From Rhodopseudomonas infernalis (lineage in GTDB: Bacteria > Pseudomonadota > Alphaproteobacteria > Rhizobiales > Xanthobacteraceae), in NCBI RefSeq assembly GCF_022271405.1, contig NZ_JAJNAL010000009.1, positions 1 through 64,000 of the forward strand: a stretch of 64,000 bases of DNA, written 5' to 3'. Both the position numbers and the translations under genes were made by a program. Below, in pieces: positions 1-64,000 of the stretch; within the stretch, counting starts at the first letter, position 1; the number at the start of each line of letters is the position of its first letter. The notes under the pieces were generated by a model that searched no databases, was not told where the DNA came from, and worked only from the letters and a program-made list of their open reading frames with translations.

Positions 1-161
1 CCCCCCCCCCCCCCGCCCCGGGGGGGGGGGGGGGGGCCCCCCCCCCCCCCACGCAGGCACAGTGCTCGGGGACCCCCACCCCCGACCCCTCCCCGCAAGG
101 GGGAGGGGAGCAGGCGCGCTGTCGCGTTTCGAGTGAAGCGGATCCACATGACCCGTTGCGG
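1..161. other. Low-complexity C/G edge and partial GC-rich repeat; no gene
   Basis: The first 50 bases are almost pure homopolymer: a C run with one G, then about 17 G, then about 14 C. The G and C runs could fold on each other. Such a sequence is far outside the composition of the rest of the window and is more likely a contig-edge or sequencing artefact than biology. Positions 71-111 hold one copy of a GC-rich palindrome (arms around CTCCCCGCAAGGGGGAG) that recurs nearly identically at 1985-2026. Nothing coding is visible here. Confidence 0.6.
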
Positions 162-1277
162 TTACAGTCGGTCGAGCCGTTCGATGAAGGTGTATCTCCG
201 GGCGTAGCGTTGGCGAAGATCGGCGATGCGCCGGGCGAAGGCGTCGGTCGTGCCCTTTGCTTCTGCGATCGCCTTCAGATCGCCGAGCAGAAAAATCGTC
301 CTGTCGTAACCGGTGACGTTGCGCTTTTGGATCTCGGTTTCGATCTCCGCCCACACCCGATCGCCGCGCCGCTCGATCTCGTCCAGTCTGGCACGGAGCG
401 CGCGTGAGGCCGCCTTGTCCCGCTGCTTCTGCTCCGCCAATATTTTCTTCGCCTCGGCCTGTTCGCGGGCCTGCCGGATCGCCTCGGCGCGAGCGCGCAG
501 GTCGCCGGCTCTTCGCGCCGCCACGGGCGCCGTCGCGGGCAAGCGCGTCCGGACCAGCCTGCGGAGGTCGTTGACGGCGAGAGCGTCGCCCTCGAATAGT
601 CTGCTCAGAAAGCCGGTCTTCTCCTGATCGGTCAGGGCGGCGATGATCGGTCCGGCCGCCGCGCCCGTCGGGCCCGGCTGCGCGTCGCGCTCGGCTGCGG
701 CCGCGACGAGATCGCCGTCGATCGCGAAGAAATCCGCAAAGGCCTCGAGTGCGGGCGTCAGCGGCCCGAGCCCTGGCAGCGGCTCGGTTTCGTCGGGGGC
801 CACCGCCTCGGCCTCGACGGCCATCAGCCAGACCAGATAAAGCACCCGCAGATCGCCTTCGAGCAAAGCGGTTCGCAGCGGGGCCAGCTCCGCCAGCCAG
901 CGGCTGCTGTCGTCCCAATCATCGTCAAGATCGTCGGCATCAATGCCGATGCTGAGGATCAAATTGTCGCCGTTGGTCCACAGTCGCATAATGTCATGGC
1001 CGCGAAGAAAGGCCTCGACCTGATCCTGCTCGACCAGCCGGCGGGGCAGGCGGATCATCAGGCAGCGCGTGCCCCAGTTCGCCAGATGGAGGTGAAGGTC
1101 GAACCACTGTTCCATCAGCTTGGCGGGGTCGCCTTTGAAATTGCCCCAATGATAGGTGTTGGTGAAGCTCGTATTGGTGATCCGTGCCCGCGTCGACAGC
1201 GCGCGCAGCGCCTTGACGTCGGCCGTGCTCAGCGGGCGGTCGATCGCCTGGAATTCGTAATACTGATATTCGCTCAT
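162..1277 (-). CDS. Conserved-looking hypothetical protein with C-terminal coiled coil
   Basis: This 371-residue protein is not one I recognise by function. The N-terminal half (about 1-190) is a soluble mixed domain rich in Trp, His and acidic residues, including a DDLDDDWDD acidic stretch near residue 117. The region from about 260 to 330 is a long charged helix rich in Ala, Arg, Glu and Lys that should form a coiled coil. There is no signal peptide or membrane segment. It lies 27 bases downstream of another minus-strand gene (1305-1709), so the two may be co-transcribed. The reading frame is open across its whole length, and the start ATG at 1277 is the first plausible one. Confidence 0.6.
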   Translation of the reverse strand: MSEYQYYEFQAIDRPLSTADVKALRALSTRARITNTSFTNTYHWGNFKGDPAKLMEQWFDLHLHLANWGTRCLMIRLPRRLVEQDQVEAFLRGHDIMRLWTNGDNLILSIGIDADDLDDDWDDSSRWLAELAPLRTALLEGDLRVLYLVWLMAVEAEAVAPDETEPLPGLGPLTPALEAFADFFAIDGDLVAAAAERDAQPGPTGAAAGPIIAALTDQEKTGFLSRLFEGDALAVNDLRRLVRTRLPATAPVAARRAGDLRARAEAIRQAREQAEAKKILAEQKQRDKAASRALRARLDEIERRGDRVWAEIETEIQKRNVTGYDRTIFLLGDLKAIAEAKGTTDAFARRIADLRQRYARRYTFIERLDRL

Positions 1278-1304
1278 CGCTCGGTCGTCCGGTCGGCGGT
1301 GCCT

Positions 1305-1709
1305 TCAGTCTGGATGCAGCAGTCCGTCCATCTCGAGCAGGCGCATCGCCTCCTCCAGAGTCACGCCGGCATGCAGTCTCCACCATTTGCCGGTGTGCCG
1401 CATCCAGTAGATATCGAAGCTGTCGGGTCCGATACAATCGAGCCGGGCGAAGGGTGCGTTGAACTCCTCGCCACGATTGTCCTCGTACCCGGAGCGGTAC
1501 CGCTGAAAAAAGCGATATCGTCCGCCGGACCATGCCCCGCCGATATCGACCGGATAGTTGAATTCCGTGGGCGTGATCTTCGGCTGGAAGCGCGGCTTCA
1601 GATAGTCCGCAATGAGGCGTTCGCACGCTTCGATGATGGTTTGCTTCTCCGCCTCGCTCACCGCCCGCCTTGGGCGGCGCGTTTGATCCCAGGATCTGAC
1701 TACGGCCAT
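1305..1709 (-). CDS. Small hypothetical protein, DUF3024-like
   Basis: This 134-residue soluble protein has the pattern of DUF3024 proteins: a basic N-terminal helix, a central RYRFFQRYRSGYED segment, then a C-terminal ARLDCIG...FDIYWMRHTGKWWRL block rich in aromatic residues. The family assignment is from memory of the pattern only, and the family has no defined role. No transmembrane or export signal is seen. It precedes the 162-1277 gene in the same direction by 27 bases. Function cannot be named from the sequence or the neighbours. Confidence 0.45.
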   Translation of the reverse strand: MAVVRSWDQTRRPRRAVSEAEKQTIIEACERLIADYLKPRFQPKITPTEFNYPVDIGGAWSGGRYRFFQRYRSGYEDNRGEEFNAPFARLDCIGPDSFDIYWMRHTGKWWRLHAGVTLEEAMRLLEMDGLLHPD

Positions 1710-2060
1710 GGTTCTGATCCACCAAACGCGGCGCGCAACCGCGCGCAGACACGATGCCGCGAGTATAGCGCAGGACGGCCGTCGTCATCGTGGTCCGCTG
1801 CCGGGTTCGAGCCTTTCCCCAGAGTTCTGCGGCACTTGAGCGGACGCCGGGGAGGGGCTGACGCGCCGCGTTTTCGATCAGGTGGATCACATCGTGCGGC
1901 TCGCCCCGCGCACCGGCGCGCTCCCTCTGCCGCTTGCGGGAGAGGGCTGGGGTGGCGGCGCCCCAGGGAAAGGCTCCCGCTGTGGACCCCCACCCCCGAC
2001 CCCTCTCCGCAAGGGGGAGGGGGGCAGATGCGCCGCATTTTTCGAGACGTCGACCGCCCC
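1710..2060. other. Intergenic region with palindromic repeat
   Basis: This is about 350 bases between the start of the 1305-1709 gene and the end of hmuV. Its second half holds a composite GC-rich palindrome (listed separately). The first half, 1710-1910, has no convincing open frame and should contain the promoter of the leftward hypothetical pair. I see no clear sigma-factor consensus. Confidence 0.4.
1915..2028. repeat. Composite GC-rich palindromic repeat (REP-like)
   Basis: Two facing arms are visible: CTCCCTCTGCCGCTTGCGGG followed by AGAGGGCTGGGGTGG at 1921-1955, and CCCCCACCCCCGACCCCTCT followed by CCGCAAGGGGGAGGGG at 1987-2024. They are imperfect reverse complements of each other, and each arm also carries its own small hairpin around TTGCGG/CCGCAA. 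The right arm recurs at 71-111. Intergenic position between two leftward genes and multi-copy nature fit a REP/BIME-like element. Confidence 0.65.
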
Positions 2061-2849
2061 TTACAGGCTCGCCAGTTCCGGCAGCACGAACGGGTTGCCC
2101 GACGCGTCGGTGCGGATCGCGAGGTCGACGTCGAACACCGTGCCGATCAGCTCCGGCCGCATCACGGCGGCGGGCGGGCCGTCGGCCGCGAGGTGGCCGT
2201 CATGCATCATCACGATGCGATCGGCGAATCGCACCGCGAGATTGAGGTCGTGCAGGATCGCGATCACCGTGGTGCCGTTGCGGGCGCAGCGCCGCGCGGT
2301 CTGGGCCAGATCGAGCTGATGCCGGATATCGAGGCTCGAGGTCGGCTCGTCGAGCAGCAGGATGCCGGGGCCGCGCGCCGCCTCGCTGGTCCAGAGCTGA
2401 ACCAGCACGCGGGCGAAATGCGCGCGCTGCTGTTCGCCGCCGGACAGCGTGGTGATGTCGCGGCTGCGGAAATCGCCGAGCCCGACCTCCTGCAGCGCGG
2501 CCTCGACGGCGTCATTCGCCTGCCGGCCGCCGAGTTCACCGGCGCCCATCCGGACGATTTCGTCCACCGTGAAGGGGAAGCTGACGGCGATGTGCTGCGC
2601 CAGCACGGCGCGGCGTTCGGCGAGTTCGCGCGGCGGATACGACGCCAGTTCGCGCGCGCCGAGCCGGATCGATCCGGCGCTCGGCCGCAAATCGCCCGAC
2701 AACAGCCGCAGCAGCGTCGATTTGCCGGCGCCGTTGGGGCCGACGATGGCGATCAGTTCGCCCTGCGCGATGTTGAGGTCGATGCGATCGACCAGCGTGG
2801 TGCCGCCGGTCGCAAAGCTCGCCGCGATCGCTTGCAGCCGCGCGCTCAC
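2061..2849 (-). CDS. hmuV: Heme ABC transporter ATP-binding protein HmuV
   Basis: This is the ATPase that powers import of heme from the periplasm across the inner membrane, working with permease HmuU and binding protein HmuT. It has Walker A GPNGAGKS at residues 37-44, ABC signature LSGGEQQRA from 135, Walker B ILLLDE at 163-168 and the switch histidine at 200. The 262-residue length is normal for HmuV. The frame stays open far upstream, but the GTG at 2849-2847 overlaps the hmuU stop in a GTGA junction and gives the correct family N-terminus, so that start is preferred. It is the last gene of hemP-hmuTUV. Confidence 0.93.
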   Translation of the reverse strand: MSARLQAIAASFATGGTTLVDRIDLNIAQGELIAIVGPNGAGKSTLLRLLSGDLRPSAGSIRLGARELASYPPRELAERRAVLAQHIAVSFPFTVDEIVRMGAGELGGRQANDAVEAALQEVGLGDFRSRDITTLSGGEQQRAHFARVLVQLWTSEAARGPGILLLDEPTSSLDIRHQLDLAQTARRCARNGTTVIAILHDLNLAVRFADRIVMMHDGHLAADGPPAAVMRPELIGTVFDVDLAIRTDASGNPFVLPELASL

Positions 2850-3925
2850 AGGCCGACCAGCTTGCGCTGCCGCAGCAGCAGCGCGAGAAAGAACGGCGCG
2901 CCGATCGCGGCGGTGAGGATGCCGATCGGCATCTCCGCCGGGGCCACGATGGTGCGCGCGACGGTGTCGGCGGCGACCAGCATGGCGGCGCCGAGGCAGG
3001 CCGAGGCCGGCAGCAGCAGCCGGTGCGACGGGCCGATCAGCAGCCGCAGCAGATGTGGCACCACGATTCCGACGAAGCCGATCACGCCGCAGATCGAGAC
3101 CGCGACGCCGGTCATCGACGACACCAGCACGATCGACAAAAGCTTCAGCCGCTCGACATCGACGCCGGTGTGGTACGCCTCGGACTCGCCCAGGACCAAG
3201 AGATCGAGATGCCGCGCGACCTTGACGAACACCAGCAGGGCGATCAGCAGCACCAGCGCGCTCGACGACGCCTTGGCCCAGCTCGCGCCGCTGAGCGAGC
3301 CCATCATCCAGAAGGTGATATCGCGGAGCTGGCGGTCGTCGGCGAGAAACACCAGCACGCCGATGCCCGCATTGGCGATCGCCGCGATCGCGATGCCGGC
3401 GAGCAGGAACAGCGCGATCGAGGTGCGGCCGGCGCGGCTGGCGATGCGATACAACAATATGGTGGTGGCGAGCGATCCGCCGAACGCGGCGATCGGTAGT
3501 AACTGATCCTGCAGGAAGCGGAGATTCGCTCCGAGCACCTGGTCGAGCAGCACGATCGACACCGCCGCCGCGAGCGCGCCGCCGCTGGCGACGCCGACCA
3601 GCGCCGGATCGGCGAGCGGATTGCGAAACAGCCCCTGCATCAGCGTGCCGGAGGCGGCGAGCAACGCGCCGATGATCGCCGCGGTCACGATGCGCGGCAG
3701 ACGGATCGACCACACCACCATCTGGTCGCGCAGCGCCAGCGGGCCTTGCGCATCGTGCATGAATAGTGCTGCGGGCAGCCGCGACAGCGGAATGCCGGCG
3801 GCGCCGACGGTCAGCGCCGCGCCTGCGGCGACGAGCAGCAGGCCGATCAGCACCGCCAGCGTCGCGCCGGAGCGCGGCCGGAACGACCGCGCGGTGCGCC
3901 TGCGGCCGATCTCCATCACGCTCAT
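2846..3925 (-). CDS. hmuU: Heme ABC transporter permease HmuU
   Basis: Inner-membrane permease of the FecCD/BtuC family, 359 residues. It has about nine or ten hydrophobic segments and the family loop GVASGGALAAAVS in the first half, with a conserved C-terminal part around GFVGIVVPHLLRLLIG. The protein starts with a short basic cytoplasmic tail (MSVMEIGRRRTARSFR). It overlaps hmuT by 4 bases (ATGA at 3925-3922) and hmuV by 4 bases, a tight translational coupling. With HmuT and HmuV it forms the heme importer. Confidence 0.93.
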   Translation of the reverse strand: MSVMEIGRRRTARSFRPRSGATLAVLIGLLLVAAGAALTVGAAGIPLSRLPAALFMHDAQGPLALRDQMVVWSIRLPRIVTAAIIGALLAASGTLMQGLFRNPLADPALVGVASGGALAAAVSIVLLDQVLGANLRFLQDQLLPIAAFGGSLATTILLYRIASRAGRTSIALFLLAGIAIAAIANAGIGVLVFLADDRQLRDITFWMMGSLSGASWAKASSSALVLLIALLVFVKVARHLDLLVLGESEAYHTGVDVERLKLLSIVLVSSMTGVAVSICGVIGFVGIVVPHLLRLLIGPSHRLLLPASACLGAAMLVAADTVARTIVAPAEMPIGILTAAIGAPFFLALLLRQRKLVGL

Positions 3926-4884
3926 GAGCGGCAGTCGGCGCTCGCCGCCTTCGGGCTGAAGCTGCCGGCTTGCGGCGCGAGCTGCGGATACAGCGCCGCC
4001 GCGACGTCGCGCGCCGCAGCGGGCGTGCGCGGCCCGAAGCCGAGCAGATAAAGCCCGTCCATCGCCAGGAAGGCGCGGTTGGCGCCGGCCGGCGTCAACG
4101 CGAAGGCCGGATGCGCATAGAACGCGTCGGCCTCGAACGTGTCGCGGCTGCGCCGGATGGTGAGCACGGCGTCGGGCTTCGCGGCGACGATGGCCTCGTC
4201 GTTGATGGTCTTGTAGCCGTCGTATCCGTCGATCGCGTTGACGCCGCCGGACAGCTCGATGATCTCATTGGCGGCGGTGTTGCGGCCGGCCGCCATTGCC
4301 TGGCCGTTGACCAGCGACATCACGAACATCACGCGAAGCGGCCTGGTGATCTTGGCGCGCAGCAGCCGGAGCTGGTCGAAATCCTGCGCCACAGCGTTGG
4401 CGAGGCACGTCGCGCCGGTGTCGGCCTGCATCGCATGGCCGATCAGCCTGATCTTGTCGAGCAGGCCCTGCTCGGTGAAGGTCTCGGGGATCGACACCAG
4501 CGGAATCTTCGCAGCCTCGATCGCCTGCATGGTCTGCTTCGGGCCGGCGCTGTCCATCGCCAGGATCAGCGTCGGGTTCAGCCCGATCACGCCTTCGGCG
4601 GACAGCTGGCGCAAGTAACCGACGTTGGGTTTATCCTTCACCGCTTCGGGCGGAAACGTGCTGGTGGAATCGAGGCCGGCGATGCGCCGCTCGAAGCCGA
4701 GCGCGACCAGCACTTCGGTGATGGCACCGCCGACCGAGACGATCCGCGACGTGTCGTTGATCATCACGTCGCGGCCGTGCGCGTCGCGCACCACCGGCCC
4801 GCCGCCATGAGCCTGCGACGACAGCCCGATGGCGGTCGCCGTCAGCAGCGCGCACGCCGCGCGAAGGAGGGCCGGGCGCGTCAT
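3922..4884 (-). CDS. hmuT: Periplasmic heme-binding protein HmuT
   Basis: This 320-residue periplasmic-binding protein of the class III (FhuD/BtuF-like) fold delivers heme to HmuUV. An N-terminal signal peptide is clear (residues 1-26, ending near SSQAHG). The motif NVGYLRQLSAEG places a tyrosine at residue 90, matching the heme-ligating tyrosine of the ShuT/PhuT family. The rest follows the family: PTLILAMDSAGP, then a C-terminal AFLAMDGLYLLGFGPRTP segment. It overlaps hemP upstream by 4 bases and hmuU downstream by 4 bases. Confidence 0.93.
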   Translation of the reverse strand: MTRPALLRAACALLTATAIGLSSQAHGGGPVVRDAHGRDVMINDTSRIVSVGGAITEVLVALGFERRIAGLDSTSTFPPEAVKDKPNVGYLRQLSAEGVIGLNPTLILAMDSAGPKQTMQAIEAAKIPLVSIPETFTEQGLLDKIRLIGHAMQADTGATCLANAVAQDFDQLRLLRAKITRPLRVMFVMSLVNGQAMAAGRNTAANEIIELSGGVNAIDGYDGYKTINDEAIVAAKPDAVLTIRRSRDTFEADAFYAHPAFALTPAGANRAFLAMDGLYLLGFGPRTPAAARDVAAALYPQLAPQAGSFSPKAASADCRS

Positions 4885-5099
4885 TTGGTGAGGATCAGCT
4901 TGTTCTGAGACGTCAGGCGCAGCCGGTACTTGTCGTCGCCATGTGCGATCACGATCTCGCGGCCGAGCGAAAACAAGTCGCTGCTCTCGACCTGATTGTC
5001 GATCATCCGAATGGCGCGCGTGGTCGATGGAGTGTGAGCACCGGCTGGCGCCGTGCTGCCGGTATTCGCGCGTTCGATCATGAGGTCGCCGTCGATCAA
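4881..5099 (-). CDS. hemP: HemP/HmuP-family small heme-uptake protein
   Basis: A 72-residue protein whose C-terminal half, LFSLGREIVIAHGDDKYRLRL then TSQNKLILTK, is the typical HemP pattern (strand, His-Gly turn, YxLRxT, KLILTK ending). In Bradyrhizobium the homologue HmuP is a co-activator needed with Irr for expression of the heme receptor gene; that role is family knowledge, not shown here. The first about 30 residues are not conserved-looking, so an internal start at Met 31 is possible. It is the first gene of the leftward hmu operon and overlaps hmuT by 4 bases. Confidence 0.88.
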   Translation of the reverse strand: MIDGDLMIERANTGSTAPAGAHTPSTTRAIRMIDNQVESSDLFSLGREIVIAHGDDKYRLRLTSQNKLILTK

Positions 5100-5389
5100 T
5101 TGAACTATCAGCGGCCGTTATAGGATCATCGCGCGGGAATGTGTCTTACAATCATTTTAAACGCGTGGTGCGTCGCTTGACGGGTGACGGGGGCATCGTC
5201 AAGTTCGCCGCATCGGCGATCCGCCAGGCGGTCGCCATGCTAGTACGGCCAGCCAGCCCCCTGCACCAGCAGCGCCCGCCAGCTCCTCATTGAAGTTGTA
5301 TCGGAATTCAGGATGGTCGTGCCGGCCAGCACCTGCGCTGCGCGCGCGGGCGTCACGCGGCCGCGCGTCATGAAGGCGGAGCGGGGACG
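5100..5389. promoter_or_regulatory. Divergent regulatory region hemP / hutW
   Basis: These 290 bases separate the leftward hemP-hmuTUV operon from the rightward radical-SAM gene. The stretch around 5140-5165 is distinctly AT-rich for this genome and carries the element TTACAATCATTTTAAA, which recurs upstream of the heme receptor gene. The remainder (5170-5380) has no supported gene. An iron-responsive promoter pair is the natural reading, but no experimentally defined box was matched. Confidence 0.5.
5146..5161 (+). promoter_or_regulatory. Shared heme-locus element, copy 1
   Basis: TTACAATCATTTTAAA at 5146-5161 matches TTATAATCACTTTAAT at 7540-7555 in 13 of 16 positions and in the same orientation. 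It lies 47 bases upstream of the hemP start. Both copies sit in AT-rich islands upstream of heme-uptake genes, so a common iron or heme regulator (Irr-type and/or HmuP-dependent) is inferred. Confidence 0.5.
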
Positions 5390-6817
5390 ATGACGCGGAT
5401 GTTGAAGGCTCAGATGGGCGGCCGATCGTCACAGGCCGGGCACGGCCGGGATCCGGCGCACGGCGCCGCGGTGCGCGTCAGTGATTACTTCGTGCGCGTC
5501 GGCTGCGATCCGCTGACCGAGGCGTTCGAGCGGCGTTCGTTCTCGCCGCCATGGCGCGGCAGCCGGCCGATCGATCCCGAGAACGTCGACACCGTGATGC
5601 AGCGCGTGTTCGCGACGCCGCGCGACGAGACCGCGGTGGCGTATCTGCACGTGCCGTTCTGCCAGACGCATTGTCTGTTCTGCGGCTTCTTCCAGAATGT
5701 CTGGCGCCAGGAGGCAGGGCCGGCCTATGTGGATGACCTGCTGGCCGAACTCGCCGCCAAGTCGCAAACCCCGCTGGTGGCGTCGGCGCCGATCGACGCG
5801 GTGTATATCGGCGGCGGCACGCCCTCGGCGCTGGCGGCCGACGATCTAGCGCGGCTGATCGAAGGCCTGCATCGCTATCTGCCGCTGACCAGCGACTGCG
5901 AGATCACGTTGGAGGGCCGCTCGTTCGGCTTCGACCTTGCGAAGGGCGCCAAGGTCGCCGACGCCGGCGTCACGCGGCTGTCGATCGGCGTGCAGACGTT
6001 TTCGACGCAGGTGCGGCGCCGGCTCGGCCGTCGGCTGGCGGGGCCGGAGGTGGCGCTGTTTCTCGCCGAGCTGATGGCGCTCGGCCGCACCGCGGTGGTG
6101 TGCGACCTGATTTACGGGCTGCCGGGCCAGACGCGGAGCGACTGGAGCCGCGATATCGAGACCGTCGATGAGATCGGGCTCGACGGCGTCACGCTTTACG
6201 CACTCAACATCTTTCCCGGCGCGCCGATGGCGATGGCGGTCGAGAAGGGCAAGCTGCCGCCGCCCGCGACGCCGGGCGAGCAGGCGCGCATCTATGCGGA
6301 CGCAGTGGAGCGGCTGACGGCCCTCGGCTGGTTGCAGGTGTCGCAGTCGCATCTGGTTCGGTCGGCGCGCGAGTTCAACCGCTACAACGCGGCGATCAAG
6401 CGCGGCGTCACCTGCCTGCCGTTCGGCGCGGGCGCCGGCGGGCAGGCGCACGGCCATCGCTGGCGCAACGTCATGGATATCGCGCAGCGCCGCCAGATGA
6501 TCGAACAACAGCTGGAGCCGGTCGAGGGGCTGGCGCTGGTGCCGGCTCATCATGCGGCGCACGCGATGATCGCCGCGGGGCTGGAATCCGGGCAGCTCGA
6601 TCTCGCGGCGGTCGAGACCATGCGTCCCGGCTTCCGCGTGGCGGTCGCGCCGCTGCTCGCCAACTGGGCGGCGGCCGGGCTCGGGGACCTCAGCGGCGAC
6701 GGGTTTCGGCCGAGCTGCGCCGGTTCGTTCTGGATCAGCAACCTGACCAGCGGCTTGCTGGCGGGGCTGCAATCGGCCACGCTGTCCGAGGCTGCGCATG
6801 GATGCGGAATCGCCTAG
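5390..6817 (+). CDS. hutW: HutW/ChuW-type radical SAM heme-degrading enzyme
   Basis: A 475-residue radical SAM protein related to the HemW/HemN superfamily. The [4Fe-4S]/SAM motif CQTHCLFC has cysteines at 91, 95 and 98, followed by the glycine-rich AVYIGGGTPSAL segment and the SIGVQTFSTQVRRRLGR block. In E. coli O157 the ChuW relative opens heme without oxygen to a linear tetrapyrrole and releases iron. The position inside a heme-uptake locus, next to a ChuY-like gene, supports the HutW/ChuW branch rather than coproporphyrinogen oxidase or the HemW chaperone. ATG at 5390 follows a GGAG-type ribosome site; nearby Met codons at 5399 and 5414 are alternatives. Confidence 0.85.
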   Translation: MTRMLKAQMGGRSSQAGHGRDPAHGAAVRVSDYFVRVGCDPLTEAFERRSFSPPWRGSRPIDPENVDTVMQRVFATPRDETAVAYLHVPFCQTHCLFCGFFQNVWRQEAGPAYVDDLLAELAAKSQTPLVASAPIDAVYIGGGTPSALAADDLARLIEGLHRYLPLTSDCEITLEGRSFGFDLAKGAKVADAGVTRLSIGVQTFSTQVRRRLGRRLAGPEVALFLAELMALGRTAVVCDLIYGLPGQTRSDWSRDIETVDEIGLDGVTLYALNIFPGAPMAMAVEKGKLPPPATPGEQARIYADAVERLTALGWLQVSQSHLVRSAREFNRYNAAIKRGVTCLPFGAGAGGQAHGHRWRNVMDIAQRRQMIEQQLEPVEGLALVPAHHAAHAMIAAGLESGQLDLAAVETMRPGFRVAVAPLLANWAAAGLGDLSGDGFRPSCAGSFWISNLTSGLLAGLQSATLSEAAHGCGIA

Positions 6818-6853
6818 CGTCGCTGTGTCGTCGATCAGGCTGGGGACGAAGGC

Positions 6854-7516
6854 ATGAAGATCCTAGTGTTTGGCGCGACCGGCCTCACCGGTCGGCATCT
6901 CGTGGCCCAGGCCGCCGCGCGGGGCTGGACCGTCTACGCCGCTGGCCGCGATGCCCAGCGACTGCGTGAGCTGGGCGGGGTCGCCGATTCATCCGTTCTG
7001 GATCTCGGCGATGCGGCAGCGGTCGCCGAGGTGGTCGGCCGGGTGGCGCCGGATCTGATCGTGTCGTCGGTCGGCGGCGCGCTGCCGGACGGGCGGCTGG
7101 TGGACGAAGCCGGCAACGACGCGATCTCGGATGCGGCGGCGGGTTGCGGCGTGCGCCGTCTCGTGCAGGTCTCTTCGCTCGCCTGCGGCGACAGCCGGCC
7201 GTTCGCCTCCGAGCGCATCATTGCGGCGATCGGTCCGGTGCTCGAAGCCAAGACCCGCGCCGAGGATCATCTGCGCGCGCTCGATCTCGACTGGACCATC
7301 ATCCGCCCGGGCGGCCTCACCGACGGCGCGCCGACCGGCTCCGGCGCGCTCTACGCGGATCCGCGGGTCCACGGCCGCATCGCGCGCGCCGACCTCGCCG
7401 AACTGGTGCTCCGCGTCGCTGCGTCGCCGGCGACCGCGCGGCTGATCCTGTCCGCCGTCGACCGCACGACGCTGCCGGCCGAGCCGGCTGACATCCGTGA
7501 ATTCGCCGACGCGTAG
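6854..7516 (+). CDS. NAD(P)-binding reductase, ChuY-like
   Basis: This 220-residue atypical short-chain dehydrogenase/NAD(P)H-binding protein begins with the dinucleotide fold (MKILVFGATGLTG, glycines at 7, 10 and 13). A later DWTIIRPGGLTDGAPTG segment is typical of the NmrA/SDR_a5 type. It starts 36 bases after the radical SAM gene in the same direction. In enteric heme loci the equivalent neighbour ChuY is an NADPH-dependent reductase acting on anaerobilin made by ChuW. I infer the same role here from fold, size and position; direct assignment needs alignment. Confidence 0.72.
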   Translation: MKILVFGATGLTGRHLVAQAAARGWTVYAAGRDAQRLRELGGVADSSVLDLGDAAAVAEVVGRVAPDLIVSSVGGALPDGRLVDEAGNDAISDAAAGCGVRRLVQVSSLACGDSRPFASERIIAAIGPVLEAKTRAEDHLRALDLDWTIIRPGGLTDGAPTGSGALYADPRVHGRIARADLAELVLRVAASPATARLILSAVDRTTLPAEPADIREFADA

Positions 7517-7539
7517 TAAGCGTCCGGGCCGGCGCTTCT

Positions 7540-7555
7540 TTATAATCACTTTAAT
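7540..7555 (+). promoter_or_regulatory. Shared heme-locus element, copy 2
   Basis: TTATAATCACTTTAAT lies in the AT-rich gap before the TonB-dependent receptor, 140 bases upstream of its preferred ATG. It is 13/16 identical to the copy at 5146-5161. It is a candidate binding site for the regulator that controls the whole heme locus. Confidence 0.5.
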
Positions 7556-7695
7556 CGGCGGTCGCGGCGTTGACCGTGTGATTGGGCTTCGTTACCAAAT
7601 TGCAATCCGTTGGCATTGGCCGACGGCGTTCTGCCAGCCAGCTGCCTTCGGGCGAGCCCGCCAGCCGCAATCAACATTATTCGATCGGGGCTGTC

Positions 7696-10044
7696 ATGGT
7701 GGGGCTGGGGTCGCGCATCTGTGCGCTGTTATTATCCGTATCATTCGTCGCGTTGGTGGCGCCGCCCGGTGCGGCGCAAACCGCGGCGCCATCGCCCGAC
7801 CCGAAAAAGCAGAAGCCGGTCGCCGGCCGGCAGGCGACCAAGCCGGCGCCGCAGGCCGCAGCTTCCAATCCGCGCGACGCCTATGCGCAAGCCGGCGTCT
7901 CTACCCAGTCGCTCGACGCCATCACCGTGGTGGCGACCAAGACCGAGGAGCGGGCAATCGATGCGCTGGCGCCGGCCAGCGCCATCACCGCCGGTCAGAT
8001 CCAGCAATTGCAGCCGAACCGGCTGCAGGACATCTTCGTGGCGACGCCGGGCGTATCGTTCCAGGACCGCGGCGACGATCCCTCGACTGCGATCAACATC
8101 CGCGGCCTGCAGGATTTCGGCCGCGTCGGCGTCGTGGTCGACGGCGCGCGGCAGAACTATCAGCGCTCCGGCCACAACGCGCAGGGCTCGTTCTTCCTCG
8201 ATCCCGAACTGATCGGCGGCGTCGATGTGGTGCGCGGGCCGAGCGCCAATATCTACGGCTCCGGCGCGATCGGCGGCGTGGTGTCGTTCCGCACCAAGGA
8301 CATCGAGGACGTGCTGCGCGCCGGCGAACGCTGGGGCGTCGATATGACCGGCTCCTACGGCAGCAACAATGCGCGCGGGCTCGGCTCGATCTTCGGCGGC
8401 GTCCGCGTCGATCCCACCGTCGACGTGTTCGGCGGCGCGCTGTATCGCACGCAGGGCAACTACAAGGACGGCGCCGGCACCGAGATCGGCAACACCGGCA
8501 ACGACATCGCCGGCGGCCTGCTGAAGGTCACGGTGCGGCCGGCCGAGGGCCACGAGATCAAGATCGGCGGCCTGTTCCAGGACTACAACTACAATATCGG
8601 CCAGTTCAACCGCGGCCCGGTGCTGACCGCGGCGCAGCGCGCGCTGTATCAGGGCTCGTCGGTGTATGATTCCAACGTGCGCAACTCGACCGGCACGCTG
8701 AGCTGGAAATATTCGCGGCCGGACGACATGCTGTTCGACTGGAACATCAGCCTGTACGGCAACCGCACCGACAACGACCAGACCAAGACCTATCACAACT
8801 CGACCAGCGGCTCGGCCTATTGCGGCGCCGGCAATGTCGGCAACGACATCTCCGGCTGCGTCGGCGACCAGCGCGGCTACCGGCTCGACACCATCGGCAT
8901 CGACGCCAACAACACCACCCGGTTCGATTTCGGTGATTGGCGCACGGCGGTCACCTACGGCGTCGACGCCTTCAACGACAAGGTCACGACCTGGGATTCG
9001 CGCGGCAACTCCAACGTCACCACGCCGAGCGGCGAGCGCACGGTTTCCGGCGGCTTCGTCCAGTTCAAGAACAATTATGCGAGCTGGCTGGAGGTGATCG
9101 GCGCGGCGCGGTTCGATCATTACGAGCTGACCTCGGCCACCACCACGGCGAGCGGCAGCCGGCTGTCGCCGAAGATCACCATCGGCGTCACGCCGCTGGC
9201 GGGGGTCACGCCCTATGTCAGCTATGCGGAGGGCTACCGTGCACCGTCGATCACCGAGACGCTGATCGCGGGCGCGCACGCCACCGGCGGCGGGCCGGCG
9301 TTGTTCACCTGCGCGGACGGCCGCGGCGGCCTGTTCTGCCTGCTGCCGAACGCGGGGCTGCGGCCGGAGGTCGGCAAGAACAAGGAGTTCGGCCTCAATC
9401 TCAAGTTCAACGACGTGTTCATGGCGGGCGACAGCTTCCGCGGCAAGATCAACGCCTTCCGCAACGACATCGACAATTACATCGAACTCGTCGCCTCGAC
9501 CCCCGAGGTGTACAGGGTCGTGTTCATGGGCTTCCCGATATCGGGCGTGTCCAGCAAGTATTATCAGTATCAGAACATCCCGCATGCGCGGATCGATGGC
9601 GTCGAGGTGGAAACCGCCTACGATGCCGGCCAGTGGTTCGTCGGCGTGTCAGCTTCGGTGCTGCGCGGGACCAATCCGGACACCGGCCTCGGCCTCGGCT
9701 CGGTGCCGTCGCGCAAGGTCGTCACCTCGGGCGGCGTGCGGCTGCTCGACCGGCAACTGACGATCGCGGCGCAATGGGCGTCCTACGCGGCCAACACCAA
9801 TCTGCCGTCCGGCTATCTGCCGGCGACGTCCTACGACCTCGTCAATCTCAACGTCGCCTACCGGCCGACGCAGGACGTGACGCTGAGCTTCTCGGTCGAT
9901 AATCTGCTCAACAGCTATTATCGTCCGTATGCGATCCCCGGTTCGTCGTCCGACGGCACCACGCAGAACGATGTGCTGTTCAGCAGCCCCGGTCCCGGCA
10001 TTGTTTACAAGGGCGGCCTCAAGGTGCATTTCGGCGGAGCGTAG
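7696..10044 (+). CDS. hmuR: TonB-dependent heme receptor HmuR
   Basis: Outer-membrane heme receptor, 782 residues from the ATG at 7696, which gives a proper signal peptide (MVGLGSRICALLLSVSFVAL...). A Pro/Lys-rich linker is followed by the TonB box ITVVATKT near residue 75, then the plug (FVATPGVSFQDR, INIRGLQDFGRVGVVVDG, VVRGPSANIYGSGAIGG) and a long beta-barrel. The receptor motif pair is recognisable as YAEGYRAP and LLPNAGLRPE, with an intervening AGAHATGG that supplies a possible heme-binding histidine. The C-terminus is aromatic-poor but fits a barrel strand (VYKGGLKVHFGGA). It delivers heme to HmuT, with energy from the ExbBD-TonB genes downstream. Confidence 0.92.
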   Translation: MVGLGSRICALLLSVSFVALVAPPGAAQTAAPSPDPKKQKPVAGRQATKPAPQAAASNPRDAYAQAGVSTQSLDAITVVATKTEERAIDALAPASAITAGQIQQLQPNRLQDIFVATPGVSFQDRGDDPSTAINIRGLQDFGRVGVVVDGARQNYQRSGHNAQGSFFLDPELIGGVDVVRGPSANIYGSGAIGGVVSFRTKDIEDVLRAGERWGVDMTGSYGSNNARGLGSIFGGVRVDPTVDVFGGALYRTQGNYKDGAGTEIGNTGNDIAGGLLKVTVRPAEGHEIKIGGLFQDYNYNIGQFNRGPVLTAAQRALYQGSSVYDSNVRNSTGTLSWKYSRPDDMLFDWNISLYGNRTDNDQTKTYHNSTSGSAYCGAGNVGNDISGCVGDQRGYRLDTIGIDANNTTRFDFGDWRTAVTYGVDAFNDKVTTWDSRGNSNVTTPSGERTVSGGFVQFKNNYASWLEVIGAARFDHYELTSATTTASGSRLSPKITIGVTPLAGVTPYVSYAEGYRAPSITETLIAGAHATGGGPALFTCADGRGGLFCLLPNAGLRPEVGKNKEFGLNLKFNDVFMAGDSFRGKINAFRNDIDNYIELVASTPEVYRVVFMGFPISGVSSKYYQYQNIPHARIDGVEVETAYDAGQWFVGVSASVLRGTNPDTGLGLGSVPSRKVVTSGGVRLLDRQLTIAAQWASYAANTNLPSGYLPATSYDLVNLNVAYRPTQDVTLSFSVDNLLNSYYRPYAIPGSSSDGTTQNDVLFSSPGPGIVYKGGLKVHFGGA

Positions 10045-10112
10045 AATTTCACCGCCCGCGACGGAAGCATTGCGCGGGCGGCGATTAGTCCATCAACGGC
10101 AGGGGAGACGAG

Positions 10113-10445
10113 ATGTTTATTGCGATGAACCGGTTCCAAGTGAAACGCGGCGCCGAGCAGGCCTTCGAAGCGATCTGGCAGTCGCGCGAGTCCTATCTCA
10201 GCGAGATGCCCGGGTTCGTCGAATTTCATCTCCTCAAGGGACCGGTTGCGGACGATCACACGCTGTATTCGACCCACACCACCTGGGCCGACAAAGACGC
10301 GTTCGAAGCCTGGACGCGGTCCGAACAGTTCCGCCGCTCGCATGCGCGCGCCGGCAATGACACCGGGCAGAGCCTGTATCTCGGCCACCCCCGGTTCGAG
10401 GGCTTCGAAGTGCTGCGCACCGAGCGCAATTCGGCCGCGGCCTGA
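10113..10445 (+). CDS. IsdG/HmuQ-type heme-degrading monooxygenase
   Basis: A 110-residue antibiotic-biosynthesis-monooxygenase (ABM) fold protein. The three catalytic residues of the IsdG/IsdI heme oxygenases (Asn 7, Trp 67, His 77 in IsdG) have counterparts here: Asn 6 in MFIAMNRF, Trp 67 in AFEAWTRS and His 77 in RRSHARAG. This makes oxygen-dependent heme cleavage with iron release the likely activity. Bradyrhizobium HmuQ and HmuD are relatives. It lies between the receptor and hutX, 15 bases before the latter, with a ggggag ribosome site. The exact product cannot be told from sequence. Confidence 0.88.
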   Translation: MFIAMNRFQVKRGAEQAFEAIWQSRESYLSEMPGFVEFHLLKGPVADDHTLYSTHTTWADKDAFEAWTRSEQFRRSHARAGNDTGQSLYLGHPRFEGFEVLRTERNSAAA

Positions 10446-10460
10446 CAAGGAGAGAGCAGC

Positions 10461-10988
10461 ATGGCGATGTCCGTCGTGAAATCCGCAGCCGCCGATCTGA
10501 AGGCGCATCTGGCGGAGAACCCCGGCGCGGTGATCGAGGACGTCGCGCGGCAATGGGGCGTGTCGCCGCGCGAGGTGATCGAAGCGCTGCCGGCCGGCAT
10601 GGCGCGGCTCGGGCCGGGCGAGGGATTCGTTCCGGCGATGGCCGAGCTCGCGACCTGGGGCGAGGTGACGCTGATCGTGCACAGTGACGACGCGATCTTC
10701 GAATTCACCGGAGAGGTGCCACGCGGCGAGATCGGCCGCGGCTACTTCAACCTGATGCAGCCGAAGGGACTGCACGGCCATTTGAAGCACGACAATTGCG
10801 GCGCCGTCGCTTTCGTCGAGCGTCCGTTCATGGGCAAGTCGAGCGCCTTCGTGGCGTTCCTGAACCAGAGTGGCGGCGTCATGTTCAAGGTGTTCGTCGG
10901 CCGCGACGAGAAGCGCGAATTGCGCGCCGACCAGATGGCGCGATTCCGCGTGCTCGCCGATCAGCTTGGCGGGGAGCCGGTTGACTAG
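10461..10988 (+). CDS. hutX: Cytosolic heme-handling protein HutX
   Basis: A 175-residue HutX/HuvX-family protein. The N-terminal part, about 10-60, looks like a small helical domain (LAENPGAVIEDVARQWGVSP). The C-terminal part carries the family strands GYFNLMQPKGLHGHLKHDNC and MGKSSAFVAFLNQSGGVMFK. The family binds heme in the cytosol and passes it to a degrading enzyme (HutZ in Vibrio). No HutZ is present here, so the ABM monooxygenase upstream or the radical SAM enzyme may be the acceptor. Its last 8 bases overlap the preferred start of exbB. Confidence 0.9.
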   Translation: MAMSVVKSAAADLKAHLAENPGAVIEDVARQWGVSPREVIEALPAGMARLGPGEGFVPAMAELATWGEVTLIVHSDDAIFEFTGEVPRGEIGRGYFNLMQPKGLHGHLKHDNCGAVAFVERPFMGKSSAFVAFLNQSGGVMFKVFVGRDEKRELRADQMARFRVLADQLGGEPVD

Positions 10989-11778
10989 TCGCCATCATAT
11001 CGCGCGGCGCGGCGCTCGGGCCGCCGCGTTGCTGCTCGCCGCGCTGACGCTGCTGCCGGGCCGGGCGGCCGCGGCGGCCGAGATGGCGGCGCTGCCGCGT
11101 GACCTGTCGCCGTGGGGGATGTTTCTCGGCGCCGACGTGGTCGTCAAAACCGTGATGATCGGTCTGGCACTGGCTTCGCTCGCGGCCTGGACGGTGTGGC
11201 TGTCGAAGTCGATCGAGCTGCGCCGCGCCGCCGTGCAGGCGCGGCGTGGCCTCGGCCTGCTGGAGAACGGCACCTCGCTGGCGCAGGTCGAAGCCGAATG
11301 CGGTGAGGCCGCCGATGCGGTGTCGCAGATGATCCGTTCGGTCGCGCGGGAGGCCAGTCTGTCCGGCGGCATGCAGGACGAGGGTTTTGCCGATCGGGTC
11401 GCGCTGCGGCTGGAGCGTGTCGAGGCCGCCGCCGCGCGGCGGATCGCGATCGGCACCGGCCTGCTCGCCAGCATCGGCGCGGTGGCGCCGTTCGTCGGGC
11501 TGTTCGGCACGGTGTGGGGCATCATGAATGCGTTCGTGGGAATCTCGAAGGCCAACACCACCAATCTCGCCGTCGTCGCGCCGGGCATCGCCGAGGCGCT
11601 GCTGGCGACCGCGCTCGGCCTGGTCGCGGCGATTCCCGCGGTGGTGATCTACAATCATTTGTCGCGGCGCATCGCATCCTATCGGGCGCTGCTCGGCGAC
11701 GCCTCGGCACAGCTGATGCTGCTGATCAGCCGCGAAGCCGCACGCCCGGCGGCGCGGCCGGCACGTGCGGTGAGATAG
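10981..11778 (+). CDS. exbB: TonB-system biopolymer transport protein ExbB
   Basis: Inner-membrane proton-channel subunit that energises TonB. The frame is open from 10870, but the upstream part is inside hutX. A TTG at 10981 overlaps the hutX end by 8 bases and gives a basic, hydrophobic signal-like N-terminus (RRGARAAALLLAALTLL), as in the longer ExbB class. From there it is 265 residues. Features are the first membrane helix near VVVKTVMIGLALASLAAWTV and the MotA/ExbB block GLLASIGAVAPFVGLFGTVW with IMNAF, then VVAPGIAEALLATALGLVAA. It heads exbB-exbD-tonB. Confidence 0.9.
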   Translation: MTSRHHIARRGARAAALLLAALTLLPGRAAAAAEMAALPRDLSPWGMFLGADVVVKTVMIGLALASLAAWTVWLSKSIELRRAAVQARRGLGLLENGTSLAQVEAECGEAADAVSQMIRSVAREASLSGGMQDEGFADRVALRLERVEAAAARRIAIGTGLLASIGAVAPFVGLFGTVWGIMNAFVGISKANTTNLAVVAPGIAEALLATALGLVAAIPAVVIYNHLSRRIASYRALLGDASAQLMLLISREAARPAARPARAVR

Positions 11779-11781
11779 CAG

Positions 11782-12216
11782 ATGGGCGCCAGGCTCGGCA
11801 CACGTCGCGCCGGCGACGACGAACTCGCCGAGACGCACGAGATCAACGTCACGCCGTTCATCGACGTGATGCTGGTGCTGCTGATCATCTTCATGGTGGC
11901 GGCGCCGCTCGCCACCGTCGATGTCGGCGTCGACCTGCCGGCCTCGACCGCCGCATCGCAGCCGCGGCCGGACAAGCCGGTGTTCGTGTCGCTGCGCGCC
12001 GATCTGTCGCTGGCGATCGGCGAGGACAGCGTGCCGCGCGACGGGCTCGGCTCCGCGCTCGCCGCGGCGACGCTCGGCAACAAGGACGAGCGGATCTTTC
12101 TGCGCGCCGACAAGGCGGTGAGTTACGGCGAACTGATGGCGGCGATGAACCTGCTGCGCGACGCCGGCTATCTCAAGGTCGCGCTGGTCGGGCTCGATGA
12201 AGGAGGGGAGCGATGA
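11782..12216 (+). CDS. exbD: TonB-system biopolymer transport protein ExbD
   Basis: A 144-residue single-span inner-membrane protein. The motif HEINVTPFIDVMLVLLIIFM contains the conserved membrane aspartate (VTPFIDVML, about residue 33) used in proton translocation. The periplasmic domain follows (VFVSLRADLSLAIGEDSVP, ERIFLRADKAVSYGELMAAM). It begins 3 bases after exbB and overlaps tonB by 4 bases, so the three genes are translationally coupled. Confidence 0.93.
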   Translation: MGARLGTRRAGDDELAETHEINVTPFIDVMLVLLIIFMVAAPLATVDVGVDLPASTAASQPRPDKPVFVSLRADLSLAIGEDSVPRDGLGSALAAATLGNKDERIFLRADKAVSYGELMAAMNLLRDAGYLKVALVGLDEGGER

Positions 12217-13058
12217 ATGCCTGTGCGCTGCATGCCTTCCCGGAACGGACCGGCGTGTCGCGCTGGCTGGTCTGCGCCGCGGTGATCGTCGGCGTCCACG
12301 CCGCCGCCGTCGCGGCCGCGCTCGCCACCTATGCGCACGAGCAGACTCCGGGCGAAGCGACGCCGGTGGTGATGATCGACCTCGCCCCCATCACCGCCGC
12401 ACCGCAGGCGAGCCCGCTCGATCTCGCGCCCGGCCCGACCATGCAGGAGGCCGAAGCGCCGAGCGCGGAGCCGGAGCCCGAGCCGGTCGCGCAGGCCGCG
12501 GTAGCGCCGGAGATCGCGCCGACCCCGATTCAAGAGGCGCCGCTGGTGCCGCTGCCGCCGGAGCAGAAGCCGGCGCCGAAGGCCGAGGCCGAACCGCCGA
12601 AGCTCGAGCCGGCGCCCGACAAGCCGAAGCGGGTGAAGCCGAAGCCGCAGCGCGTCGCCAAGCTGCATCCGTCCGAGCAGCCGCCAGCGCCGCGGACGAG
12701 TGCCGCGCCGAATGTCGAGCGCCGCGCGCGCGACGCGATGGCCGCGGCGGCCGGTGCGATGGCGGCGGCGGTGCTGCCGTCCTATCGGCAGCGCCTCGCC
12801 GCGCATCTGCAGCGCTACAAGCGCTATCCGGCCGAAGCCCGCGCTGCCGGCCAGCAGGGCACCGCGACGCTGGTGTTCACCGTCGGGCGCAGCGGGCAGG
12901 TGCTCGGCGCGAGTCTGGCGCGTTCGTCCGGCAATGCGGCGCTCGACGCCGAGACGCTGGCGATGGTGCGCCGCGCCGAGCCGCTGCCGGCGTTTCCGCC
13001 GGAGCTGACCCAGGCGTCGCTGCGCATCTCGGTGCCGGTCAGTTTCTCGGTCCGATAG
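12213..13058 (+). CDS. tonB: TonB energy-transducing protein
   Basis: A 281-residue TonB. A short cytoplasmic start leads into one membrane helix (about 16-45), then a long Pro/Glu/Lys-rich spacer (about 60-170) spanning the periplasm. The C-terminal domain has YKRYPAEARAAGQQGTATLV and ALDAETLAMVRRAEPLPAFP, the usual TonB signature. It overlaps exbD by 4 bases (ATGA). With ExbBD it is probably dedicated to the HmuR receptor encoded just upstream. It ends the rightward heme block. Confidence 0.92.
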   Translation: MNACALHAFPERTGVSRWLVCAAVIVGVHAAAVAAALATYAHEQTPGEATPVVMIDLAPITAAPQASPLDLAPGPTMQEAEAPSAEPEPEPVAQAAVAPEIAPTPIQEAPLVPLPPEQKPAPKAEAEPPKLEPAPDKPKRVKPKPQRVAKLHPSEQPPAPRTSAAPNVERRARDAMAAAAGAMAAAVLPSYRQRLAAHLQRYKRYPAEARAAGQQGTATLVFTVGRSGQVLGASLARSSGNAALDAETLAMVRRAEPLPAFPPELTQASLRISVPVSFSVR

Positions 13059-13076
13059 ATCCGCGGCGTCGGGAGC

Positions 13077-14066
13077 TCACGCCGGCTGCAGGCCGAGCGC
13101 CTGTGCGCTCTCCAGCCAGACGGGGAGTTCGCGCTGATACAGCGCGTTGCTTTCCTTGGAGCCGAGCGCAGGCTCCAGCAAGAAAGTGGCGAGCGCGGCC
13201 TTCACCTTCGGATCCTCGTTGGCGGCGACGCAGAGGGCGCCGAGTCGCTCGACGATCGGCTGCGGCGTCGCCTTCGGCACCGCGAAGCCGGTGAAGCCGC
13301 TGACCTTGAAGAACTTCGCGGTCGCCCCCTGTTCGGGCAGCGTCTTGATCTGCGGCAGGGCGTCGACCTTCTTGGAGTTGACCGCGAACACCGTGCCGCG
13401 ATCGCTTTCCAGCACCGGTTTGGCGGCGGTGTAGCTACCCATTGCGACGTCGAGCGAGCCGTCGAGCATGCCGGTCCACATCGGCGCCTCGCCGCGATAA
13501 TGGATCGGCTCGATATTCAGGCCGTATTGCTTGTTGAGTTCGTGGATCGTCATGTGCGGCGCCGAGCCGGCGCTGTAGGTGCCGAAGTTCACCCTGCCGC
13601 TCTTGCGGGCGAAAGCGACGAAATCGTCCAGCGTCTTGATGCCGTGCTTGGGATTGGCGATCAGCAGCAGGCCGCCGCCCGGGATGGCGCTGACCAGCGT
13701 CAGATCCTTGTCCATGTCGTAGCCGGGGTTCTTCATCATCACCCGGTTCATCATGTAGGTCGTTGAGATCGAGCACAGCAGCGTATGGCCATCGGGCTCG
13801 GCGCGCGCGACTTCGGCGGTGCCGATCGAGCCCGACGCGCCGGCCTTGTTCTCGATCACCACGGTCTTGTCGACCTGTCGGGAGATGAAGTCACCGAACG
13901 CGCGCGCCAAAAGATCGGTCTGGCCGCCGGCCGGATAGCTGCAGATCAGCCGGATCTGCCGCGATGGCCATTGCGTTTGCGCGGATGCGCCGCGCGCGAC
14001 GAACGGCAGCGCCAGCGCCGTGGTGCCGGCCGCAATGAAGTGACGGCGATTGATCGTCGCAGACAT
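13077..14066 (-). CDS. Bug-family tripartite tricarboxylate transporter binding protein
   Basis: A 329-residue periplasmic solute-binding protein of the Bug/TctC family. The signal (INRRHFIAAGTTALALPFVA, ending ASAQ) has an RR pair and could be Tat-dependent. The family start follows: QWPSRQIRLICSYPAGGQTD, then VVIENKAGASGSIGTAEVAR. Bug proteins bind carboxylates or other small organic acids and pair with TctAB permeases, but no such permease is nearby, so this is one of the many orphan Bug proteins. The gene runs convergent to tonB, with an 18-base gap between the stops. Confidence 0.88.
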   Translation of the reverse strand: MSATINRRHFIAAGTTALALPFVARGASAQTQWPSRQIRLICSYPAGGQTDLLARAFGDFISRQVDKTVVIENKAGASGSIGTAEVARAEPDGHTLLCSISTTYMMNRVMMKNPGYDMDKDLTLVSAIPGGGLLLIANPKHGIKTLDDFVAFARKSGRVNFGTYSAGSAPHMTIHELNKQYGLNIEPIHYRGEAPMWTGMLDGSLDVAMGSYTAAKPVLESDRGTVFAVNSKKVDALPQIKTLPEQGATAKFFKVSGFTGFAVPKATPQPIVERLGALCVAANEDPKVKAALATFLLEPALGSKESNALYQRELPVWLESAQALGLQPA

Positions 14067-14300
14067 GGTCCCCTCCCTGATTTTTTCTCAGGCTAGCGCA
14101 AGGGCCGGGGCCCAGCCATGGAGCGATGCTGTGACCATTTGCCACCACGCGGGTGTGCATCCCGCAGCGCAGGCGCGCGTTGGCGATTAGGGCACATCTC
14201 AATCTTCGGAGCTGATCTTGCACGTCTCCCCGGCGCGACAGCGTCATGCTTTTGCAGCGCTCGCCGCGCGGATGCCGGCGGATCGCCGGTGCGCGCCGCG
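14067..14300. promoter_or_regulatory. Divergent region between Bug gene and oxidase cluster
   Basis: These 234 bases separate the leftward binding protein from the rightward CtaG-like gene. Open frames cross it, but none fits a protein family. It should hold the promoters for both directions. I see no clear consensus or dyad in it. Confidence 0.35.
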
Positions 14301-15065
14301 ATGATCGTGCCGTATTGCGGCGCGGCGCCGTTGCCGGCCGAGTGGCTGGGCCGCTGGAATCTCGATCCGGTGCTGATCGTCGCGATCGTGGGCGCCGCTG
14401 CGCTGCATCTCGGCGCGCTGATGCGCGAGCGTATCAGCGACGGGCGCAATCCCAGGCTGATATTGGCCGGTGCTGCCTGGACGCTGATGGCGCTGCTGTT
14501 CGTGTCGCCGCTATGCGCGCTGACGTCGGCGCTGTTTTCCGCGCGGGTCGCGCATCATGTCGTGCTTGTCGCCGGCGTCGCGCCGCTGCTCATTCTGTCA
14601 CTGCCGAGGCGTCTGGCGGCGTTGCGGATGCCCGGCCTTGCCGGCACCGCGGCGTTCCTGCTGCACATGGTGCTGCTGTGGCTGTGGCATGCGCCTGCGC
14701 CCTATGCGGCCGCGCTCGCCGACACGCGGATGTTCTGGGTGATGGAGCTGGGCCTGCTCGGCAGCGCGCTGCTGCTGTGGCTGGCGGTGCTGGCGCCGGC
14801 GGTGCGGCTCGGCGGCGCGCTGGCGCTGCTGCTCGGCTCGGTGGTGCAGATGGGGCTGCTCGGCGCCGTCATCACCTTCGCGCGGACGCCGCTCTACGAC
14901 GCGCATCTCGGCGTCACCACGCCGTGGGGCCTCGGCGCGTTGCAGGATCAGCAGCTCGCAGGACTGATCATGTGGGTGCCGGCCGCAATCCCCTATCTGA
15001 TCGCGGCCCTGATGCTGCTGGTCAGCCGGTTCGGCGCGGGCGTCGCCGACGAACCCGCGCGATGA
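14301..15065 (+). CDS. ctaG: Cytochrome c oxidase assembly protein, caa3-type CtaG family
   Basis: A 254-residue polytopic membrane protein of the caa3_CtaG family (distinct from the Cox11-type CtaG), thought to help copper-centre assembly of the oxidase. The ATG at 14301 gives the family N-terminus (YCGAAPLPAEWLGRWNLDP). Later marks are MVLLWLWHAPAPYAAAL, FVSPLCALTSALFSARVAHH, and a C-terminal TPWGLGALQDQQLAGLIMWV. About seven hydrophobic segments are visible. It overlaps the next gene by 4 bases (ATGA) and begins the oxidase cluster. Confidence 0.85.
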   Translation: MIVPYCGAAPLPAEWLGRWNLDPVLIVAIVGAAALHLGALMRERISDGRNPRLILAGAAWTLMALLFVSPLCALTSALFSARVAHHVVLVAGVAPLLILSLPRRLAALRMPGLAGTAAFLLHMVLLWLWHAPAPYAAALADTRMFWVMELGLLGSALLLWLAVLAPAVRLGGALALLLGSVVQMGLLGAVITFARTPLYDAHLGVTTPWGLGALQDQQLAGLIMWVPAAIPYLIAALMLLVSRFGAGVADEPAR

Positions 15066-15556
15066 TCGCGTGGCTGAAAGCGATCCATATCACCGCGCTG
15101 ATCGTGTGGTGCGGCGGTCTGCTGGTGTTGCCGGGCCTGTTCGTCCGGCGCAGCCGGCTGTCCCGCCGCGAGGCGGTCGAACTGCATCGCTACATCCGGA
15201 CCTTGTTCATCAGCCTGGTGTCGCCGGCGGGATTCGTGGCGGTAGTGGCCGGCACGGTGTTGTTGTTTCTGCGCGAGGTCTTCACCACCTGGATGATGCT
15301 GAAGCTGGTCGTGGTTGGTCTGTTGGTGATCATTCACATGCGGGCCGGCTACGTGATCCTGAGCCTGTTCGAACCGGAAGGGCACTACGCGCCGTGGCGG
15401 CGCTGGACAATGACCGTGGTCACGATCGCGGTGATCGGCGTGATCCTGGTGCTGATCCTGGACAAGCCCGCGATCGAATACGCCGCGGTCCCGAAATGGA
15501 TGCGCGAGCCCGGCGGGCTTCAATCCTTGCTCGACACCATCAGGCCGATGCCGTGA
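15062..15556 (+). CDS. CopD/HemJ-like membrane protein of the oxidase cluster
   Basis: A 164-residue protein with four hydrophobic segments. The N-terminal WLKAIHITALIVWCGGLLVL contains the membrane His and Trp-Cys pattern seen in CopD/HemJ-like proteins, which bind heme or copper. The region HMRAGYVILSLFEPEGHYAP is a conserved-looking loop. The ATG at 15062 overlaps the ctaG stop, so longer upstream frames are rejected. Its 3' end overlaps the convergent DUF2231 gene by 37 bases. A role in copper or heme supply to the oxidase is inferred from position only. Confidence 0.7.
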   Translation: MIAWLKAIHITALIVWCGGLLVLPGLFVRRSRLSRREAVELHRYIRTLFISLVSPAGFVAVVAGTVLLFLREVFTTWMMLKLVVVGLLVIIHMRAGYVILSLFEPEGHYAPWRRWTMTVVTIAVIGVILVLILDKPAIEYAAVPKWMREPGGLQSLLDTIRPMP

Positions 15557-16002
15557 TCGAACACCAGCTTGCCGCCATGCCATCCGGCGATTCCGACGAA
15601 CACCGAGCCGAGCGCCGACATCATCAGGCCCACCGGCAGGATGTTCTCGTGATCGACCAAGCGCAGCCCCCAATTAGCGCCGGCGATCGACACCAGCATG
15701 ACGCCGGCGAGCGCATGCATCCAGCTCGCCGTCCGCTTGCGGATGCCCTCGACCAGCAGCAGCTCGGCGGTGCCGGCGAGGCTGGCGGCGACGCCGAGCC
15801 AGAATGCGAAGCCGCTCGCCCACAGTCCGGCGCGCGCCCAGAACGGATCTGCGCCCCACCAGTAGAAAATGTCGCAGCCGAGTGTGGCGATCACCAGCGC
15901 GATCGGGAACGACACCATCATCGCATGGATCGGATGACCGGCCAGCGCCACGATGGAGTTGGTATCGTAAGCACGAATTTCTTCGACAACCGTCTTCGGC
16001 AT
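15520..16002 (-). CDS. DUF2231 membrane protein
   Basis: A 160-residue protein with four predicted membrane helices. It carries the DUF2231 opening GHPIHAMMVSFPIALVIATL, with histidines at the membrane face, and a later HALAGVMLVSIAGANWGLRL. The family has no settled function. It faces the oxidase operon, converging with the CopD-like gene (37-base overlap of 3' ends), and starts 21 bases from the subunit II gene, so it shares a divergent promoter gap with coxB. This placement inside an otherwise co-directional oxidase cluster is unusual. Confidence 0.82.
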   Translation of the reverse strand: MPKTVVEEIRAYDTNSIVALAGHPIHAMMVSFPIALVIATLGCDIFYWWGADPFWARAGLWASGFAFWLGVAASLAGTAELLLVEGIRKRTASWMHALAGVMLVSIAGANWGLRLVDHENILPVGLMMSALGSVFVGIAGWHGGKLVFDHGIGLMVSSKD

Positions 16003-16023
16003 TGTGCACCTCGCGTCAGCTTA

Positions 16024-16728
16024 ATGCGCCGGCGCCGCGCTTGGTTCAAAGCGGGCGTCATCGGCAGCGGCGGCGTGTTGCTCGCCGGCTGCTCCGGCCC
16101 GCTGTCGACCGTGGATCCGGCGGGACCTTCGGCGGAGGCGATCGCGTCGCTGTGGTGGGCGATGCTGATCGGCTCCACGCTGCTGTTCTGTCTGGTGATG
16201 GCTCTGCTGCTGTGGGTGTTTATCAAGCCCGCGTCAGATCGCAGCGCCTCGCCAAAACTGTGGCTGGTCGGCGGCGGGCTGGTGCTGCCGGCGCTGGTGC
16301 TGACGCCGCTGCTTGGTTACGGCTTCTACATCGGTGAGAAATTACTCGCGCATCCGCGCGCCGATGCGCCGGTGCGGATCGACGTGCTGGTGCGGCAATG
16401 GGAGTGGACGTTCCGCTATCCCGGGCCAGACGGCACGCGCGTGTCCGTCAACGAGCTGCATCTGCCGGTCGGCTGCGCCGCCGATCTGCACGTCACCACC
16501 GCCGACGTCATTCACGGCTTCTGGATTCCGCGGCTCGGCGGCAAGGTCGATGCGATCCCGGGTCACACCAATGTGGTGCGGCTGTCGGCGTCGCAGCCCG
16601 GCCGCTATCGCGGCGTCTGCGCCGAATTCTGCGGCACCGGCCACACCGTGATGGATTTCGCCGTGCAGGCGCACGACGGCGACGCGTTCGAAGCCCGGCT
16701 CGATAAGCTCCCGAAGGATACACCATGA
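16024..16728 (+). CDS. coxB: Cytochrome c oxidase subunit II (lipoprotein)
   Basis: Subunit II carries the CuA centre that accepts electrons from cytochrome c. The ATG at 16024 gives a lipoprotein signal (LLAGC, lipid-modified Cys 23), then two membrane helices (about 40-67 and 80-105). CuA ligands are all present: His 164 in DVIHGFWIP, then Cys 199, Glu 201, Cys 203, His 207 and Met 210 in VCAEFCGTGHTVM. No fused cytochrome c domain is present; the protein ends at residue 234. A longer frame upstream to 15070 runs antisense to the DUF2231 gene and is rejected. It overlaps the subunit I gene by 4 bases. Confidence 0.92.
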   Translation: MRRRRAWFKAGVIGSGGVLLAGCSGPLSTVDPAGPSAEAIASLWWAMLIGSTLLFCLVMALLLWVFIKPASDRSASPKLWLVGGGLVLPALVLTPLLGYGFYIGEKLLAHPRADAPVRIDVLVRQWEWTFRYPGPDGTRVSVNELHLPVGCAADLHVTTADVIHGFWIPRLGGKVDAIPGHTNVVRLSASQPGRYRGVCAEFCGTGHTVMDFAVQAHDGDAFEARLDKLPKDTP

Positions 16729-19259
16729 GCGCGCCGCGCGACGAGACGCCGGCGGCCGCGACCAGCGCGGTCCGCCTGCACAAGCAGCTCGAGCGGATCT
16801 GGGGCACGGCGCCGGGCTGGGGCCGGCTCTCCGCCGTCAACCACACCATCGTCGGTCGCCGCTTCATCCTCACCGCCTTCGTGTTCTTCGGCGTCGGCGG
16901 CGTGCTGGCGATGCTGATCCGCGCCCAGCTCGCCACGCCGCGCAGCGCTTTTCTCGAGCCCGGACTCTACAATCAGATCTTCACCATGCACGGCACGGTG
17001 ATGATGTTCCTGTTCGCCATCCCGATGTTCGAAGGGCTGGCGATCTATCTGTTGCCCAAGATGCTCGGCGCGCGCGACATGGCGTTTCCGCGGCTCGGCG
17101 CCTACGGCTATTGGTGCTATCTGTTCGGCGGCTCGATCCTGCTGATCGCGATGGCGCTCGGCCTGGCGCCGGACGGCGGCTGGTTCATGTACACGCCGCT
17201 GAGTTCGAAGGCCTACACGCCCGGCATCAATGCCGACATCTGGCTGATCGGCATCACCTTCGTGGAGATCTCGGCGCTGTCGGCGGCGGTCGAGATCATC
17301 GCGACGATTCTCAAGATGCGGGCGCCCGGCATGTCGCTCGACAAGATGCCGCTGCTGGCGTGGTATCTGCTGGTCACCGCCTTCATGATGCTGTTCGGCT
17401 TTCCGCCGCTGATCCTCGGCTCGGTGCTGCTCGAGGTCGAGCGCGCCTTCGACCTGCCGTTCTTCGACGCGGCGCGCGGCGGCGACTCGCTGCTGTGGCA
17501 GCATCTGTTCTGGCTGTTCGGCCACCCGGAGGTCTACATCATCTTCCTGCCGGCAGCCGGCATGGTGTCGACCATCCTGCCGGTGCTCGCGCGGCGCGAG
17601 ATCATCGGCTACGTCTGGATCGTGGTGAGTATCGTGGCGCTCGCCTTCCTCAGCTTCGGGCTGTGGGTGCACCACATGTTCACGGTCGGCATTCCGCATC
17701 TGGCGCTGGCGTTCTTCTCGGCGGCCTCGACCGCGGTGGCGGTGCCGACCGCGGTGCAGATCTTCGCCTGGATCGGCACGCTCGCGGCCGGACGGCCGCA
17801 ACTCAAGCTGCCGATGCTGTATCTGCTCGGGTTCTTCTCGGTGTTCGTGATCGGCGGGCTCACCGGCGTGATGCTGGCGATCGTGCCGTTCAACTGGCAG
17901 GTCCACGATACGCACTTCGTCGTCGCACATCTGCACTACGTGCTGGTCGGCGGCTTCATCTTCCCGATGCTGGCGGCCGCGTATTACTGGCTGCCGCACT
18001 TCACCGGCCGCGTGCCGCGCCACAGCCTCGGCGTGCCGGCATTCTGGCTGATCATCATCGGCTTCAATCTCACCTTCCTGATCATGCACTGGACCGGCCT
18101 GCTCGGCATGCCGCGCCGGATCAGCACCTACGGCGCCGACACCGGATGGGAATGGCTCAATCTGGTGTCGTCGATCGGAGGCTTCGTGATGGCGATCGGC
18201 TTCGCGCTGTTCACCGTCGACGTGGTCATGCACTGGCTGCACGGCAAGCGCGGCCCGCGCAATCCGTGGGGCGCCGGCACGCTGGAATGGGCGATGGCGA
18301 CGCCGCCGCCGAGCTACAATTTCGGCGCGCTGCCCGACGTCACGACCCGGTCGCCGCTCGCGGATCAGCCGGGGCTCGCCAACCGGCTGGCGCGCGGCGA
18401 TGGTTACCTCGGCTTCGTCCGCAATGGCTGGCTGGAGACGCTCGGTGTCGACATGATGTCGGGCCGGCTCGAGCAGATCGTGCGGCTGCCGTCGCCGACG
18501 ATGCTGCCGCTGTTCACCGCGTTGGTGACGGGCGTGTTCTTCGCCGCGGTGCTGTTCAAGCTGTATTGGCTCGCGGTGCTGGCGCTGCCGGCGATCGTGG
18601 CGATGTTCCTGGCCTGGACGCCGGTGTCGGGCGAGCGCAGCGACCGGGGCGAACTGCCGATCGGCAACGGCGCGCAGGCGATACTGCACAGCGAGGCCGC
18701 GTCGCCGCCGTCGCTGTGGGCGATGGGATTGACGCTGGCGGCGGATGCCACCGCCTATGCGTCGCTGGCCTTCGGGCTGCTGTTTCTGTGGGTGGTGGCG
18801 CCGAACTGGCCGCCGCTGGCGCTGATCGCGTGGGCGCCGGTGGGCGTGGCACTGATCGCAGGCGGCGCGCTCCTCGCGGCGCTCGCCAGCGTCGCAGCGA
18901 CTGCGCGGCGCGTTATCGGCAGCGGACCGCGGCGCGAGGGCGCGCTGGCGCTGGCGGTGATCGGGCAGGGCGCGGCGCTGGCCGGGCTCGCGCTCGTCGT
19001 CGCCGCGGTGCCGGACCCGACGCGACACGCCTACGCGGCCGCCACGCTGGTGATCCTGCTGTATGTCGGGCTGCACCTCGCGGTCGGCGCGGTGTTGGCT
19101 GGGTTCGGGATCTGGCGCAGCCGCACCGGCTATGTCTCGGCGCGGCGCAGCGTCGATCTGCGGATCGGCGCGCTGTGGAGCGCCTTCACGGCTGCGCTGG
19201 CGGTCGGCACGCTGCTGATCGTGTACGGCCTGCCGCTGGTGATGGGAGCGCCTCGATGA
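16725..19259 (+). CDS. Cytochrome c oxidase subunit I+III fusion with altered proton channels
   Basis: An 844-residue fusion of the heme-copper catalytic subunit (about 1-560) with a subunit III-like helical domain (about 590-844). Metal ligands are intact: His 89 (heme a), His 267 with Tyr 271 in GHPEVY (CuB, cross-linked Tyr), His 316/317 (CuB), and His 402/404 (hemes a3 and a). Glu 269 and Asp 118 of the D-channel remain. The usual Asn residues of that channel are Ile 107, Gly 125 and Ala 126. The K-channel Lys (VPTGIK in standard enzymes) is Gln 345 in VPTAVQIFAW. Proton pumping may therefore differ from classic aa3 oxidases. It overlaps coxB and the next gene by 4 bases. Confidence 0.9.
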   Translation: MSAPRDETPAAATSAVRLHKQLERIWGTAPGWGRLSAVNHTIVGRRFILTAFVFFGVGGVLAMLIRAQLATPRSAFLEPGLYNQIFTMHGTVMMFLFAIPMFEGLAIYLLPKMLGARDMAFPRLGAYGYWCYLFGGSILLIAMALGLAPDGGWFMYTPLSSKAYTPGINADIWLIGITFVEISALSAAVEIIATILKMRAPGMSLDKMPLLAWYLLVTAFMMLFGFPPLILGSVLLEVERAFDLPFFDAARGGDSLLWQHLFWLFGHPEVYIIFLPAAGMVSTILPVLARREIIGYVWIVVSIVALAFLSFGLWVHHMFTVGIPHLALAFFSAASTAVAVPTAVQIFAWIGTLAAGRPQLKLPMLYLLGFFSVFVIGGLTGVMLAIVPFNWQVHDTHFVVAHLHYVLVGGFIFPMLAAAYYWLPHFTGRVPRHSLGVPAFWLIIIGFNLTFLIMHWTGLLGMPRRISTYGADTGWEWLNLVSSIGGFVMAIGFALFTVDVVMHWLHGKRGPRNPWGAGTLEWAMATPPPSYNFGALPDVTTRSPLADQPGLANRLARGDGYLGFVRNGWLETLGVDMMSGRLEQIVRLPSPTMLPLFTALVTGVFFAAVLFKLYWLAVLALPAIVAMFLAWTPVSGERSDRGELPIGNGAQAILHSEAASPPSLWAMGLTLAADATAYASLAFGLLFLWVVAPNWPPLALIAWAPVGVALIAGGALLAALASVAATARRVIGSGPRREGALALAVIGQGAALAGLALVVAAVPDPTRHAYAAATLVILLYVGLHLAVGAVLAGFGIWRSRTGYVSARRSVDLRIGALWSAFTAALAVGTLLIVYGLPLVMGAPR

Positions 19260-19606
19260 CCCGCGCGCCGACGCGTCCGGCATCGCTGCTGCTGATCAGC
19301 GCCGGCTTCATCGTCTGGGCCCTGGCGTTCACGCTGCTGTATGGCGGCCTGTCGGTTGGCTGCGCATTCGGCTGGCAGAGCGAGATGATCGGCGGCAACA
19401 GCTTGCTACGCGTCGTGCTGCTGGCGATCTGGGGACTGCATATTGTCGCGCTGATCGGCTTGCTGATTTATTGCGTCCGCCTGCCGCGCTCCGACGAGAC
19501 GACGCCAGCTTTCACTCGCAAGGCCGCGATCGGCACGACCGTGACGGCGCTAGTCGCCACGGTATGGACCGGCCTGCCGATCCCGGCGCTGTCGCAGTGT
19601 GTGTGA
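19256..19606 (+). CDS. Small membrane protein of the oxidase cluster
   Basis: A 116-residue protein with three hydrophobic segments (about 8-32, 45-70, 87-108) and a cysteine near each end (Cys 36 and Cys 115). The ATG at 19256 overlaps the subunit I+III stop in ATGA, so it is part of the oxidase operon. I do not recognise the family. It may be an accessory or subunit-IV-like protein, but this is inferred from position and topology alone. Confidence 0.65.
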   Translation: MTRAPTRPASLLLISAGFIVWALAFTLLYGGLSVGCAFGWQSEMIGGNSLLRVVLLAIWGLHIVALIGLLIYCVRLPRSDETTPAFTRKAAIGTTVTALVATVWTGLPIPALSQCV

Positions 19607-19629
19607 CAAGACCGTTGCCCCATCCCCGC

Positions 19630-19749
19630 CGTCATTGCGAGGAGCACCCGGATCAGCGCTGCGCGCTGTCCGGGCACAGGCTCCGCGACGAAGCAATCCA
19701 GCTCCGTGCACTGCGCTTCTGGATTGCTTCGCTTCGCTCGCAATGACGG
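19630..19749. repeat. GTCATTGCGAG palindromic repeat pair
   Basis: The left arm begins GTCATTGCGAGGAG at 19631 and continues to GACGAAGCAATCCA. The right arm reads TGGATTGCTTCGCTTCGCTC followed by GCAATGACGG up to 19749. The outer arms are near-perfect reverse complements, so the whole unit can fold into one large hairpin. The same element occurs at 33095-33171 and 35520-35643, with a half copy at 55871. It lies between the 3' ends of the convergent oxidase and Mrp operons and may serve as a bidirectional terminator. Confidence 0.8.
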
Positions 19750-19765
19750 TGGGGTTGATGCTCGG

Positions 19766-20152
19766 CTAAATATCCGCGCCCTGATCCGCCGTACTGCGCG
19801 GCTGCTTGAGTGTGGCCCAGCCTTCGCCGCCGGGCGGCTGCGGCAATTCTTCCTGCACGGCGCGGTTGCGCAGGATGTGGGACTTCGAGATCATGTGGGC
19901 GGTGATCGGCGCGGTCAGGAACAGAAACAGCGTGATCAGCAGTTCGTGCAGCGATACGTCGCCGCGGATCAGCGCGAAATACAGCAGCGAGGCGATCAGC
20001 AGCGAGCCGATGCCGAGCGTGGTGGATTTGGTCGGCGCATGCAGCCGCTGCATGATGTCCGGCAGCTTCACCAGCCCGAACGAGCCGACGAACAAAAACA
20101 GCGCGCCGATCAGGATCAGCGCCGAGACCAGGACTTCGCTGAGCCACGCCAT
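19766..20152 (-). CDS. mnhG: Mrp/Pha antiporter subunit G
   Basis: A 128-residue, three-helix protein. The start region MAWLSEVLVSALILIGALFL and the conserved GLVKLPDIMQRLHAPTKSTT segment define MnhG/PhaG. A hydrophilic tail follows the last helix. The start is the ATG at 20152; the open frame extends upstream through mnhF in another frame and is not used. It is the last gene of the leftward antiporter operon, 5 bases after mnhF. Confidence 0.9.
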   Translation of the reverse strand: MAWLSEVLVSALILIGALFLFVGSFGLVKLPDIMQRLHAPTKSTTLGIGSLLIASLLYFALIRGDVSLHELLITLFLFLTAPITAHMISKSHILRNRAVQEELPQPPGGEGWATLKQPRSTADQGADI

Positions 20153-20157
20153 CGCGG

Positions 20158-20427
20158 TTACTCGATTACGTTGCCGCGCAGCAGATATTTGCAGAACGCG
20201 ACGGTGGACAGGAAGCCGACCGCGACGAACAACAGCGCGATCTCGAAATACAGACTGGTGCCGTACCAGATGCCGATCACCACCACGAGGCCGATGGTGT
20301 TGGTGACCAGCGTTTCCAGCGTCAGGATGCGGTCGAGCACGTCCGGGCCCTTGGCGAGCCGATACAGGTTCATCAGCGCCGCGACGGCAATGATGGAGAC
20401 GGCGATCAGGCACGCGGTTGCGATCAT
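20158..20427 (-). CDS. mnhF: Mrp/Pha antiporter subunit F
   Basis: An 89-residue subunit with three membrane helices and the MnhF hallmark LYRLAKGPDVLDRILTLETL. Its ATG at 20427 overlaps the mnhE stop by 4 bases. With the other subunits it forms the hetero-oligomeric monovalent cation/proton antiporter. Confidence 0.9.
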   Translation of the reverse strand: MIATACLIAVSIIAVAALMNLYRLAKGPDVLDRILTLETLVTNTIGLVVVIGIWYGTSLYFEIALLFVAVGFLSTVAFCKYLLRGNVIE

Positions 20428-20912
20428 CCAAAGATCTCCTTCAGCCGGCGTTCGTAGCGGGTCTTGATCTGCGCCACCGTGTCGTCCGGATCGCTGGTGT
20501 GCAGGCAATGCACCAGGATGGCGCTGCCATCGGCGGCGAGATCGGCGCTGACGGTGCCGGGCGTCATGGTGATGGTGCCGGCCAAGAGCGCGATGGCCTC
20601 GGGCGACGTCAGCTCGATCGGCACCACGACGTAGCGGGTCTGCAACCGCGACGCCCGCCAGAACAGCACCCAGATGGCGACCTGGATGTTGGACACCACG
20701 ATGTCCCAGCCGACGATCGCGAAATATTCGAGGATCTTGAGCGGCCGGCGGATCCTCGGGCGCTCCGGCCAATACGGGCTGGTGAACAGCGGGATCGCGA
20801 CGCCGAGTATCAGGCCGAACAGCACGGTGCCGAGCGAGACCGAATTGATCAGCGCCACCCAGACGGCGGCGATCAGCAGCGTGAACATCGGATGCGGCAG
20901 CAGGCGCGTCAT
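20424..20912 (-). CDS. mnhE: Mrp/Pha antiporter subunit E
   Basis: A 162-residue MnhE/PhaE subunit. Two N-terminal membrane helices (MFTLLIAAVWVALINSVSLG) are followed by a cytoplasmic domain with the family marks ALLAGTITMTPGTVSADL and a C-terminal DDTVAQIKTRYERRLKEIFG. The start is the ATG at 20912, overlapping the mnhD stop by 4 bases; the much longer open frame upstream is a shadow of mnhD. Confidence 0.9.
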   Translation of the reverse strand: MTRLLPHPMFTLLIAAVWVALINSVSLGTVLFGLILGVAIPLFTSPYWPERPRIRRPLKILEYFAIVGWDIVVSNIQVAIWVLFWRASRLQTRYVVVPIELTSPEAIALLAGTITMTPGTVSADLAADGSAILVHCLHTSDPDDTVAQIKTRYERRLKEIFG

Positions 20913-22450
20913 CGGGCGCCTCCTTGCGTCAGGGCGGTCCACGACGCCGGGTCGACGGCGCGTACATAGGCGGTGACGTCGAGCGCCTGCCGCGCCGTCG
21001 CGGCGAGGTCGCGCGTCACCGGGCCGGCGAACAGCGCCAGCAGCACGGTGGCGCCGAGCAAAGCGGAGATCACGGTCGCCTGCAGCGCGATGCGCGGGGC
21101 TGGGGACGTCGTCGCTTCCGAAGGCTTCGGGGCGACCTTCCAGAACAGTGTGCTGCCGGCGCGGGCGAAGCCGATGATCACGATCAGGCTGGTGCCCAGC
21201 ACCACGCACCAACTCGTCACCGCGAGAGGGCTGCGCCAGACGGCGTCGAGGATCAGCAGCTTGCCGAGGAAGCCGGACAGCGGCGGCATGCCGGTGATGG
21301 CGATCGCCGCGGCGAAGAACAGGCCGGCAAGAAGATTCGCGTGCGGCAGCGGCGGCGCGGGCACCAGCCGGTCGGCGGGGCCGGCGCGCTGCGCGATCAC
21401 CAGATCGGCGAGCAGGAACAGCGCCGCGCCGCTCAGCGTCGAGTGCAGCAGGTAGTACAGGCCCGCGGCGAGACCGGCCTGATCGAACAGCCCGAGCGCC
21501 AGCAGCAGCGAGCCCATCGACCACACGATCGCAAAGCACACCAGTCCGGTCAGCGACGCGCTCGCCAGCACGCCGACCGCGCCGAGCAGCAGCGTTGCCA
21601 GCGCCGCCGGCACCACCCAGGGCATGGCGATGTCGGCGACGCTGCCGGCGTTCGCGCCGAACACGATCGTGTAGACCCGGACGATCGAATAGGCGCCGAC
21701 CTTGGTCATCATCATGAACAGCGCCGCGACCGGCGCGGCTGCTGCCGCGTAGGCCGAGGGCAGCCACCATTGCAGCGGCACCAAAGCGGCCTTCAGGGCG
21801 AACACCAGCAGCAGCAGCAGCGCGCCGACGCGGAGCAGCGCCTCATCGCCGGGCGCGATCTGCGCGACCTTGCCGGCGAGGTCCGCCATGTTGAGCGTGC
21901 CGGTGACGGCGTAGATCAGGCCGACCGCGAACAGAAACAGCGTCGAGCCGATCAGATTGATCGCCACGTAGTTGAAGCCGGCGCGCAGCCGCCGCGGTCC
22001 GCCGCCGTGCAGCATCAGCCCGTAGGAGGCGATCAGCATCACCTCGAAGAACACGAACAGATTGAACACGTCGCCGGTGAGGAACGCGCCGTTCAGCCCC
22101 ATCAGCTGAAACTGGAACAGCGGATGGAAATGCCGTCCCGCTTTGTCCCAGCCCGCCATCGCGTAGATCAGCACCAGGGCCGCAAGCAGCGCGGTGAGCA
22201 GCAGCATGGTGGCCGCGAGCCGATCGAGCACCAGCACGATGCCGAACGGCGCGCGCCAGTCCCCGAGCAGATAAGGCTGCGGCGCGCTATCCGCCGCGGA
22301 GGCGTAGAGCCAGATCGCGAGGGCCAGCAGCGCCAGCGTCGCGGCGCTGGAGACGATGCGCTGTGCGACAAGGTCGTGGCGCAGCGCCAGCACCAGGAAC
22401 GCCGCGACGGCGGCGGGCAGCACGATCGGGGCGACGATCAGATCCGTCAT
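20909..22450 (-). CDS. mnhD: Mrp/Pha antiporter subunit D
   Basis: A 513-residue polytopic subunit homologous to the NuoN/NuoM proton-translocating subunits of complex I. About 14 helices are visible. The segment FQLMGLNGAFLTGDVFNLFV with FFEVMLIASY contains the conserved membrane Glu of the family, and ALKAALVPLQWWLPSAYAAA holds the conserved Lys. The ATG at 22450 gives the right N-terminus (MTDLIVAPIVLPAAVAAFLV) and overlaps mnhC by 4 bases. Confidence 0.93.
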   Translation of the reverse strand: MTDLIVAPIVLPAAVAAFLVLALRHDLVAQRIVSSAATLALLALAIWLYASAADSAPQPYLLGDWRAPFGIVLVLDRLAATMLLLTALLAALVLIYAMAGWDKAGRHFHPLFQFQLMGLNGAFLTGDVFNLFVFFEVMLIASYGLMLHGGGPRRLRAGFNYVAINLIGSTLFLFAVGLIYAVTGTLNMADLAGKVAQIAPGDEALLRVGALLLLLVFALKAALVPLQWWLPSAYAAAAAPVAALFMMMTKVGAYSIVRVYTIVFGANAGSVADIAMPWVVPAALATLLLGAVGVLASASLTGLVCFAIVWSMGSLLLALGLFDQAGLAAGLYYLLHSTLSGAALFLLADLVIAQRAGPADRLVPAPPLPHANLLAGLFFAAAIAITGMPPLSGFLGKLLILDAVWRSPLAVTSWCVVLGTSLIVIIGFARAGSTLFWKVAPKPSEATTSPAPRIALQATVISALLGATVLLALFAGPVTRDLAATARQALDVTAYVRAVDPASWTALTQGGAR

Positions 22451-22794
22451 CGGCCGGCCTCGTGCTCGTGCTCGTCGCCGGCATCGACGCGCTCGCTGCC
22501 GCTTTCGAGGAAGCCGCGCAGCGCCAGCACCACCACCAGCGCCGTCATGCCGAACGAGATCACGATTGCGGTCAGCACCAGCGCCTGCGGCAGCGGGTCG
22601 ACATAGTCGGTGACGTCCTTGGTGATGATCGGCGCCTTGTCGATCGCCAGCCGCCCCATCGCGAACAGGAACAGATTGACCGCATAGGACAGGAAGGTGG
22701 TGCCGATGATCACCGGGAAGGCATGCCGGCACAGGACCAGATACAGGCCCGCCATCGTCAGCACGCCGATGGCGCTCGCGACCAGGATTTCCAT
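22447..22794 (-). CDS. mnhC: Mrp/Pha antiporter subunit C
   Basis: A 115-residue NuoK-like subunit with three helices: MEILVASAIGVLTMAGLYLV, a second around FPVIIGTTFLSYAVNLFLF, and a third around QALVLTAIVISFGMTALVVV. The DPLPQALVLTAIVI segment is typical of MnhC. The tail is acidic and His-rich (DAGDEHEHEAGR). It starts immediately after mnhA stops. Confidence 0.92.
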   Translation of the reverse strand: MEILVASAIGVLTMAGLYLVLCRHAFPVIIGTTFLSYAVNLFLFAMGRLAIDKAPIITKDVTDYVDPLPQALVLTAIVISFGMTALVVVLALRGFLESGSERVDAGDEHEHEAGR

Positions 22795-25647
22795 TCAGCC
22801 CTCCTGCGCCGGCGATGCGCCCTGGCGCACCAGCGTGATGTCGGAGGGGCCGACGGGCGCCGGGCCGCGCTTGGCGCGGCGCTCGACCCGCGAGATCTGC
22901 GACAGCGACAGCACCACGGTGCCGACCACGGTGAGGAACACGCCGGTGTCGAACAGCATCGCGGTCGCGAGTTCGATCTCGCCGATCAGCGGCAGATGAA
23001 AATAGCCGAACGAACTGGTGAGGAACGGCGTGCCGAACAGCATGGCTCCGAGCCCGGTCGCGGCGGCGGTGAGCACGCCGGCGCCGAGCAGCCGATGGCC
23101 GTCGATCCGCCGCTGCTCGGCGCTCCAGGCGTAGCCGCTCGCCATGAACTGCATGATGATGGCGATGGCGACGATCAGCCCGGCGATGAAGCCGCCGCCC
23201 GGCTGATTATGGCCGCGCAGGAAGATGTACATGCCGACCGTGATGGCCAGCGGCAGCAGCACGCGGGCGGTGACGACGAGAACCAGCGGATGCGCGTCGG
23301 CGGAATCGTTGCGCTGGCGCATCGCGTCGAGCCGGCGCGCCGCGGCGCCTTCCAGCGCACTGGCGAGCAGCGCGTAGATTACCAGCGCGGCGATGCACAG
23401 CACGATGATCTCGCCGAACGTGTCGAAGCCGCGGAAGTCAACCAGGATGACGTTGACCACATTGGTGCCGCCGCCGCCCGGCTTGGATTCGGCCAGGTGA
23501 TACGCCGAGATCGAGGCGCCGTCGCGCGTCATCACCGCATAAGCCAGCGCAGCTGCCGCGAGGCCGCCGACGCCGGCGATCACGCCGCTCCGCAGCCTTT
23601 GCGGCAGCGGCTCGGCGGGCGTCAGCTTCGGCAGCAGATTGAGCGCCAGCAGCAGCAGGATCACGGTGACGACTTCGACCGAAATCTGCGTCAGCGCCAG
23701 GTCGGGCGCCGAGAACTGCATGAAGGTCAGCGACACGATCAGCCCGGCGACGCTGCTCAGGATCAGCACCAGCAGGCGATGCACATGGAACGCCATCACG
23801 GCGATGCTGGCCGCAATCAGCAAGAGCCAGCCGACCAGCGCCGGCAGATTGACCGGCAGCATCGCGCGGGTGCCGGGCTCATAACGGCCGCTGAGGAAGC
23901 CGGCGGCGCCGACGATCAGGATGGTCAGCGTGATCACCGCCAGATAGCGCGACAGCGAGTCATTATGCAGCCGGCGGATCGTCCAGCGCGATGCGCGGAC
24001 CGACGCTGCGATCACCGCGTCGAACATCGCCTTGGCGTCGGGCCGCGGCAGCGCGCCGCGCAGCGTCTCGAGCGGTGTATGAACGAGTAGAAGCGTGAGG
24101 CCGCCGGCGAGTGCGATCGCGCTCATCAGCAGCGGCCAGGTCAGGCCGTGCCAGATCGCCAGCGGATGAAAGTCGAGCTTTGCGGCGCCGACCACCGCCT
24201 GCGCGGTCCGCTCGACGATGCCGCCGGCGAGGAATTGCGGCGCGACGCCGATCGCCACGACGAGGATGACCAGCACGGCGACCGGCGCCCACATGCCGAA
24301 CGGCGGATCGTGCGGGTGGTGGTCGAGCGCCGCGCGCGGCTGGCCGAGATACGTTCCGAACACGAACCGCGCCGAATACGCGACCGACAGCAGCGCGCCG
24401 AGCGTCGCCGCCGCCGGGACGATCCAGATGCTGCCGAACACGGTGGTGTCGGCGGCGGCCTCCAGCATCATCTCCTTGGACAGAAAACCATTGAGCAGCG
24501 GCACGCCGGCCATCGAGGCGGTGGCGATCAGTGCCAGCGCCGCGCTGATCGGCATCAGCCGTGCGAGCCCGCCGAGCCGGCGCAGGCTGCGCGTGCCGGT
24601 CTCGTGGTCGACGATGCCGGCGCTCATGAACAACGCGGCCTTGAAGGTTGCGTGGTTGAGGATGTGAAACATGCAGGCGATCACGGCGAAGCGTGTGCCG
24701 AAGCCGAGCAGCATCGTCATCAGCCCGAGATGGCTGACGGTGGAATGCGCCAGGATGCCCTTGAGGTCGTCCTTGAACAGCGCGATCCAGGCGCCGATCA
24801 GCATCGTGACGAGGCCGGTGGTGGCGACGATCGCGAACCAGGCTTCGGTGCCGGACAGCACCGGCCACAGTCGCGCCAGCAGGAAGATGCCGGCTTTGAC
24901 CATGGTGGCGGAGTGCAGATAGGCCGACACCGGCGTCGGCGCCGCCATCGCGTGCGGCAGCCAGAAGTGGAACGGAAACTGCGCCGACTTGGTGAACGCC
25001 GCGCCGAGCACCAGCAGCAGGATCGGCATGTACAGCGGCGAGGCCTTGATGGCGTCGCCGCGCTGCAGGATCTCGGTCAGCTCATAGGAGCCGGCGGCCT
25101 GGCCGAGCAGCAGCATGCCGGCCATCAGCAGCAACCCGCCGCCGCCGGTAACCACGAGCGCCATCCGGGCGCCCTGGCGGCCTTCCGGCAGATGGCTCCA
25201 ATAGCCGATCAGCAGGAACGAGCTGAGACTGGTCAGCTCCCAGAATACCACCAGCAGCAGGATGTTGTCGCTGAGCACGATGCCCAGCATCGCGCCCTGG
25301 AACAGCAGCAGGAACGCGAAGAACCGCCCCATCGGGTCGTCGCGGTGCAGATAGAACCGCGCGTAGATGATCACCAACAGGCCGATGCCGAGGATCAGCG
25401 CGGCGAAGAACAACCCGAGCCCGTCGAGGAAGAAGCCGAACGACAGTCCCAGCGCCGGCACCCAGTCGGTGCTGAAGCGTACCGTTTGGCCGGCGATCAC
25501 CGAGGGCGCCTGTGCCAGCAGCACAACCAGCGCCGCGAGGCTGATTCCGCCCGTCACCAGCGCGCAGACATTGCGCCCGGCCCGAATCGCGACGACGGGC
25601 AGCACGGCGCCGAGTAGCGGAAGCAGAACAATCAGAGCGAGCTGCAT
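22795..25647 (-). CDS. mnhA: Mrp/Pha antiporter subunit A-B fusion
   Basis: A 950-residue fusion of MrpA (NuoL-like, about 1-790) with an MrpB domain at the C-terminus (about 800-950). The antiporter core shows FWELTSLSSFLLIGYW, FPFHFWLPHAMAAPTPVSAY and LHSATMVKAGIFLLARLWPV. The B domain includes VTARVLLPLAITVGMYIFLR followed by GHNQPGGGFIAGLI. Fusion of A and B is typical of rhizobial PhaAB. The ATG at 25647 is chosen because it begins the first helix (MQLALIVLLPLLGAVLPVVA); the frame upstream overlaps the next gene and is not coding. It heads the operon that supports pH, Na+ or K+ homeostasis. Confidence 0.93.
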   Translation of the reverse strand: MQLALIVLLPLLGAVLPVVAIRAGRNVCALVTGGISLAALVVLLAQAPSVIAGQTVRFSTDWVPALGLSFGFFLDGLGLFFAALILGIGLLVIIYARFYLHRDDPMGRFFAFLLLFQGAMLGIVLSDNILLLVVFWELTSLSSFLLIGYWSHLPEGRQGARMALVVTGGGGLLLMAGMLLLGQAAGSYELTEILQRGDAIKASPLYMPILLLVLGAAFTKSAQFPFHFWLPHAMAAPTPVSAYLHSATMVKAGIFLLARLWPVLSGTEAWFAIVATTGLVTMLIGAWIALFKDDLKGILAHSTVSHLGLMTMLLGFGTRFAVIACMFHILNHATFKAALFMSAGIVDHETGTRSLRRLGGLARLMPISAALALIATASMAGVPLLNGFLSKEMMLEAAADTTVFGSIWIVPAAATLGALLSVAYSARFVFGTYLGQPRAALDHHPHDPPFGMWAPVAVLVILVVAIGVAPQFLAGGIVERTAQAVVGAAKLDFHPLAIWHGLTWPLLMSAIALAGGLTLLLVHTPLETLRGALPRPDAKAMFDAVIAASVRASRWTIRRLHNDSLSRYLAVITLTILIVGAAGFLSGRYEPGTRAMLPVNLPALVGWLLLIAASIAVMAFHVHRLLVLILSSVAGLIVSLTFMQFSAPDLALTQISVEVVTVILLLLALNLLPKLTPAEPLPQRLRSGVIAGVGGLAAAALAYAVMTRDGASISAYHLAESKPGGGGTNVVNVILVDFRGFDTFGEIIVLCIAALVIYALLASALEGAAARRLDAMRQRNDSADAHPLVLVVTARVLLPLAITVGMYIFLRGHNQPGGGFIAGLIVAIAIIMQFMASGYAWSAEQRRIDGHRLLGAGVLTAAATGLGAMLFGTPFLTSSFGYFHLPLIGEIELATAMLFDTGVFLTVVGTVVLSLSQISRVERRAKRGPAPVGPSDITLVRQGASPAQEG

Positions 25648-25988
25648 CGACTCCCTTCGGACAAGGCGACTGGCGGTGTGCACAAAGCGACAGCTGCGGG
25701 GCAGCGACCGGCTTTCGAAGATGTCAGGCAGGGTTTGCAGGATTGCATCGGCGATGCAAGGGCAGGACATCGCCGGGGCATTCCCTGGCGATCCGCCCGG
25801 CGGCACAACAGCATCGAGCCACCAAACGGCTTTTGGGATATCCGGGCATTTTCCCCCGGCGGTCCTTGCGAGGAAAGGCGGCATATCGGCGCGGCCGGCC
25901 GCCCAAGCGCTCCAGAGCCTGACCACAAGAATCGAACGCAATGACGGGGCGAAACTGCTGATTTCCAAGCTCGCGTTTGCCGCCAGGA
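25648..25988. other. Intergenic region upstream of the antiporter operon
   Basis: These 341 bases lie between the mnhA start and the end of the flavin hydroxylase gene. Composition is less GC-rich than the flanks in places (25790-25860). No family-like open frame, repeat or clear hairpin is seen. It should contain the antiporter promoter. Confidence 0.35.
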
Positions 25989-27905
25989 TCACCCCTGCAG
26001 AAAGCCGTCGAAATACGCCGCGAGCTCTGCGGTGCCGTCCAGTGGCAGCAACTGGGCGACATACTGGTCCGGCCGCACCACCACCATGCAGCCGGACTTC
26101 CGGTCGATGCCGCGCAACGCGAAAATATCCGGGCCGGTCTTCAGATCGGGGCAGAACATCTTCTCGTAATCGGTCAGGCCGAGCTTGCCCTTGGCGGGGA
26201 GGAGCAGCGCCGGCATCGCGGCGATCGACAGCGCGCGATGATGCTGTTGAAACACCGCGCGGACGTCGATGACTGCGTCGATGTCCTCGCTCGCCCTGCG
26301 ATATTTGTTCAGCGGCGAGGCCGGGGCGTCGGCGAGCCATTCGCACAGGCGATGAATCGGGGCCGACGGATCGCCAGGGTCCTGGTCGTTCGCGAACACA
26401 TACAGCCGGAACCGGCCGTCGGCGCGCGCGACGTGGCCGAGCTGCAGCGGCTTGGCGTCGGCGAGCCGTATCACCGGCGCCGAGTGAAAGCGCGTGCCGA
26501 CCACGAAGCCGGTCGCGAGGTGCTGATAGCTGTCGCTGCCGGTGAGCCGCGACGGCGCGTAGTGCGTGGCGGTGCCGGCGGTGTAGCGGCCGTGCTGCAC
26601 GAAGTAGCGCTGGGTCTCGGCCGGGTCGGCTTTGCCGCCGTCGTGCTTGGCCGACGCCAGCAGCGCGGCCCACTCACGGTCGAAATCGATCAGCTCCTTG
26701 GCGACGGCGCGGCGCTCGGCCGAGTAGCTGTGCAGCAGCGCCGGCTTGGCGCGGCCGCGCAGCACCGCGGCGAGCTTCCAGCCGAGATTGAAGGCGTCCT
26801 GCATCGACACGTTCATGCCCTGGCCGGCCTTCGGACTATGCGTATGGCAGGCGTCGCCGGCGATGAACACGCGCGGCAGCCGGGACGAGTCCGCATCATC
26901 CGGGACGTCGTCGAATTTGTCGGTGAGCCGCTGGCCGATCTCATAGATCGACCACCACGGCACCTGCTTGGCCTCGAGCCTGTACGGATGCAGAATGCGC
27001 TGCGCCTTGGCGATCAGGTCGTCGAGGCCGAGTTTCCGGTTAGCGACCCGCTCGGCGGTGTCGAGCCGGGTCAGCTCGACATAGAGCCGGACCAGATAGC
27101 CGCCCTCGCGCGGAATGATCAGCAGGCTGCCGTGCTCGGCCGACTGGATCAGCGCCTTGCAGCGGATGTCGGGAAAGTCGGTGACCGCGAGCACGTCCAT
27201 CACGCCCCAGGCGTGGTTGGCCGAATCGCCGCGCAGCTCGCGGCCGATCGCGCCGCGCACGACGCTGCGCGCGCCGTCGCAGCCGATCACGTAGCGCGCC
27301 TTGATGGTTTCGGTTTCGCCCTGATGCGCAGGGTCCTGCCGCTCCAGCGTCACCGTCACGCGCTGCGCCGGATCATGGTCGTCCGGCGGCGGCTGCAGTG
27401 CCACCATGCGGCGGGCGTAGTACGGCTCCAGCTTGGCGGAGCGCCGCATCATGTCGAGATAAAAGTCGTGGACGCGGGCCTGGTTGAGCACGACGTGGGG
27501 GAATTCCGACAGCCCGTCCTCGACATCCTGAACCCAGCCGCTGCGCGCGATGTGCGCGGGCTGCGCGTCGTCGGGCTTCCAGAACGTCGTCTCGTTGATC
27601 CAGCACGCCTCTTTCAGCACGCGCTCGCTGAAGCCGAAGGCCTCGAACATCTCGACGGTGCGGCAGGCGATGCCGTCGGCCTGGCCGAACTGCAGCGGGC
27701 CCGGCTTCTGCTCGACGATGCAGGTGGTGATGTCGGGGAATTGCGCGAGCTGCGCGGCCAGCGTCAGCCCCGCCGGCCCGCAGCCGACGATCAGCACATC
27801 GACCTCGGCGGGCACAGCACCGCTCGCGTCGGAGGACGGATTGCGCTCGGCCGGATCGGCGATCGACGGATCGCCCAGCACAAAGCCGTCGAGATGAAAC
27901 TGCAT
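25989..27905 (-). CDS. FAD-dependent aromatic hydroxylase, 3-hydroxybenzoate 4-monooxygenase/phenol 2-monooxygenase type
   Basis: A class A flavoprotein monooxygenase of 638 residues from the ATG at 27905, close to the length of MobA-type 3-hydroxybenzoate 4-monooxygenases. The FAD-binding motif VDVLIVGCGPAGLTLAAQLA lies near residues 35-54. The second FAD motif is VFIAGDACHTHSPKAGQGMN, then VSMQDAFNLGWKLAAVLRG. A C-terminal thioredoxin-like domain follows (about 450-638), as in phenol hydroxylase. It probably hydroxylates a phenolic acid. It is the distal gene of a leftward catabolic block with Liv transporter genes. Actual substrate cannot be read from sequence. Confidence 0.8.
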   Translation of the reverse strand: MQFHLDGFVLGDPSIADPAERNPSSDASGAVPAEVDVLIVGCGPAGLTLAAQLAQFPDITTCIVEQKPGPLQFGQADGIACRTVEMFEAFGFSERVLKEACWINETTFWKPDDAQPAHIARSGWVQDVEDGLSEFPHVVLNQARVHDFYLDMMRRSAKLEPYYARRMVALQPPPDDHDPAQRVTVTLERQDPAHQGETETIKARYVIGCDGARSVVRGAIGRELRGDSANHAWGVMDVLAVTDFPDIRCKALIQSAEHGSLLIIPREGGYLVRLYVELTRLDTAERVANRKLGLDDLIAKAQRILHPYRLEAKQVPWWSIYEIGQRLTDKFDDVPDDADSSRLPRVFIAGDACHTHSPKAGQGMNVSMQDAFNLGWKLAAVLRGRAKPALLHSYSAERRAVAKELIDFDREWAALLASAKHDGGKADPAETQRYFVQHGRYTAGTATHYAPSRLTGSDSYQHLATGFVVGTRFHSAPVIRLADAKPLQLGHVARADGRFRLYVFANDQDPGDPSAPIHRLCEWLADAPASPLNKYRRASEDIDAVIDVRAVFQQHHRALSIAAMPALLLPAKGKLGLTDYEKMFCPDLKTGPDIFALRGIDRKSGCMVVVRPDQYVAQLLPLDGTAELAAYFDGFLQG

Positions 27906-28106
27906 GCATCCTCCCGCGCCGCCGGGGCGGTGCCCGCGGCGGTCTTTGTTCATTGGTGGCTGCTGAAACTTATCGCAAAATAGCTTGGCGTCATCCTTCG
28001 AGGCCCGCGACGCGCAATCGGCCAAGAAGTCCAGCACCGACTCTCCGCCGTCATGCCCGGGCTCTTCAGGATGACGATGCGGTGCAGCCTGGAAGGGCTG
28101 AGTCGA

Positions 28107-28925
28107 CTAAGTCCCCACCCGCAGCGCGGCGCCCTGCTTGCGCAGGAGGGCGATCACCGAGAGCGGAGTGATCAGGCCGGTGCGGGGGTTGTCGGAGGGG
28201 ATGTTCTCGATCGTCATCGAAAACCGTGCCGAATCCGAATCGACCTCGATGCGGTGGGTGTTGCGGGTGACGCCGGGGTCGGCCCAGATTTCCACCATGG
28301 TGCGGTCTGGGCCGATGCCGGCGAGCGACAGCGCCACCGCGACGTTGAGATTGGCCGGAAAGCCCTTGCCGGCCTCGCGGGCGCTGCCGTCGAACAGCTT
28401 CAGCGGCTCGGTCACGTTGTCGATGTCGATGCCGTTGTCGACGATGAACGGCGCGCCGCGCAAGCCGTCCACCGGCTTGCGCGTGATCATCCGTACCGAA
28501 TGAATCGTGCCGACCGCGGCGGCCGTCACCGCGTCGAGGCCGATCAGCGCGCCGGTCGGCACGATGATCTGCCCGCCATTCTGTTTGGCGATGTCGATCA
28601 GGTCCTCGTGCTGCAGCAGCGCCGCAGCGCTGAGCACGATCGCGGTCTTGCCGCTTCTGACGAACGGCTCGACGATCGCGTGCAGCAGCCTGGCGGGTGC
28701 CGCCTCGATCACGATGTCGGCGTGAGCGTGGAGCTGATCGAGCGCTACCAGCTGCGGCGGGGTCCGAAACGTCGCGAGGAAATCGCGATGTTTCTCGGGG
28801 CTGCCGCTGGCGACGGCGGTCAGCGTCAGCCCGTCCAGGCCGCGATCGAGTTCACGTGCGATCGCGCCGCCAATTGCGCCGAGCCCGGCGATGGCGACGC
28901 GTTGCGGGGCCCGGCTGCTGTTCAT
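28107..28925 (-). CDS. Aspartate dehydrogenase-like oxidoreductase (NadX family)
   Basis: A 272-residue NAD(P)-dependent protein. The dinucleotide motif VAIAGLGAIGGAIAREL is at residues 10-26, and the family segments IVLSAAALLQHEDLID and GFPANLNVAVALSLAGIGPD match the L-aspartate dehydrogenase/NadX family. ATG at 28925 is preferred to the longer start at 28976, which overlaps the next gene. In a catabolic block with a flavin hydroxylase and a deaminase-like gene, it may act on an amino acid intermediate rather than in NAD synthesis; that is inference. Confidence 0.78.
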   Translation of the reverse strand: MNSSRAPQRVAIAGLGAIGGAIARELDRGLDGLTLTAVASGSPEKHRDFLATFRTPPQLVALDQLHAHADIVIEAAPARLLHAIVEPFVRSGKTAIVLSAAALLQHEDLIDIAKQNGGQIIVPTGALIGLDAVTAAAVGTIHSVRMITRKPVDGLRGAPFIVDNGIDIDNVTEPLKLFDGSAREAGKGFPANLNVAVALSLAGIGPDRTMVEIWADPGVTRNTHRIEVDSDSARFSMTIENIPSDNPRTGLITPLSVIALLRKQGAALRVGT

Positions 28926-28942
28926 CGGTCCGTCTTTGCCGA

Positions 28943-29692
28943 TCAGACCACGCGCTCGCGATGGACGCTGCGGCAATCCATCTCGTAGTCGAGACCTTCG
29001 ATCGGCGGGCGGTTGAAGTGCCAGGTCAGGCCGTGGCGGAATACGCCGCGCTTGCCGAGCTCGCTCTCCAGGAACGGATGGATGTCGTGCACGGTGTAAA
29101 GCTGTGCGCCGGTGACGTCGGCCCAGGTGCCGCCGAACGCGCTCATCCGGCGCTCCATCTCGCCGAGCACGAACTGCGCCTTCTGCTGCAGGCCGGTCGC
29201 GCTGGTGTCGCCGAGCGCCACGGTGTGGTCGCGATAATTGCCCTTGCCCTCGGGCGCCTCGCCGCTGCCGGCGATCACGAAGGAGGGCGGCGCGTTCTCG
29301 GCCGGCACCGTGTAGGAGAACGCGTAGAAGCTCGGCTCCGCCGGCGGATCGATCTGCGGGCAGACGTTGCTGCGGGCGATCGGGTTGATGCCGTCCTTCA
29401 TGATGCCCCAGTCGACCAGCGTCTGGATGTAGATCTCGTTGAATGCCTTGAAGCCGGACTCGGTGAACGGCGCGGGCGAGCGCAGCTCGCAGGCGCCGAA
29501 CGCGGTCAGCGGACGGCCGGCTTCCTTCAGGATCTCGGCGATCTTCGCAAAGCCCTGCTTCAGCGGCACAGGGTTGGCGAAGCGCACGCGCTCGATCGCA
29601 AAGCCCGGCAGCGCGGCGATGCCGCAGGAATACTGGAACACGCCCGGCATGTAGCGGTAGCCGCTGTTCGGGGCTTCGACGGTCTCGATCAT
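28943..29692 (-). CDS. Hypothetical protein, possibly CnbZ/RidA-like deaminase
   Basis: A 249-residue soluble protein. It has a C-terminal portion (about 170-220: QQKAQFVLGEMERRMSAFGG, then TWADVTGAQLYTVHD) that resembles the RidA/YjgF pattern of imine or enamine deaminases. The N-terminal part has FGACELRSPAPFTESGF. I recall 2-amino-5-chloromuconate deaminase (CnbZ) proteins of similar size, but this link is tentative. It sits 17 bases before the aspartate-dehydrogenase-like gene and 37 bases after livF in the same direction, suggesting a role in breakdown of the compound the transporter imports. Confidence 0.5.
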   Translation of the reverse strand: MIETVEAPNSGYRYMPGVFQYSCGIAALPGFAIERVRFANPVPLKQGFAKIAEILKEAGRPLTAFGACELRSPAPFTESGFKAFNEIYIQTLVDWGIMKDGINPIARSNVCPQIDPPAEPSFYAFSYTVPAENAPPSFVIAGSGEAPEGKGNYRDHTVALGDTSATGLQQKAQFVLGEMERRMSAFGGTWADVTGAQLYTVHDIHPFLESELGKRGVFRHGLTWHFNRPPIEGLDYEMDCRSVHRERVV

Positions 29693-29729
29693 GATTCCTC
29701 TTTCGATCAGGCAGTGAAATTCGGGAGTG

Positions 29730-30461
29730 TCATTCCTGCAGCACGCCCAGATAGGCGTCGCGGACGATCGGGTCGGCGAGCAGCTCCTCGCCCGAGCCCT
29801 CGCGGACAATGCGGCCCATGTCCATCACGAAGGCGCGGTCGCACAAATCAAGCGCGATGGTGACGTCCTGCTCGACCAGCAGGATCGAGGTGCCGCCCTT
29901 GTTGAGTACGCGCAGTGCGTCGACCAGCTGCTCCACCAGCAGCGGCGACAGGCCGAGCGAGAGTTCGTCGATCATCAGCAGCAGCGGCGCGCTCATCAGG
30001 CCGCGGCCGATCGCGCACATCTGCTGTTCGCCGCCGGACAGCGTGGCGGCCTGCTGATTGCGACGCTCGCGCAGTTTCGGGAACGTGCTGTAGACCTGAT
30101 CGAGGTCGCGCTTGATCTCGGCGCGGCCCGCCTCGCGCAGGTAAGCGCCCATCAGCAGATTCTCTTCGACGCTCATGGCGCCGAACAGCCGCCGGCCTTC
30201 CGGCACGTGGACGATGCCGTGCGACAGGATCTCGGCAGCGCTGCGGCCGGCGAGGTCGTGGCCTTCAGAGCGATAGACGCCGGCGCGGACCGCGATCAGG
30301 CCCGACAGCGTCCGCATCAGCGTGGTCTTGCCGGCGCCGTTGGAGCCGATCAGCGCGGTGATCTCGCCGCGGCGCACCGCGAGGTCGATGCCCCACAGCA
30401 CCTGGATTTCGCCGTAGCCGGCGTCGAGCCCCTTGGCTTCGAGGATCAGATTCTCAACCAT
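29730..30461 (-). CDS. livF: Branched-chain amino acid-type ABC transporter ATPase LivF
   Basis: A 243-residue ATPase of the HAAT (Liv) family. Walker A is GSNGAGKTT near 38-46; the signature is LSGGEQQMCAIGRGLMSAP and the Walker B is LLLMIDELSLGLSP. The atypical B-loop (IDELS, with Glu kept) matches LivF. It overlaps livG by 8 bases. Liv-type systems import branched amino acids or, often in soil alphaproteobacteria, aromatic acids and amides. Confidence 0.9.
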   Translation of the reverse strand: MVENLILEAKGLDAGYGEIQVLWGIDLAVRRGEITALIGSNGAGKTTLMRTLSGLIAVRAGVYRSEGHDLAGRSAAEILSHGIVHVPEGRRLFGAMSVEENLLMGAYLREAGRAEIKRDLDQVYSTFPKLRERRNQQAATLSGGEQQMCAIGRGLMSAPLLLMIDELSLGLSPLLVEQLVDALRVLNKGGTSILLVEQDVTIALDLCDRAFVMDMGRIVREGSGEELLADPIVRDAYLGVLQE

Positions 30462-31203
30462 GGCGGGCTGTCCGTTGCGCGTATTGCTGGCCCAGATAGG
30501 CCTCGACCACGGCCGGATTGCTGATCACCTCGCGCGGCGGCCCGTCGGCGATCGGATGGCCGTTGTGGAGCACGACGATGCGGGTGCAGACGTTCAGCAC
30601 CACCTTCATCAGATGCTCGATCATCACGATGGTGATGCCGCCGGCGGCGAGCTGGTGAATCAGCTTGGTGGCGCGCTCGACCTCGGCGCTGTTGAGGCCG
30701 GCATTGACCTCGTCGAGGAACAACAGCTTCGGCTTCATCGCCAGCGCCTTGGCCAGTTCAAGCCGCTTGCGCATCGCCAGCGTCAGCGTTGCGGCGGACT
30801 GTTCGGCCTGGGCCTCGAGGCCGACGAAAGCCAGATGCTCGCGCGCGGCTTCGCGGGCCGATTTCAGGCTGGCGCCCGGCTGAGAGAACAGCGCCGCGGC
30901 GGCGACGTTGTCGAGCGCCGAGAATTCGGCGAACGGCTGCACGATCTGGAAGGTGCGCGACAGGCCGAGCCGGGCGGCCTGATAGGTCTTGATCCGGGTG
31001 ATGTCCCGGCCGTCGAATACGACGCTGCCGGAATTCGCCGGGGTGACGCCGCAGATGGTGTTGACCAGCGTGGTCTTGCCGGCGCCGTTCGGTCCGATCA
31101 GGCCGAGCACTTCGCCGCGCGCGACCGACAGATTGACGTCGCGCAGTGCCTGCAGGCCGGAGAAGCGGCGCGAGACGCCGGTGAGGCGGAGCAGTTCAGA
31201 CAT
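30454..31203 (-). CDS. livG: Branched-chain amino acid-type ABC transporter ATPase LivG
   Basis: A 249-residue ATPase. Walker A is GPNGAGKTT near 37-45. The LivG-specific region IKTYQAARLGLSRTFQIVQP is clear, with Walker B KLLFLDEVNAGL. The signature loop is degenerate (TLTLAMRKRLELAKALAMKP), as common in LivG. It overlaps livM and livF by 8 bases each, so the ATPases are coupled to the permease genes. Confidence 0.9.
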   Translation of the reverse strand: MSELLRLTGVSRRFSGLQALRDVNLSVARGEVLGLIGPNGAGKTTLVNTICGVTPANSGSVVFDGRDITRIKTYQAARLGLSRTFQIVQPFAEFSALDNVAAAALFSQPGASLKSAREAAREHLAFVGLEAQAEQSAATLTLAMRKRLELAKALAMKPKLLFLDEVNAGLNSAEVERATKLIHQLAAGGITIVMIEHLMKVVLNVCTRIVVLHNGHPIADGPPREVISNPAVVEAYLGQQYAQRTARHG

Positions 31204-32131
31204 GCTTGGTCCTCCGCCACAGCCGGTCGGCGCGAAGCGAGGTCAGGCCGTGCGGCAGGAACAACAGCAGCACTACGATCAGCACGCCGAGCACACCGGT
31301 GTGGATGTGGGTGTAGTTACGCCACACCAATTCCTCGAGCCCGAGATACAGGAACGCGCCGCAGGCGACCCCGAGCGGCGAACCGAGCCCGCCCATCAGC
31401 GCCATCACGATCGGCTTCACCGAATACAGGATGTCGAACACGTCCGACGGATCGATGTAGTGCACCCAGGCGGCGTAGATGCCGCCGGCGACTGCGACGA
31501 AGCAGGCCGACAGGCCGAACGCGGCTGCCTTGGCCAGCGTGGTGTTGAGGCCGACCATGCTGGACGCCGTCTCGTTCTGGCGGATGCAGTTCAGCGCGAA
31601 GCCGAGCTTGGAATTGGCCACCGCGATCACCATCAGGGCGGTCAGCAGCATCACGCCCCACATCGTGTAGAAGTAGTACGTCGCCTCCGCCATCACGCCG
31701 GCGCCGGAGGTGAGCGGAATGTTCAGCCCCATGCCGCCGCCGGTCAGGTCGGTGGCGTTGTTGACCAGTTCGCGCAGCACCTCGGCGAGCGACAGGCTGG
31801 CGATCGCGAAGTAGTGCCCGCGCAGCCGCAGCAGCACCGCGCCCAGCAATGCGGCGGCGAGCAACGCCAGCACGCCGGAGACGATCAGCGCCAGGCTCAT
31901 CGGCACGCCCTTGCCCATCAGCACGCCGGTGCAATAGGCGCCGAAGCCGAAGAACGCCGCGGTGGCGAACGACGGATAGCCGGCGAAGCCGCCGACGATG
32001 TTCCAGGACAGCGCCAGCACCGCATACATGCAGGCAATGGTGCCGAGCCGCAGCGCATAGGCGCCGCCGAACAGCGGCAGCGCCGCCACGCAGGCGATCA
32101 GGATCAGAAGAGCGACATGGCTGCGGGTCAT
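31196..32131 (-). CDS. livM: Branched-chain amino acid-type ABC transporter permease LivM
   Basis: A 311-residue permease with about nine hydrophobic segments. The family pattern is visible in VLALSWNIVGGFAGYPSFAT, LRLRGHYFAIASLSLAEVLR, and KPIVMALMGGLGSPLGVACG. Its ATG shares one base with the livH stop (TAATG), a close coupling. It forms the channel with LivH. Confidence 0.9.
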   Translation of the reverse strand: MTRSHVALLILIACVAALPLFGGAYALRLGTIACMYAVLALSWNIVGGFAGYPSFATAAFFGFGAYCTGVLMGKGVPMSLALIVSGVLALLAAALLGAVLLRLRGHYFAIASLSLAEVLRELVNNATDLTGGGMGLNIPLTSGAGVMAEATYYFYTMWGVMLLTALMVIAVANSKLGFALNCIRQNETASSMVGLNTTLAKAAAFGLSACFVAVAGGIYAAWVHYIDPSDVFDILYSVKPIVMALMGGLGSPLGVACGAFLYLGLEELVWRNYTHIHTGVLGVLIVVLLLFLPHGLTSLRADRLWRRTKHV

Positions 32132-32997
32132 TATTCGAAGCCCTTTCGGCCGAGCAGGCCCTGCGGGCGCAGGATGAGGAAGATGATCAGCAACAGGAAC
32201 GACAGCGTGGTGGCGTGCGCCGGGCCGAGATAGGTGGCGCCGACGGTTTCGACCAGCGCCAGCAGCAGCCCGCCCGCGAGCGCTCCCGAAACGCTGCCGA
32301 GGCCGCCGAGCACGCAGACCACGAAGGCCTTGCCGAGGAAGGTGGAGGAGGTCAGCGGCGAGATCGGGAAAATCAGCGCCATCAGCACGCCGGCGCAGCC
32401 GGCGAGCGCGGCGCCGAGCCCGAACGCGACCGCGTAGATCGACGGCACATGCACGCCCATCAGCACCGCGGCGTCACGGTCGAGCCGCACCGCCACGATG
32501 GCCCGGCCGACCTTGGAGCGGCGCAGCAGAAGATACAGCACAGCGGTGAGCAGCAGCGCCGTCACCGTCGCGATCAGCCGGTCGACCGGCACCACCACGC
32601 CGCCGATCGCCAGCGAGCCGAGCGGCGGGCTCAGGATCAGCTTGCGATAATCGGCGGTGAAGAAATAGATCATCGCGTTGTTCAGGATCAGATCGAGCCC
32701 GAAGGTCAGCGTCAGCGTCACCAGCACCGGCGCGGTGATCACCCGGTTGAGAACCAGCCGCTGGATGACGTAGCCGAATGCGAAGAACAGCGGCGCGGCG
32801 ACGAAGATCGCGTACCACGGCGACAGATGCAGCCACTGGTACAGCCCGAACGCCAGATAGGCGCCGAGCACGATGAACGAGCCGTGGATCAGGTTGATGA
32901 CGTTGAGCACGCCCCACACCAGCGAAAACCCGATCGCGATGCAGGCATAGAGACTGCCCAGCACCAGCGCGTTGATCAGGATCTGGATGGCTTGCAT
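32131..32997 (-). CDS. livH: Branched-chain amino acid-type ABC transporter permease LivH
   Basis: A 288-residue permease with the LivH start (ILINALVLGSLYACIAIGFS, LVWGVLNVINLIHGSFIVLG) and the central GVHVPSIYAVAFGLGAALAG loop. About eight membrane helices are predicted. It is the first gene of livHMGF and lies 211 bases after the binding-protein gene, with a palindromic repeat between them. Confidence 0.9.
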   Translation of the reverse strand: MQAIQILINALVLGSLYACIAIGFSLVWGVLNVINLIHGSFIVLGAYLAFGLYQWLHLSPWYAIFVAAPLFFAFGYVIQRLVLNRVITAPVLVTLTLTFGLDLILNNAMIYFFTADYRKLILSPPLGSLAIGGVVVPVDRLIATVTALLLTAVLYLLLRRSKVGRAIVAVRLDRDAAVLMGVHVPSIYAVAFGLGAALAGCAGVLMALIFPISPLTSSTFLGKAFVVCVLGGLGSVSGALAGGLLLALVETVGATYLGPAHATTLSFLLLIIFLILRPQGLLGRKGFE

Positions 32998-33094
32998 GAG
33001 CGCGGCTTTGCTTGGTTGGAGGCGAGAAATGTCGATGGCTAGGATGAAGCGGAGCCGGAGCGCCGATTCAGATCATTTCGGGCGAAACCTCACC

Positions 33095-33171
33095 CCGTCA
33101 TTGCGAGCGTAGCGAAGCGGGCCCCATGCGTGGCATGGATTGCTTCGTCGCTTCGCTCCTCGCAATGACGG
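33095..33171. repeat. GTCATTGCGAG palindromic repeat
   Basis: The left arm starts CCGTCATTGCGAGCGTAGCG at 33095; the right arm is TTGCTTCGTCGCTTCGCTCC followed by TCGCAATGACGG, ending at 33171. The arms pair to make one hairpin. It sits between the binding-protein gene and livH, where it could partly terminate transcription or stabilise the upstream message, giving more binding protein than permease. Confidence 0.8.
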
Positions 33172-33208
33172 AGGCCGAGGGATTTGGAGAGTGCGAATCC
33201 GGAGCGAC

Positions 33209-34429
33209 TTACTCGACGCCGATCTTGAATTCGCCCTGCTTGATCGCCTGCGGGAACAGCACCACCGGCTTGCCGCTCTGGATCTGGAAGACTGGCGGAT
33301 CGAGCGAGTTGATCTGGCCGTTGGCACCGAACTTCACCGGGCCGAAGAAGGTGACGACGTCCATCTTGGCGAGTTCGTCGCGCACTTTCTCGCGGTCGGT
33401 CGAGCCGGCCTTTTCGATGGCGATCTGGAACAGCGCGCCGCACAGCGCCGCCGAGGCGTGCGCATAGTCCGGTTCGCTATTGTACTTCTCCTTGAACAGC
33501 TTCACGAAATTGGCGGTCGAGCCGAAGATGTCCTTGCCTTCATATTGCGCGGCCGGGTGCCACCAGGCGGCACTCGACACGTTCTCGGCGCCCTTGCCGA
33601 GCGCATCGATGAACTCCTGATAGGCCGGGCCGGCGATCATCGACACCACCGGCGCCTTGATCTGCTGGTCGGCCATCTGCTTGCGCACCAGCAGCAGATC
33701 GTTGGTGTAGCCGGTGACGAAAATCCACTGCGGCGCCAGCGCCTTGATCGACGACAGCGTCGCCGAATGGTCGAGCGTGCCGATCGCGTATTTCTCGAAA
33801 TACGCCACTTCGAAGCCGGCGGCCTTGGCGGACTTCTCCATCTCCTGGGCGATCGCCAGCGGGAACAGATCATTGCGGGCCAGGATGGCGATCTTCTTCA
33901 CGTCCGGCACCTTGGCCTTGACCATCTGGGTCAGCGGCGTCGTCAGGGTGTCGTTGGGCGTGAAGGTGCCGAACAGATATTTGTAGTTCTGGTCGTAGAC
34001 CTGGACCGAGGAGGCGGTCGCGGCCAGCGTCGGCACCTTGTACTTCTCGGACACGGTGCTGGCGGCCTTGGCGGCGCCGGAGCCGAACGGCCCGAACAGG
34101 AAGTTGACGTTGTTCTGGGTGATCAGCTGCTCGCTCGCCTGCACGGCGCGCGGCGTGTTCGACTGATAGTCGGTGTAGACGATCTCGACCTTGTACTTCT
34201 TGCCGCCGACATTGATGCCGCCGGCCTTGTTGGCCTGCTCGGCCCACAGATTGTAGCCCTGCTGCTGCTTGATCGCTTCGGGCGCCAGCGGCCCGGTGAT
34301 CGGCAGCGGTGCGCCGATCTTGATCACGTCGTCGGCCGACGCTGCGGCGATGTGCGTTCCGGACGCCAGCGCGGCGAGACCGAGCGGGACAGAGAGGCGG
34401 ACGCAGCGAGCAACCCACGTGTGAAGCAT
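33209..34429 (-). CDS. Liv-type ABC transporter substrate-binding protein
   Basis: A 406-residue periplasmic binding protein. The ATG at 34429 gives a signal peptide (VARCVRLSVPLGLAALASGT, cleavage near AAAS-ADD). The mature start DVIKIGAPLPITGPLAPEAI and the later YTDYQSNTPRAVQASEQLI with NNVNFLFGPFGSGAAKA are standard for the family. It precedes livHMGF and feeds that system. The neighbouring flavin hydroxylase suggests the ligand may be an aromatic compound rather than an amino acid. The divergent LysR gene is the likely regulator. Confidence 0.9.
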   Translation of the reverse strand: MLHTWVARCVRLSVPLGLAALASGTHIAAASADDVIKIGAPLPITGPLAPEAIKQQQGYNLWAEQANKAGGINVGGKKYKVEIVYTDYQSNTPRAVQASEQLITQNNVNFLFGPFGSGAAKAASTVSEKYKVPTLAATASSVQVYDQNYKYLFGTFTPNDTLTTPLTQMVKAKVPDVKKIAILARNDLFPLAIAQEMEKSAKAAGFEVAYFEKYAIGTLDHSATLSSIKALAPQWIFVTGYTNDLLLVRKQMADQQIKAPVVSMIAGPAYQEFIDALGKGAENVSSAAWWHPAAQYEGKDIFGSTANFVKLFKEKYNSEPDYAHASAALCGALFQIAIEKAGSTDREKVRDELAKMDVVTFFGPVKFGANGQINSLDPPVFQIQSGKPVVLFPQAIKQGEFKIGVE

Positions 34430-34575
34430 GCGGAAGTCTCCAAGGGTGATGGCTGGGGCTGACTGTGCCAAACAGGCCGTTCGAATAAAAGCATTGAATT
34501 TCGAGGCCTCGGATCGAATAATTCGAACACTAGTCAATCGCTGCCGGAATTTCCGGCAATGGCGCAAAGAGAAAG
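34430..34575. promoter_or_regulatory. Divergent promoter with LysR-type operator candidates
   Basis: The region between the binding-protein gene and the LysR gene is AT-richer than the genes. It contains TTCGAATAA at 34480-34488, the dyad TCGAA-TAA-TTCGA at 34514-34526, and a perfect 17-base inverted repeat TGCCGGAA-T-TTCCGGCA at 34542-34558. The last begins 17 bases before the LysR start codon. These are the best candidates for autoregulator and activator sites. Confidence 0.55.
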
Positions 34576-35484
34576 ATGGCGATGATCGAGTCGGCGGCGA
34601 TCCGTTATTTCCGCGAGGTGACAGAATCCGGCTCGATCAAGCAGGCCGCCGCGACGCTGCGGATCGCGCCGTCGGCGATCAGCCGGCAGATCCAGGCGAT
34701 GGAGGAGGAACTGTCGGTCAAACTGTTCGAACGCAACGCCCGCGGCATGGTGCTGACCGATGCCGGCCGGCTGGTGTATCGCTACGCGGTCGACAACCGC
34801 AGCCTGCTCGACGGCATCCGCACGCGCGTGCAGGAATTCGAGACGATGCGGCGTGGCCAGATCAAGGTCGCCACCGTCGAGGGCATGCTGTCGAACTTTC
34901 TGTCGAACTTCCTGATCGAGCTGTCGGCCGATTATCCGGGCATCTTCGTCTCGACCACGGTGCTCGGCTCGCGCGCGGTGGCGGAGATCGTCGGCCGCAA
35001 CGAGGTGGATCTCGGGTTGCTGTTCGGCCGCGCGCCGCGGCGCGATCTGATCGAGCTGGCGCGGATGCGGCAGTCGCTGTGCCTGTTCGTCGCGCCCGGC
35101 CATCCGTTGGCGTCGCGGGAGTCGTGCACCGTCAAGGAACTCGCGGGGCTGCGCGTGGTGGTGCCGGATCCGTCGTTCGGCATCCGCCAGGAGATCGACC
35201 GCGCCTGCGCCACCGCCAAGGTGCGGCTGGAGATCTGCAGCGAGACCAATTCGCTGGCCTTCGCCCAGATGCTGGCGTCGCGCACCGACCTCGCCACCTT
35301 CCTGCCGCGCGACACCGCGATGCCGGCGATCGCGTCGGGCCGTCTGGTCGTCGTGCCGCTCCGCGATCCACGGCTGGAGGCGACGCAAGTCACGCTGGTC
35401 CAGCTCGCCTCGCGCAACATCTCGCCGTCGTGCCGGATGGTGGCGGAGCTGCTGGTCGCGCGGATGAAGAGCGCGCGGGAGTAG
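34576..35484 (+). CDS. LysR-family transcriptional regulator
   Basis: A 302-residue LysR regulator. The winged helix-turn-helix is at about 6-65 (YFREVTESGSIKQAAATLRI, then APSAISRQIQAMEEELSVKL). The effector domain follows from about 95 (GQIKVATVEGMLSNFLSNFL). It is transcribed away from the Liv binding-protein gene and probably senses the imported compound or a breakdown product. Met 3 is an alternative start. Confidence 0.9.
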   Translation: MAMIESAAIRYFREVTESGSIKQAAATLRIAPSAISRQIQAMEEELSVKLFERNARGMVLTDAGRLVYRYAVDNRSLLDGIRTRVQEFETMRRGQIKVATVEGMLSNFLSNFLIELSADYPGIFVSTTVLGSRAVAEIVGRNEVDLGLLFGRAPRRDLIELARMRQSLCLFVAPGHPLASRESCTVKELAGLRVVVPDPSFGIRQEIDRACATAKVRLEICSETNSLAFAQMLASRTDLATFLPRDTAMPAIASGRLVVVPLRDPRLEATQVTLVQLASRNISPSCRMVAELLVARMKSARE

Positions 35485-35519
35485 TTGCGCGCTGTTTTTG
35501 AAGCGAGGCGCCCGCCCCA

Positions 35520-35643
35520 TCGTCATTGCGAGCCAACGGGTCGGCGCGAAGCGCCGCCCGATGACAGGCTCGGCGAAGCTCTCCAGGAGCTCCGAGTTCG
35601 GCGCCTCTGGATTGCTTCGTCGCTTTGCTCCTCGCAATGACGG
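35520..35643. repeat. GTCATTGCGAG palindromic repeat pair
   Basis: The left arm CGTCATTGCGAGCCAACGGG starts at 35521 and the right arm TTGCTTCGTCGCTTTGCTCC followed by TCGCAATGACGG ends at 35643. The interior (35550-35600) is not palindromic. It lies between the convergent LysR and flavin-oxidase genes, a place suited to a bidirectional terminator. Confidence 0.78.
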
Positions 35644-35673
35644 GGAGAGGTCGTGCTTAAGCAGGTAGCGGCC

Positions 35674-37071
35674 TTACGCCGCCTCATCGCGCAGGTGATA
35701 CCAGCGATACAGCATGCGCTGGCCGAGGCGGCGGAAGGGTTCGAAGGTGTGGGTGGGGAGCGGCGAGGTGAAGATCGGCAGGTCCTGGCCCTTGAAGTGC
35801 TGGCCCGCGATCATCTGCGCCATGCGGCGGCCGGCCTGCGCCGAATACGACACGCCGTTGCCGCCGTAGCCGAGCGCGTAGAACAGGTTCGTCCGCGGAT
35901 CGGGGCGGAAGATGCGCGGCATCATGTCGTGGCTGACGTCGACCCAGCCCCACCACGAGTAGTCGATCTCGATACCCTGCAGCGCCGGGAATTTGCGGTG
36001 CAGGCCGTCGATCAGCAATTGCAGGTGCTTCGGCGCGTCGGCGTCGGCCCCGGTGATCGACGAGCGGCTGCCGATCTGGATGCGGTTGTCCGGCAACAGG
36101 CGGTAGTAGTAGCGCAGCGTCCGCGTGTCGGTCAGCACCAGCTTGGTCCGGAAGCCGGTCGCCTCGAGTTCGGCGGCGGTGAGCGGCCGGGTGACGATCG
36201 AGTTCGACAGGATCGGCATGCAGCGGCCACGCAGCGTCGGGGTCAGGCCGGGCGCCGTGTAGGCGCCGGTGGCGATGCCGACCGCGCGGGCCCGCACCGT
36301 GCCGCCCGGCGTGCGCAGATGCAGCTTGCCGCCGCGCTGCTCGATATTCGCAACCGGGCTCGCCGGATGAATCTTGACGCCGAGGTCGCGCGCCATCTGC
36401 TGATAGCCGAAGGCAAGCTTCGCAGGGTGTACGCCGGTGCCGAGCGGCTCGAGCACCGCGCCGACAGCTTCGGCCTCGTTGAGATATTCACGGCGCAACT
36501 GATCGGCGCCGATCATCCGGGTCTGCTCGCCGAAGGTGTCGCGCAGCAGCGTGGCTTCGGCCGAGATCTTGTCGAGGTTGCGCTGGCGATGCGCGATGTA
36601 GAGATGGCCGCCGCGTTGCGGCTCGCAGTCGATCGGGCTTTGCCGCACCAGCTCCTCGAAAGTCTCGAAGCCATCGCGGATTTCGGCGTGGAGCTGCTTG
36701 GCGACGTCGAGGCCCCAGCGTGCGATCCATTGCGAGCGCGTCAGCCGGCCGGCGGCGTTCTGGCCCTGGCCGCCGTTGCGGGTGCTGCAGCCCCAGGCGA
36801 CGCGGTTGGCTTCGAGCACCACCGGCTTGAGCCCGTGCTCGCGCGCCAGGAAGATCGCGCAGGCGAGGCCGGTGTAGCCCGAGCCGACGATCGCCACGTC
36901 GGCGTCGATATCGGACGTGACCGGACCATCATCGGCGGGCAGCGAGCCGGCGGTGGCGTGCCAATAGGTCGGCGCGTAGTCGCGGTTGTGGCCGGGGCCG
37001 TCGCTGACCAGCGGATCGTAATGCGGGTCGTAGGCAGCCAGCGGCGGCGTCTTCAGCGGCCGGTTCATCAT
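35674..37071 (-). CDS. FAD-dependent amine/amino-acid oxidase (DAO family, PuuB-like)
   Basis: A 465-residue DAO-type flavoprotein. The FAD motif DVAIVGSGYTGLACAIFLAR begins near residue 57, followed by VVLEANRVAWGCSTRNGGQG, which carries the flavin-near segment of the PuuB/OrdL branch. The C-terminal part has NLFYALGYGGNGVSYSAQAG. The branch oxidises gamma-glutamyl-amines or similar secondary amines. The ATG at 37071 overlaps the upstream NTF2-like gene by 4 bases. The divergent aldehyde dehydrogenase gene could take the aldehyde product. Substrate is not determinable. Confidence 0.82.
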   Translation of the reverse strand: MMNRPLKTPPLAAYDPHYDPLVSDGPGHNRDYAPTYWHATAGSLPADDGPVTSDIDADVAIVGSGYTGLACAIFLAREHGLKPVVLEANRVAWGCSTRNGGQGQNAAGRLTRSQWIARWGLDVAKQLHAEIRDGFETFEELVRQSPIDCEPQRGGHLYIAHRQRNLDKISAEATLLRDTFGEQTRMIGADQLRREYLNEAEAVGAVLEPLGTGVHPAKLAFGYQQMARDLGVKIHPASPVANIEQRGGKLHLRTPGGTVRARAVGIATGAYTAPGLTPTLRGRCMPILSNSIVTRPLTAAELEATGFRTKLVLTDTRTLRYYYRLLPDNRIQIGSRSSITGADADAPKHLQLLIDGLHRKFPALQGIEIDYSWWGWVDVSHDMMPRIFRPDPRTNLFYALGYGGNGVSYSAQAGRRMAQMIAGQHFKGQDLPIFTSPLPTHTFEPFRRLGQRMLYRWYHLRDEAA

Positions 37072-37481
37072 GCGGCTCCCTTGGCGGGCAGCGCCGGGCG
37101 GTCCTTGCGGAACGCGCTCTTGCTGAAAATCTTGTCGCCGCGGAAGCCGAACAGGTCGACGCCTTCCGCCTCGATGCGTGAACCATCTTTCGCCGTCGCG
37201 CGAAAAATCCATTCGGAGATGCCGCGGTCGCCGAACACGGCGTGGCGGGTGCATTCCCAGCTCACATCCGGGAAGGTTGCGAAGGTGCCTTCGAACGCGG
37301 CACGGACGTCGGCGGCGCCGCTGATACGGCGGCCGCATGCCTCGGGGCCGGCAGCGGCGTCGAACACGATATCATCCGTCATCACCGCCATCACGCCGGC
37401 GCCGTCGTGGCGGTTGAAGGCGGCGAACAGAAGTTCGAGTTGGCGCAGGCGCTGAGTATCAAGTTCCGACATAGCGAGCAC
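37068..37481 (-). CDS. NTF2-like (SnoaL/nuclear transport factor 2 fold) protein
   Basis: A 137-residue protein with the NTF2/SnoaL pattern: N-terminal helix RQLELLFAAFNRHDGAGVMA, MTDDIVFDAAAGPEACGR, then FATFPDVSWECTRHAVFGDR. The fold forms a small pocket used in isomerases and in ligand-binding proteins of unknown role. Met 4 (at 37472) is an alternative start. It is coupled by a 4-base overlap to the DAO-type oxidase gene, so it likely serves the same pathway. Confidence 0.75.
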   Translation of the reverse strand: MLAMSELDTQRLRQLELLFAAFNRHDGAGVMAVMTDDIVFDAAAGPEACGRRISGAADVRAAFEGTFATFPDVSWECTRHAVFGDRGISEWIFRATAKDGSRIEAEGVDLFGFRGDKIFSKSAFRKDRPALPAKGAA

Positions 37482-37685
37482 ATTCCATCATGGTGGGCGC
37501 AGGGGCGTCTCCGTGATGATGGCGCGGATCGGCCGGCAGCTTCGAGCACAGGCTGTCACGCTCCGCAGGGCGTGCTTAGAACCAGATGCCGTGATGTCTG
37601 CGGCCAGATCGAAGCGGCCAACTGGCCCAACGGCTTGGCTCCGGCTGGACCTTCGCGCGCGAGGCGCAATCGCCAAGGTGATACG
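37482..37685. promoter_or_regulatory. Divergent promoter region, NTF2-like gene / aldehyde dehydrogenase
   Basis: These 204 bases separate the two divergent gene pairs. No strong dyad or consensus promoter could be picked out by eye. A purine-rich run (CGCCAAGGTG, just before 37686) can serve as ribosome site for the aldehyde dehydrogenase. Confidence 0.35.
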
Positions 37686-39197
37686 ATGATCAACATCGCC
37701 ACCCGCATCAATCCCGCCATCGCGCCCGCCGTGTCGGACGTGTTCACGCAACTGCAGGGCCGTCACCTGATCGGCAACGCGCTGGTTCCGGCCGTGGCCG
37801 GAACGACGCTCGACGTACTCGACCCCGCCACCGGCGAAGTGCTCGGTCAGGCGCCGGCTGCGACGTCCGACGACGTCACCCGCGCGGTCGATGCCGCCGC
37901 CGCGGCGTTCCCCGGCTGGGCGGCGACGCCGGCGCGGCAGCGCGGCAAGCTGATCGCCGAAGCGGCGCGCGCCATCGCGGCGCGCAGCGACGTGATCGCC
38001 GCCGTGCTGGCGCTGGAGACCGGCAAGGCGATCCGCACCGAATGCCGCGGCGAAGTCACGACCGCGATCGATATCGTCACGATGTATGCGGGGCTGGCGT
38101 CGGAGCTGAAGGGCGAGACGCTGCCGTTCGATCCGCAGATCCTCACCTACACCAGCCGCGAGCCGCTCGGCGTCGTCGCCGCGATCCTGCCGTGGAACGT
38201 GCCGCTGGTGCTGATGATGCTGAAGATCGCCCCGGCGCTGGTGGCGGGCAACACGGTCGTGGTCAAAGCGTCCGAAGAAGCGCCGTTCGCCACCATCGAG
38301 ATGGCGCGGCTGATGGCCGAGCTGCTGCCGGCCGGCGTGCTCAACGTGATCTGCGGCACCGGCCGCGATTGCGGCTCGGCGCTGGTCGAGCATCCGGCGG
38401 TCGCCAAGGTGACGTTCACCGGCTCGCAGGCCGTGGGCGAACTGATCTACCAGACCGCCGCGCGAAAGATCATTCCGGTCAGCCTCGAGCTCGGCGGCAA
38501 GAGCCCGATGATCGTCTATCCGGACGCCGACATGGCGCGCGTGATCGCCGGCGCGATCGCCGGGATGCGCTTCACCCGCCAGGGCCAGAGCTGCACCGCG
38601 GCGAGCCGGATCTACGTCCACAGCACGCTCGTCGATGCCTTCGTGGCGCAGCTCAAGGACGCGCTGGCCAAGCTGGTGATCGGTGATCCGCTCGATGAGG
38701 TGACCGATATCGGCACGGTGATCTCGGCGCGGCAGAAGGCGAAGATCGAATCCTATCTGGCACTCGGCGAACGCACCGCCGGCGCCCAGGTGGCGCGCTG
38801 CGGTGAGATGCCTCGCGCCAGCCATCTCAAGGACGGCCTGTATCTGCAGCCGACCATCGTCACCGGCCTGCCGGAGGATTCGCCGCTGATGCGTGAGGAG
38901 ATCTTCGGCCCGGTGGTGTGTGTGCAGCCGTGGGACGATGAGGACGACGTTATCGCGCGCGCCAACGACAGCGATTTCGGCCTCGCCGCGACGGTGTGGA
39001 CCCACGATCTGCGCAAGGCCCTGCGCGCGGTGCAGCGGCTCGATGCCGGCTACGTCCAGGTCAATCAGAACCTGACGATCCAGCCGAATCTGAGCTATGG
39101 CGGTTTCAAGAAGTCGGGCCTCGGCAAGGAGGCCTCGCTGGAAGCCATGCTCGAGCACTTCACCAAGAAGAAGACCGTCGTCATCGACATGCGGTGA
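37686..39197 (+). CDS. NAD(P)-dependent aldehyde dehydrogenase
   Basis: A 503-residue aldehyde dehydrogenase. Catalytic Cys 303 is in FTRQGQSCTAASRI, general base Glu 268 in VSLELGGKSP, and oxyanion Asn 171 in ILPWNVPLVL. The cofactor motif is FTGSQAVGELI near 245. The ATG at 37686 is preferred over the earlier open frame, which runs antisense to the NTF2-like gene. It is followed 7 bases later by a TauE/SafE permease. It may oxidise the aldehyde made by the divergent DAO-type oxidase; substrate preference is unknown. Confidence 0.92.
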   Translation: MINIATRINPAIAPAVSDVFTQLQGRHLIGNALVPAVAGTTLDVLDPATGEVLGQAPAATSDDVTRAVDAAAAAFPGWAATPARQRGKLIAEAARAIAARSDVIAAVLALETGKAIRTECRGEVTTAIDIVTMYAGLASELKGETLPFDPQILTYTSREPLGVVAAILPWNVPLVLMMLKIAPALVAGNTVVVKASEEAPFATIEMARLMAELLPAGVLNVICGTGRDCGSALVEHPAVAKVTFTGSQAVGELIYQTAARKIIPVSLELGGKSPMIVYPDADMARVIAGAIAGMRFTRQGQSCTAASRIYVHSTLVDAFVAQLKDALAKLVIGDPLDEVTDIGTVISARQKAKIESYLALGERTAGAQVARCGEMPRASHLKDGLYLQPTIVTGLPEDSPLMREEIFGPVVCVQPWDDEDDVIARANDSDFGLAATVWTHDLRKALRAVQRLDAGYVQVNQNLTIQPNLSYGGFKKSGLGKEASLEAMLEHFTKKKTVVIDMR

Positions 39198-39204
39198 ACC
39201 CACC

Positions 39205-39993
39205 ATGCAGGATCTGATCGCCGCCGCGCAGGCCGGCCTCGCCGGCGCGCTGCCGTCGCCGCGGATCATCGCCGAAACGATGGCGGCGGTGGCCGTGGCG
39301 GCGCTGCTGCGCGGCTTCACCGGCTTCGGCTTTGCGATGGCGGCGGTGCCGCTGATGGGCCTGTTCATGCCGCCCGCGACCGCGGTGCCGATCGCCGTGC
39401 TGCTGCAATTGCTGACCGGCCTCAACGATCTGCGCCGCAACCGGCGCGATTGTCACTGGCCGTCGCTGCGCTGGCTGATCGTCGGCGCGGTGATCGGCTC
39501 GCCGCTCGGCGTGCTGGCGCTGAGCGTCGCGCCGGCGCCGGTCGCGCGGATCGTCATCTCGGTGATCATCGCCATCGCGGTGCTGATGCTCGGCCGCGGC
39601 TTCGCGCTCGCCGGGGTGCCGTCGCGGACGGCGACCGCAGGCGTCGGCATGCTGGCCGGCCTGTTCAATGGTCTGGCGGCGATGCCCGGGCCGCCGGCGA
39701 TCGTGTACTACATGTCGGGCCCGTTTCGCGCCATCGCGGCGCGCGCCTCGCTGCTGGTGTTCTTCCTCGTCACCTCGATTTCGGCCTTCGTCAGCATCGC
39801 GCTGGTCGGCCTCGCGACGCCGACGGTGCTGTGGCTGTCGGTGATCGCGTTGCCGGTGACATTCCTCGGCACCTGGATCGGCGAGCTCGGCTTTCGCCGC
39901 GGCACCGAGAAGCTGCACCGCCACGTCTCGATCGCCAGCCTCGGGATCATCGCGCTGATCAGCGCCGCGAAGGGCTTCAGCGAACTGATGTGA
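39205..39993 (+). CDS. TauE/SafE-family membrane permease
   Basis: A 262-residue protein with about eight hydrophobic segments. The family motif LLRGFTGFGFAMAAVPLMGL is in the first third and repeats in the second half as GMLAGLFNGLAAMPGPPAIV. The family exports sulfite, sulfoacetate or other organic anions. The ATG at 39205 is 7 bases after the aldehyde dehydrogenase stop, so the two are one operon. A role in moving a carboxylate or sulfonate is inferred. Confidence 0.85.
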   Translation: MQDLIAAAQAGLAGALPSPRIIAETMAAVAVAALLRGFTGFGFAMAAVPLMGLFMPPATAVPIAVLLQLLTGLNDLRRNRRDCHWPSLRWLIVGAVIGSPLGVLALSVAPAPVARIVISVIIAIAVLMLGRGFALAGVPSRTATAGVGMLAGLFNGLAAMPGPPAIVYYMSGPFRAIAARASLLVFFLVTSISAFVSIALVGLATPTVLWLSVIALPVTFLGTWIGELGFRRGTEKLHRHVSIASLGIIALISAAKGFSELM

Positions 39994-40041
39994 GGCGGTT
40001 CATGCGGTGGCCGTGCCGGACACCATCAGGCAGGGTCCGTA

Positions 40042-40737
40042 TTAGTTGGTCTCGCCGCTACGGGCGTCCGCCGTGGCGATCACGGTCTGGTAGGCCAGCA
40101 ACCGCTCGCGAACGCGGAGCGACGCGGCGGGCGTGGTGACGCCGAGCAACGCCAGCGACACGCTGTAGCCGAGTTCGGCCTCGACTTCGGGCTTCGACAG
40201 ATCGCGCGCGATCCAGACGCTGATCGCCTGCAGCGCGATGCGGCGGAGGTTGATCGCGAGCGGCTCCTCGGCGACGAAATCGTGCAGATAGCCCCGTTCG
40301 GCCAGAGCGTGCGTCAGCCGCCGCCAGAATCCCTCGCGCAGCGGCATCGTCAGCCCCTGTTGCGGCGCGCCCTTCAGGTCGAGCAGTTCGCGATACAGCG
40401 TTTTGTAGAACACCGGGTCGGAGAACCAGAACTCGACGCACAGGCCGACGACTTCGTAGATCTCAGCCAGCGGATCGGTGACGTGCCGCTCGTGCACCGC
40501 GCGCGCGAACTCCGCCATGTCGGCGTCGAGCACGGCGAGCAGCACCGCCTGTTTCGAGCCGAAGACGTTGTAGGGCGTCATGTGCGCGACGTCGGCCTTG
40601 GCGGCCAGCGCGCGCATCGAGAATTCGGCCGACTCGGTTTCGGACAGCAACGCGCGGGCGCCGGTGATGATTTTCTGGCGCAGCTCTTCGCGTGCCTGCT
40701 CGCGTGGGGGCAAAGGTCGGGGTCCTGTAGGCATCAC
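40042..40737 (-). CDS. TetR/AcrR-family transcriptional regulator
   Basis: A 231-residue TetR-type repressor. The N-terminal helix-turn-helix spans about 20-65 (IITGARALLSETESAEFSMR, then ALAAKADVAHMTPYNVFGSK). The C-terminal ligand-binding part is helical, with a LYRELLDLKGAPQQGLTMPL segment. It is transcribed away from the SDR/ThDP operon, and a perfect 16-base palindrome lies in the gap, so it is the likely repressor of that operon and of itself. Confidence 0.88.
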   Translation of the reverse strand: MMPTGPRPLPPREQAREELRQKIITGARALLSETESAEFSMRALAAKADVAHMTPYNVFGSKQAVLLAVLDADMAEFARAVHERHVTDPLAEIYEVVGLCVEFWFSDPVFYKTLYRELLDLKGAPQQGLTMPLREGFWRRLTHALAERGYLHDFVAEEPLAINLRRIALQAISVWIARDLSKPEVEAELGYSVSLALLGVTTPAASLRVRERLLAYQTVIATADARSGETN

Positions 40738-40913
40738 ATCAGGGCGTCGTTGTAATCGCCTGCGCGGAAAATTGCGAAATCGCCTGCGACGATCCGGCCC
40801 CTGCGAGCGCGCTTGACGTGCGTTACGGGCGACGCATATAACGCGTTATATCAAAAATGGCGATCAACGCCATGCTGCGCCCAACGGCGCAGATCTCGGG
40901 AGGACGCGGTCTC
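40738..40913. promoter_or_regulatory. Divergent promoter region, TetR gene / SDR operon
   Basis: A 176-base gap with one AT-rich island at 40830-40860 carrying the palindromic operator. A GGGAGG ribosome site at 40898-40903 lies ten bases before the SDR start at 40914. A longer start at 40857 would begin right after the palindrome and is less likely. Confidence 0.5.
40836..40851. promoter_or_regulatory. Perfect 16-base palindrome, probable TetR operator
   Basis: ATATAACGCGTTATAT reads identically on both strands. It lies 99 bases upstream of the TetR gene start and 63 bases upstream of the SDR start, in the only AT-rich stretch of the gap. Size and symmetry fit a TetR-dimer site. Confidence 0.72.
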
Positions 40914-41702
40914 ATGCGTTTCAACGGCAAGGTCGCAGTCGTCACGGCTGCGGCGTCGGGCATTGGCGCCGCCACGGCTGCGCGATTCGCGCGCGAAGGC
41001 GCTCACGTTTATCTGTCCGATATCGATCAGGATGGTCTTGCGCGACAGGCAGAGGCTCTCGCTGATATCAGCGCGCGGATCTCGACGGTGGTGGCCGACG
41101 TCACCGTGCCCGAGCAGATCGCCGCGCTGATCGAAACCGCCGCGCGCGAACAGGGGCGGCTCGACATTCTGGTCAACAATGCCGGGATGGGCGCGTTCGG
41201 CCGCATTACCGACGTGACGCCGGACGACTGGCACCGCGTGTTCCGGATCTGCGTCGATTCGATCTTCTATGCGAGCCGTGCCGCGATCTCGCATCTGATC
41301 AAGACCCGCGGCAACATCGTCAACACCGCCTCGATCTCCGGCCTCGCCGGCGACTACGGCTTCTCCGCCTATAACGCGGCGAAGGGCGCCGTCGTCAATC
41401 TCACCCGCAACATGGCGCTCGACTACAGCCGAGACCATGTCCGCGTGAACGCGGTGTGTCCCGGACTGATCGCGACGCCGCTGTCGCTGAAGCTGCGCGA
41501 CAAGCCCGCCGTGATGGCGGAGTACGACCGCCTGATCCCGCTCGGCCGCCCCGGCGCGCCTGAGGAAATCGCCAGCGCGATCGCCTTCCTGGCCTCGGAT
41601 GATGCGTCCTACGTCACCGGCGTCAACTTCGCGGTCGATGGCGGCGTCACCGCCCGCACCGGCCAGCCGAATTTCCTGGGGCATCTGACGCCCGCGCCCT
41701 GA
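40914..41702 (+). CDS. Short-chain dehydrogenase/reductase
   Basis: A 262-residue classical SDR. Cofactor motif TAAASGIG at 11-18, NNAG at 88-91, and the catalytic set Ser 140, Tyr 153 and Lys 157 (YNAAK) are all present. The C-terminal ASYVTGVNFAVDGGVTA is typical. It is the first gene of an operon with a ThDP-dependent lyase and a zinc alcohol dehydrogenase, so it probably reduces or oxidises a hydroxy-ketone or related alcohol. Start 40914 is chosen because of the GGGAGG site. Confidence 0.9.
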   Translation: MRFNGKVAVVTAAASGIGAATAARFAREGAHVYLSDIDQDGLARQAEALADISARISTVVADVTVPEQIAALIETAAREQGRLDILVNNAGMGAFGRITDVTPDDWHRVFRICVDSIFYASRAAISHLIKTRGNIVNTASISGLAGDYGFSAYNAAKGAVVNLTRNMALDYSRDHVRVNAVCPGLIATPLSLKLRDKPAVMAEYDRLIPLGRPGAPEEIASAIAFLASDDASYVTGVNFAVDGGVTARTGQPNFLGHLTPAP

Positions 41703-41741
41703 GCCCCGCGACCCGTGCAACCAACCACAAAGGAAAACACC

Positions 41742-43490
41742 ATGTCCGCTGCGACTTCATCAGCCGGCGACTGGCTCGAGGGCGGCGAGCTGCTGGCCCG
41801 CACGCTGCGCGACGCCGGCGTCGACACCGTGTTCGCGCTGCACGGCGGCCATCTCGAGTCGTTCTATCGCGGCTGCATCGCCAACGAGATTCGCCTGGTC
41901 GACTTCCGGCACGAATCCTCGGCAGGCCATGCCGCCGACGGCTATGCCCGCGCCACCGGCAAGCTCGGCGTCTGCGTGATCACCGCCGGTCCCGGCTTCA
42001 CCAATGCGGTGACGGCGATCCTCAACGCGCATCTCGACAGCATTCCGACGCTGTTCATCATCGGCTCGCCGCCGCTGCGCGAGGCCGAGACCAACGCGCT
42101 GCAGGGCGGCGTCGACCAGATCGCCGTCGCGCTGCCGATGGTGAAATACGCGCACCGCATCACCAACACCGAGCGCATTCCCGATCTCACCGCGCTCGCG
42201 ATCCGCAAGGCCACAACCGGCCGGCGCGGCGCGGTGCTGCTCGACCTGCCGATCGACGTGCTGCACATGCGCGCCCACAAGGACGATGTCCGTCCCGCGC
42301 ACGGCCTCACTATCAATCCCCGCCCGGCGCCGCATCCGGACGAGATCAAGGCGGCGATCGCGATCCTGAAAGCGAGCGAGCGCCCGGTAATCGTGGTCGG
42401 CGGCGAGGCGCGCTATTCGGACTGCCGGGACGATCTGGTGGCGCTGGCCGAGGCGACGCAGATTCCGGTGGTGTCGAACACCCGCGGCATGGGCGTGTTT
42501 CCGAGCAGCCATCCGCTCAACGGTCAGATGGTCGGCAATCTGGCGCTGCTGTCGGCGCAGCGGCCGGACGCCGCGCTGCTGCTCGGCACCCGGTTCGGCT
42601 TCCGTCTCGCCGGCCGTAGCACGGCGTTCTTTCCTGCCGACGCCCGGCTAATTCAGGTGCACAGCGACGCCGCCGAACTCGGCCGGCTGCGCCATGTCGA
42701 ACTGCCGATCGTCGCCGATGTCGGCGCCGCGATTACCACACTGCGGACCGCCGCCGCGGCCGAATCCTGGCCGCAGCGGCCTGAGTGGATCGAGGCCGTG
42801 ACCAAGGCGCCGGCCAGGCTGCATAGCGCGTTTCCGGACAAGCAGGCGCCGAAAGGCGTGCATCCGTTCTGGGCCGCGGAGGCAGCGGTCCGCGCCGCCG
42901 GCCCCGACGCCGCGATCGTGCTGGACGGCGGCGAGGCGGCGAGCTGGGCGGCGTTTCATCTGCGCGCCGACAAGCCCGGCCACGTTCAGGGCGTCGGCTA
43001 TCTCGGCTGCCTCGGCACCGGCCCCGGCCAGTCGATCGGCGCGCAGGTGGTCGATCCGGACAAGCGCGTGATGCAGATCACCGGCGACGGCGCGATGGGC
43101 TTCCACATCCAGGAATTCGACACGATGAGCCGGCACCGGCTTCCGATCTGCACCATCGTGCTCAACAATGAGATCTGGGGCATGTCGATCCACGGCCAGC
43201 AGATCATGTACGGCGCCAACTACAGCGCGATCAGCGAACTGCGCGGCACCAACTACGCGAGCATCGCGGCGGCGTTCGGATGTCATGCCGAGCGCGTCAC
43301 CGAGTTCGCCGAGATCGAACCTGCGATCGCGCGCGCCTATGCGTCGGGCAAGCCGTCCTGCATCGAGATCATGATCGATCCGGACGTCGTGCATCCGGTC
43401 ACGACCGCCGCGCTCGGCACGATCAGCGACGAGAAGCGCGAGATCATGATTCCCTACTACGAGAACATCCCGATCCGGCCTCAGGCGTGA
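41742..43490 (+). CDS. ThDP-dependent enzyme, benzaldehyde lyase-like
   Basis: A 582-residue thiamine-diphosphate enzyme of the acetolactate synthase fold. Glu 58 (RHESSAGHAADGYARATG) is the ThDP-activating residue, and the cofactor motif runs from GDGAMG to NNEIWGM at about 447-477. The N-terminal stretch FALHGGHLESF keeps both histidines (34 and 37) that mark benzaldehyde lyase (LHGAH in the enzyme as I remember it), and the following TNALQGGVDQIAVALP also fits. This suggests C-C cleavage or ligation of acyloins rather than acetolactate synthesis. AAAGGAAAA precedes the ATG at 41742; the start at 41715 is less likely. It follows the SDR by 39 bases. Confidence 0.82.
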   Translation: MSAATSSAGDWLEGGELLARTLRDAGVDTVFALHGGHLESFYRGCIANEIRLVDFRHESSAGHAADGYARATGKLGVCVITAGPGFTNAVTAILNAHLDSIPTLFIIGSPPLREAETNALQGGVDQIAVALPMVKYAHRITNTERIPDLTALAIRKATTGRRGAVLLDLPIDVLHMRAHKDDVRPAHGLTINPRPAPHPDEIKAAIAILKASERPVIVVGGEARYSDCRDDLVALAEATQIPVVSNTRGMGVFPSSHPLNGQMVGNLALLSAQRPDAALLLGTRFGFRLAGRSTAFFPADARLIQVHSDAAELGRLRHVELPIVADVGAAITTLRTAAAAESWPQRPEWIEAVTKAPARLHSAFPDKQAPKGVHPFWAAEAAVRAAGPDAAIVLDGGEAASWAAFHLRADKPGHVQGVGYLGCLGTGPGQSIGAQVVDPDKRVMQITGDGAMGFHIQEFDTMSRHRLPICTIVLNNEIWGMSIHGQQIMYGANYSAISELRGTNYASIAAAFGCHAERVTEFAEIEPAIARAYASGKPSCIEIMIDPDVVHPVTTAALGTISDEKREIMIPYYENIPIRPQA

Positions 43491-43523
43491 GCGTAGCGAA
43501 CCGGTGCGAGCGGGGAGGGCGTC

Positions 43524-44564
43524 ATGAAGGCGGCGGTGTTTGAAAAAACCGGGGAGCGCCTCGTCGTGCGCGACGTTGCCGTGCCGGTGCTCGGCGACGA
43601 CGAGCTGCTGCTCGAGGTGGCGTTCACCGGCATCTGCGGGTCGGACCTGCACGCGGCCGAGACGCCGGGCGTGCTGCCGCCCGGCACCATCATGGGCCAT
43701 GAATTCACCGGCGTGGTGGTGCAGTCGACGTCGCCCGACTGGCCGGTCGGCGCCCGCGTCGCGGCCAATCCGTATTGGGTGTGCGACACCTGCGCCGCCG
43801 GCGGCCGTTGCGAGGGGGGCGCAGATGCGGCCTGCAGCAGCGGCAGCTTCATGGGCTTCCGGCCCGATCTACCCGGGGCCTATGCCGACTACGTCCGGAT
43901 CCGCGCCGCGCAGGCGATCCGGCTGCCGGACAATGTCAGCCTGCAGGACGGGGCGCTGATGGAGCCGCTTGCGGTGGCGCGTCATGCGGTCGACGTCTGC
44001 GGCCCGATGCAGGGCGCCAGCGTACTGGTGATCGGCGGCGGGCCGATCGGGCTGAGTGTGGTGCTGATGGCGCTCGACGCCGGCGCCGCCCAAGTGATCG
44101 TCAGCGAACCGGACCCAAACCGCCGCGCCTGTGCGCTGCAGGTCGGCGCTGCCGCCGTGATCGATCCGGTCGCGGAAGGCCTGTCGGCGGCGCTGACCCG
44201 GCTCGGCGTCGGCTCGCCCGGCATCGTGTTCGAATGCGTCGGCGCGCCCGGCTTTCTGCAGCAGACCATCGACATCATGGCGCCGCGCGGCCGGGCCGTG
44301 ATCGTCGGCGTCTGCATGACCGAAGACCGGGTGCTGCCGCGGGCGGCGATCCGCAAGGAAGCGACGCTGAAATTCGTGCTCGGCTACACCATGGCCGATT
44401 TCCATCACGTCGGCCGCTATCTGTCGCGCCACGCCGCCACCGCCGCCGCGATGGTGTCGCGCGTGGTGAAGCTCGATGAACTACCCGAGATCTTCGACCG
44501 GCTGCGCAGCGAAAAGTCGCTGATCAAGGTGCTGGTGCGAGCCGGTCAGGGACCGGCCACATAA
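43524..44564 (+). CDS. Zinc-dependent alcohol dehydrogenase (MDR family)
   Basis: A 346-residue medium-chain dehydrogenase related to threonine, sorbitol and butanediol dehydrogenases. Catalytic zinc ligands are Cys 38, His 59 and Glu 60 (GHE), with Glu 147 (LMEPLAVARHA). A structural zinc loop is suggested by Cys 87, 90, 96 and 104. The cofactor fold shows VLVIGGGPIGLSVVLMA. In the same operon as a benzaldehyde-lyase-like enzyme, it could interconvert an acyloin and a diketone or diol. Confidence 0.88.
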   Translation: MKAAVFEKTGERLVVRDVAVPVLGDDELLLEVAFTGICGSDLHAAETPGVLPPGTIMGHEFTGVVVQSTSPDWPVGARVAANPYWVCDTCAAGGRCEGGADAACSSGSFMGFRPDLPGAYADYVRIRAAQAIRLPDNVSLQDGALMEPLAVARHAVDVCGPMQGASVLVIGGGPIGLSVVLMALDAGAAQVIVSEPDPNRRACALQVGAAAVIDPVAEGLSAALTRLGVGSPGIVFECVGAPGFLQQTIDIMAPRGRAVIVGVCMTEDRVLPRAAIRKEATLKFVLGYTMADFHHVGRYLSRHAATAAAMVSRVVKLDELPEIFDRLRSEKSLIKVLVRAGQGPAT

Positions 44565-44583
44565 CAACAAGGGGGAGAGCCCA

Positions 44584-45792
44584 ATGAAAGCCATGGACCG
44601 CCGCCGGTTTCTGCTCGGCACCGCCACCACGATGCTGGTGGCAACATCATTTAAGGCGCAAGCCGCCGACACCACCGGCATCACGCCGACCAGCATCCGC
44701 ATCGGCAGTACGTCGCCGCAGAGCGGCCCGGTGTCGGCCTATGGGGTGCAGGCACGCTGCCAGGCTGCGTATTTCAAGATGATCAACGATCGCGGCGGCA
44801 TCGCCGGCCGCAAGATCGATTTCATCTACTACGATGACGCATTCAATCCCGCCAAGACCGTGGAGCAGACCCGCAAGCTGGTCGAGAGCGACGAGGTGGC
44901 GCTGCTGTTCAGCAATCTCGGCACCGCTCCCAACTCGGCGATCGTCAAATACGCCAACGCCAAGAAAGTCCCGCATCTGTTCCTGTCGGTGAACGGCGAC
45001 AAATGGAGCGACTACAAGGCCCATCCGTGGAGCATCGGCTTCGCGCCCAGCGCGCGCACCGAGGCCGCGATCTTCGTCAAGCACATGCTGTCGGAGAAAC
45101 CCGACGCGAAGTTCGCTGTGCTCTATCAGAACGACGATTTCGGCAAGGATTTCGTGCTCGGCGCCAAGGATGTGCTCGGCGACCGGCAGGCCGGCCAGCT
45201 CGTGATGCTCTCGCACGAGACGTCGGACCCCACGATCGATTCGCAGATCCTTCAGCTCCGCGCTGCGGCGCCGGACGCGCTGATCTCGGGCACGACGGCG
45301 AAATTCACCGCGCAGGCGATCCGCAAGGTCGCGGAGACGCGCTGGCAGGTTCGCCACTACATCACCGGCGGCTCGTCGTCCTATGCGGGCACGATCGGCC
45401 CGGCCGGCCCCGAGAACGCGGTCGGCGTGATCTCGTCGGCCTATCTCAAGGACGTCGCCGATCCGAGCTGGAAGGACGACCAGGGCATCAAGGATTTCCT
45501 CGCCTTCATGCAGAGCGACTTCCCCGAAGGCAACAAGGACGACTTCTACAATCTGTACGCCTACACGGTGGCGTCGGCGCTGGTGAAGGTGCTGACGCAG
45601 TGCGGCGACACTTGCACGCGCGAGAACATCATGGCGCAGGCGACCAATCTGAAAGACGTCGAGCTGCCGACGCTGCTGCCCGGCATCCGGGTCAACACCA
45701 GTCCGACCAATTACCGGCCGCTGACGCAGGTTCAGTTGCAGAAATGGGACGGCAAGGCCTGGATGCGGTTCGGCGACGTGCTCAGCGCGTAG
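44584..45792 (+). CDS. Orphan Liv-type ABC transporter substrate-binding protein
   Basis: A 402-residue periplasmic binding protein. The N-terminus MDRRRFLLGTATTMLVATSF has a twin-arginine-type signal, with cleavage near AQAADT. The mature part follows the Liv family (SIRIGSTSPQSGPVSAYGVQ, YYDDAFNPAKTVEQTRKLVE). It is 19 bases after the alcohol dehydrogenase gene, in the same operon, yet no permease or ATPase follows. It may use the LivHMGF encoded at 29730-32997 or a distant system. Confidence 0.88.
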   Translation: MKAMDRRRFLLGTATTMLVATSFKAQAADTTGITPTSIRIGSTSPQSGPVSAYGVQARCQAAYFKMINDRGGIAGRKIDFIYYDDAFNPAKTVEQTRKLVESDEVALLFSNLGTAPNSAIVKYANAKKVPHLFLSVNGDKWSDYKAHPWSIGFAPSARTEAAIFVKHMLSEKPDAKFAVLYQNDDFGKDFVLGAKDVLGDRQAGQLVMLSHETSDPTIDSQILQLRAAAPDALISGTTAKFTAQAIRKVAETRWQVRHYITGGSSSYAGTIGPAGPENAVGVISSAYLKDVADPSWKDDQGIKDFLAFMQSDFPEGNKDDFYNLYAYTVASALVKVLTQCGDTCTRENIMAQATNLKDVELPTLLPGIRVNTSPTNYRPLTQVQLQKWDGKAWMRFGDVLSA

Positions 45793-45803
45793 TCGAGGGG
45801 GCG

Positions 45804-47495
45804 CTAACGGCCGAGATGCCGCGCGATCACTTCGCCGAGGCGCCGGATGCCGACTTCGATGCGGTCGGTGCGGATCGACGAGAAGCCGAGCCGGAAGCAG
45901 TGCCGGCTCGCCGTCTCGTCCATCGAGAACACCGCGCCGGGCTCGATCACCACGCCCTGCGCCAGCGCCTCGCGCGCCAGCGCGGTGGTGTCGGTGCCGG
46001 GCGGGCAGGCGATCCAGTAGTTGGTGCTGCCCGGGCCGCGCGAGAACGTGCAATCCGGCAGATGTTGCGGCAGCAGCCGGTCGAGCATCCGGGCGCGCTC
46101 CAGCAGCACGCGGCCGACCTGCTGCAGGTGCGAGCGATAATGGCCGAGGCCGATAAACAGTGCGGCGACGCGCTGATTGTTGAGCGGCGGGTGGCGCAGC
46201 ATCAGCCGGCGCAGCGCGCGAAGTTCGCGGATCACCGGCGCCGGCGCCACCACGTAGCCGAGCCGCAGCCCCGGCGCGAGCGCCTTCGACAGGCTGCCGA
46301 CATAGAGCACGTTGCTGGCGTGATCGAGACTCTTCAGCGGCGGTAGCGTCGACGCCTCCGGCATCAGCTCGCCTTCGTAGTCGTCCTCGACCAGTACGAC
46401 GTCACCGGTCTCGGCGGCCTTCAGCAGTTCGAGCCGGCGCTGCAGCGGCATCACCGTGGCGGTCGGGCATTGATGGCTGGCGGTGACGTAAGCCAGTGCG
46501 CAGCTCTGGAACGTCTCGTCCGGCAGCAGGCCTTGCGCGTCGGAACGTAGCGGCTGCACGTCCGGCGTCAGCATCCGAAAGATGTTGCGCGCGTCCGGAT
46601 AGCCCGGCTCCTCGATGCCGACGCGGGTCCGGTCGTTGATGAAGAGCGTGGCGATCAGATACAGCGCGTGCTGCGCGCCGATCGTCATCATGATCTCGTC
46701 GGAGCGGGCGTGAATGCCGCGGCGAGGGAGAACCTGCAGCTGCAATTGTTCGATCAGGGCCGGATCGTCGCCGTCGATCAGGTCCCGCGCCCAGTTGTTG
46801 ATCTCCGGAACGCTGAGCGCCGCGCGCGCGGACTCGCGCCAGTCGTTGGTCGGGAACAGGCTCGGATCGAACTGACCGAAAATGAACGGATAGGGTTGCG
46901 CCTGCCAGTCGGCCGGCTTGACGATGTTGCGGTGCGCCGATGGCTGCACCGCGTAGCGCGCGGCCCAATGCGCATCGTCGCGGCTGGCGGCTTCCGCCGG
47001 CTCGGCGCCGGTGGCGATCTTCTTGGACAGGCCGGCGACGAAGTAACCGCTGCGCTGCCGCGACACGAGGAAGTTCTGGTCGACCAGCTGCTCGTAGGCG
47101 ATCACCACGGTGTTGCGCGACACTTTCAGCACCGCGGCGAGATCGCGGCTCGACGGCATCCGCATGCCGAGCGGCAGCCGGCCGTCTTCGATCGCGGTGA
47201 CGATGATCTGGCGGATTTGCAATTGCAGAAACGAGCCGCCGCGATCCATCCCACGGAACAACGCGCCCCAGAACAGCGTGTCGCTGTTGCCTAATGAGGC
47301 GGCATTTGCCGAATGATCATGCGCGCCGCCTTGCGGCGCATGCGGGTAAGTGAGCTGTGCGAGCTTTCCCAAACGATATAACCTACTCAACGCGGGCGGA
47401 TCCCGACGGGCGGAATCCAAGTATGTTTGTTTGAAACCAAGAAGCAAGAAGTCTGCCATCGAGCCCGGCGCTGGGCGGATAGGTGCTGGCTCCAT
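45804..47495 (-). CDS. MocR-type (GntR/aminotransferase) PLP-dependent regulator
   Basis: A PdxR/MocR-type regulator. The GntR winged helix is at FLQLQIRQIIVTAIEDGRLP then MRMPSSRDLAAVLKVSRNT. The aminotransferase-like domain holds the PLP lysine in VLYVGSLSKALAPGLRLGYV. The start is uncertain: the ATG at 47495 gives 563 residues, but the first about 70 codons are AT-richer, include a GCGCCGC/GCGGCGC hairpin at 47323-47339, and do not look like the family. True coding probably begins shortly before DTLFWGALF (about 47290), maybe from a non-ATG codon. It is divergent from the amidohydrolase operon and likely controls it. Confidence 0.85.
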   Translation of the reverse strand: MEPAPIRPAPGSMADFLLLGFKQTYLDSARRDPPALSRLYRLGKLAQLTYPHAPQGGAHDHSANAASLGNSDTLFWGALFRGMDRGGSFLQLQIRQIIVTAIEDGRLPLGMRMPSSRDLAAVLKVSRNTVVIAYEQLVDQNFLVSRQRSGYFVAGLSKKIATGAEPAEAASRDDAHWAARYAVQPSAHRNIVKPADWQAQPYPFIFGQFDPSLFPTNDWRESARAALSVPEINNWARDLIDGDDPALIEQLQLQVLPRRGIHARSDEIMMTIGAQHALYLIATLFINDRTRVGIEEPGYPDARNIFRMLTPDVQPLRSDAQGLLPDETFQSCALAYVTASHQCPTATVMPLQRRLELLKAAETGDVVLVEDDYEGELMPEASTLPPLKSLDHASNVLYVGSLSKALAPGLRLGYVVAPAPVIRELRALRRLMLRHPPLNNQRVAALFIGLGHYRSHLQQVGRVLLERARMLDRLLPQHLPDCTFSRGPGSTNYWIACPPGTDTTALAREALAQGVVIEPGAVFSMDETASRHCFRLGFSSIRTDRIEVGIRRLGEVIARHLGR

Positions 47496-47574
47496 TCGTC
47501 CGGGCCATCTGGCGCTAGTGCGGTCCGGTCGATCGCTTCACGCTTGCAACTGTAAGTTCGAAAGGCTCAGCAGC

Positions 47575-49218
47575 GTGAATCAGGACACCGTCGTTTATTC
47601 GGCCCGCAAGATCATCACGATGAATCCGATGCGTCCGGTCGCGACGCATGTTGCAGTGCGTGATGGGCGGATCGTCGCGACGGGCTCGGCCGATGAGTTG
47701 TGCGTGAATGGCGCGCGGCTCGATAATCGCTTCGCCGACAAGGTGCTGATGCCGGGCTTCGTCGAAGGCCACGCCCACATCATGGAAGGCCTGATGTGGA
47801 AGCAGCCTTATGTCGGCGCGTTCGATCGACGTTCGCCGGAAGGCAAAGTGGTCGCCGGCGTGCCGGATATCGAGTCGATCGTTTCGCGGTTGCAGCAAGC
47901 CGAAGCCGCGATGCCGGATGACGCCACGCCGCTGTATGCCTGGGGCTTCGATCCGCTGCATATCGGCGGCAAGATGCTGACTCGGCAGGATCTCGACCGC
48001 GTCTCGACCAAGCGGCCGGTGCTGGTGGTCCACGCGTCGTTTCATATCAACAACGTCAACACCGCGACGCTCGAACTCGCCGACCTGCTGCGCGCGACCG
48101 ACATTTCGGGCGTCGTCGCCGGTGCCGACGGACTCGCCAGTGGTGAACTGCAGGGCATCCCGGCGCGGATGCGGCTGTTCCGCGCGCTCGGCCACAACCC
48201 GCTGGCCGGCACCATCACCGAGGCCGACGTGCGGCGCTACGCGGCATCGTCCTGCGTGCAGGGCGTCACCACCGTCACCGACCTGCACAACGACCTCAAC
48301 GATCCGACCATCGAGGTATATCGCAGCGTCGCCAGCCAGGACGATTTCAGCGTCCGCCTGGTGCCGGCGCTCGCCGCAGTGTCGCACACGCCCGAGCAGG
48401 CGATCGCCAAGCTCGAGGCGCTGCGCGCGCACGCCAATCCCAAGCTGCACTACGGCATCGTCAAGCTGGTGGTTGACGGTTCGATCCAGGGCTTCACCGC
48501 GCGGCTGCGCTGGCCCGGCTATCACAACGGCGCCGCCAACGGCCTGTGGTACATCGCGCCCGAGGAACTGCCGCGGCTGGTCGACAAGTATCACCGCGCC
48601 GGCGCCCAGCTCCACATCCACACCAATGGCGACGAGGCGACCGAAGCGGCGCTCGACGCCATCGAGGCGGCGCAGATCGCGGCGCCGCGGCCGGATCATC
48701 GTCACACCTTGCAGCATTGCCAGATGGCGGATGCGGCGCAGTTCCGGCGCATGAAAAATCTCGGTGTCTGCGCCAATCTGTTCGCCAACCACATCTACTA
48801 CTGGGGCGATGCGCATTACGAACTCACCATGGGGCCGGAGCGCGCATCGCGGATTGACGCCACCGGCACCGCGCGCCGCATCGGCGTGCCGTTCGCGATC
48901 CATTCGGACGCGCCGGTGACGCCGCTGGCGCCGCTGTTCACCGCCTGGTGCGCGGTCAATCGCGTGACCTCGGGTGGCCGTGTGCTCGGCCGCGACACCG
49001 AGGCGCTCACCGTCGAGCAGGCGCTCGCCGCCATCACGGTCGATGCCGCCTACACGTTGAAGTTGGATCATCTGGTCGGCAGCATCGAGACCGGCAAATA
49101 CGCCGACTTCGCCGTGCTGGAAGACGATCCGCTGAGCGTGGCGCCGGAGAAGCTGAAGGACGTCGCGATCTGGGGTACCGTGGTCGGTGGCGTCGTCCGG
49201 GAGGCGCCCCGCGCATGA
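47575..49218 (+). CDS. Metal-dependent amidohydrolase (YtcJ-like, Amidohydro_3)
   Basis: A 547-residue amidohydrolase from the GTG at 47575. Metal-ligand motifs are His 66 and His 68 (GFVEGHAHIMEG), then KLVVDGSIQG, LHIHTNGDEATEAA, TLQHCQM and FAIHSDAPVTPL. The C-terminal small domain is typical (GSIETGKYADFAVLEDDPLS). There is no signal peptide, so it acts in the cytosol. The family hydrolyses amides, N-formyl groups or similar bonds; the substrate cannot be named. It overlaps the CobW-type gene by 4 bases, which suggests metal supply by that GTPase. Confidence 0.87.
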   Translation: MNQDTVVYSARKIITMNPMRPVATHVAVRDGRIVATGSADELCVNGARLDNRFADKVLMPGFVEGHAHIMEGLMWKQPYVGAFDRRSPEGKVVAGVPDIESIVSRLQQAEAAMPDDATPLYAWGFDPLHIGGKMLTRQDLDRVSTKRPVLVVHASFHINNVNTATLELADLLRATDISGVVAGADGLASGELQGIPARMRLFRALGHNPLAGTITEADVRRYAASSCVQGVTTVTDLHNDLNDPTIEVYRSVASQDDFSVRLVPALAAVSHTPEQAIAKLEALRAHANPKLHYGIVKLVVDGSIQGFTARLRWPGYHNGAANGLWYIAPEELPRLVDKYHRAGAQLHIHTNGDEATEAALDAIEAAQIAAPRPDHRHTLQHCQMADAAQFRRMKNLGVCANLFANHIYYWGDAHYELTMGPERASRIDATGTARRIGVPFAIHSDAPVTPLAPLFTAWCAVNRVTSGGRVLGRDTEALTVEQALAAITVDAAYTLKLDHLVGSIETGKYADFAVLEDDPLSVAPEKLKDVAIWGTVVGGVVREAPRA

Positions 49219-50177
49219 GGAAAGCGACCGCGACCATTCCAGTCACGGTGATCGGCGGCTTCCTCGGCGCTGGCAAGACCACGTTCGTCAATCATCTGCT
49301 GGCCGGCGGCGGACCACGGACCGCGGTGCTGGTTAACGATTTCGGCGAGATCAACGTCGACGCGGCGCTGATCCAGGGCCATGACGGCACCACCATGACG
49401 CTCACCAACGGCTGCATCTGCTGCAGCATCGGCACCAGCTTCATCGAAACGATGTGCAAGGTGCTCGATGCCGAAGTGCCGTTCGAGCGCATCGTGATCG
49501 AGGCCTCCGGCGTCGGCGACCCGTGGAAGATCGCCGAGATCGCGCTGATCGAACCGACGCTGCGGCTCGACCGCGTGATCGTGCTGGCCGATGCCAGCCG
49601 GATCGCCGCGCTGATCGACGATGCGCGTGTCGGCGCCACCGTGCGCAGCCAGTTCGAGCGCTGCGACGTCGCGCTGTTGAGCAAGACCGATCTGGTCGAC
49701 GCCGCGGCCCTGACCGCTGCGCATGCGGCGGTGCGGACGCTGCGTCCCGGCCTTCGGATCGTCGAGACCGCGCCCGGCACGATGCCGACGCTCGCGTCGC
49801 TGGATGCGCCGGCGAAAGCCTCCGCATTCCGGGCGGATTCGCCGGCGGCCTCCGATCACGGCGCCAGCTTCCGCAGCTTCGCGTATCGCCGCGACGGCAC
49901 CTTCGATCGCGCCCGGATCGCCGGCGCAGTGGCGGCGCTGCCGCCCGAATTGCTGCGGCTGAAGGGCTCGTGCCGGCTCGACGGCGAGGACGCCGCGCAG
50001 GTGTTTCAGATGGTCGAAGGTGTATGGTCGCTGTCGCCGGCGGCTGCTCCGTCGGCGACCGATCGCACTGAGCCGGCGGGGATCGTGCTGGTCGGCGTCG
50101 GCACCGCCGCTCTGCCGGAGCCGGCCGTCCTGGATGCGATCCTCGACCGCGCGCTCGCGGCCGGAGCCGCGGCGTGA
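49215..50177 (+). CDS. CobW/COG0523-family GTPase (probable metallochaperone)
   Basis: A 320-residue G3E GTPase. The P-loop GGFLGAGKTT is at 14-23 and the metal-binding CICC motif (GCICCS) has cysteines at 67, 69 and 70. LLSKTDLVD supplies the base-specificity motif. The C-terminal CobW_C region is present (FRSFAYRRDGTFDRARI, LLRLKGSCRL). Family members deliver zinc, iron or cobalt to client enzymes. Its ATG overlaps the stop of a metal-dependent amidohydrolase in ATGA, so that enzyme is the likely client. The frame upstream of 49215 is a shadow. Confidence 0.88.
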   Translation: MRKATATIPVTVIGGFLGAGKTTFVNHLLAGGGPRTAVLVNDFGEINVDAALIQGHDGTTMTLTNGCICCSIGTSFIETMCKVLDAEVPFERIVIEASGVGDPWKIAEIALIEPTLRLDRVIVLADASRIAALIDDARVGATVRSQFERCDVALLSKTDLVDAAALTAAHAAVRTLRPGLRIVETAPGTMPTLASLDAPAKASAFRADSPAASDHGASFRSFAYRRDGTFDRARIAGAVAALPPELLRLKGSCRLDGEDAAQVFQMVEGVWSLSPAAAPSATDRTEPAGIVLVGVGTAALPEPAVLDAILDRALAAGAAA

Positions 50178-50268
50178 GCGCCGCGCCCTGTTGTCTCGTC
50201 TCGTCGATGCGCAGCGCTTGCGTGCCGATGGCTGGTAGTCTCGAACCCTCATGCCGGAGTTCAAATCG

Positions 50269-51870
50269 ATGAAGTTGACGAAGCGATCCTTTGTTATCGG
50301 CGCTCTCGGGGGCGCCGCCCTGATGGGACTGCCGTTCGAAACCCGCGCGCAGTCCGCCGGCAGCGGCGGCACGCTGGTGATCGGTTCGACGCAGGTGCCG
50401 CGTCACTTCAACGGCGCGGTGCAGTCCGGCATCGCCACGGCGCTGCCGAGCACGCAGATATTCGCCAGCCCGCTGCGCTTCGACGACAACTGGCAACCGC
50501 AGCCTTATCTCGCCAAGTCGTGGGAGGTCGCGCCGGACGGGCTGTCGATCACGCTGAAGCTGGTCGACGACGCGGTGTTCCACGACGGCAAGCCTGTCAC
50601 CTCGGAGGACGTCGCGTTCTCGATCATGACCATCAAGGCCAACCATCCGTTCAAGACGATGCTGGCCGCGGTCGATAGCGTCGAGACGCCCGATCCCAAG
50701 ACCGCGGTGATCAAGCTGGCGCACCCGCATCCCGCGCTGCTGCTGGCGATGTCGCCGGCGCTGATGCCGATCCTGCCCAAGCACGTCTATGGCGACGGCC
50801 AGGACGTCAAGACCCACCCGGCCAATCTCAAGCCGGTCGGCTCCGGTCCCTACAAGCTCGGCGAATACAAGCAGGGCGATTACTACACGCTGGAGAAGTT
50901 CGACAAGTTCTTCATCCCGGGCCGGCCGAAGCTCGACAAGATCGTGGTGCGGCTGATCTCCGATCCGAACGCCCTGATGGTCTCGACCGAACGCGGCGAA
51001 GTGCACGCGCTGCCGTTCCTGTCCGGCGTGCGCGACATCGACCGTCTCGAGAAGTCGAAGGATCTCGTGGTGATCGACAAGGGCTTCGCCGGCCTCGGCG
51101 CGCTCAACTGGCTCGCCTTCAACACCAAGAAGAAGCCGCTCGACGACGTCCGCGTCCGCAAGGCGATCGCCTATGCGGCGAACCGCGACTTCATCGTCAG
51201 CAAGCTGATGGGCGGCAAGGCGATGCCGTCGATCGGCCCGATCGCACCGGGCTCGCCGCTCGAAGAGAAGAACGTCGAGCAGTACAAATTCGACGTCGCC
51301 AAGGCCAACAAGCTGCTCGACGAAGCCGGGCTGAAGCCGGACGGCAACGGTGTCCGCGCCACGCTGACGATCGACTATCTGCCGGGCAATGACGAGCAGC
51401 AGCGCAACGTCGCCGAATACATGCGCTCGGCGCTGAAGCGCGTCGGCCTCACCCTCGAGGTCCGCGCCGCGCCCGACTTCCCGACCTGGGCGCAGCGGGT
51501 GTCGAACTTCGATTTCGATCTGACGATGGACTCGGTCTACAACTGGGCCGATCCGGTGATCGGCGTCGACCGCACCTACCTGACGTCGAACATCCGCAAG
51601 GGCATCATCTGGTCGAACACCCAGCAATATTCCAACCCGAAGGTCGACGAGCTCCTCGGCAAGGCGGCGGTCGAGACCTCGCCCGAGAAGCGCAAGGCGT
51701 TGTATTCGGAATTCCAGAAGATCGTCGTCGACGAGGTGCCGATCTTCTTCATCAACGCCGTTCCGTTCCGCAGTGCCTTCGCCAAGGGCCTCGGCGGGCT
51801 GCCGACGACGATCTGGGGTGTCGTCTCGCCGCTCGACGAAGTGTACTGGGCAACGCCGCCGAAGACCTGA
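50269..51870 (+). CDS. Peptide/nickel-type ABC transporter substrate-binding protein (SBP_bac_5)
   Basis: A 533-residue periplasmic binding protein of the DppA/OppA cluster. A signal peptide is clear (KRSFVIGALGGAALMGLPFE, ending TRAQS). Family marks are LAKSWEVAPDGLSITLKLVD, VFHDGKPVTSEDVAFSI and VRKAIAYAANRDFIV. The start at 50269 (MKLTKRSF) is preferred to 50251. It leads the dppBCDF-like genes. Context with a cytosolic amidohydrolase suggests it binds a peptide-like or amide-containing compound. Confidence 0.9.
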   Translation: MKLTKRSFVIGALGGAALMGLPFETRAQSAGSGGTLVIGSTQVPRHFNGAVQSGIATALPSTQIFASPLRFDDNWQPQPYLAKSWEVAPDGLSITLKLVDDAVFHDGKPVTSEDVAFSIMTIKANHPFKTMLAAVDSVETPDPKTAVIKLAHPHPALLLAMSPALMPILPKHVYGDGQDVKTHPANLKPVGSGPYKLGEYKQGDYYTLEKFDKFFIPGRPKLDKIVVRLISDPNALMVSTERGEVHALPFLSGVRDIDRLEKSKDLVVIDKGFAGLGALNWLAFNTKKKPLDDVRVRKAIAYAANRDFIVSKLMGGKAMPSIGPIAPGSPLEEKNVEQYKFDVAKANKLLDEAGLKPDGNGVRATLTIDYLPGNDEQQRNVAEYMRSALKRVGLTLEVRAAPDFPTWAQRVSNFDFDLTMDSVYNWADPVIGVDRTYLTSNIRKGIIWSNTQQYSNPKVDELLGKAAVETSPEKRKALYSEFQKIVVDEVPIFFINAVPFRSAFAKGLGGLPTTIWGVVSPLDEVYWATPPKT

Positions 51871-51894
51871 TCAAGCAGAGCGCGGACGAGCCAC

Positions 51895-52875
51895 ATGACG
51901 CTTCTCACCCATCTGTTCGGAAAACTCGCCAACGCCGCGGCGCTGCTGCTCGCGGTGCTGGTGCTGAATTTCTGCCTGATCCATCTTGCCCCGGGCGATC
52001 CGGTGCAGGTGATCGCCGGCGAGATGGGTGGGGCGTCGGCTGAAGTCATCGCCGAGCTGCGCGCCAAATACGGCCTCGATCAGAGCCTGCTGACGCAGCT
52101 GTTCACGTATCTCGGCAAGGTGCTGCACGGCGATTTCGGTTACTCCTACTACTTCAACCAGCCGGTGCTGGGCCTGATCGCCCAGCGCCTGCCGGCCTCT
52201 CTGTATCTCGCATTGTCCTCACTGTTCGCCGCGGTGATGATCGGCACGCTGCTCGGCGTGGTCAGCGCGCGGCGCCCCAACGGCCTGCTCAGCCACGGCG
52301 TCACCGTGCTGTCGCTGGCCGGCTACGCGGCTCCGGTGTTCTGGACCGGGCTGATGCTGCTGCTGCTGTTCGGCTCGGTATGGCCGGTGCTGCCGGTCAA
52401 CGGCATGGCCGACGTGGTCAATCCGAAAAGCGGCTTCGCCTATGTGCTCGACGTCGCCACCCATCTGGTGCTGCCGTCGCTGACGCTGGCGCTGGTGTTC
52501 ATCGCGCAATACTCGCGGCTGTCGCGCGTCAACATGATCGACGTGCTGTCGGCCGACTATGTCCGCACCGCGCGCGCCAAGGGCCTGCCGGAAAGCGTGG
52601 TGATCTTCAAGCACGCGCTGCGCAATGCGCTGATCCCGATCGTCACGGTGGTCGGGCTGCAGTTCGGCAATCTGTTCGCCGGCGCTGTGCTGGTCGAGAC
52701 GGTGTTCAGCTGGCCCGGCATGGGGCGGCTGGTGTTCGACTCGATCCTGCGGCGCGACTATCCGACCCTGATGGCGGTGCTGTTCTTCTCGGCCGTGATG
52801 GTCATCGCTGCCAACATCATCACCGATCTAGTATATCGCCTGATCGATCCACGGATCCGCGCGGGGGCCCGATGA
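51895..52875 (+). CDS. Opp/Dpp-type ABC transporter permease (DppB-like)
   Basis: A 326-residue permease with six helices. The family start (LLAVLVLNFCLIHLAPGDPV) and the EAA loop (DYVRTARAKGLPESVVIFKH) are present, and the C-terminus matches DppB (VLVETVFSWPGMGRLVFDSI). It overlaps the next permease gene by 4 bases. Together they form the channel. Confidence 0.92.
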   Translation: MTLLTHLFGKLANAAALLLAVLVLNFCLIHLAPGDPVQVIAGEMGGASAEVIAELRAKYGLDQSLLTQLFTYLGKVLHGDFGYSYYFNQPVLGLIAQRLPASLYLALSSLFAAVMIGTLLGVVSARRPNGLLSHGVTVLSLAGYAAPVFWTGLMLLLLFGSVWPVLPVNGMADVVNPKSGFAYVLDVATHLVLPSLTLALVFIAQYSRLSRVNMIDVLSADYVRTARAKGLPESVVIFKHALRNALIPIVTVVGLQFGNLFAGAVLVETVFSWPGMGRLVFDSILRRDYPTLMAVLFFSAVMVIAANIITDLVYRLIDPRIRAGAR

Positions 52876-53783
52876 GCACGCTCGACCAGACCCTGATCGC
52901 GCCTCCGCCCACGTCTGCAGCGTTGCTGTTGCCGGCAACGCCGGCGGTGTCGCCCGCAAGAGCCGCGTTCCGCCAGTTCATGAAGAGCCCGTCCGGTGTC
53001 GCCGGCGCGGTGCTGCTGATCGTGCTGGTGGCAATGACGGTGCTGGGACCGTGGGTGTACTCGATCGATCCGCTGGAGATCGTCGGCCTGCCGTTCACGC
53101 CGCCATCCGCCGATGCCTGGCTCGGCACCGATTATCTCGGCCGCGACGTGCTGGCCGGCCTGGTCCATGGCGGTCGCGCGACGCTGACGGTCGGCGCGGT
53201 CGCGGCGCTGATCACCATCGCGATCGGCGTCACGGTCGGCGCGCTGGCGGGCTTCTTCGGCGGCTGGATCGACAGCCTGCTGGTCAAGATCGCCGAGTTC
53301 TTCCAGGTGCTGCCTCCGCTGCTGTTCGCCATGGTGCTGGTGACTCTGTTCGGGCCGAAGCTGACCACGATCACGCTGGCGATCGGCGCGGTGAGCTGGA
53401 CGTCGGCGGCGCGGCTGACGCGCGCCGAGTTCATGCGGCTGCGCGATCTCGATTTCATCAAGGCATCGCGCGCCGCCGGCGCCGGCAATCTGCACCTCAT
53501 CCTGCGGGTGGTGCTGCCGAACGCGCTGCCGCCGATCATCGTGTCGGCGACGCTGGCGATCGGCGTCGCGATCCTGTTCGAAGGCGGCCTCAGCTTCCTC
53601 GGCCTCGGCGATCCCAACACGATGAGCTGGGGCCTGATGATCGGACAGAACCGTAACTACGTGCTCGACGCCTGGTGGGCGGTGACATTTCCTGGCGCCG
53701 CGATCTTCCTGTCGGTGCTGGCGATCAGCCTGGTGGGCGACGGCGTCAACGATGCGGTCAATCCGCGGCTGCGACGGAGGTGA
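52872..53783 (+). CDS. Opp/Dpp-type ABC transporter permease (DppC-like)
   Basis: A 303-residue permease. After a cytoplasmic Pro/Ala-rich tail comes FRQFMKSPSGVAGAVLLIVL, then PPSADAWLGTDYLGRDVLAG, a clear DppC mark. The EAA loop is DFIKASRAAGAGNLHLILRV. Start and stop overlap its neighbours (ATGA at 52872, shared base at 53783). The longer open frame from 52380 is a shadow of dppB. Confidence 0.92.
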   Translation: MSTLDQTLIAPPPTSAALLLPATPAVSPARAAFRQFMKSPSGVAGAVLLIVLVAMTVLGPWVYSIDPLEIVGLPFTPPSADAWLGTDYLGRDVLAGLVHGGRATLTVGAVAALITIAIGVTVGALAGFFGGWIDSLLVKIAEFFQVLPPLLFAMVLVTLFGPKLTTITLAIGAVSWTSAARLTRAEFMRLRDLDFIKASRAAGAGNLHLILRVVLPNALPPIIVSATLAIGVAILFEGGLSFLGLGDPNTMSWGLMIGQNRNYVLDAWWAVTFPGAAIFLSVLAISLVGDGVNDAVNPRLRRR

Positions 53784-54784
53784 TGATGGCGCCGGTGCTC
53801 GAAGTCGACAACCTCAGCGTCAGCATGACCGATCGCCGCGGCGATCTGGTGCCGGTGCTGGAGAATCTGTCGTTCACCATCGACAAGGGGCGGACGATCG
53901 CGCTGGTCGGCGAGAGCGGCTGCGGCAAAAGCATGACCGCGCTGGCGATCATGCGGCTGCTGCCGGAAGGTTTTGTCGTCACCGGCGGCCGTATCCTGCT
54001 CGAAGGCGAGGATCTGCTGACAGCGCGGAACCGGCGGATGCGTGCGCTCCGCGGCGACGCGGTGTCGATGGTGTTCCAGGAGCCGATGACCGCGCTTAAC
54101 CCGCTCTACACCGTCGGCGATCAGATCGCCGAGGTGCTGTATTATCACCGCCGCATGAGCCGCAAGGATGCGACCGAGCAGGCGGTGCAGTTTCTCAAGG
54201 CGGTGCAGATCCCGGCCGCCGAGCAGCGCGCCAAGGCCTATCCGCACCAGATGTCGGGCGGCATGCGGCAGCGGGTGATGATCGCGATGGCGCTGGCCTG
54301 CAGGCCGAAGCTCTTGATCGCCGACGAGCCGACCACCGCGCTCGACGTCACCGTGCAGGCGCAGATCTTCGATCTCTTGGCCAAGCTGCAGGACGAGACC
54401 GAGACCGCGATCGTGCTGATCACCCACGATCTCGGCGCCGTCGCCGAACTCGCCGACGATATCGCCGTGCTGTATGCCGGCCGCTGCATCGAGACCGGCC
54501 CGTCGCAGCAGCTCGCCGCGACGCCGCGCCATCCCTACACGCGCGGGCTGCTCGGCTGCGTGCCACATCTGGCGGTCGGCGTCGCCAAGCCGGCCGAGTG
54601 GGTCGATCTCGGCGAGATCCCCGGCATGGTGCCGTCGCTCGGCCAGCGCGGGCCGGATTGTGCCTTCCTGGCTCGCTGCGCCAACGTCCGCGAGGTCTGC
54701 CGGTCGCGGCCGCAGCCGCCGCTCGGCGCCATCGCGCCCGGCCACACGGTGTCGTGCTGGCGCGCCGAGGAGATCGCCGCATGA
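53783..54784 (+). CDS. Opp/Dpp-type ABC transporter ATPase (DppD-like)
   Basis: A 333-residue ATPase. Walker A GESGCGKS near 39-46, signature [20 protein letters not shown], Walker [15 protein letters not shown]. The C-terminal oligopeptide-transporter region has a cysteine set ([14 protein letters not shown], then SCW), as in Dpp/Opp ATPases that may hold an iron-sulfur cluster. Two adjacent ATG codons exist; the first overlaps the stop of the permease gene. Confidence 0.92.
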
Positions 54785-55836
54785 TGCATCAGCGCCCCAA
54801 TCCGCCGGGCGGCGATCCGATCCTGCTCGACGTCAACGACCTCGTGGTGCATTTCCGCACCGGGCGGAAGCGCCCGTGGGGCAAGCCGTCCTTCGTCCAC
54901 GCCGTCGACGGCGTCAGCTTCCGCGTCAAGCGCGGCACCACGTTCGGCATCGTCGGCGAGAGCGGCTCCGGCAAGTCCACCACCGCGCAGGCGATCATGC
55001 GGCTGGTGCCGTCGACCTCCGGCCAGATCGTGTTTCGCGGCGAAGACATCATGCCGCTCACCGGCGAGGCGCTGCGGCAGGTGCGCAAGCATGTGCAGAT
55101 CGTGTTCCAGGATCCGTTCTCGGCGCTCGATCCGCGCCGCCGCGCCGGCGACCAGATCCGCGAGCCGCTCGACCTCTTGAACATCGGCACCCGCAGCGAG
55201 CGCGATGCGCGGGTCAAACAGCTCTTGGCCGAAGTCGGCCTGCCGCCCGAAGCCGCCGATCTGTTTCCGCACCAGTTCTCCGGCGGGCAGCGGCAGCGGC
55301 TGTGCATCGCCCGAGCGCTGGCGCCCGAGCCCGAAATGATCGTCTGCGACGAGGCCGTCTCGGCGCTCGACGTCGCGATCCAGGCGCAGATCCTGAACCT
55401 GTTGAAGAAGCTGCAGCGCGAGCGCGGACTGACCTACATCTTCATCTCGCACGATCTCGGCGTCATTCAGCAATTCTGCGACGAGATCGCCGTGATGTAT
55501 CTCGGCAAGGTGGTCGAACAGGCGCCGGCCTCGACGCTGTTCACCGCGCCGCGTCATCCTTACACGTGGTCGCTGGTGTCGGCGGCGGTGCCGCCGGGTC
55601 CGCTGCGCGACGAACTCAAGGCGAAGTACCTGGTGAAGGGCGAACCGCCGTCACCGGTCGACCCGCCGCCCGGCTGCCGCTTCGCCGGCCGCTGCCCGTT
55701 CGTGATCGAACGCTGCCGCGAAGATCTGCCGTTCCTCGACGCCACCGGCCCCGATCACTACGTCGCCTGCCACCGCAAGGACGATCTCGGCGTCCCGGAC
55801 TTCACGCCGCGCGTGGCGAACGGGCCGATCGAGTAG
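54781..55836 (+). CDS. Opp/Dpp-type ABC transporter ATPase (DppF-like)
   Basis: A 351-residue ATPase. Walker A GESGSGKS, Q-loop VFQDPFSALDPRRRAGDQI, signature FSGGQRQRLCIARALAPEPE, Walker B MIVCDEAVSALDV. The C-terminal cysteine region is GCRFAGRCPFVIERC...ACH. It overlaps the DppD-like gene by 4 bases and closes the five-gene transporter. Confidence 0.92.
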   Translation: MMHQRPNPPGGDPILLDVNDLVVHFRTGRKRPWGKPSFVHAVDGVSFRVKRGTTFGIVGESGSGKSTTAQAIMRLVPSTSGQIVFRGEDIMPLTGEALRQVRKHVQIVFQDPFSALDPRRRAGDQIREPLDLLNIGTRSERDARVKQLLAEVGLPPEAADLFPHQFSGGQRQRLCIARALAPEPEMIVCDEAVSALDVAIQAQILNLLKKLQRERGLTYIFISHDLGVIQQFCDEIAVMYLGKVVEQAPASTLFTAPRHPYTWSLVSAAVPPGPLRDELKAKYLVKGEPPSPVDPPPGCRFAGRCPFVIERCREDLPFLDATGPDHYVACHRKDDLGVPDFTPRVANGPIE

Positions 55837-55870
55837 TTCAAAGCCGTAGTTTCGGTCGAGCGTCGGCCGG

Positions 55871-55905
55871 CCGTCATTGCGAGCGAAGCGAAGCAATCCA
55901 GATTG
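55871..55905. repeat. Half copy of the GTCATTGCGAG repeat
   Basis: CCGTCATTGCGAGCGAAGCG followed by AAGCAATCCAGATTG lies just after the DppF-like stop. Only one outer arm is present, but its GCGAGCGAAGCGAAGC part is self-repetitive. It separates the rightward transporter operon from a convergent minus-strand gene. Confidence 0.72.
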
Positions 55906-55910
55906 ACGAT

Positions 55911-56321
55911 TCAAGCCGTCGCGTCGAGCAGGGCCTTGCTCATGTCGCGGTCGGCTTTCAGCGTCGCGAGGTTGGCCGCGTAGCTGTACTTCGCGACCAT
56001 CTGGCCGATGAACTCCTGCGCCAGGTCGACATTCGGCGCCGCCACCAGGCCGTCCGCATTGGCAAACGGCGCCTGCGGATCGGAGACCGGGACGGTGGCG
56101 GGCGAAGTCGTTGTCACGCTGGTCTGGGTGCCGCCGCCGGGGACGGCGGTCTGATTCACCTGCAGCGGCCGATAGGGCTGCGGCGCACCGGGCGGCAGGC
56201 TGCCGTTGGGCCCCGGCAACGCGCCGGTCGATTGCTGATTGGCGATGTTGCTGGCCGAGACTTCCAGGCGCCGGGTCGCGGCGTTGAGGCCGGACACGGC
56301 GATCGACGAGATACTGGACAT
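55911..56321 (-). CDS. Orphan flagellar basal-body rod-like protein (FlgC-related)
   Basis: A 136-residue protein. The N-terminus SSISSIAVSGLNAATRRLEV then SASNIANQQSTGAL is the flagellar rod/hook N-terminal motif, and the C-terminal DLAQEFIGQMVAKYSYAANL with ATLKADRDMSKALLD is the rod C-terminal motif. The middle is short and Pro/Thr-rich. No other flagellar gene is in the window, so it is an orphan. The ATG at 56321 is chosen because it begins the motif; the start at 56384 adds unrelated sequence. It may be a spare rod protein or a degenerate paralogue. Confidence 0.72.
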   Translation of the reverse strand: MSSISSIAVSGLNAATRRLEVSASNIANQQSTGALPGPNGSLPPGAPQPYRPLQVNQTAVPGGGTQTSVTTTSPATVPVSDPQAPFANADGLVAAPNVDLAQEFIGQMVAKYSYAANLATLKADRDMSKALLDATA

Positions 56322-56441
56322 GGCGCGCTCGCGGCGGTGAAGCTGCCGGCACTTAACGTCCGCAGCACAGAACGATCCGTTCACCTTGGGCCGCGAAGTG
56401 GGCCTGTCGAATTAACCCGGCCTTAGCGATTGGCCGCGCCC

Positions 56442-57356
56442 TCAGGCGGTGCCGGTCGCGGGCGTCGCGCGGGCCGGGCGTTCAGGCCGCCGGCGCAGCT
56501 TGCGGCGTGCCCACAGCAGCAGTCCGGTCATCAGCAGGCCGGCCAGTATGACCGAGACGATGACGTTGAGGGGGCCGGAGATCAGCGCCGACCAATTGCC
56601 TTCGTGGAGCAGCCGCGGCCAGTTGCGCGGCAGCGGTGCGAGGCCGTCGGCCGTGAAGCTGTAGGCGCGCAGCTCGCCGTCTTCATAAATCCGCGCGATC
56701 ATCCGCTGACCGCGTTGCGACAGCATCGCCAGATGCGCCACATCATGCTGTTGTGCGAGTGTGCGCACCGCGTCGGCGAGCGGCAGCGACGGCCTCAGCG
56801 GCGGCGATGGCGGACCGGTTAGCGTCCAGCCGAACGCCATGAAAAGCCCGGTGATCGGGCTGAGCAGCAGCAGCGGCAGCGTGAACCAGGCGGCGCCCTT
56901 GTGCCAGCCGGCGAGGCTGTTGCGCAGCCGCGGCAGGCCCATCAGGATGCCGATCCCCATGATCACCAGCATTGCGACGGTCGATCCGATCACCAGCCAG
57001 TCGTAGCCGAGCAGATGCTCGTGGGTGCGCCGCGCCCACAGCATCAGCTCGCCGAGCCGGTCCGGCGCGGCGGCGGCGTTGCCGGTGGTGAGGTCGATCG
57101 TCGGCGCGCCGACACCCATCAGGCGCATCTGTTGTCCGCTGGCGTTGATCGCGAGACCGCGCGCCTTGCCGGCGGGATCGTAGCGTTGCAACAGGCCGGC
57201 AATGCGATCGCCATCCGCCATGCCGGCGGGCAGCCCGCGGCTTTGGATGATCGGCTCCACCGACAGGATCAGGCCGGTGAGGATCAGCGCGATCAGCGGC
57301 AGCGCGAACACGAAAGTGATCCAGCGGTGGAGTTTGAGCAGAAGAACGTTGTTCAT
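56442..57356 (-). CDS. PepSY-associated membrane protein (possible iron-reductase type)
   Basis: A 304-residue protein with four membrane helices. The N-terminal LLLKLHRWITFVFALPLIAL and the later ARRTHEHLLGYDWLVIGSTV segment carry the membrane histidines typical of PepSY_TM proteins. The C-terminal RLLHEGNWSALISGPLNVIV has another His. Relatives act as ferric-siderophore reductases or have no known role. The start at 57356 (MNNVLL) is preferred to 57368. The gene is alone on its strand, with no iron gene beside it. Confidence 0.75.
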   Translation of the reverse strand: MNNVLLLKLHRWITFVFALPLIALILTGLILSVEPIIQSRGLPAGMADGDRIAGLLQRYDPAGKARGLAINASGQQMRLMGVGAPTIDLTTGNAAAAPDRLGELMLWARRTHEHLLGYDWLVIGSTVAMLVIMGIGILMGLPRLRNSLAGWHKGAAWFTLPLLLLSPITGLFMAFGWTLTGPPSPPLRPSLPLADAVRTLAQQHDVAHLAMLSQRGQRMIARIYEDGELRAYSFTADGLAPLPRNWPRLLHEGNWSALISGPLNVIVSVILAGLLMTGLLLWARRKLRRRPERPARATPATGTA

Positions 57357-57368
57357 CGGGAATTCCAA

Positions 57369-57970
57369 TCGGAGCGGCAGGCTCGGGCGCCCGCCTTGTC
57401 ATGGCAGAGCTTGGTCGCGCGACCGGTCGGCAGCGGTCCACCATCAGGGCTGCTTAGACCTTCCAAGCTGTCGGTTGCGTGACAAACGACGTCCGGCGAG
57501 AGCATCCGACCGCATCCTCATGGTCCGACCGGGGCGGCGCCACGCAGTCCGACCGCGAATCAGGGGAGCGTTTTCGATACGAGCGTGCCGAGCTACGCGG
57601 TTGGAGCGCGGCGCGTTGTCCGGAAGATCCCGGACGAATTGCGGCGAACTAATCGATCAGCAGACGCGAAGGTTCATGTCGTCCCGCCGATCTCCGTGGC
57701 TCCCACCGGCGATCGCCGAGCATTTCGCATGCATCCCGCATTGCGAGAAACCGCCGCGTCTCCAGCCCGATAGGCGTCGGTATCGCGCCTGCTCAGCAAT
57801 CGATGGCGCGGCGCAGCAGCTGCTCATCGTGAAATCTTCACGCGCTGCGAACCGTCTTCACTCGTCCGGCATTTAGTCTGACTAAACTTGTCCCTGTTGA
57901 ATTTCCTCTGTGTTGCTACGATGCTTCAGTAAGACCGGTATCGTGCAAACCAAATTGGTATGGAGGTAGT
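57369..57970. other. Long intergenic region with one inverted repeat
   Basis: About 600 bases between the divergent PepSY gene and a small secreted-protein gene. An open frame at 57202-57876 crosses it but has the look of a shadow (Arg/Ser-rich, no family, starts inside the PepSY gene). The last 130 bases are AT-rich and hold the inverted repeat at 57872-57886. A small RNA or unannotated promoter could lie here; none can be shown. Confidence 0.4.
57872..57886. promoter_or_regulatory. Perfect 15-base inverted repeat TTTAGTC-T-GACTAAA
   Basis: Two 7-base arms flank a single T. It lies 85 bases upstream of the secreted-protein gene at 57971, in an AT-rich stretch. The form is like the short dyads bound by Fur/Irr-type or MarR-type dimers, but no consensus is matched. 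Too AT-rich and lacking a T-tract to be a strong terminator. Confidence 0.55.
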
Positions 57971-58315
57971 ATGCGCTCCTCGACGATGATCCTACTCGGC
58001 TCCGTCGCCCTCGTTGCTGCACTCGCGGTCAGTGACCGCGTCGGCGGCCCGCGGGCTGTCCTGATCGAGCCTGCCGTCGCGGCGACGCCGGTGGCGCCGC
58101 CGCCGCCGCCCGCGTTCCGCACCGTGACATCGTCGTCGTGCTCGGCGAACGGTTGTCCGACCACTTGCGAGGCCGACGAGGCACTGATCTCGGCGATCTG
58201 TATCGGCTCGACCGGGGCGAAGTTCAGCGAAAGTCTTCTGGTGGAGAACGGGCAGATCACGGCAAGCTGCGGACCGTCTTCGACTGCCATCGTGGTGTCC
58301 TGCGCCCGCAAATAA
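57971..58315 (+). CDS. Small secreted hypothetical protein with cysteines
   Basis: A 114-residue protein. An N-terminal signal or anchor (MILLGSVALVAALAVS) is followed by a proline-rich linker (VAPPPPPAF). The mature part has six cysteines (SSCSANGCPTTC, AICIG, ASCGP, VSCARK), which suggests disulfides in the periplasm. GGAGGTAGT just before the ATG is a strong ribosome site. I do not recognise the family. An inverted repeat upstream may regulate it. Confidence 0.65.
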   Translation: MRSSTMILLGSVALVAALAVSDRVGGPRAVLIEPAVAATPVAPPPPPAFRTVTSSSCSANGCPTTCEADEALISAICIGSTGAKFSESLLVENGQITASCGPSSTAIVVSCARK

Positions 58316-58395
58316 GCGCCGCCGGCACGTTTCAACGAGGGCTGCGCAGCTGAATGTCCGGCGGCGGAGCCCTTGCAGTATCAAGGGTCAAACCG

Positions 58396-58800
58396 ATGCA
58401 AAAATGGTTCGTCGCACTCGCGCTCGCAGTGCTGATCGTGATCGGCTTCGCCGCCGGGCCGATGTCTGTCGTCGTCGCTTTCCTGTCGTTCTGGGTCACG
58501 CTGTATCTGGTGTGGGCCTATGAGCTCGGCTTCAAGGATACCTGGGCGCGCTACGGCTTGCATCGCGTCAAGCCGCCGTTCTGGGCGGAAGAAAACAAGG
58601 TCTGGTTCCTGCCGATCTTCGACGACCGCCTGAAGGTGCTGAAGGCCGCCGCCGTGGCACTGCTGATCGTCGCCTTCAGCCTGATGCTGCCGGTCTCGGT
58701 GGTGCGGATCGCCACGCTGATCCTGCTGGCCTGGTACGTGAGCGAGATCTACCGCGCCCAGAAGACGACCGATCAGCTCGACCGGGCGCGCTTCAACTGA
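58396..58800 (+). CDS. Small inner-membrane hypothetical protein
   Basis: A 134-residue protein with about four hydrophobic segments (3-22, 24-42, 84-105, 107-120) and a central hydrophilic loop (GFKDTWARYGLHRVKPPFWA). The start at 58396 (MQKWFVALALAVLIVIGFAA) begins the first helix; a start at 58354 is possible. No family is recognised and the neighbours do not explain it. Confidence 0.6.
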   Translation: MQKWFVALALAVLIVIGFAAGPMSVVVAFLSFWVTLYLVWAYELGFKDTWARYGLHRVKPPFWAEENKVWFLPIFDDRLKVLKAAAVALLIVAFSLMLPVSVVRIATLILLAWYVSEIYRAQKTTDQLDRARFN

Positions 58801-58991
58801 CGTTGGTCGCGCCGAGGGCGCGCGTGGCCGAGGGGCGACGCGAGCAGAAGGGTGCGGCAGCGTCGGTTGGCGCGCCGCATCGTCGTCCGATTGGTAATTA
58901 GCCATTTCGTCAAATCGTCTCCGCTGCCGCTGGACGGCGCGGGCGATTTGAACATCAATAAGCAAGGCGCCCGGATCTGGAGGATATTGCG

Positions 58992-59333
58992 ATGGCAGAC
59001 AACAATTCGTCCGATGTCATTCTGAACATGATGTCGAAGAACCTCGAACAGGCGCGCGGCGCGATGAACAACTATCTGCAGTTCATCGAAAAGAGCCTGT
59101 CGGTGACGCCGATCGGCAATAGCAGCCAGGCCACCACGCTGAAGGGCTATGTCGATCGCAACGTCCAGGCGACCTTCGACTTCTCGCAGCAATTGCTGCA
59201 TGCCAAGGATTTTCAGGACGTCGTCCGGATCCAGACCGAGTTCTTGCAGACCCAGTTCCGTGTGCTGACCGATCAGGCCAAGGACGTGGTCGAGATGACC
59301 AAGCCGACCGTGATCGTTCCGCGCGACGGCTAG
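58992..59333 (+). CDS. Phasin family protein
   Basis: A 113-residue, all-helical protein with the phasin pattern: MSKNLEQARGAMNNYLQFIE, then NVQATFDFSQQLLHAKDFQD and FLQTQFRVLTDQAKDVVEMT. Phasins coat polyhydroxyalkanoate granules; some members have other or unknown roles. No PHA synthesis gene is nearby. A TGGAGG ribosome site lies at 58979-58984, eight bases before the ATG. Confidence 0.82.
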   Translation: MADNNSSDVILNMMSKNLEQARGAMNNYLQFIEKSLSVTPIGNSSQATTLKGYVDRNVQATFDFSQQLLHAKDFQDVVRIQTEFLQTQFRVLTDQAKDVVEMTKPTVIVPRDG

Positions 59334-59402
59334 CCGCGCGCTGACCCGCAGGCAAGCGGAACCAACTCGCGACGTGCGACTTGCTCAACGCTTCGCGCGT
59401 CG

Positions 59403-59642
59403 TTGAAAGCTTGGATAGGCCTCATGTTGAAAGTCGTTGCTTCGGTGATTTCGCTGCTGCTGCTTGCCTCCGCCGCGCAGGCGCAGTCGGGGCGGCCCGA
59501 TCCCGGCTGCGGCCGGGACGTCTCCCGCTTCTGCCGCGCCGTGATGGATCAGGGCGACGGCGTCATTCTGGGGTGCCTGCAGAAGAACCGCTCCCGGCTC
59601 AGCAAGACCTGCGCCAAGGTACTGGCCGATCACGGCCAGTAA
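59403..59642 (+). CDS. Small secreted cysteine-rich-repeat protein
   Basis: A 79-residue protein. Signal peptide (LKVVASVISLLLLASAAQAQ) then CGRDVSRFCRAVMDQGDGVI followed by LGCLQKNRSRLSKTCAKVL, which matches the short Cys-rich repeat (GLG1-like) found in small secreted alphaproteobacterial proteins. Four cysteines may form two disulfides. The start may be Met 8 at 59424. Function is unknown. Confidence 0.7.
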   Translation: MKAWIGLMLKVVASVISLLLLASAAQAQSGRPDPGCGRDVSRFCRAVMDQGDGVILGCLQKNRSRLSKTCAKVLADHGQ

Positions 59643-59647
59643 GCCGC

Positions 59648-61339
59648 TCAGGTCGAGCCGCCGCTGACGCCGGCAACCGGCAGGACTTCGGTCGCGGTTG
59701 CGCGATCAGGCGATTCCTCTTTCCACCTCACCGAGCCGAACGGGCGCTCCAGCATCCGGCGGATACGGATCTCGTCCGGCCCGCGGTGAAATGCGATCGC
59801 GCGCTGGTGCAGGGCCCGGTCGTCCTGGGTCGACCGATTGCGCTGCCGCAGATAGTCCAACCATGTCGGGCAGTGATAGCGCTCGGTCCACAGCTCCGGA
59901 TCGCCGATGTCGCGCGCGATCGACCAGTCATAGGCACCGTTGCGCTGCCGGCTGAGCTGCACCTGCTGCATCACGCCGTAGAACGAGCGCGCGTCCTCGG
60001 CGGAGATCCGGTACTCGATCTCGATCACCACCGGCCCGCTGCGCGGCGTCACCGCCAGCTTGACCTCCGGATCGGCCAACAGATCCGCATCGGCGATCTG
60101 GGTGCCGACCGACGGCATCCGCAGGAACAGGCCGAGCAACGTCGACACCAGCATCGTGGCGGCCGAGATCAGCATCGAGGTCTCGACGCCGGCGAGATCG
60201 GCGACATGGCCCCACAACCAGCTGCCGATCGCGACGCCGCCGGCGATCGAGGCCTGGAACGCCGCCAGCGAGCGCCCCGCCACCCAGCGCGGCGCCGACA
60301 GCTGCACGCCGATATTGAACAGCGCGATTGCCAGCATCCACACTGCGCCCGCAATTACCAGCGCCGCAGCGGTGAGCAGCGCCGAGTGGCTCAGCGCGAT
60401 CGCCCCCAGCGCCACGCCCATCACCAGCGCACAGCCGCGGATCGCGCCTTCGCTGCCGAGCCGCTCGCGCGCGGAGCCGACATTGAGGGCGCCGATCACC
60501 GCGCCGACGCCGAACGCGCCGAGCAGGATGCCGTAGGTTTCGGCGCCGCTCTTGAGGACGTCGCGGACCACCAGCGGCATCAGCGCCAGCACCGAGGAGC
60601 CGGCGATGCCGGTGACCAGCGTCCGGGCCAGCACGATCCTGATCGAGGGCGAGTTGGCGATGTAGCGCACCCCGGAGACGATCGCGCGGTTCATCCGCTC
60701 CGGCGGCAATCGCGGCGGCTCGCTGACGCGCCGCCACAGGAACAGCACCACCAGCAGCGGCAGATACAGCAACGCGTTCGCCGCAAACGCCGCCACCGCG
60801 CCAGCGGCGGCGACGATGATGCCGCCGACCGCCGGGCCGAAGCTGCGGGCGATGTTGTAGCTGATGCCGTTCAGCGCCACCGCGGCCGGCAGCGCGTCGG
60901 GCGGCACCTGTTCGGACACCGAGGCCTGCCAAGCCGGCCCGAACAGCGCCATGCCCATGCCGATGATGAAGCAGAAGCCGAGCAGGATCTCCGGCGTCAC
61001 CAGGCGCAGATGCGCCAGGACGGAGAGAGCAACGGCGCCGGAGAGGCCGAGCGTCAGCGACACCAGCGCGACGCGGCGGCGATCGTACATGTCGGCGATC
61101 GCGCCGGCCGGCATCGCCACCAGCATGATCGGCAGCATCAGCGCGGTCTGCACCAGCGCGACTTTGTCGGCCGAGGACGTCATCTGGGTCATCGCCCAGG
61201 CGGCGCCGACGCCGTTGATCATCAGGCCGAGGTTCGACAGCAGGCTCGCCAGCCAGATCCGCCGGAACAGCGCATAGCGCAGCGGCGCCGCAACGCCGCC
61301 GGCAGAAAATGCGCCTCGCTTCGATCTGGCCGTCATCAA
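59648..61339 (-). CDS. MFS_3-family transporter with C-terminal soluble domain
   Basis: A 563-residue major facilitator protein of the MFS_3 (transmembrane secretion effector, EntS-like) group. The first about 420 residues hold some 11-12 helices with the loop GAIADMYDRRRVALVSLTLG, typical of MFS exporters, and the segment ASVSEQVPPDALPAAVALNG characteristic of the group. The C-terminal about 120 residues (from VVIEIEYRISAEDARSFYGV) form a soluble alpha/beta domain resembling a stress-responsive monooxygenase fold. Substrate is unknown. It converges with the small secreted-protein gene, 5 bases apart at the stops. Confidence 0.85.
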   Translation of the reverse strand: MMTARSKRGAFSAGGVAAPLRYALFRRIWLASLLSNLGLMINGVGAAWAMTQMTSSADKVALVQTALMLPIMLVAMPAGAIADMYDRRRVALVSLTLGLSGAVALSVLAHLRLVTPEILLGFCFIIGMGMALFGPAWQASVSEQVPPDALPAAVALNGISYNIARSFGPAVGGIIVAAAGAVAAFAANALLYLPLLVVLFLWRRVSEPPRLPPERMNRAIVSGVRYIANSPSIRIVLARTLVTGIAGSSVLALMPLVVRDVLKSGAETYGILLGAFGVGAVIGALNVGSARERLGSEGAIRGCALVMGVALGAIALSHSALLTAAALVIAGAVWMLAIALFNIGVQLSAPRWVAGRSLAAFQASIAGGVAIGSWLWGHVADLAGVETSMLISAATMLVSTLLGLFLRMPSVGTQIADADLLADPEVKLAVTPRSGPVVIEIEYRISAEDARSFYGVMQQVQLSRQRNGAYDWSIARDIGDPELWTERYHCPTWLDYLRQRNRSTQDDRALHQRAIAFHRGPDEIRIRRMLERPFGSVRWKEESPDRATATEVLPVAGVSGGST

Positions 61340-61487
61340 AGCCTTCCCTTCGGACGTTATCCTCGCCGGGGCCGGCGGGAAATTGGTGCAGTGATGCCTG
61401 CGAACCTCCGCGCCTGTCCAGTACCAAACGGCCGCTTGAACGAAGCCAAGCGCCTGCTACGCTTCGTAAAAATTCGTGGAGGACGCC

Positions 61488-62861
61488 TTGCCGACGACCA
61501 GACGCAGCATTTTGAAGTCGCTAGGCGCGGTGCCCCTGCTGCTAAGCGCCGCACCGCTGCGCGCGCTGGCGCAGACCGCGGCTGCGCCCAACGCCGGCGC
61601 GGCTATCCCGCCGATCCTGTTCGTCCATGGCAACGGCGATCACGCGGCGCTGTGGGTCACCCAGATCTGGCGGATGGAATCCAACGGTATCCCGCGCGCG
61701 CGGCTGGCGGCGCTCGACTTCACCGATCCGCTGGCCCGCAACGACGACGGCGTCGCTCAGGTCAACCGGTCCTCGACCGAGGATCAGCGCCGCGAACTCG
61801 GCGCCGCCATCGCGGAACTCAAGCAGCGCACCGGCGCCGCCAAGGTGGCGTTGGTGGCCAGCTCGCGCGGCGGCAACGCTGTGCGCAGCTACATCAAGGC
61901 CGGCGGCGACGGCGACGTCAGCCACGCGGTGCTGTGCGGCACCCCCAACCACGGCGTCTATGCCTCGGATGCCGGGCTCGGCAACGAGTTCAACGGCAAG
62001 GGGCCGTTCCTGCGCGGGCTGAATGAGGGCGACAGCGAGGTCACCGAGGGCGTCGCCTTCCTGACCCTGCGCAGCGACGGTCAGGACAAATACGCCCAGT
62101 CCGACGGCCGGTTCGTCGGCAAGCCGGGCACCCCGACCGGCGTCACCGCCGAGGGGCCCGAGCTGCGCGGCGCCACCAATCTGGTGCTCGGCGCGCTCGA
62201 TCATCGCGAGGTCGCGTTTCATCCGCGCGCCTTCCGCGAGATCTACAAGTTCATCGCCGGCCGCGAGCCGGATGTGATTGCGATCACACCTGAAGCGACC
62301 GTGCAGCTCAGCGGGCTGGTCACCGCGACGCCGGGCGGCGTCCCGACCAACCGGCCCGTCGAGGGAGCCCGGGTCGAGGTCTATCGCGTCGCGCCGGACA
62401 GCGGCGAGCGGATCGGTGCCGCTCTGTATGAGGGCCGTAGCGGGCCGGACGGACGCTGGGGGCCGGTCGACACCCAGCCGCCGTGGCCGCTGGAGTTCGT
62501 CGTGAGCCAACCCGGCGAACTCACCACCCACATCTATCGCTCGCCGTTCCCGCGTTCGTCCAACGTCGTGCATCTGCGCGCCGCCAAACCGGCGAAGCCG
62601 CCGGCTGCGGGCATCGGCGCCGTGGTGATGCTGTCGCGGCCGCGCGGTTACTTCGGCCTGCCGCGCGATATCGTGCTGCTCGACGGCCAGCAGCCGGCCG
62701 ATATCAAACCCGGCGTGCCGATCGACGCGATGACCACCGTCGCCATCCCGGCCGCCGAGGTCGGCCGTGCGGTGGCCGGTCTGTTCAACGAAGAGCGGAT
62801 CGTGGCGCGGGCGTGGCCGCTGGGGGAAAACCGCATCACGGTGGCGGAACTGACGTTCTGA
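61488..62861 (+). CDS. Exported alpha/beta hydrolase with twin-arginine signal
   Basis: A 457-residue hydrolase from a TTG at 61488, chosen because GTGGAGG lies 5 bases before it. The signal TTRRSILKSLGAVPLLLSAA is of the Tat type. The oxyanion strand is PPILFVHGNGDHAALW, and the nucleophile elbow is VALVASSRGGNAVRSY, giving Ser in S-x-G-G form rather than the usual GxSxG. From about residue 275 there is a separate beta-rich domain (VQLSGLVTATPGGVPTNRPV, GARVEVYRV) that resembles a carbohydrate- or polymer-binding module. A lipase or polyester hydrolase role is plausible; GTG at 61476 is an alternative start. Confidence 0.75.
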   Translation: MPTTRRSILKSLGAVPLLLSAAPLRALAQTAAAPNAGAAIPPILFVHGNGDHAALWVTQIWRMESNGIPRARLAALDFTDPLARNDDGVAQVNRSSTEDQRRELGAAIAELKQRTGAAKVALVASSRGGNAVRSYIKAGGDGDVSHAVLCGTPNHGVYASDAGLGNEFNGKGPFLRGLNEGDSEVTEGVAFLTLRSDGQDKYAQSDGRFVGKPGTPTGVTAEGPELRGATNLVLGALDHREVAFHPRAFREIYKFIAGREPDVIAITPEATVQLSGLVTATPGGVPTNRPVEGARVEVYRVAPDSGERIGAALYEGRSGPDGRWGPVDTQPPWPLEFVVSQPGELTTHIYRSPFPRSSNVVHLRAAKPAKPPAAGIGAVVMLSRPRGYFGLPRDIVLLDGQQPADIKPGVPIDAMTTVAIPAAEVGRAVAGLFNEERIVARAWPLGENRITVAELTF

Positions 62862-62943
62862 GCTGCGGGGCTGCCGGCCTTTCCGGCGCCCGGATTGCAC
62901 CCTACCTTCGTGTGGGAGCGGAACCGAACGCCAGGAGCGCGAC

Positions 62944-64000
62944 GTGAGTATTGCCGAGGCTTATGAGTTGTCCGAGCGCGCGCCGCTGGTGCCGCCGACG
63001 CTGCCGCGTGCGCCGGAGGGAATGGGCGCGCTCGGCCGGCTCGCCGCGATCCGCCACAATGCGATCGCCAGCTGGGGCCAGCGCGCCTACGAAGACGACG
63101 TCATCAAGGGGCGCTTCTTCAATCACGCCAGCTACATCCTCAACAGGCCGGACGACATCCGGCACGTGCTGATCGACAATTACGAGAACTACACGCGCAC
63201 CGCGGCGGGCATCCGCGTGCTGCGGCCGATCCTCGGTCAGGGCCTGCTGCTCGCCGAAGGTCGCGCCTGGAAGCATCAGCGCCGCACGCTGGCGCCGGCA
63301 TTCACGCCGCGCGCGGTCGGCACGCTGGTGCCGCATATGATCTCCGCGACCGAGGAGATCGTCACCGAATTCGAGCACAGCATCGGCACGCCGGTCGATC
63401 TGCGCGAAGCGATGCAGCGGTTGGCGCTGGAGATCGCCGGGCGCACGATGTTCTCGTTCGAGATGGGGCAGCACGGCCAGCGGCTGCGCGACTTCGTCAT
63501 CGAATACGGCATGAAGCTCGCCAGCCCGCGTTTCCTCGATCTGCTGCTGCCGCTCGGCTGGCCGAGCCCGCAGGACATTTCGCGCGCGTTCTTCCGGCGG
63601 CGGTGGACGAAGTTTGTCGGCGAACTGATCGCGGCCCGCCGCGCCGCCGGCAAATCCGAAGGCGCGCCGCCGCGTGATCTGTTCGACCTGATGGTCGCGG
63701 CGCGTGATCCGGAAACCGGCGAAGCCTTTTCGGACGATCAGCTCGGCGATCAGGTCGCCACCATGATCCTGGCCGGCCACGAGACCACCGCGACGGCGCT
63801 GTTCTGGGCGTTGTATCTGCTGGCGCTCGATCCGGAGACGCAGAACGACGTCGCCGACGAAGCCCGCGCCACCGGCCAAACCGACGCGCTCGACAAACTC
63901 CCCTTCACCCGCGCGGTGCTGGACGAAACGCTGCGGCTGTATCCGCCGGCCTTCCTGATCGCCCGCGCCGCCGCCGGGCCGGACAGTGTTGCGGGCGAGC
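62944..64000 (+). CDS. Cytochrome P450, cut by window end
   Basis: The GTG at 62944 opens a frame that runs off the window, giving about 352 visible residues. P450 marks are WKHQRRTLAPAF (C-helix), the I-helix oxygen-binding segment MILAGHETTATALFWALY, and ETLRLYPPAFLIAR (ExxR with the following helix). The heme-binding Cys loop lies beyond the end. The N-terminus lacks a membrane anchor, as in soluble bacterial P450s. Substrate class cannot be assigned; the sequence resembles the CYP102/CYP1-like fatty-acid or terpenoid group only in broad motifs. Confidence 0.9.
   Translation, partial: MSIAEAYELSERAPLVPPTLPRAPEGMGALGRLAAIRHNAIASWGQRAYEDDVIKGRFFNHASYILNRPDDIRHVLIDNYENYTRTAAGIRVLRPILGQGLLLAEGRAWKHQRRTLAPAFTPRAVGTLVPHMISATEEIVTEFEHSIGTPVDLREAMQRLALEIAGRTMFSFEMGQHGQRLRDFVIEYGMKLASPRFLDLLLPLGWPSPQDISRAFFRRRWTKFVGELIAARRAAGKSEGAPPRDLFDLMVAARDPETGEAFSDDQLGDQVATMILAGHETTATALFWALYLLALDPETQNDVADEARATGQTDALDKLPFTRAVLDETLRLYPPAFLIARAAAGPDSVAGE

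Follow-up and report, generated by a model that had tools for sequence, protein, structure and literature searches.

A clade of cytochrome oxidases with glutamine at the K-channel lysine position and three conserved glutamates in D-channel helices

Why A-type oxidases need two proton pathways, and what role the asparagine gate of the D channel plays, are two open questions that have been approached mostly with point mutants. Both are raised by a locus of Rhodopseudomonas infernalis that encodes a heme-copper oxidase subunit I+III in which the K-channel lysine and the D-channel asparagines are replaced: by what route would protons reach its heme-copper site? The locus was analysed within a window of 64,000 nucleotides (contig NZ_JAJNAL010000009.1, positions 1 to 64,000), and its features are compiled in Table 1. 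Evolution has here produced a near-equivalent of a double mutant, K-less and substituted at N139, that selection maintains in many bacteria and that carries three acids in addition. The clade may thus offer a natural test of whether an oxidase can do without the K pathway and whether pumping requires the asparagine gate.

The 844-residue protein is the fused subunit I+III of an oxygen reductase of family A that contains CuA, and it belongs to a large proteobacterial clade. It scores 715.7 bits against the NCBIfam model TIGR02891 (CtaD; curated cut-off 670.75) and matches Pfam COX1 at 1.2e-147. The six histidine ligands and the cross-linking tyrosine on helix VI (Tyr-I), the mark of family A, are present, as is the XGHPEVY motif of the A1 subtype, which reads FGHPEVY and has Asp in place of Glu in 14 of the 118 group A homologues defined below. 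Residues H89, H267, H316, H317, H402, H404, Y271, D118, E103, E181 and Q345 are invariant among 28 clade sequences, and so is the pair R464-R465, which presumably acts at the heme propionates. The metal ligands, Tyr271, Asp118 and Glu269 that the initial annotation had listed are all in place. Its description of the protein as a I+III fusion was also right. Single-sequence Pfam found no COX3 domain in the 844-residue protein, and the divergent COX3 part emerged from profile and structure matches: a profile of residues 561–844 matched the C-terminus of the Thermus caa3 I+III protein (2yev_A, E 1.1e-4) and, more weakly, subunit III of Rhodobacter sphaeroides (Rs; 1m56_C, E 0.005). The AlphaFold model, computed from an alignment of 28 clade members and with pLDDT below 50 at 152–166, 264–267, 315–323, 383–396 and 464–470, had 2yev_A as its best PDB match in Foldseek (827 columns, TM 0.79/0.85).

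Table 1. Features of the oxidase locus, in window coordinates. Residues are those of subunit I+III unless stated; groups are defined in the text.
Feature	Positions	Strand	Evidence
CtaG, caa3-type assembly factor	14118..15065	+	PF09678 1e-25
Small membrane protein, CopD/HemJ kind (UPF0093)	15062..15556	+	PF03653 4.6e-14
DUF2231 membrane protein within cluster	15520..16002	-	PF09990 2e-35
Subunit II (ctaC/coxB) with complete CuA ligands and a lipoprotein-like N-terminus	16024..16728	+	TIGR02866 161.5 bits, above cut-off
Subunit II Val82 at K-channel entrance Glu position (presumably E101 of Rs)	16267..16269	+	alignment
Subunit I+III (COX1-COX3 fusion), 844 aa, ATG start	16725..19259	+	ORF list, NCBIfam, Pfam, profile, Foldseek
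Glu103, new acid, helix II, one turn (i-4) from N121 position	17031..17033	+	alignment; E 119/119 group A; E31 Q2 in Bq (n=33); canonical V13 T8 I4 M1 (n=26)
Ile107 at N121 position	17043..17045	+	I/M/V/L/F 119/119; N 26/26 canonical
Asp118, aspartate at the D-channel entry (D132 in Rs)	17076..17078	+	D 118/118 group A homologues; group B D23 N10 E5 (n=38)
Gly125-Ala126 at N139-N140 positions	17097..17102	+	S48 T47 G23 A1; A113 S5 M1 (n=119)
Glu181, new acid, helix IV (G198 position of Rs)	17265..17267	+	E 119/119, 33/33 Bq; G 26/26 canonical
Glu190 at N207 position, helix IV	17292..17294	+	alignment; E118 D1 (n=119); E32 A1 in Bq (n=33); N 26/26 canonical
Glu269 (E286) and cross-linking Tyr271 (Y288), motif GHPEVY	17529..17537	+	alignment
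Ser282, retained K-channel serine (S299 in Rs)	17568..17570	+	S115 T3 of 118 group A homologues
Thr342, retained K-channel threonine (T359 in Rs)	17748..17750	+	T 118/118 group A homologues
Gln345 at K-channel lysine (K362 of Rs)	17757..17759	+	Q 119/119 group A; K 26/26 canonical
COX3-like C-terminal domain	18405..19256	+	profile matches to COX3 chains; Foldseek match to caa3 I+III
Small hydrophobic protein, 116 aa, after subunit I+III	19256..19606	+	no family (NCBIfam, Pfam)

The genes for subunit II and subunit I+III overlap by 4 bases, as do those for subunit I+III and the 116-residue protein. Subunit II has the CuA ligands C199, E201, C203, H207, M210 and H164 and thus belongs to a cytochrome c rather than a quinol oxidase. 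The neighbouring genes were judged by Pfam on single genes and from two annotated plasmid records (L214 and, from Shinella, L215), because shadow ORFs, in DNA as rich in GC as this, compromised automatic neighbour-gene clusters. Both records have a CopD family protein at the equivalent place, the same arrangement of the DUF2231 gene and a hypothetical protein of 105–107 residues at the position of the 116-residue one. In the window, genes identified by Pfam as Mrp/Pha-type antiporter genes adjoin the oxidase cluster.

For comparison, the aligned homologues were divided into group A, 119 high-scoring rows including the query (118 homologues, 64–96% identical to it in COX1), and group B, 38 more distant rows, 33 of which have Gln at the 345 position and are called Bq; 26 COX1/CyoB rows served as the canonical reference. 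Rs numbering was taken from 1m56_A, mapped via the canonical aa3 subunit I of the query's own genome (L001). Among 397 Pseudomonadota genomes sampled, 43 (about 1 in 9) encode a clade member, and in each of these the query protein has one more match. The clade has a support of 0.999 on the tree, on which parsimony requires one change for Gln, three for E103, one for E181 and two for E190, so that Gln and the glutamate triad had one origin each with few later losses and are shared by common ancestry. When the 152 Gln rows were thinned to 80% identity, E103 was found in 57, E181 in 59 and E190 in 58 of the remaining 59. Because all 118 group A homologues have Gln345 and dN/dS of the COX1 part is 0.13–0.23 in three pairs, the substitution is not due to chance, and the same observations rule out a pseudogene or a sequencing error. 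The suggestion of a coherent oxidase class without the K-channel lysine and D-channel asparagines is thus upheld; the operon is intact and selection is purifying.

At the K channel, the glutamine reported by the initial annotation stands opposite K362 of 1m56_A. Misalignment hiding a lysine was rejected, as residues 338–350 (VPTAVQIFAW and its neighbours) align without gaps in every row of groups A, B, C and D, the broken row L163 being set aside. K112, near D118, is the only lysine among the clade-specific conserved polar residues of group A. Measured against the A-family set of Lys354, Thr351, Ser291 and Tyr280 (Paracoccus numbers; PMC3084760, Table 2), group A has the lysine in 0/119, the threonine and the tyrosine in 119 each, and at the serine position Ser in 116 and Thr in 3. 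The channel is altered at its entrance also, a change absent from the initial annotation: the entrance glutamate of subunit II is present in 26/26 canonical rows versus 0/117 in group A and 0/31 in Bq, counting rows with a residue there, and the short row L103 of group A has an Asp.

In the D channel, comparison with 1m56_A bore out Ile, Gly and Ala at N121, N139 and N140, and the fourth asparagine, N207, has gone too, with Glu190 in its place. The A1 D channel is described as Asp124, Asn199, Asn113, Asn131, Tyr35, Ser134, Ser193 and Glu278 (Paracoccus; PMC3084760). Six of these eight are replaced in group A (Asn199 by Glu/Asp, Asn113 by I/M/V/L/F, Asn131 by S/T/G/A, Tyr35 by F/M/L/I, Ser134 by G/A in 119/119 and Ser193 by A in 118/119), and only Asp124 and Glu278 (E105 D14) are kept. 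A1 residue fingerprints therefore do not hold for a large clade whose members receive the label CtaD in automatic annotation. E190 is at a known D-channel residue, and E103 and E181 are placed relative to the channel by helix register alone; E181 adjoins S197 and is three residues from S201, and a simple helical wheel puts it near the border of the channel-facing side, which counts against the relay proposed below. The three glutamates and the losses of N207, Tyr35, Ser134 and Ser193 are absent from the initial annotation.

From these sequences, we assign a probability of about 0.5 to the reading that the K pathway has been disassembled and the D pathway remodelled into a glutamate relay for substrate protons, with pumping weak or lost. 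On this reading the K pathway has been taken apart at both ends, by loss of the subunit II glutamate and replacement of Lys by Gln, and the D pathway has lost the asparagine gate (N121, N139) and N207 and gained three carboxylates. Protons would enter at Asp118 and pass by Glu190, Glu103 and Glu181 to Glu269, which would feed the heme-copper site during the reductive as well as the oxidative half of the cycle. We infer that the three glutamates line this path and conduct, and that pumping has been lost: it is probably weak or absent because the N139 position is mostly Ser or Thr (Gly in the query), uncoupling residues in model enzymes. Charge separation would remain, as substrate protons would still be taken up from inside. 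According to PMC12901375, N139D, N139T and N139S mutants keep O2 reduction and lose pumping, and N139D or N139T added to a K-pathway mutant restores the Pr step missing in the single mutant; loss of the lysine and of the asparagine gate are therefore linked in laboratory work, at the Pr step. The argument for lost pumping is weakened by the Gly of the query, which is neither Ser nor Thr, and by a 12-row branch that keeps Asn. Where the initial annotation had proposed a different or absent proton route, "different" is the better supported, because the entrance glutamate of subunit II is lost as well and three conserved glutamates lie in D-channel helices. Rather tentatively, and at slightly less than even odds, the clade may form a separate proton-route class with no K pathway, no asparagine gate and one D-type pathway of four to five carboxylates for every substrate proton, pumping being lost or effected by another gate.

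The K channel might instead still work in modified form, Gln345, Thr342, Ser282 and Ser335 with waters conducting one or two protons of the reductive phase from another entrance and the glutamate-enriched D channel serving the rest. Specifically glutamine is fixed at 345 (119/119 in group A), the upper channel there (T342, S282, Y271) is polar throughout, and S332 and S335, which every group A row has, occur in only 0/26 and 2/26 canonical rows; these features fit a modified channel and count against the relay. By contrast, group E, the 15 rows among L189–L204 with a "YSHPAVY" COX1, has V/F, F/Y/M and L/M at T359, S299 and K362. Glutamine is, however, no protonatable carrier, none of the 148 rows with a residue at the subunit II entrance position has the glutamate, and 5/33 Bq rows have Ala or Asn at T342 and 10/33 have Ala at S282, whereas E181 is kept in 33/33, all of which makes this reading less likely than the relay.

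The new glutamates could also form an ion or structural site (for example for Na+), with an ion that is translocated or gates the enzyme, and no proton wire. Three carboxylates on two neighbouring helices could look like a cation site, and the adjoining antiporter genes point the same way, but L214 and L215 have no antiporter gene within 5 kb and E190 occupies a classical D-channel position; we attach scarcely any credence to this proposal. Nor do we give much to the idea that the protein is no respiratory oxidase and is instead a degenerating paralogue, an NO reductase or a sensor. It is an extra copy, in a genome that also encodes a canonical aa3 subunit I with the lysine (L001) and three other superfamily members, but its COX1 part is under purifying selection, and its ligand histidines, Tyr271 and R464-R465 are invariant (28/28). 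The NO-reductase motif is H-X-Arom-X-E (PMC3084760), where this sequence reads H-P-E-V-Y, with Tyr271 in 119/119.

Set beside known enzymes, the clade shares with A1-type aa3 oxidases (Paracoccus, Rhodobacter, mitochondria) the fold, ligands, tyrosine, GHPEVY motif and D-channel entry Asp, and differs in the absence of the K-channel lysine and of the subunit II glutamate, in six of the eight D-channel fingerprint residues and in its three new glutamates. Thermus caa3 (2yev), likewise a I+III fusion, gives the best structural match, which spans almost the entire chain at 30% identity over the Foldseek alignment. Group E, whose "acidophile-type" label we derive from its motif and PMC8239418, likewise has neither the K-channel lysine nor the subunit II glutamate; unlike the clade, it has bulky K-channel residues, keeps N121, N139 and N207 and has no glutamate triad. 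Within the genus, COX1-3 of R. palustris BisA53 (YP_782773) belongs to the "COX operon type a" of PMC4013037 and is, like the query, a I+III fusion, with its COX3 part at residues 550–841; by description, as distinct from sequence comparison, it very probably belongs to the same protein family as the query. That paper covers the fusion, the operon and phospholipid sites, and its main text uses neither the term K-channel nor the term D-channel. The COX1-3 proteins are thus already known; the open-access literature searched yielded no account of their proton channels and no report on pumping by a member of the clade. PMC8239418 considers several losses of the K channel within family A, using an archaeal tree, and the K-channel variant figure in its supplement might include this clade.

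The 12-row branch (L115, L146–L153, L155, L156 and L162; matches of about 630–660 residues) has Asn at D118 in 10/12 rows and Asn at N139 in 12/12, together with Gln345 and most of the glutamate triad; its 10 D118-less rows keep E181 in 10, E190 in 9 and E103 in 8. The branch-specific acids D10, D39 and E73 were considered as a replacement entry acid, and no link of any of them to the mouth of the channel emerged. Going by length, we take the branch to be possibly of the CoxMNOP type. Oxidases of that type (coxN) occur in Bradyrhizobium and Pseudomonas KF707 (PMC5492768). Of 32 Bq rows, 31 have a subunit II with one heme c motif.

The numbering of the fusion protein P0001 was tied to that of Rhodobacter sphaeroides through L001, the canonical aa3 subunit I of the same genome, and PDB 1m56_A, using a printed alignment. 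Residues 102, 121, 132, 139, 140, 207, 286, 288 and 362 of 1m56_A are His, Asn, Asp, Asn, Asn, Asn, Glu, Tyr and Lys, and the matching positions of P0001 hold H89, I107, D118, G125, A126, E190, E269, Y271 and Q345. This confirms the residues named in the initial annotation, which had described an oxidase with Gln345 in place of the K-channel lysine and Ile, Gly and Ala at the D-channel asparagines 121, 139 and 140. The COX3 part of the proposed I+III fusion is also genuine: it is too diverged for Pfam, and a profile of residues 561–844 matches Thermus caa3 I+III (E 1.1e-4) and, at E 0.0045–0.028, six chains that are subunit III of other oxidases, and the AlphaFold model of P0001 (mean pLDDT 82.9) matches 2yev_A across 827 columns.

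We aligned 199 rows, comprising P0001, 118 homologues above 780 bits (group A), 38 rows at 500–780 bits (group B), 21 rows at 380–432 bits that are canonical CtaD plus the broken-frame L163 (group C), six quinol-oxidase-like rows (group D) and 15 divergent rows (group E). Position 345 is Gln in all 119 group A rows (query counted), whereas Lys occupies the equivalent position in all 26 canonical rows of groups C and D (L163 left out). Gln is also found in 33 of the 38 group B rows (termed Bq), and the remaining five (Bx) have Ala or Thr. COX1 identity to the query is 64–96% in group A and 52–62% in Bq, and the 152 Gln rows comprise 149 distinct sequences, which fall into 59 clusters at 80% identity. 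By fold and ligands this clade is an A-family oxidase, but by the published channel fingerprints it does not belong to A1; the NCBIfam name for P0001 is CtaD. In a sample of 397 Pseudomonadota genomes, all 90% complete or better, 43 carry a Gln-type gene (own genome included; table count, loci checked), that of G246 with a broken frame, and G428, outside the 43, has a contig-edge piece ending before residue 345. A second match is listed in all 43, at most two being scored per genome; it likewise falls within the Gln clade in G316 and G508, and in the sister group of the clade in G457.

Of the eight residues that define the A1 D channel (PMC3084760 Table 2), group A retains only Asp124 and Glu278, the latter position being Asp in 14 of 119 rows; five others are replaced in every row and Ser193 in 118. 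The N139 position is Ser or Thr in 95 of the 119 rows and Gly in 23, the query among these. A scan for positions polar and conserved in group A and not so in canonical rows yielded 28, of which three are glutamates located in helix II or IV: E103 (V, T, I or M in canonical rows), E181 (Gly, 26/26) and E190 (Asn207, 26/26). The helix IV alignment is without gaps and anchored by the MRAPGM motif; that around E103 needs no gap against gamma-type canonical rows and is shifted by one residue against alpha-type rows. Two more new glutamates, E237 and E239, the second in place of a canonical Asp, are located close to the end of helix V and are left out of the route proposed below.

Work on model enzymes shows that K362M blocks the reduction of heme a3, that N139D, N139T and N139S keep turnover and lose pumping, and that adding N139D or N139T to a K-pathway mutant restores the Pr step missing in the single K mutant, a result that concerns this one step and not turnover (PMC12901375, PMC10194837; bovine numbers converted by Table 2 of PMC12901375). 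These mutant data, the Ser or Thr at N139 with Lys missing and the added carboxylates together favour a single D-type route, D118-E190-E103-E181-E269, that would carry substrate protons, with pumping weak or absent, a reading to which we give about an even chance (0.5). We infer the order of the glutamates along the membrane from assumed helix directions and register.

The chief rival to the single D-type route is a modified K channel via the invariant Gln345, which we consider rather unlikely. The upper K channel is still polar in group A (T342 in 119/119; S282 is Ser in 116 and Thr in three) and eroded in Bq, where T342 is Ala or Asn in 5 of 33 rows and S282 is Ala in 10. The entrance Glu of subunit II, whose R. 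sphaeroides counterpart we take to be E101, was scored in the subunit II genes adjoining the COX1 genes; all 26 canonical rows (19 C, 6 D and L195) have it, and it is missing from all 117 group A rows, from all 31 Bq rows that hold a residue at this site (a further Bq row has a gap) and from 15/15 group E rows. One group A row, the short and poorly aligned L103, has Asp at this position. In canonical enzymes this channel-mouth residue is E62 (bovine) or Glu82 (yeast) (PMC10194837, PMC8361435). Ten of the 33 Bq rows (L107, L109, L110, L135–L141) carry Glu336 in helix VIII together with Ala at S299, and this Glu is possibly a further K-channel substitute. Lys is missing in group E as well, and K-channel loss as such is not new; the 15 rows of that group (L189–L194, L196–L204) have a YSHPAVY-type COX1 with Leu or Met at K362 and bulky residues at the T359 and S299 positions.

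A FastTree phylogeny rooted on group E and built from 198 rows, L163 being excluded, unites the Gln rows in a single clade (support 0.999) with the Bx rows as its sister (0.978); Gln requires a single change, as does E181. Because the sister rows also lack Lys, its loss seems to precede the triad E103, E181 and E190. The Bx rows (L157–L161) are a second oddity with neither key residue: they read HPWVY, with Trp at E286 and Ala or Thr at K362, and keep N121, N139 and N207. Within a Bq branch of 12 rows (support 0.96), which includes L115, likewise named CtaD by NCBIfam, D118 has become Asn in ten (L115, L146, L147, L149–L151, L153, L155, L156 and L162), so that Asn at the D-channel entry accompanies the missing Lys; E181 is kept in all ten, E190 in nine and E103 in eight. 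Of the 117 subunit II rows of group A, counting the query, 15 (among them L117, L083, L066, L041 and L056) have lost the first CuA cysteine, the replacements being 13 Ser, one Thr and one Asp, and a His is changed to Tyr in 16. These changes suggest that quinol oxidases have arisen within the Gln clade.

Genes of the oxidase cluster in the window
Feature	Coordinates	Strand	Remarks
ctaG	14118-15065		compact cluster with subunit I+III
CopD/HemJ-like small membrane protein	15062-15556		same cluster
DUF2231 gene	15520-16002	opposite to rest of cluster	
Subunit II	16024-16728		same cluster, just before subunit I+III
Subunit I+III, 844 aa	16725-19259	+	ORF
Small hydrophobic protein	19256-19606		last of cluster, after subunit I+III

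The same gene order is annotated in plasmid records from Shinella (L215) and Sulfitobacter (L214), where the subunit genes share the 4-base overlap seen in the window; the Sulfitobacter gene in the subunit II position (L214:4366-5007) is annotated 'cytochrome B' and is COX2 by Pfam. The own Rhodopseudomonas genome (5.5 Mb, 87 contigs) encodes the canonical L001 with Lys, two longer subunit I genes, both with Lys (L002 and L004), and a fifth COX1-superfamily gene (L005), so P0001 is an extra oxidase. Of the 11 genomes listed for this genus, counting its own, 6 contain a near full-length match, and the R. palustris 2.1.18 copy has 93% protein identity to P0001. What is very probably the orthologue in R. 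palustris BisA53 appears under the name COX1-3 in the paper defining COX operon type a (PMC4013037), the main text of which contains neither 'K-channel' nor 'D-channel'. Searches of an open-access library turned up no account of the channels of the Gln clade. Directly downstream of the cluster, the window encodes Mrp/Pha-type cation/proton antiporter subunits G, F and E (19766-21767, minus strand), and in Parapusillimonas granuli a molybdopterin oxidoreductase gene (L062:1836-4202, minus strand) adjoins the oxidase cluster.
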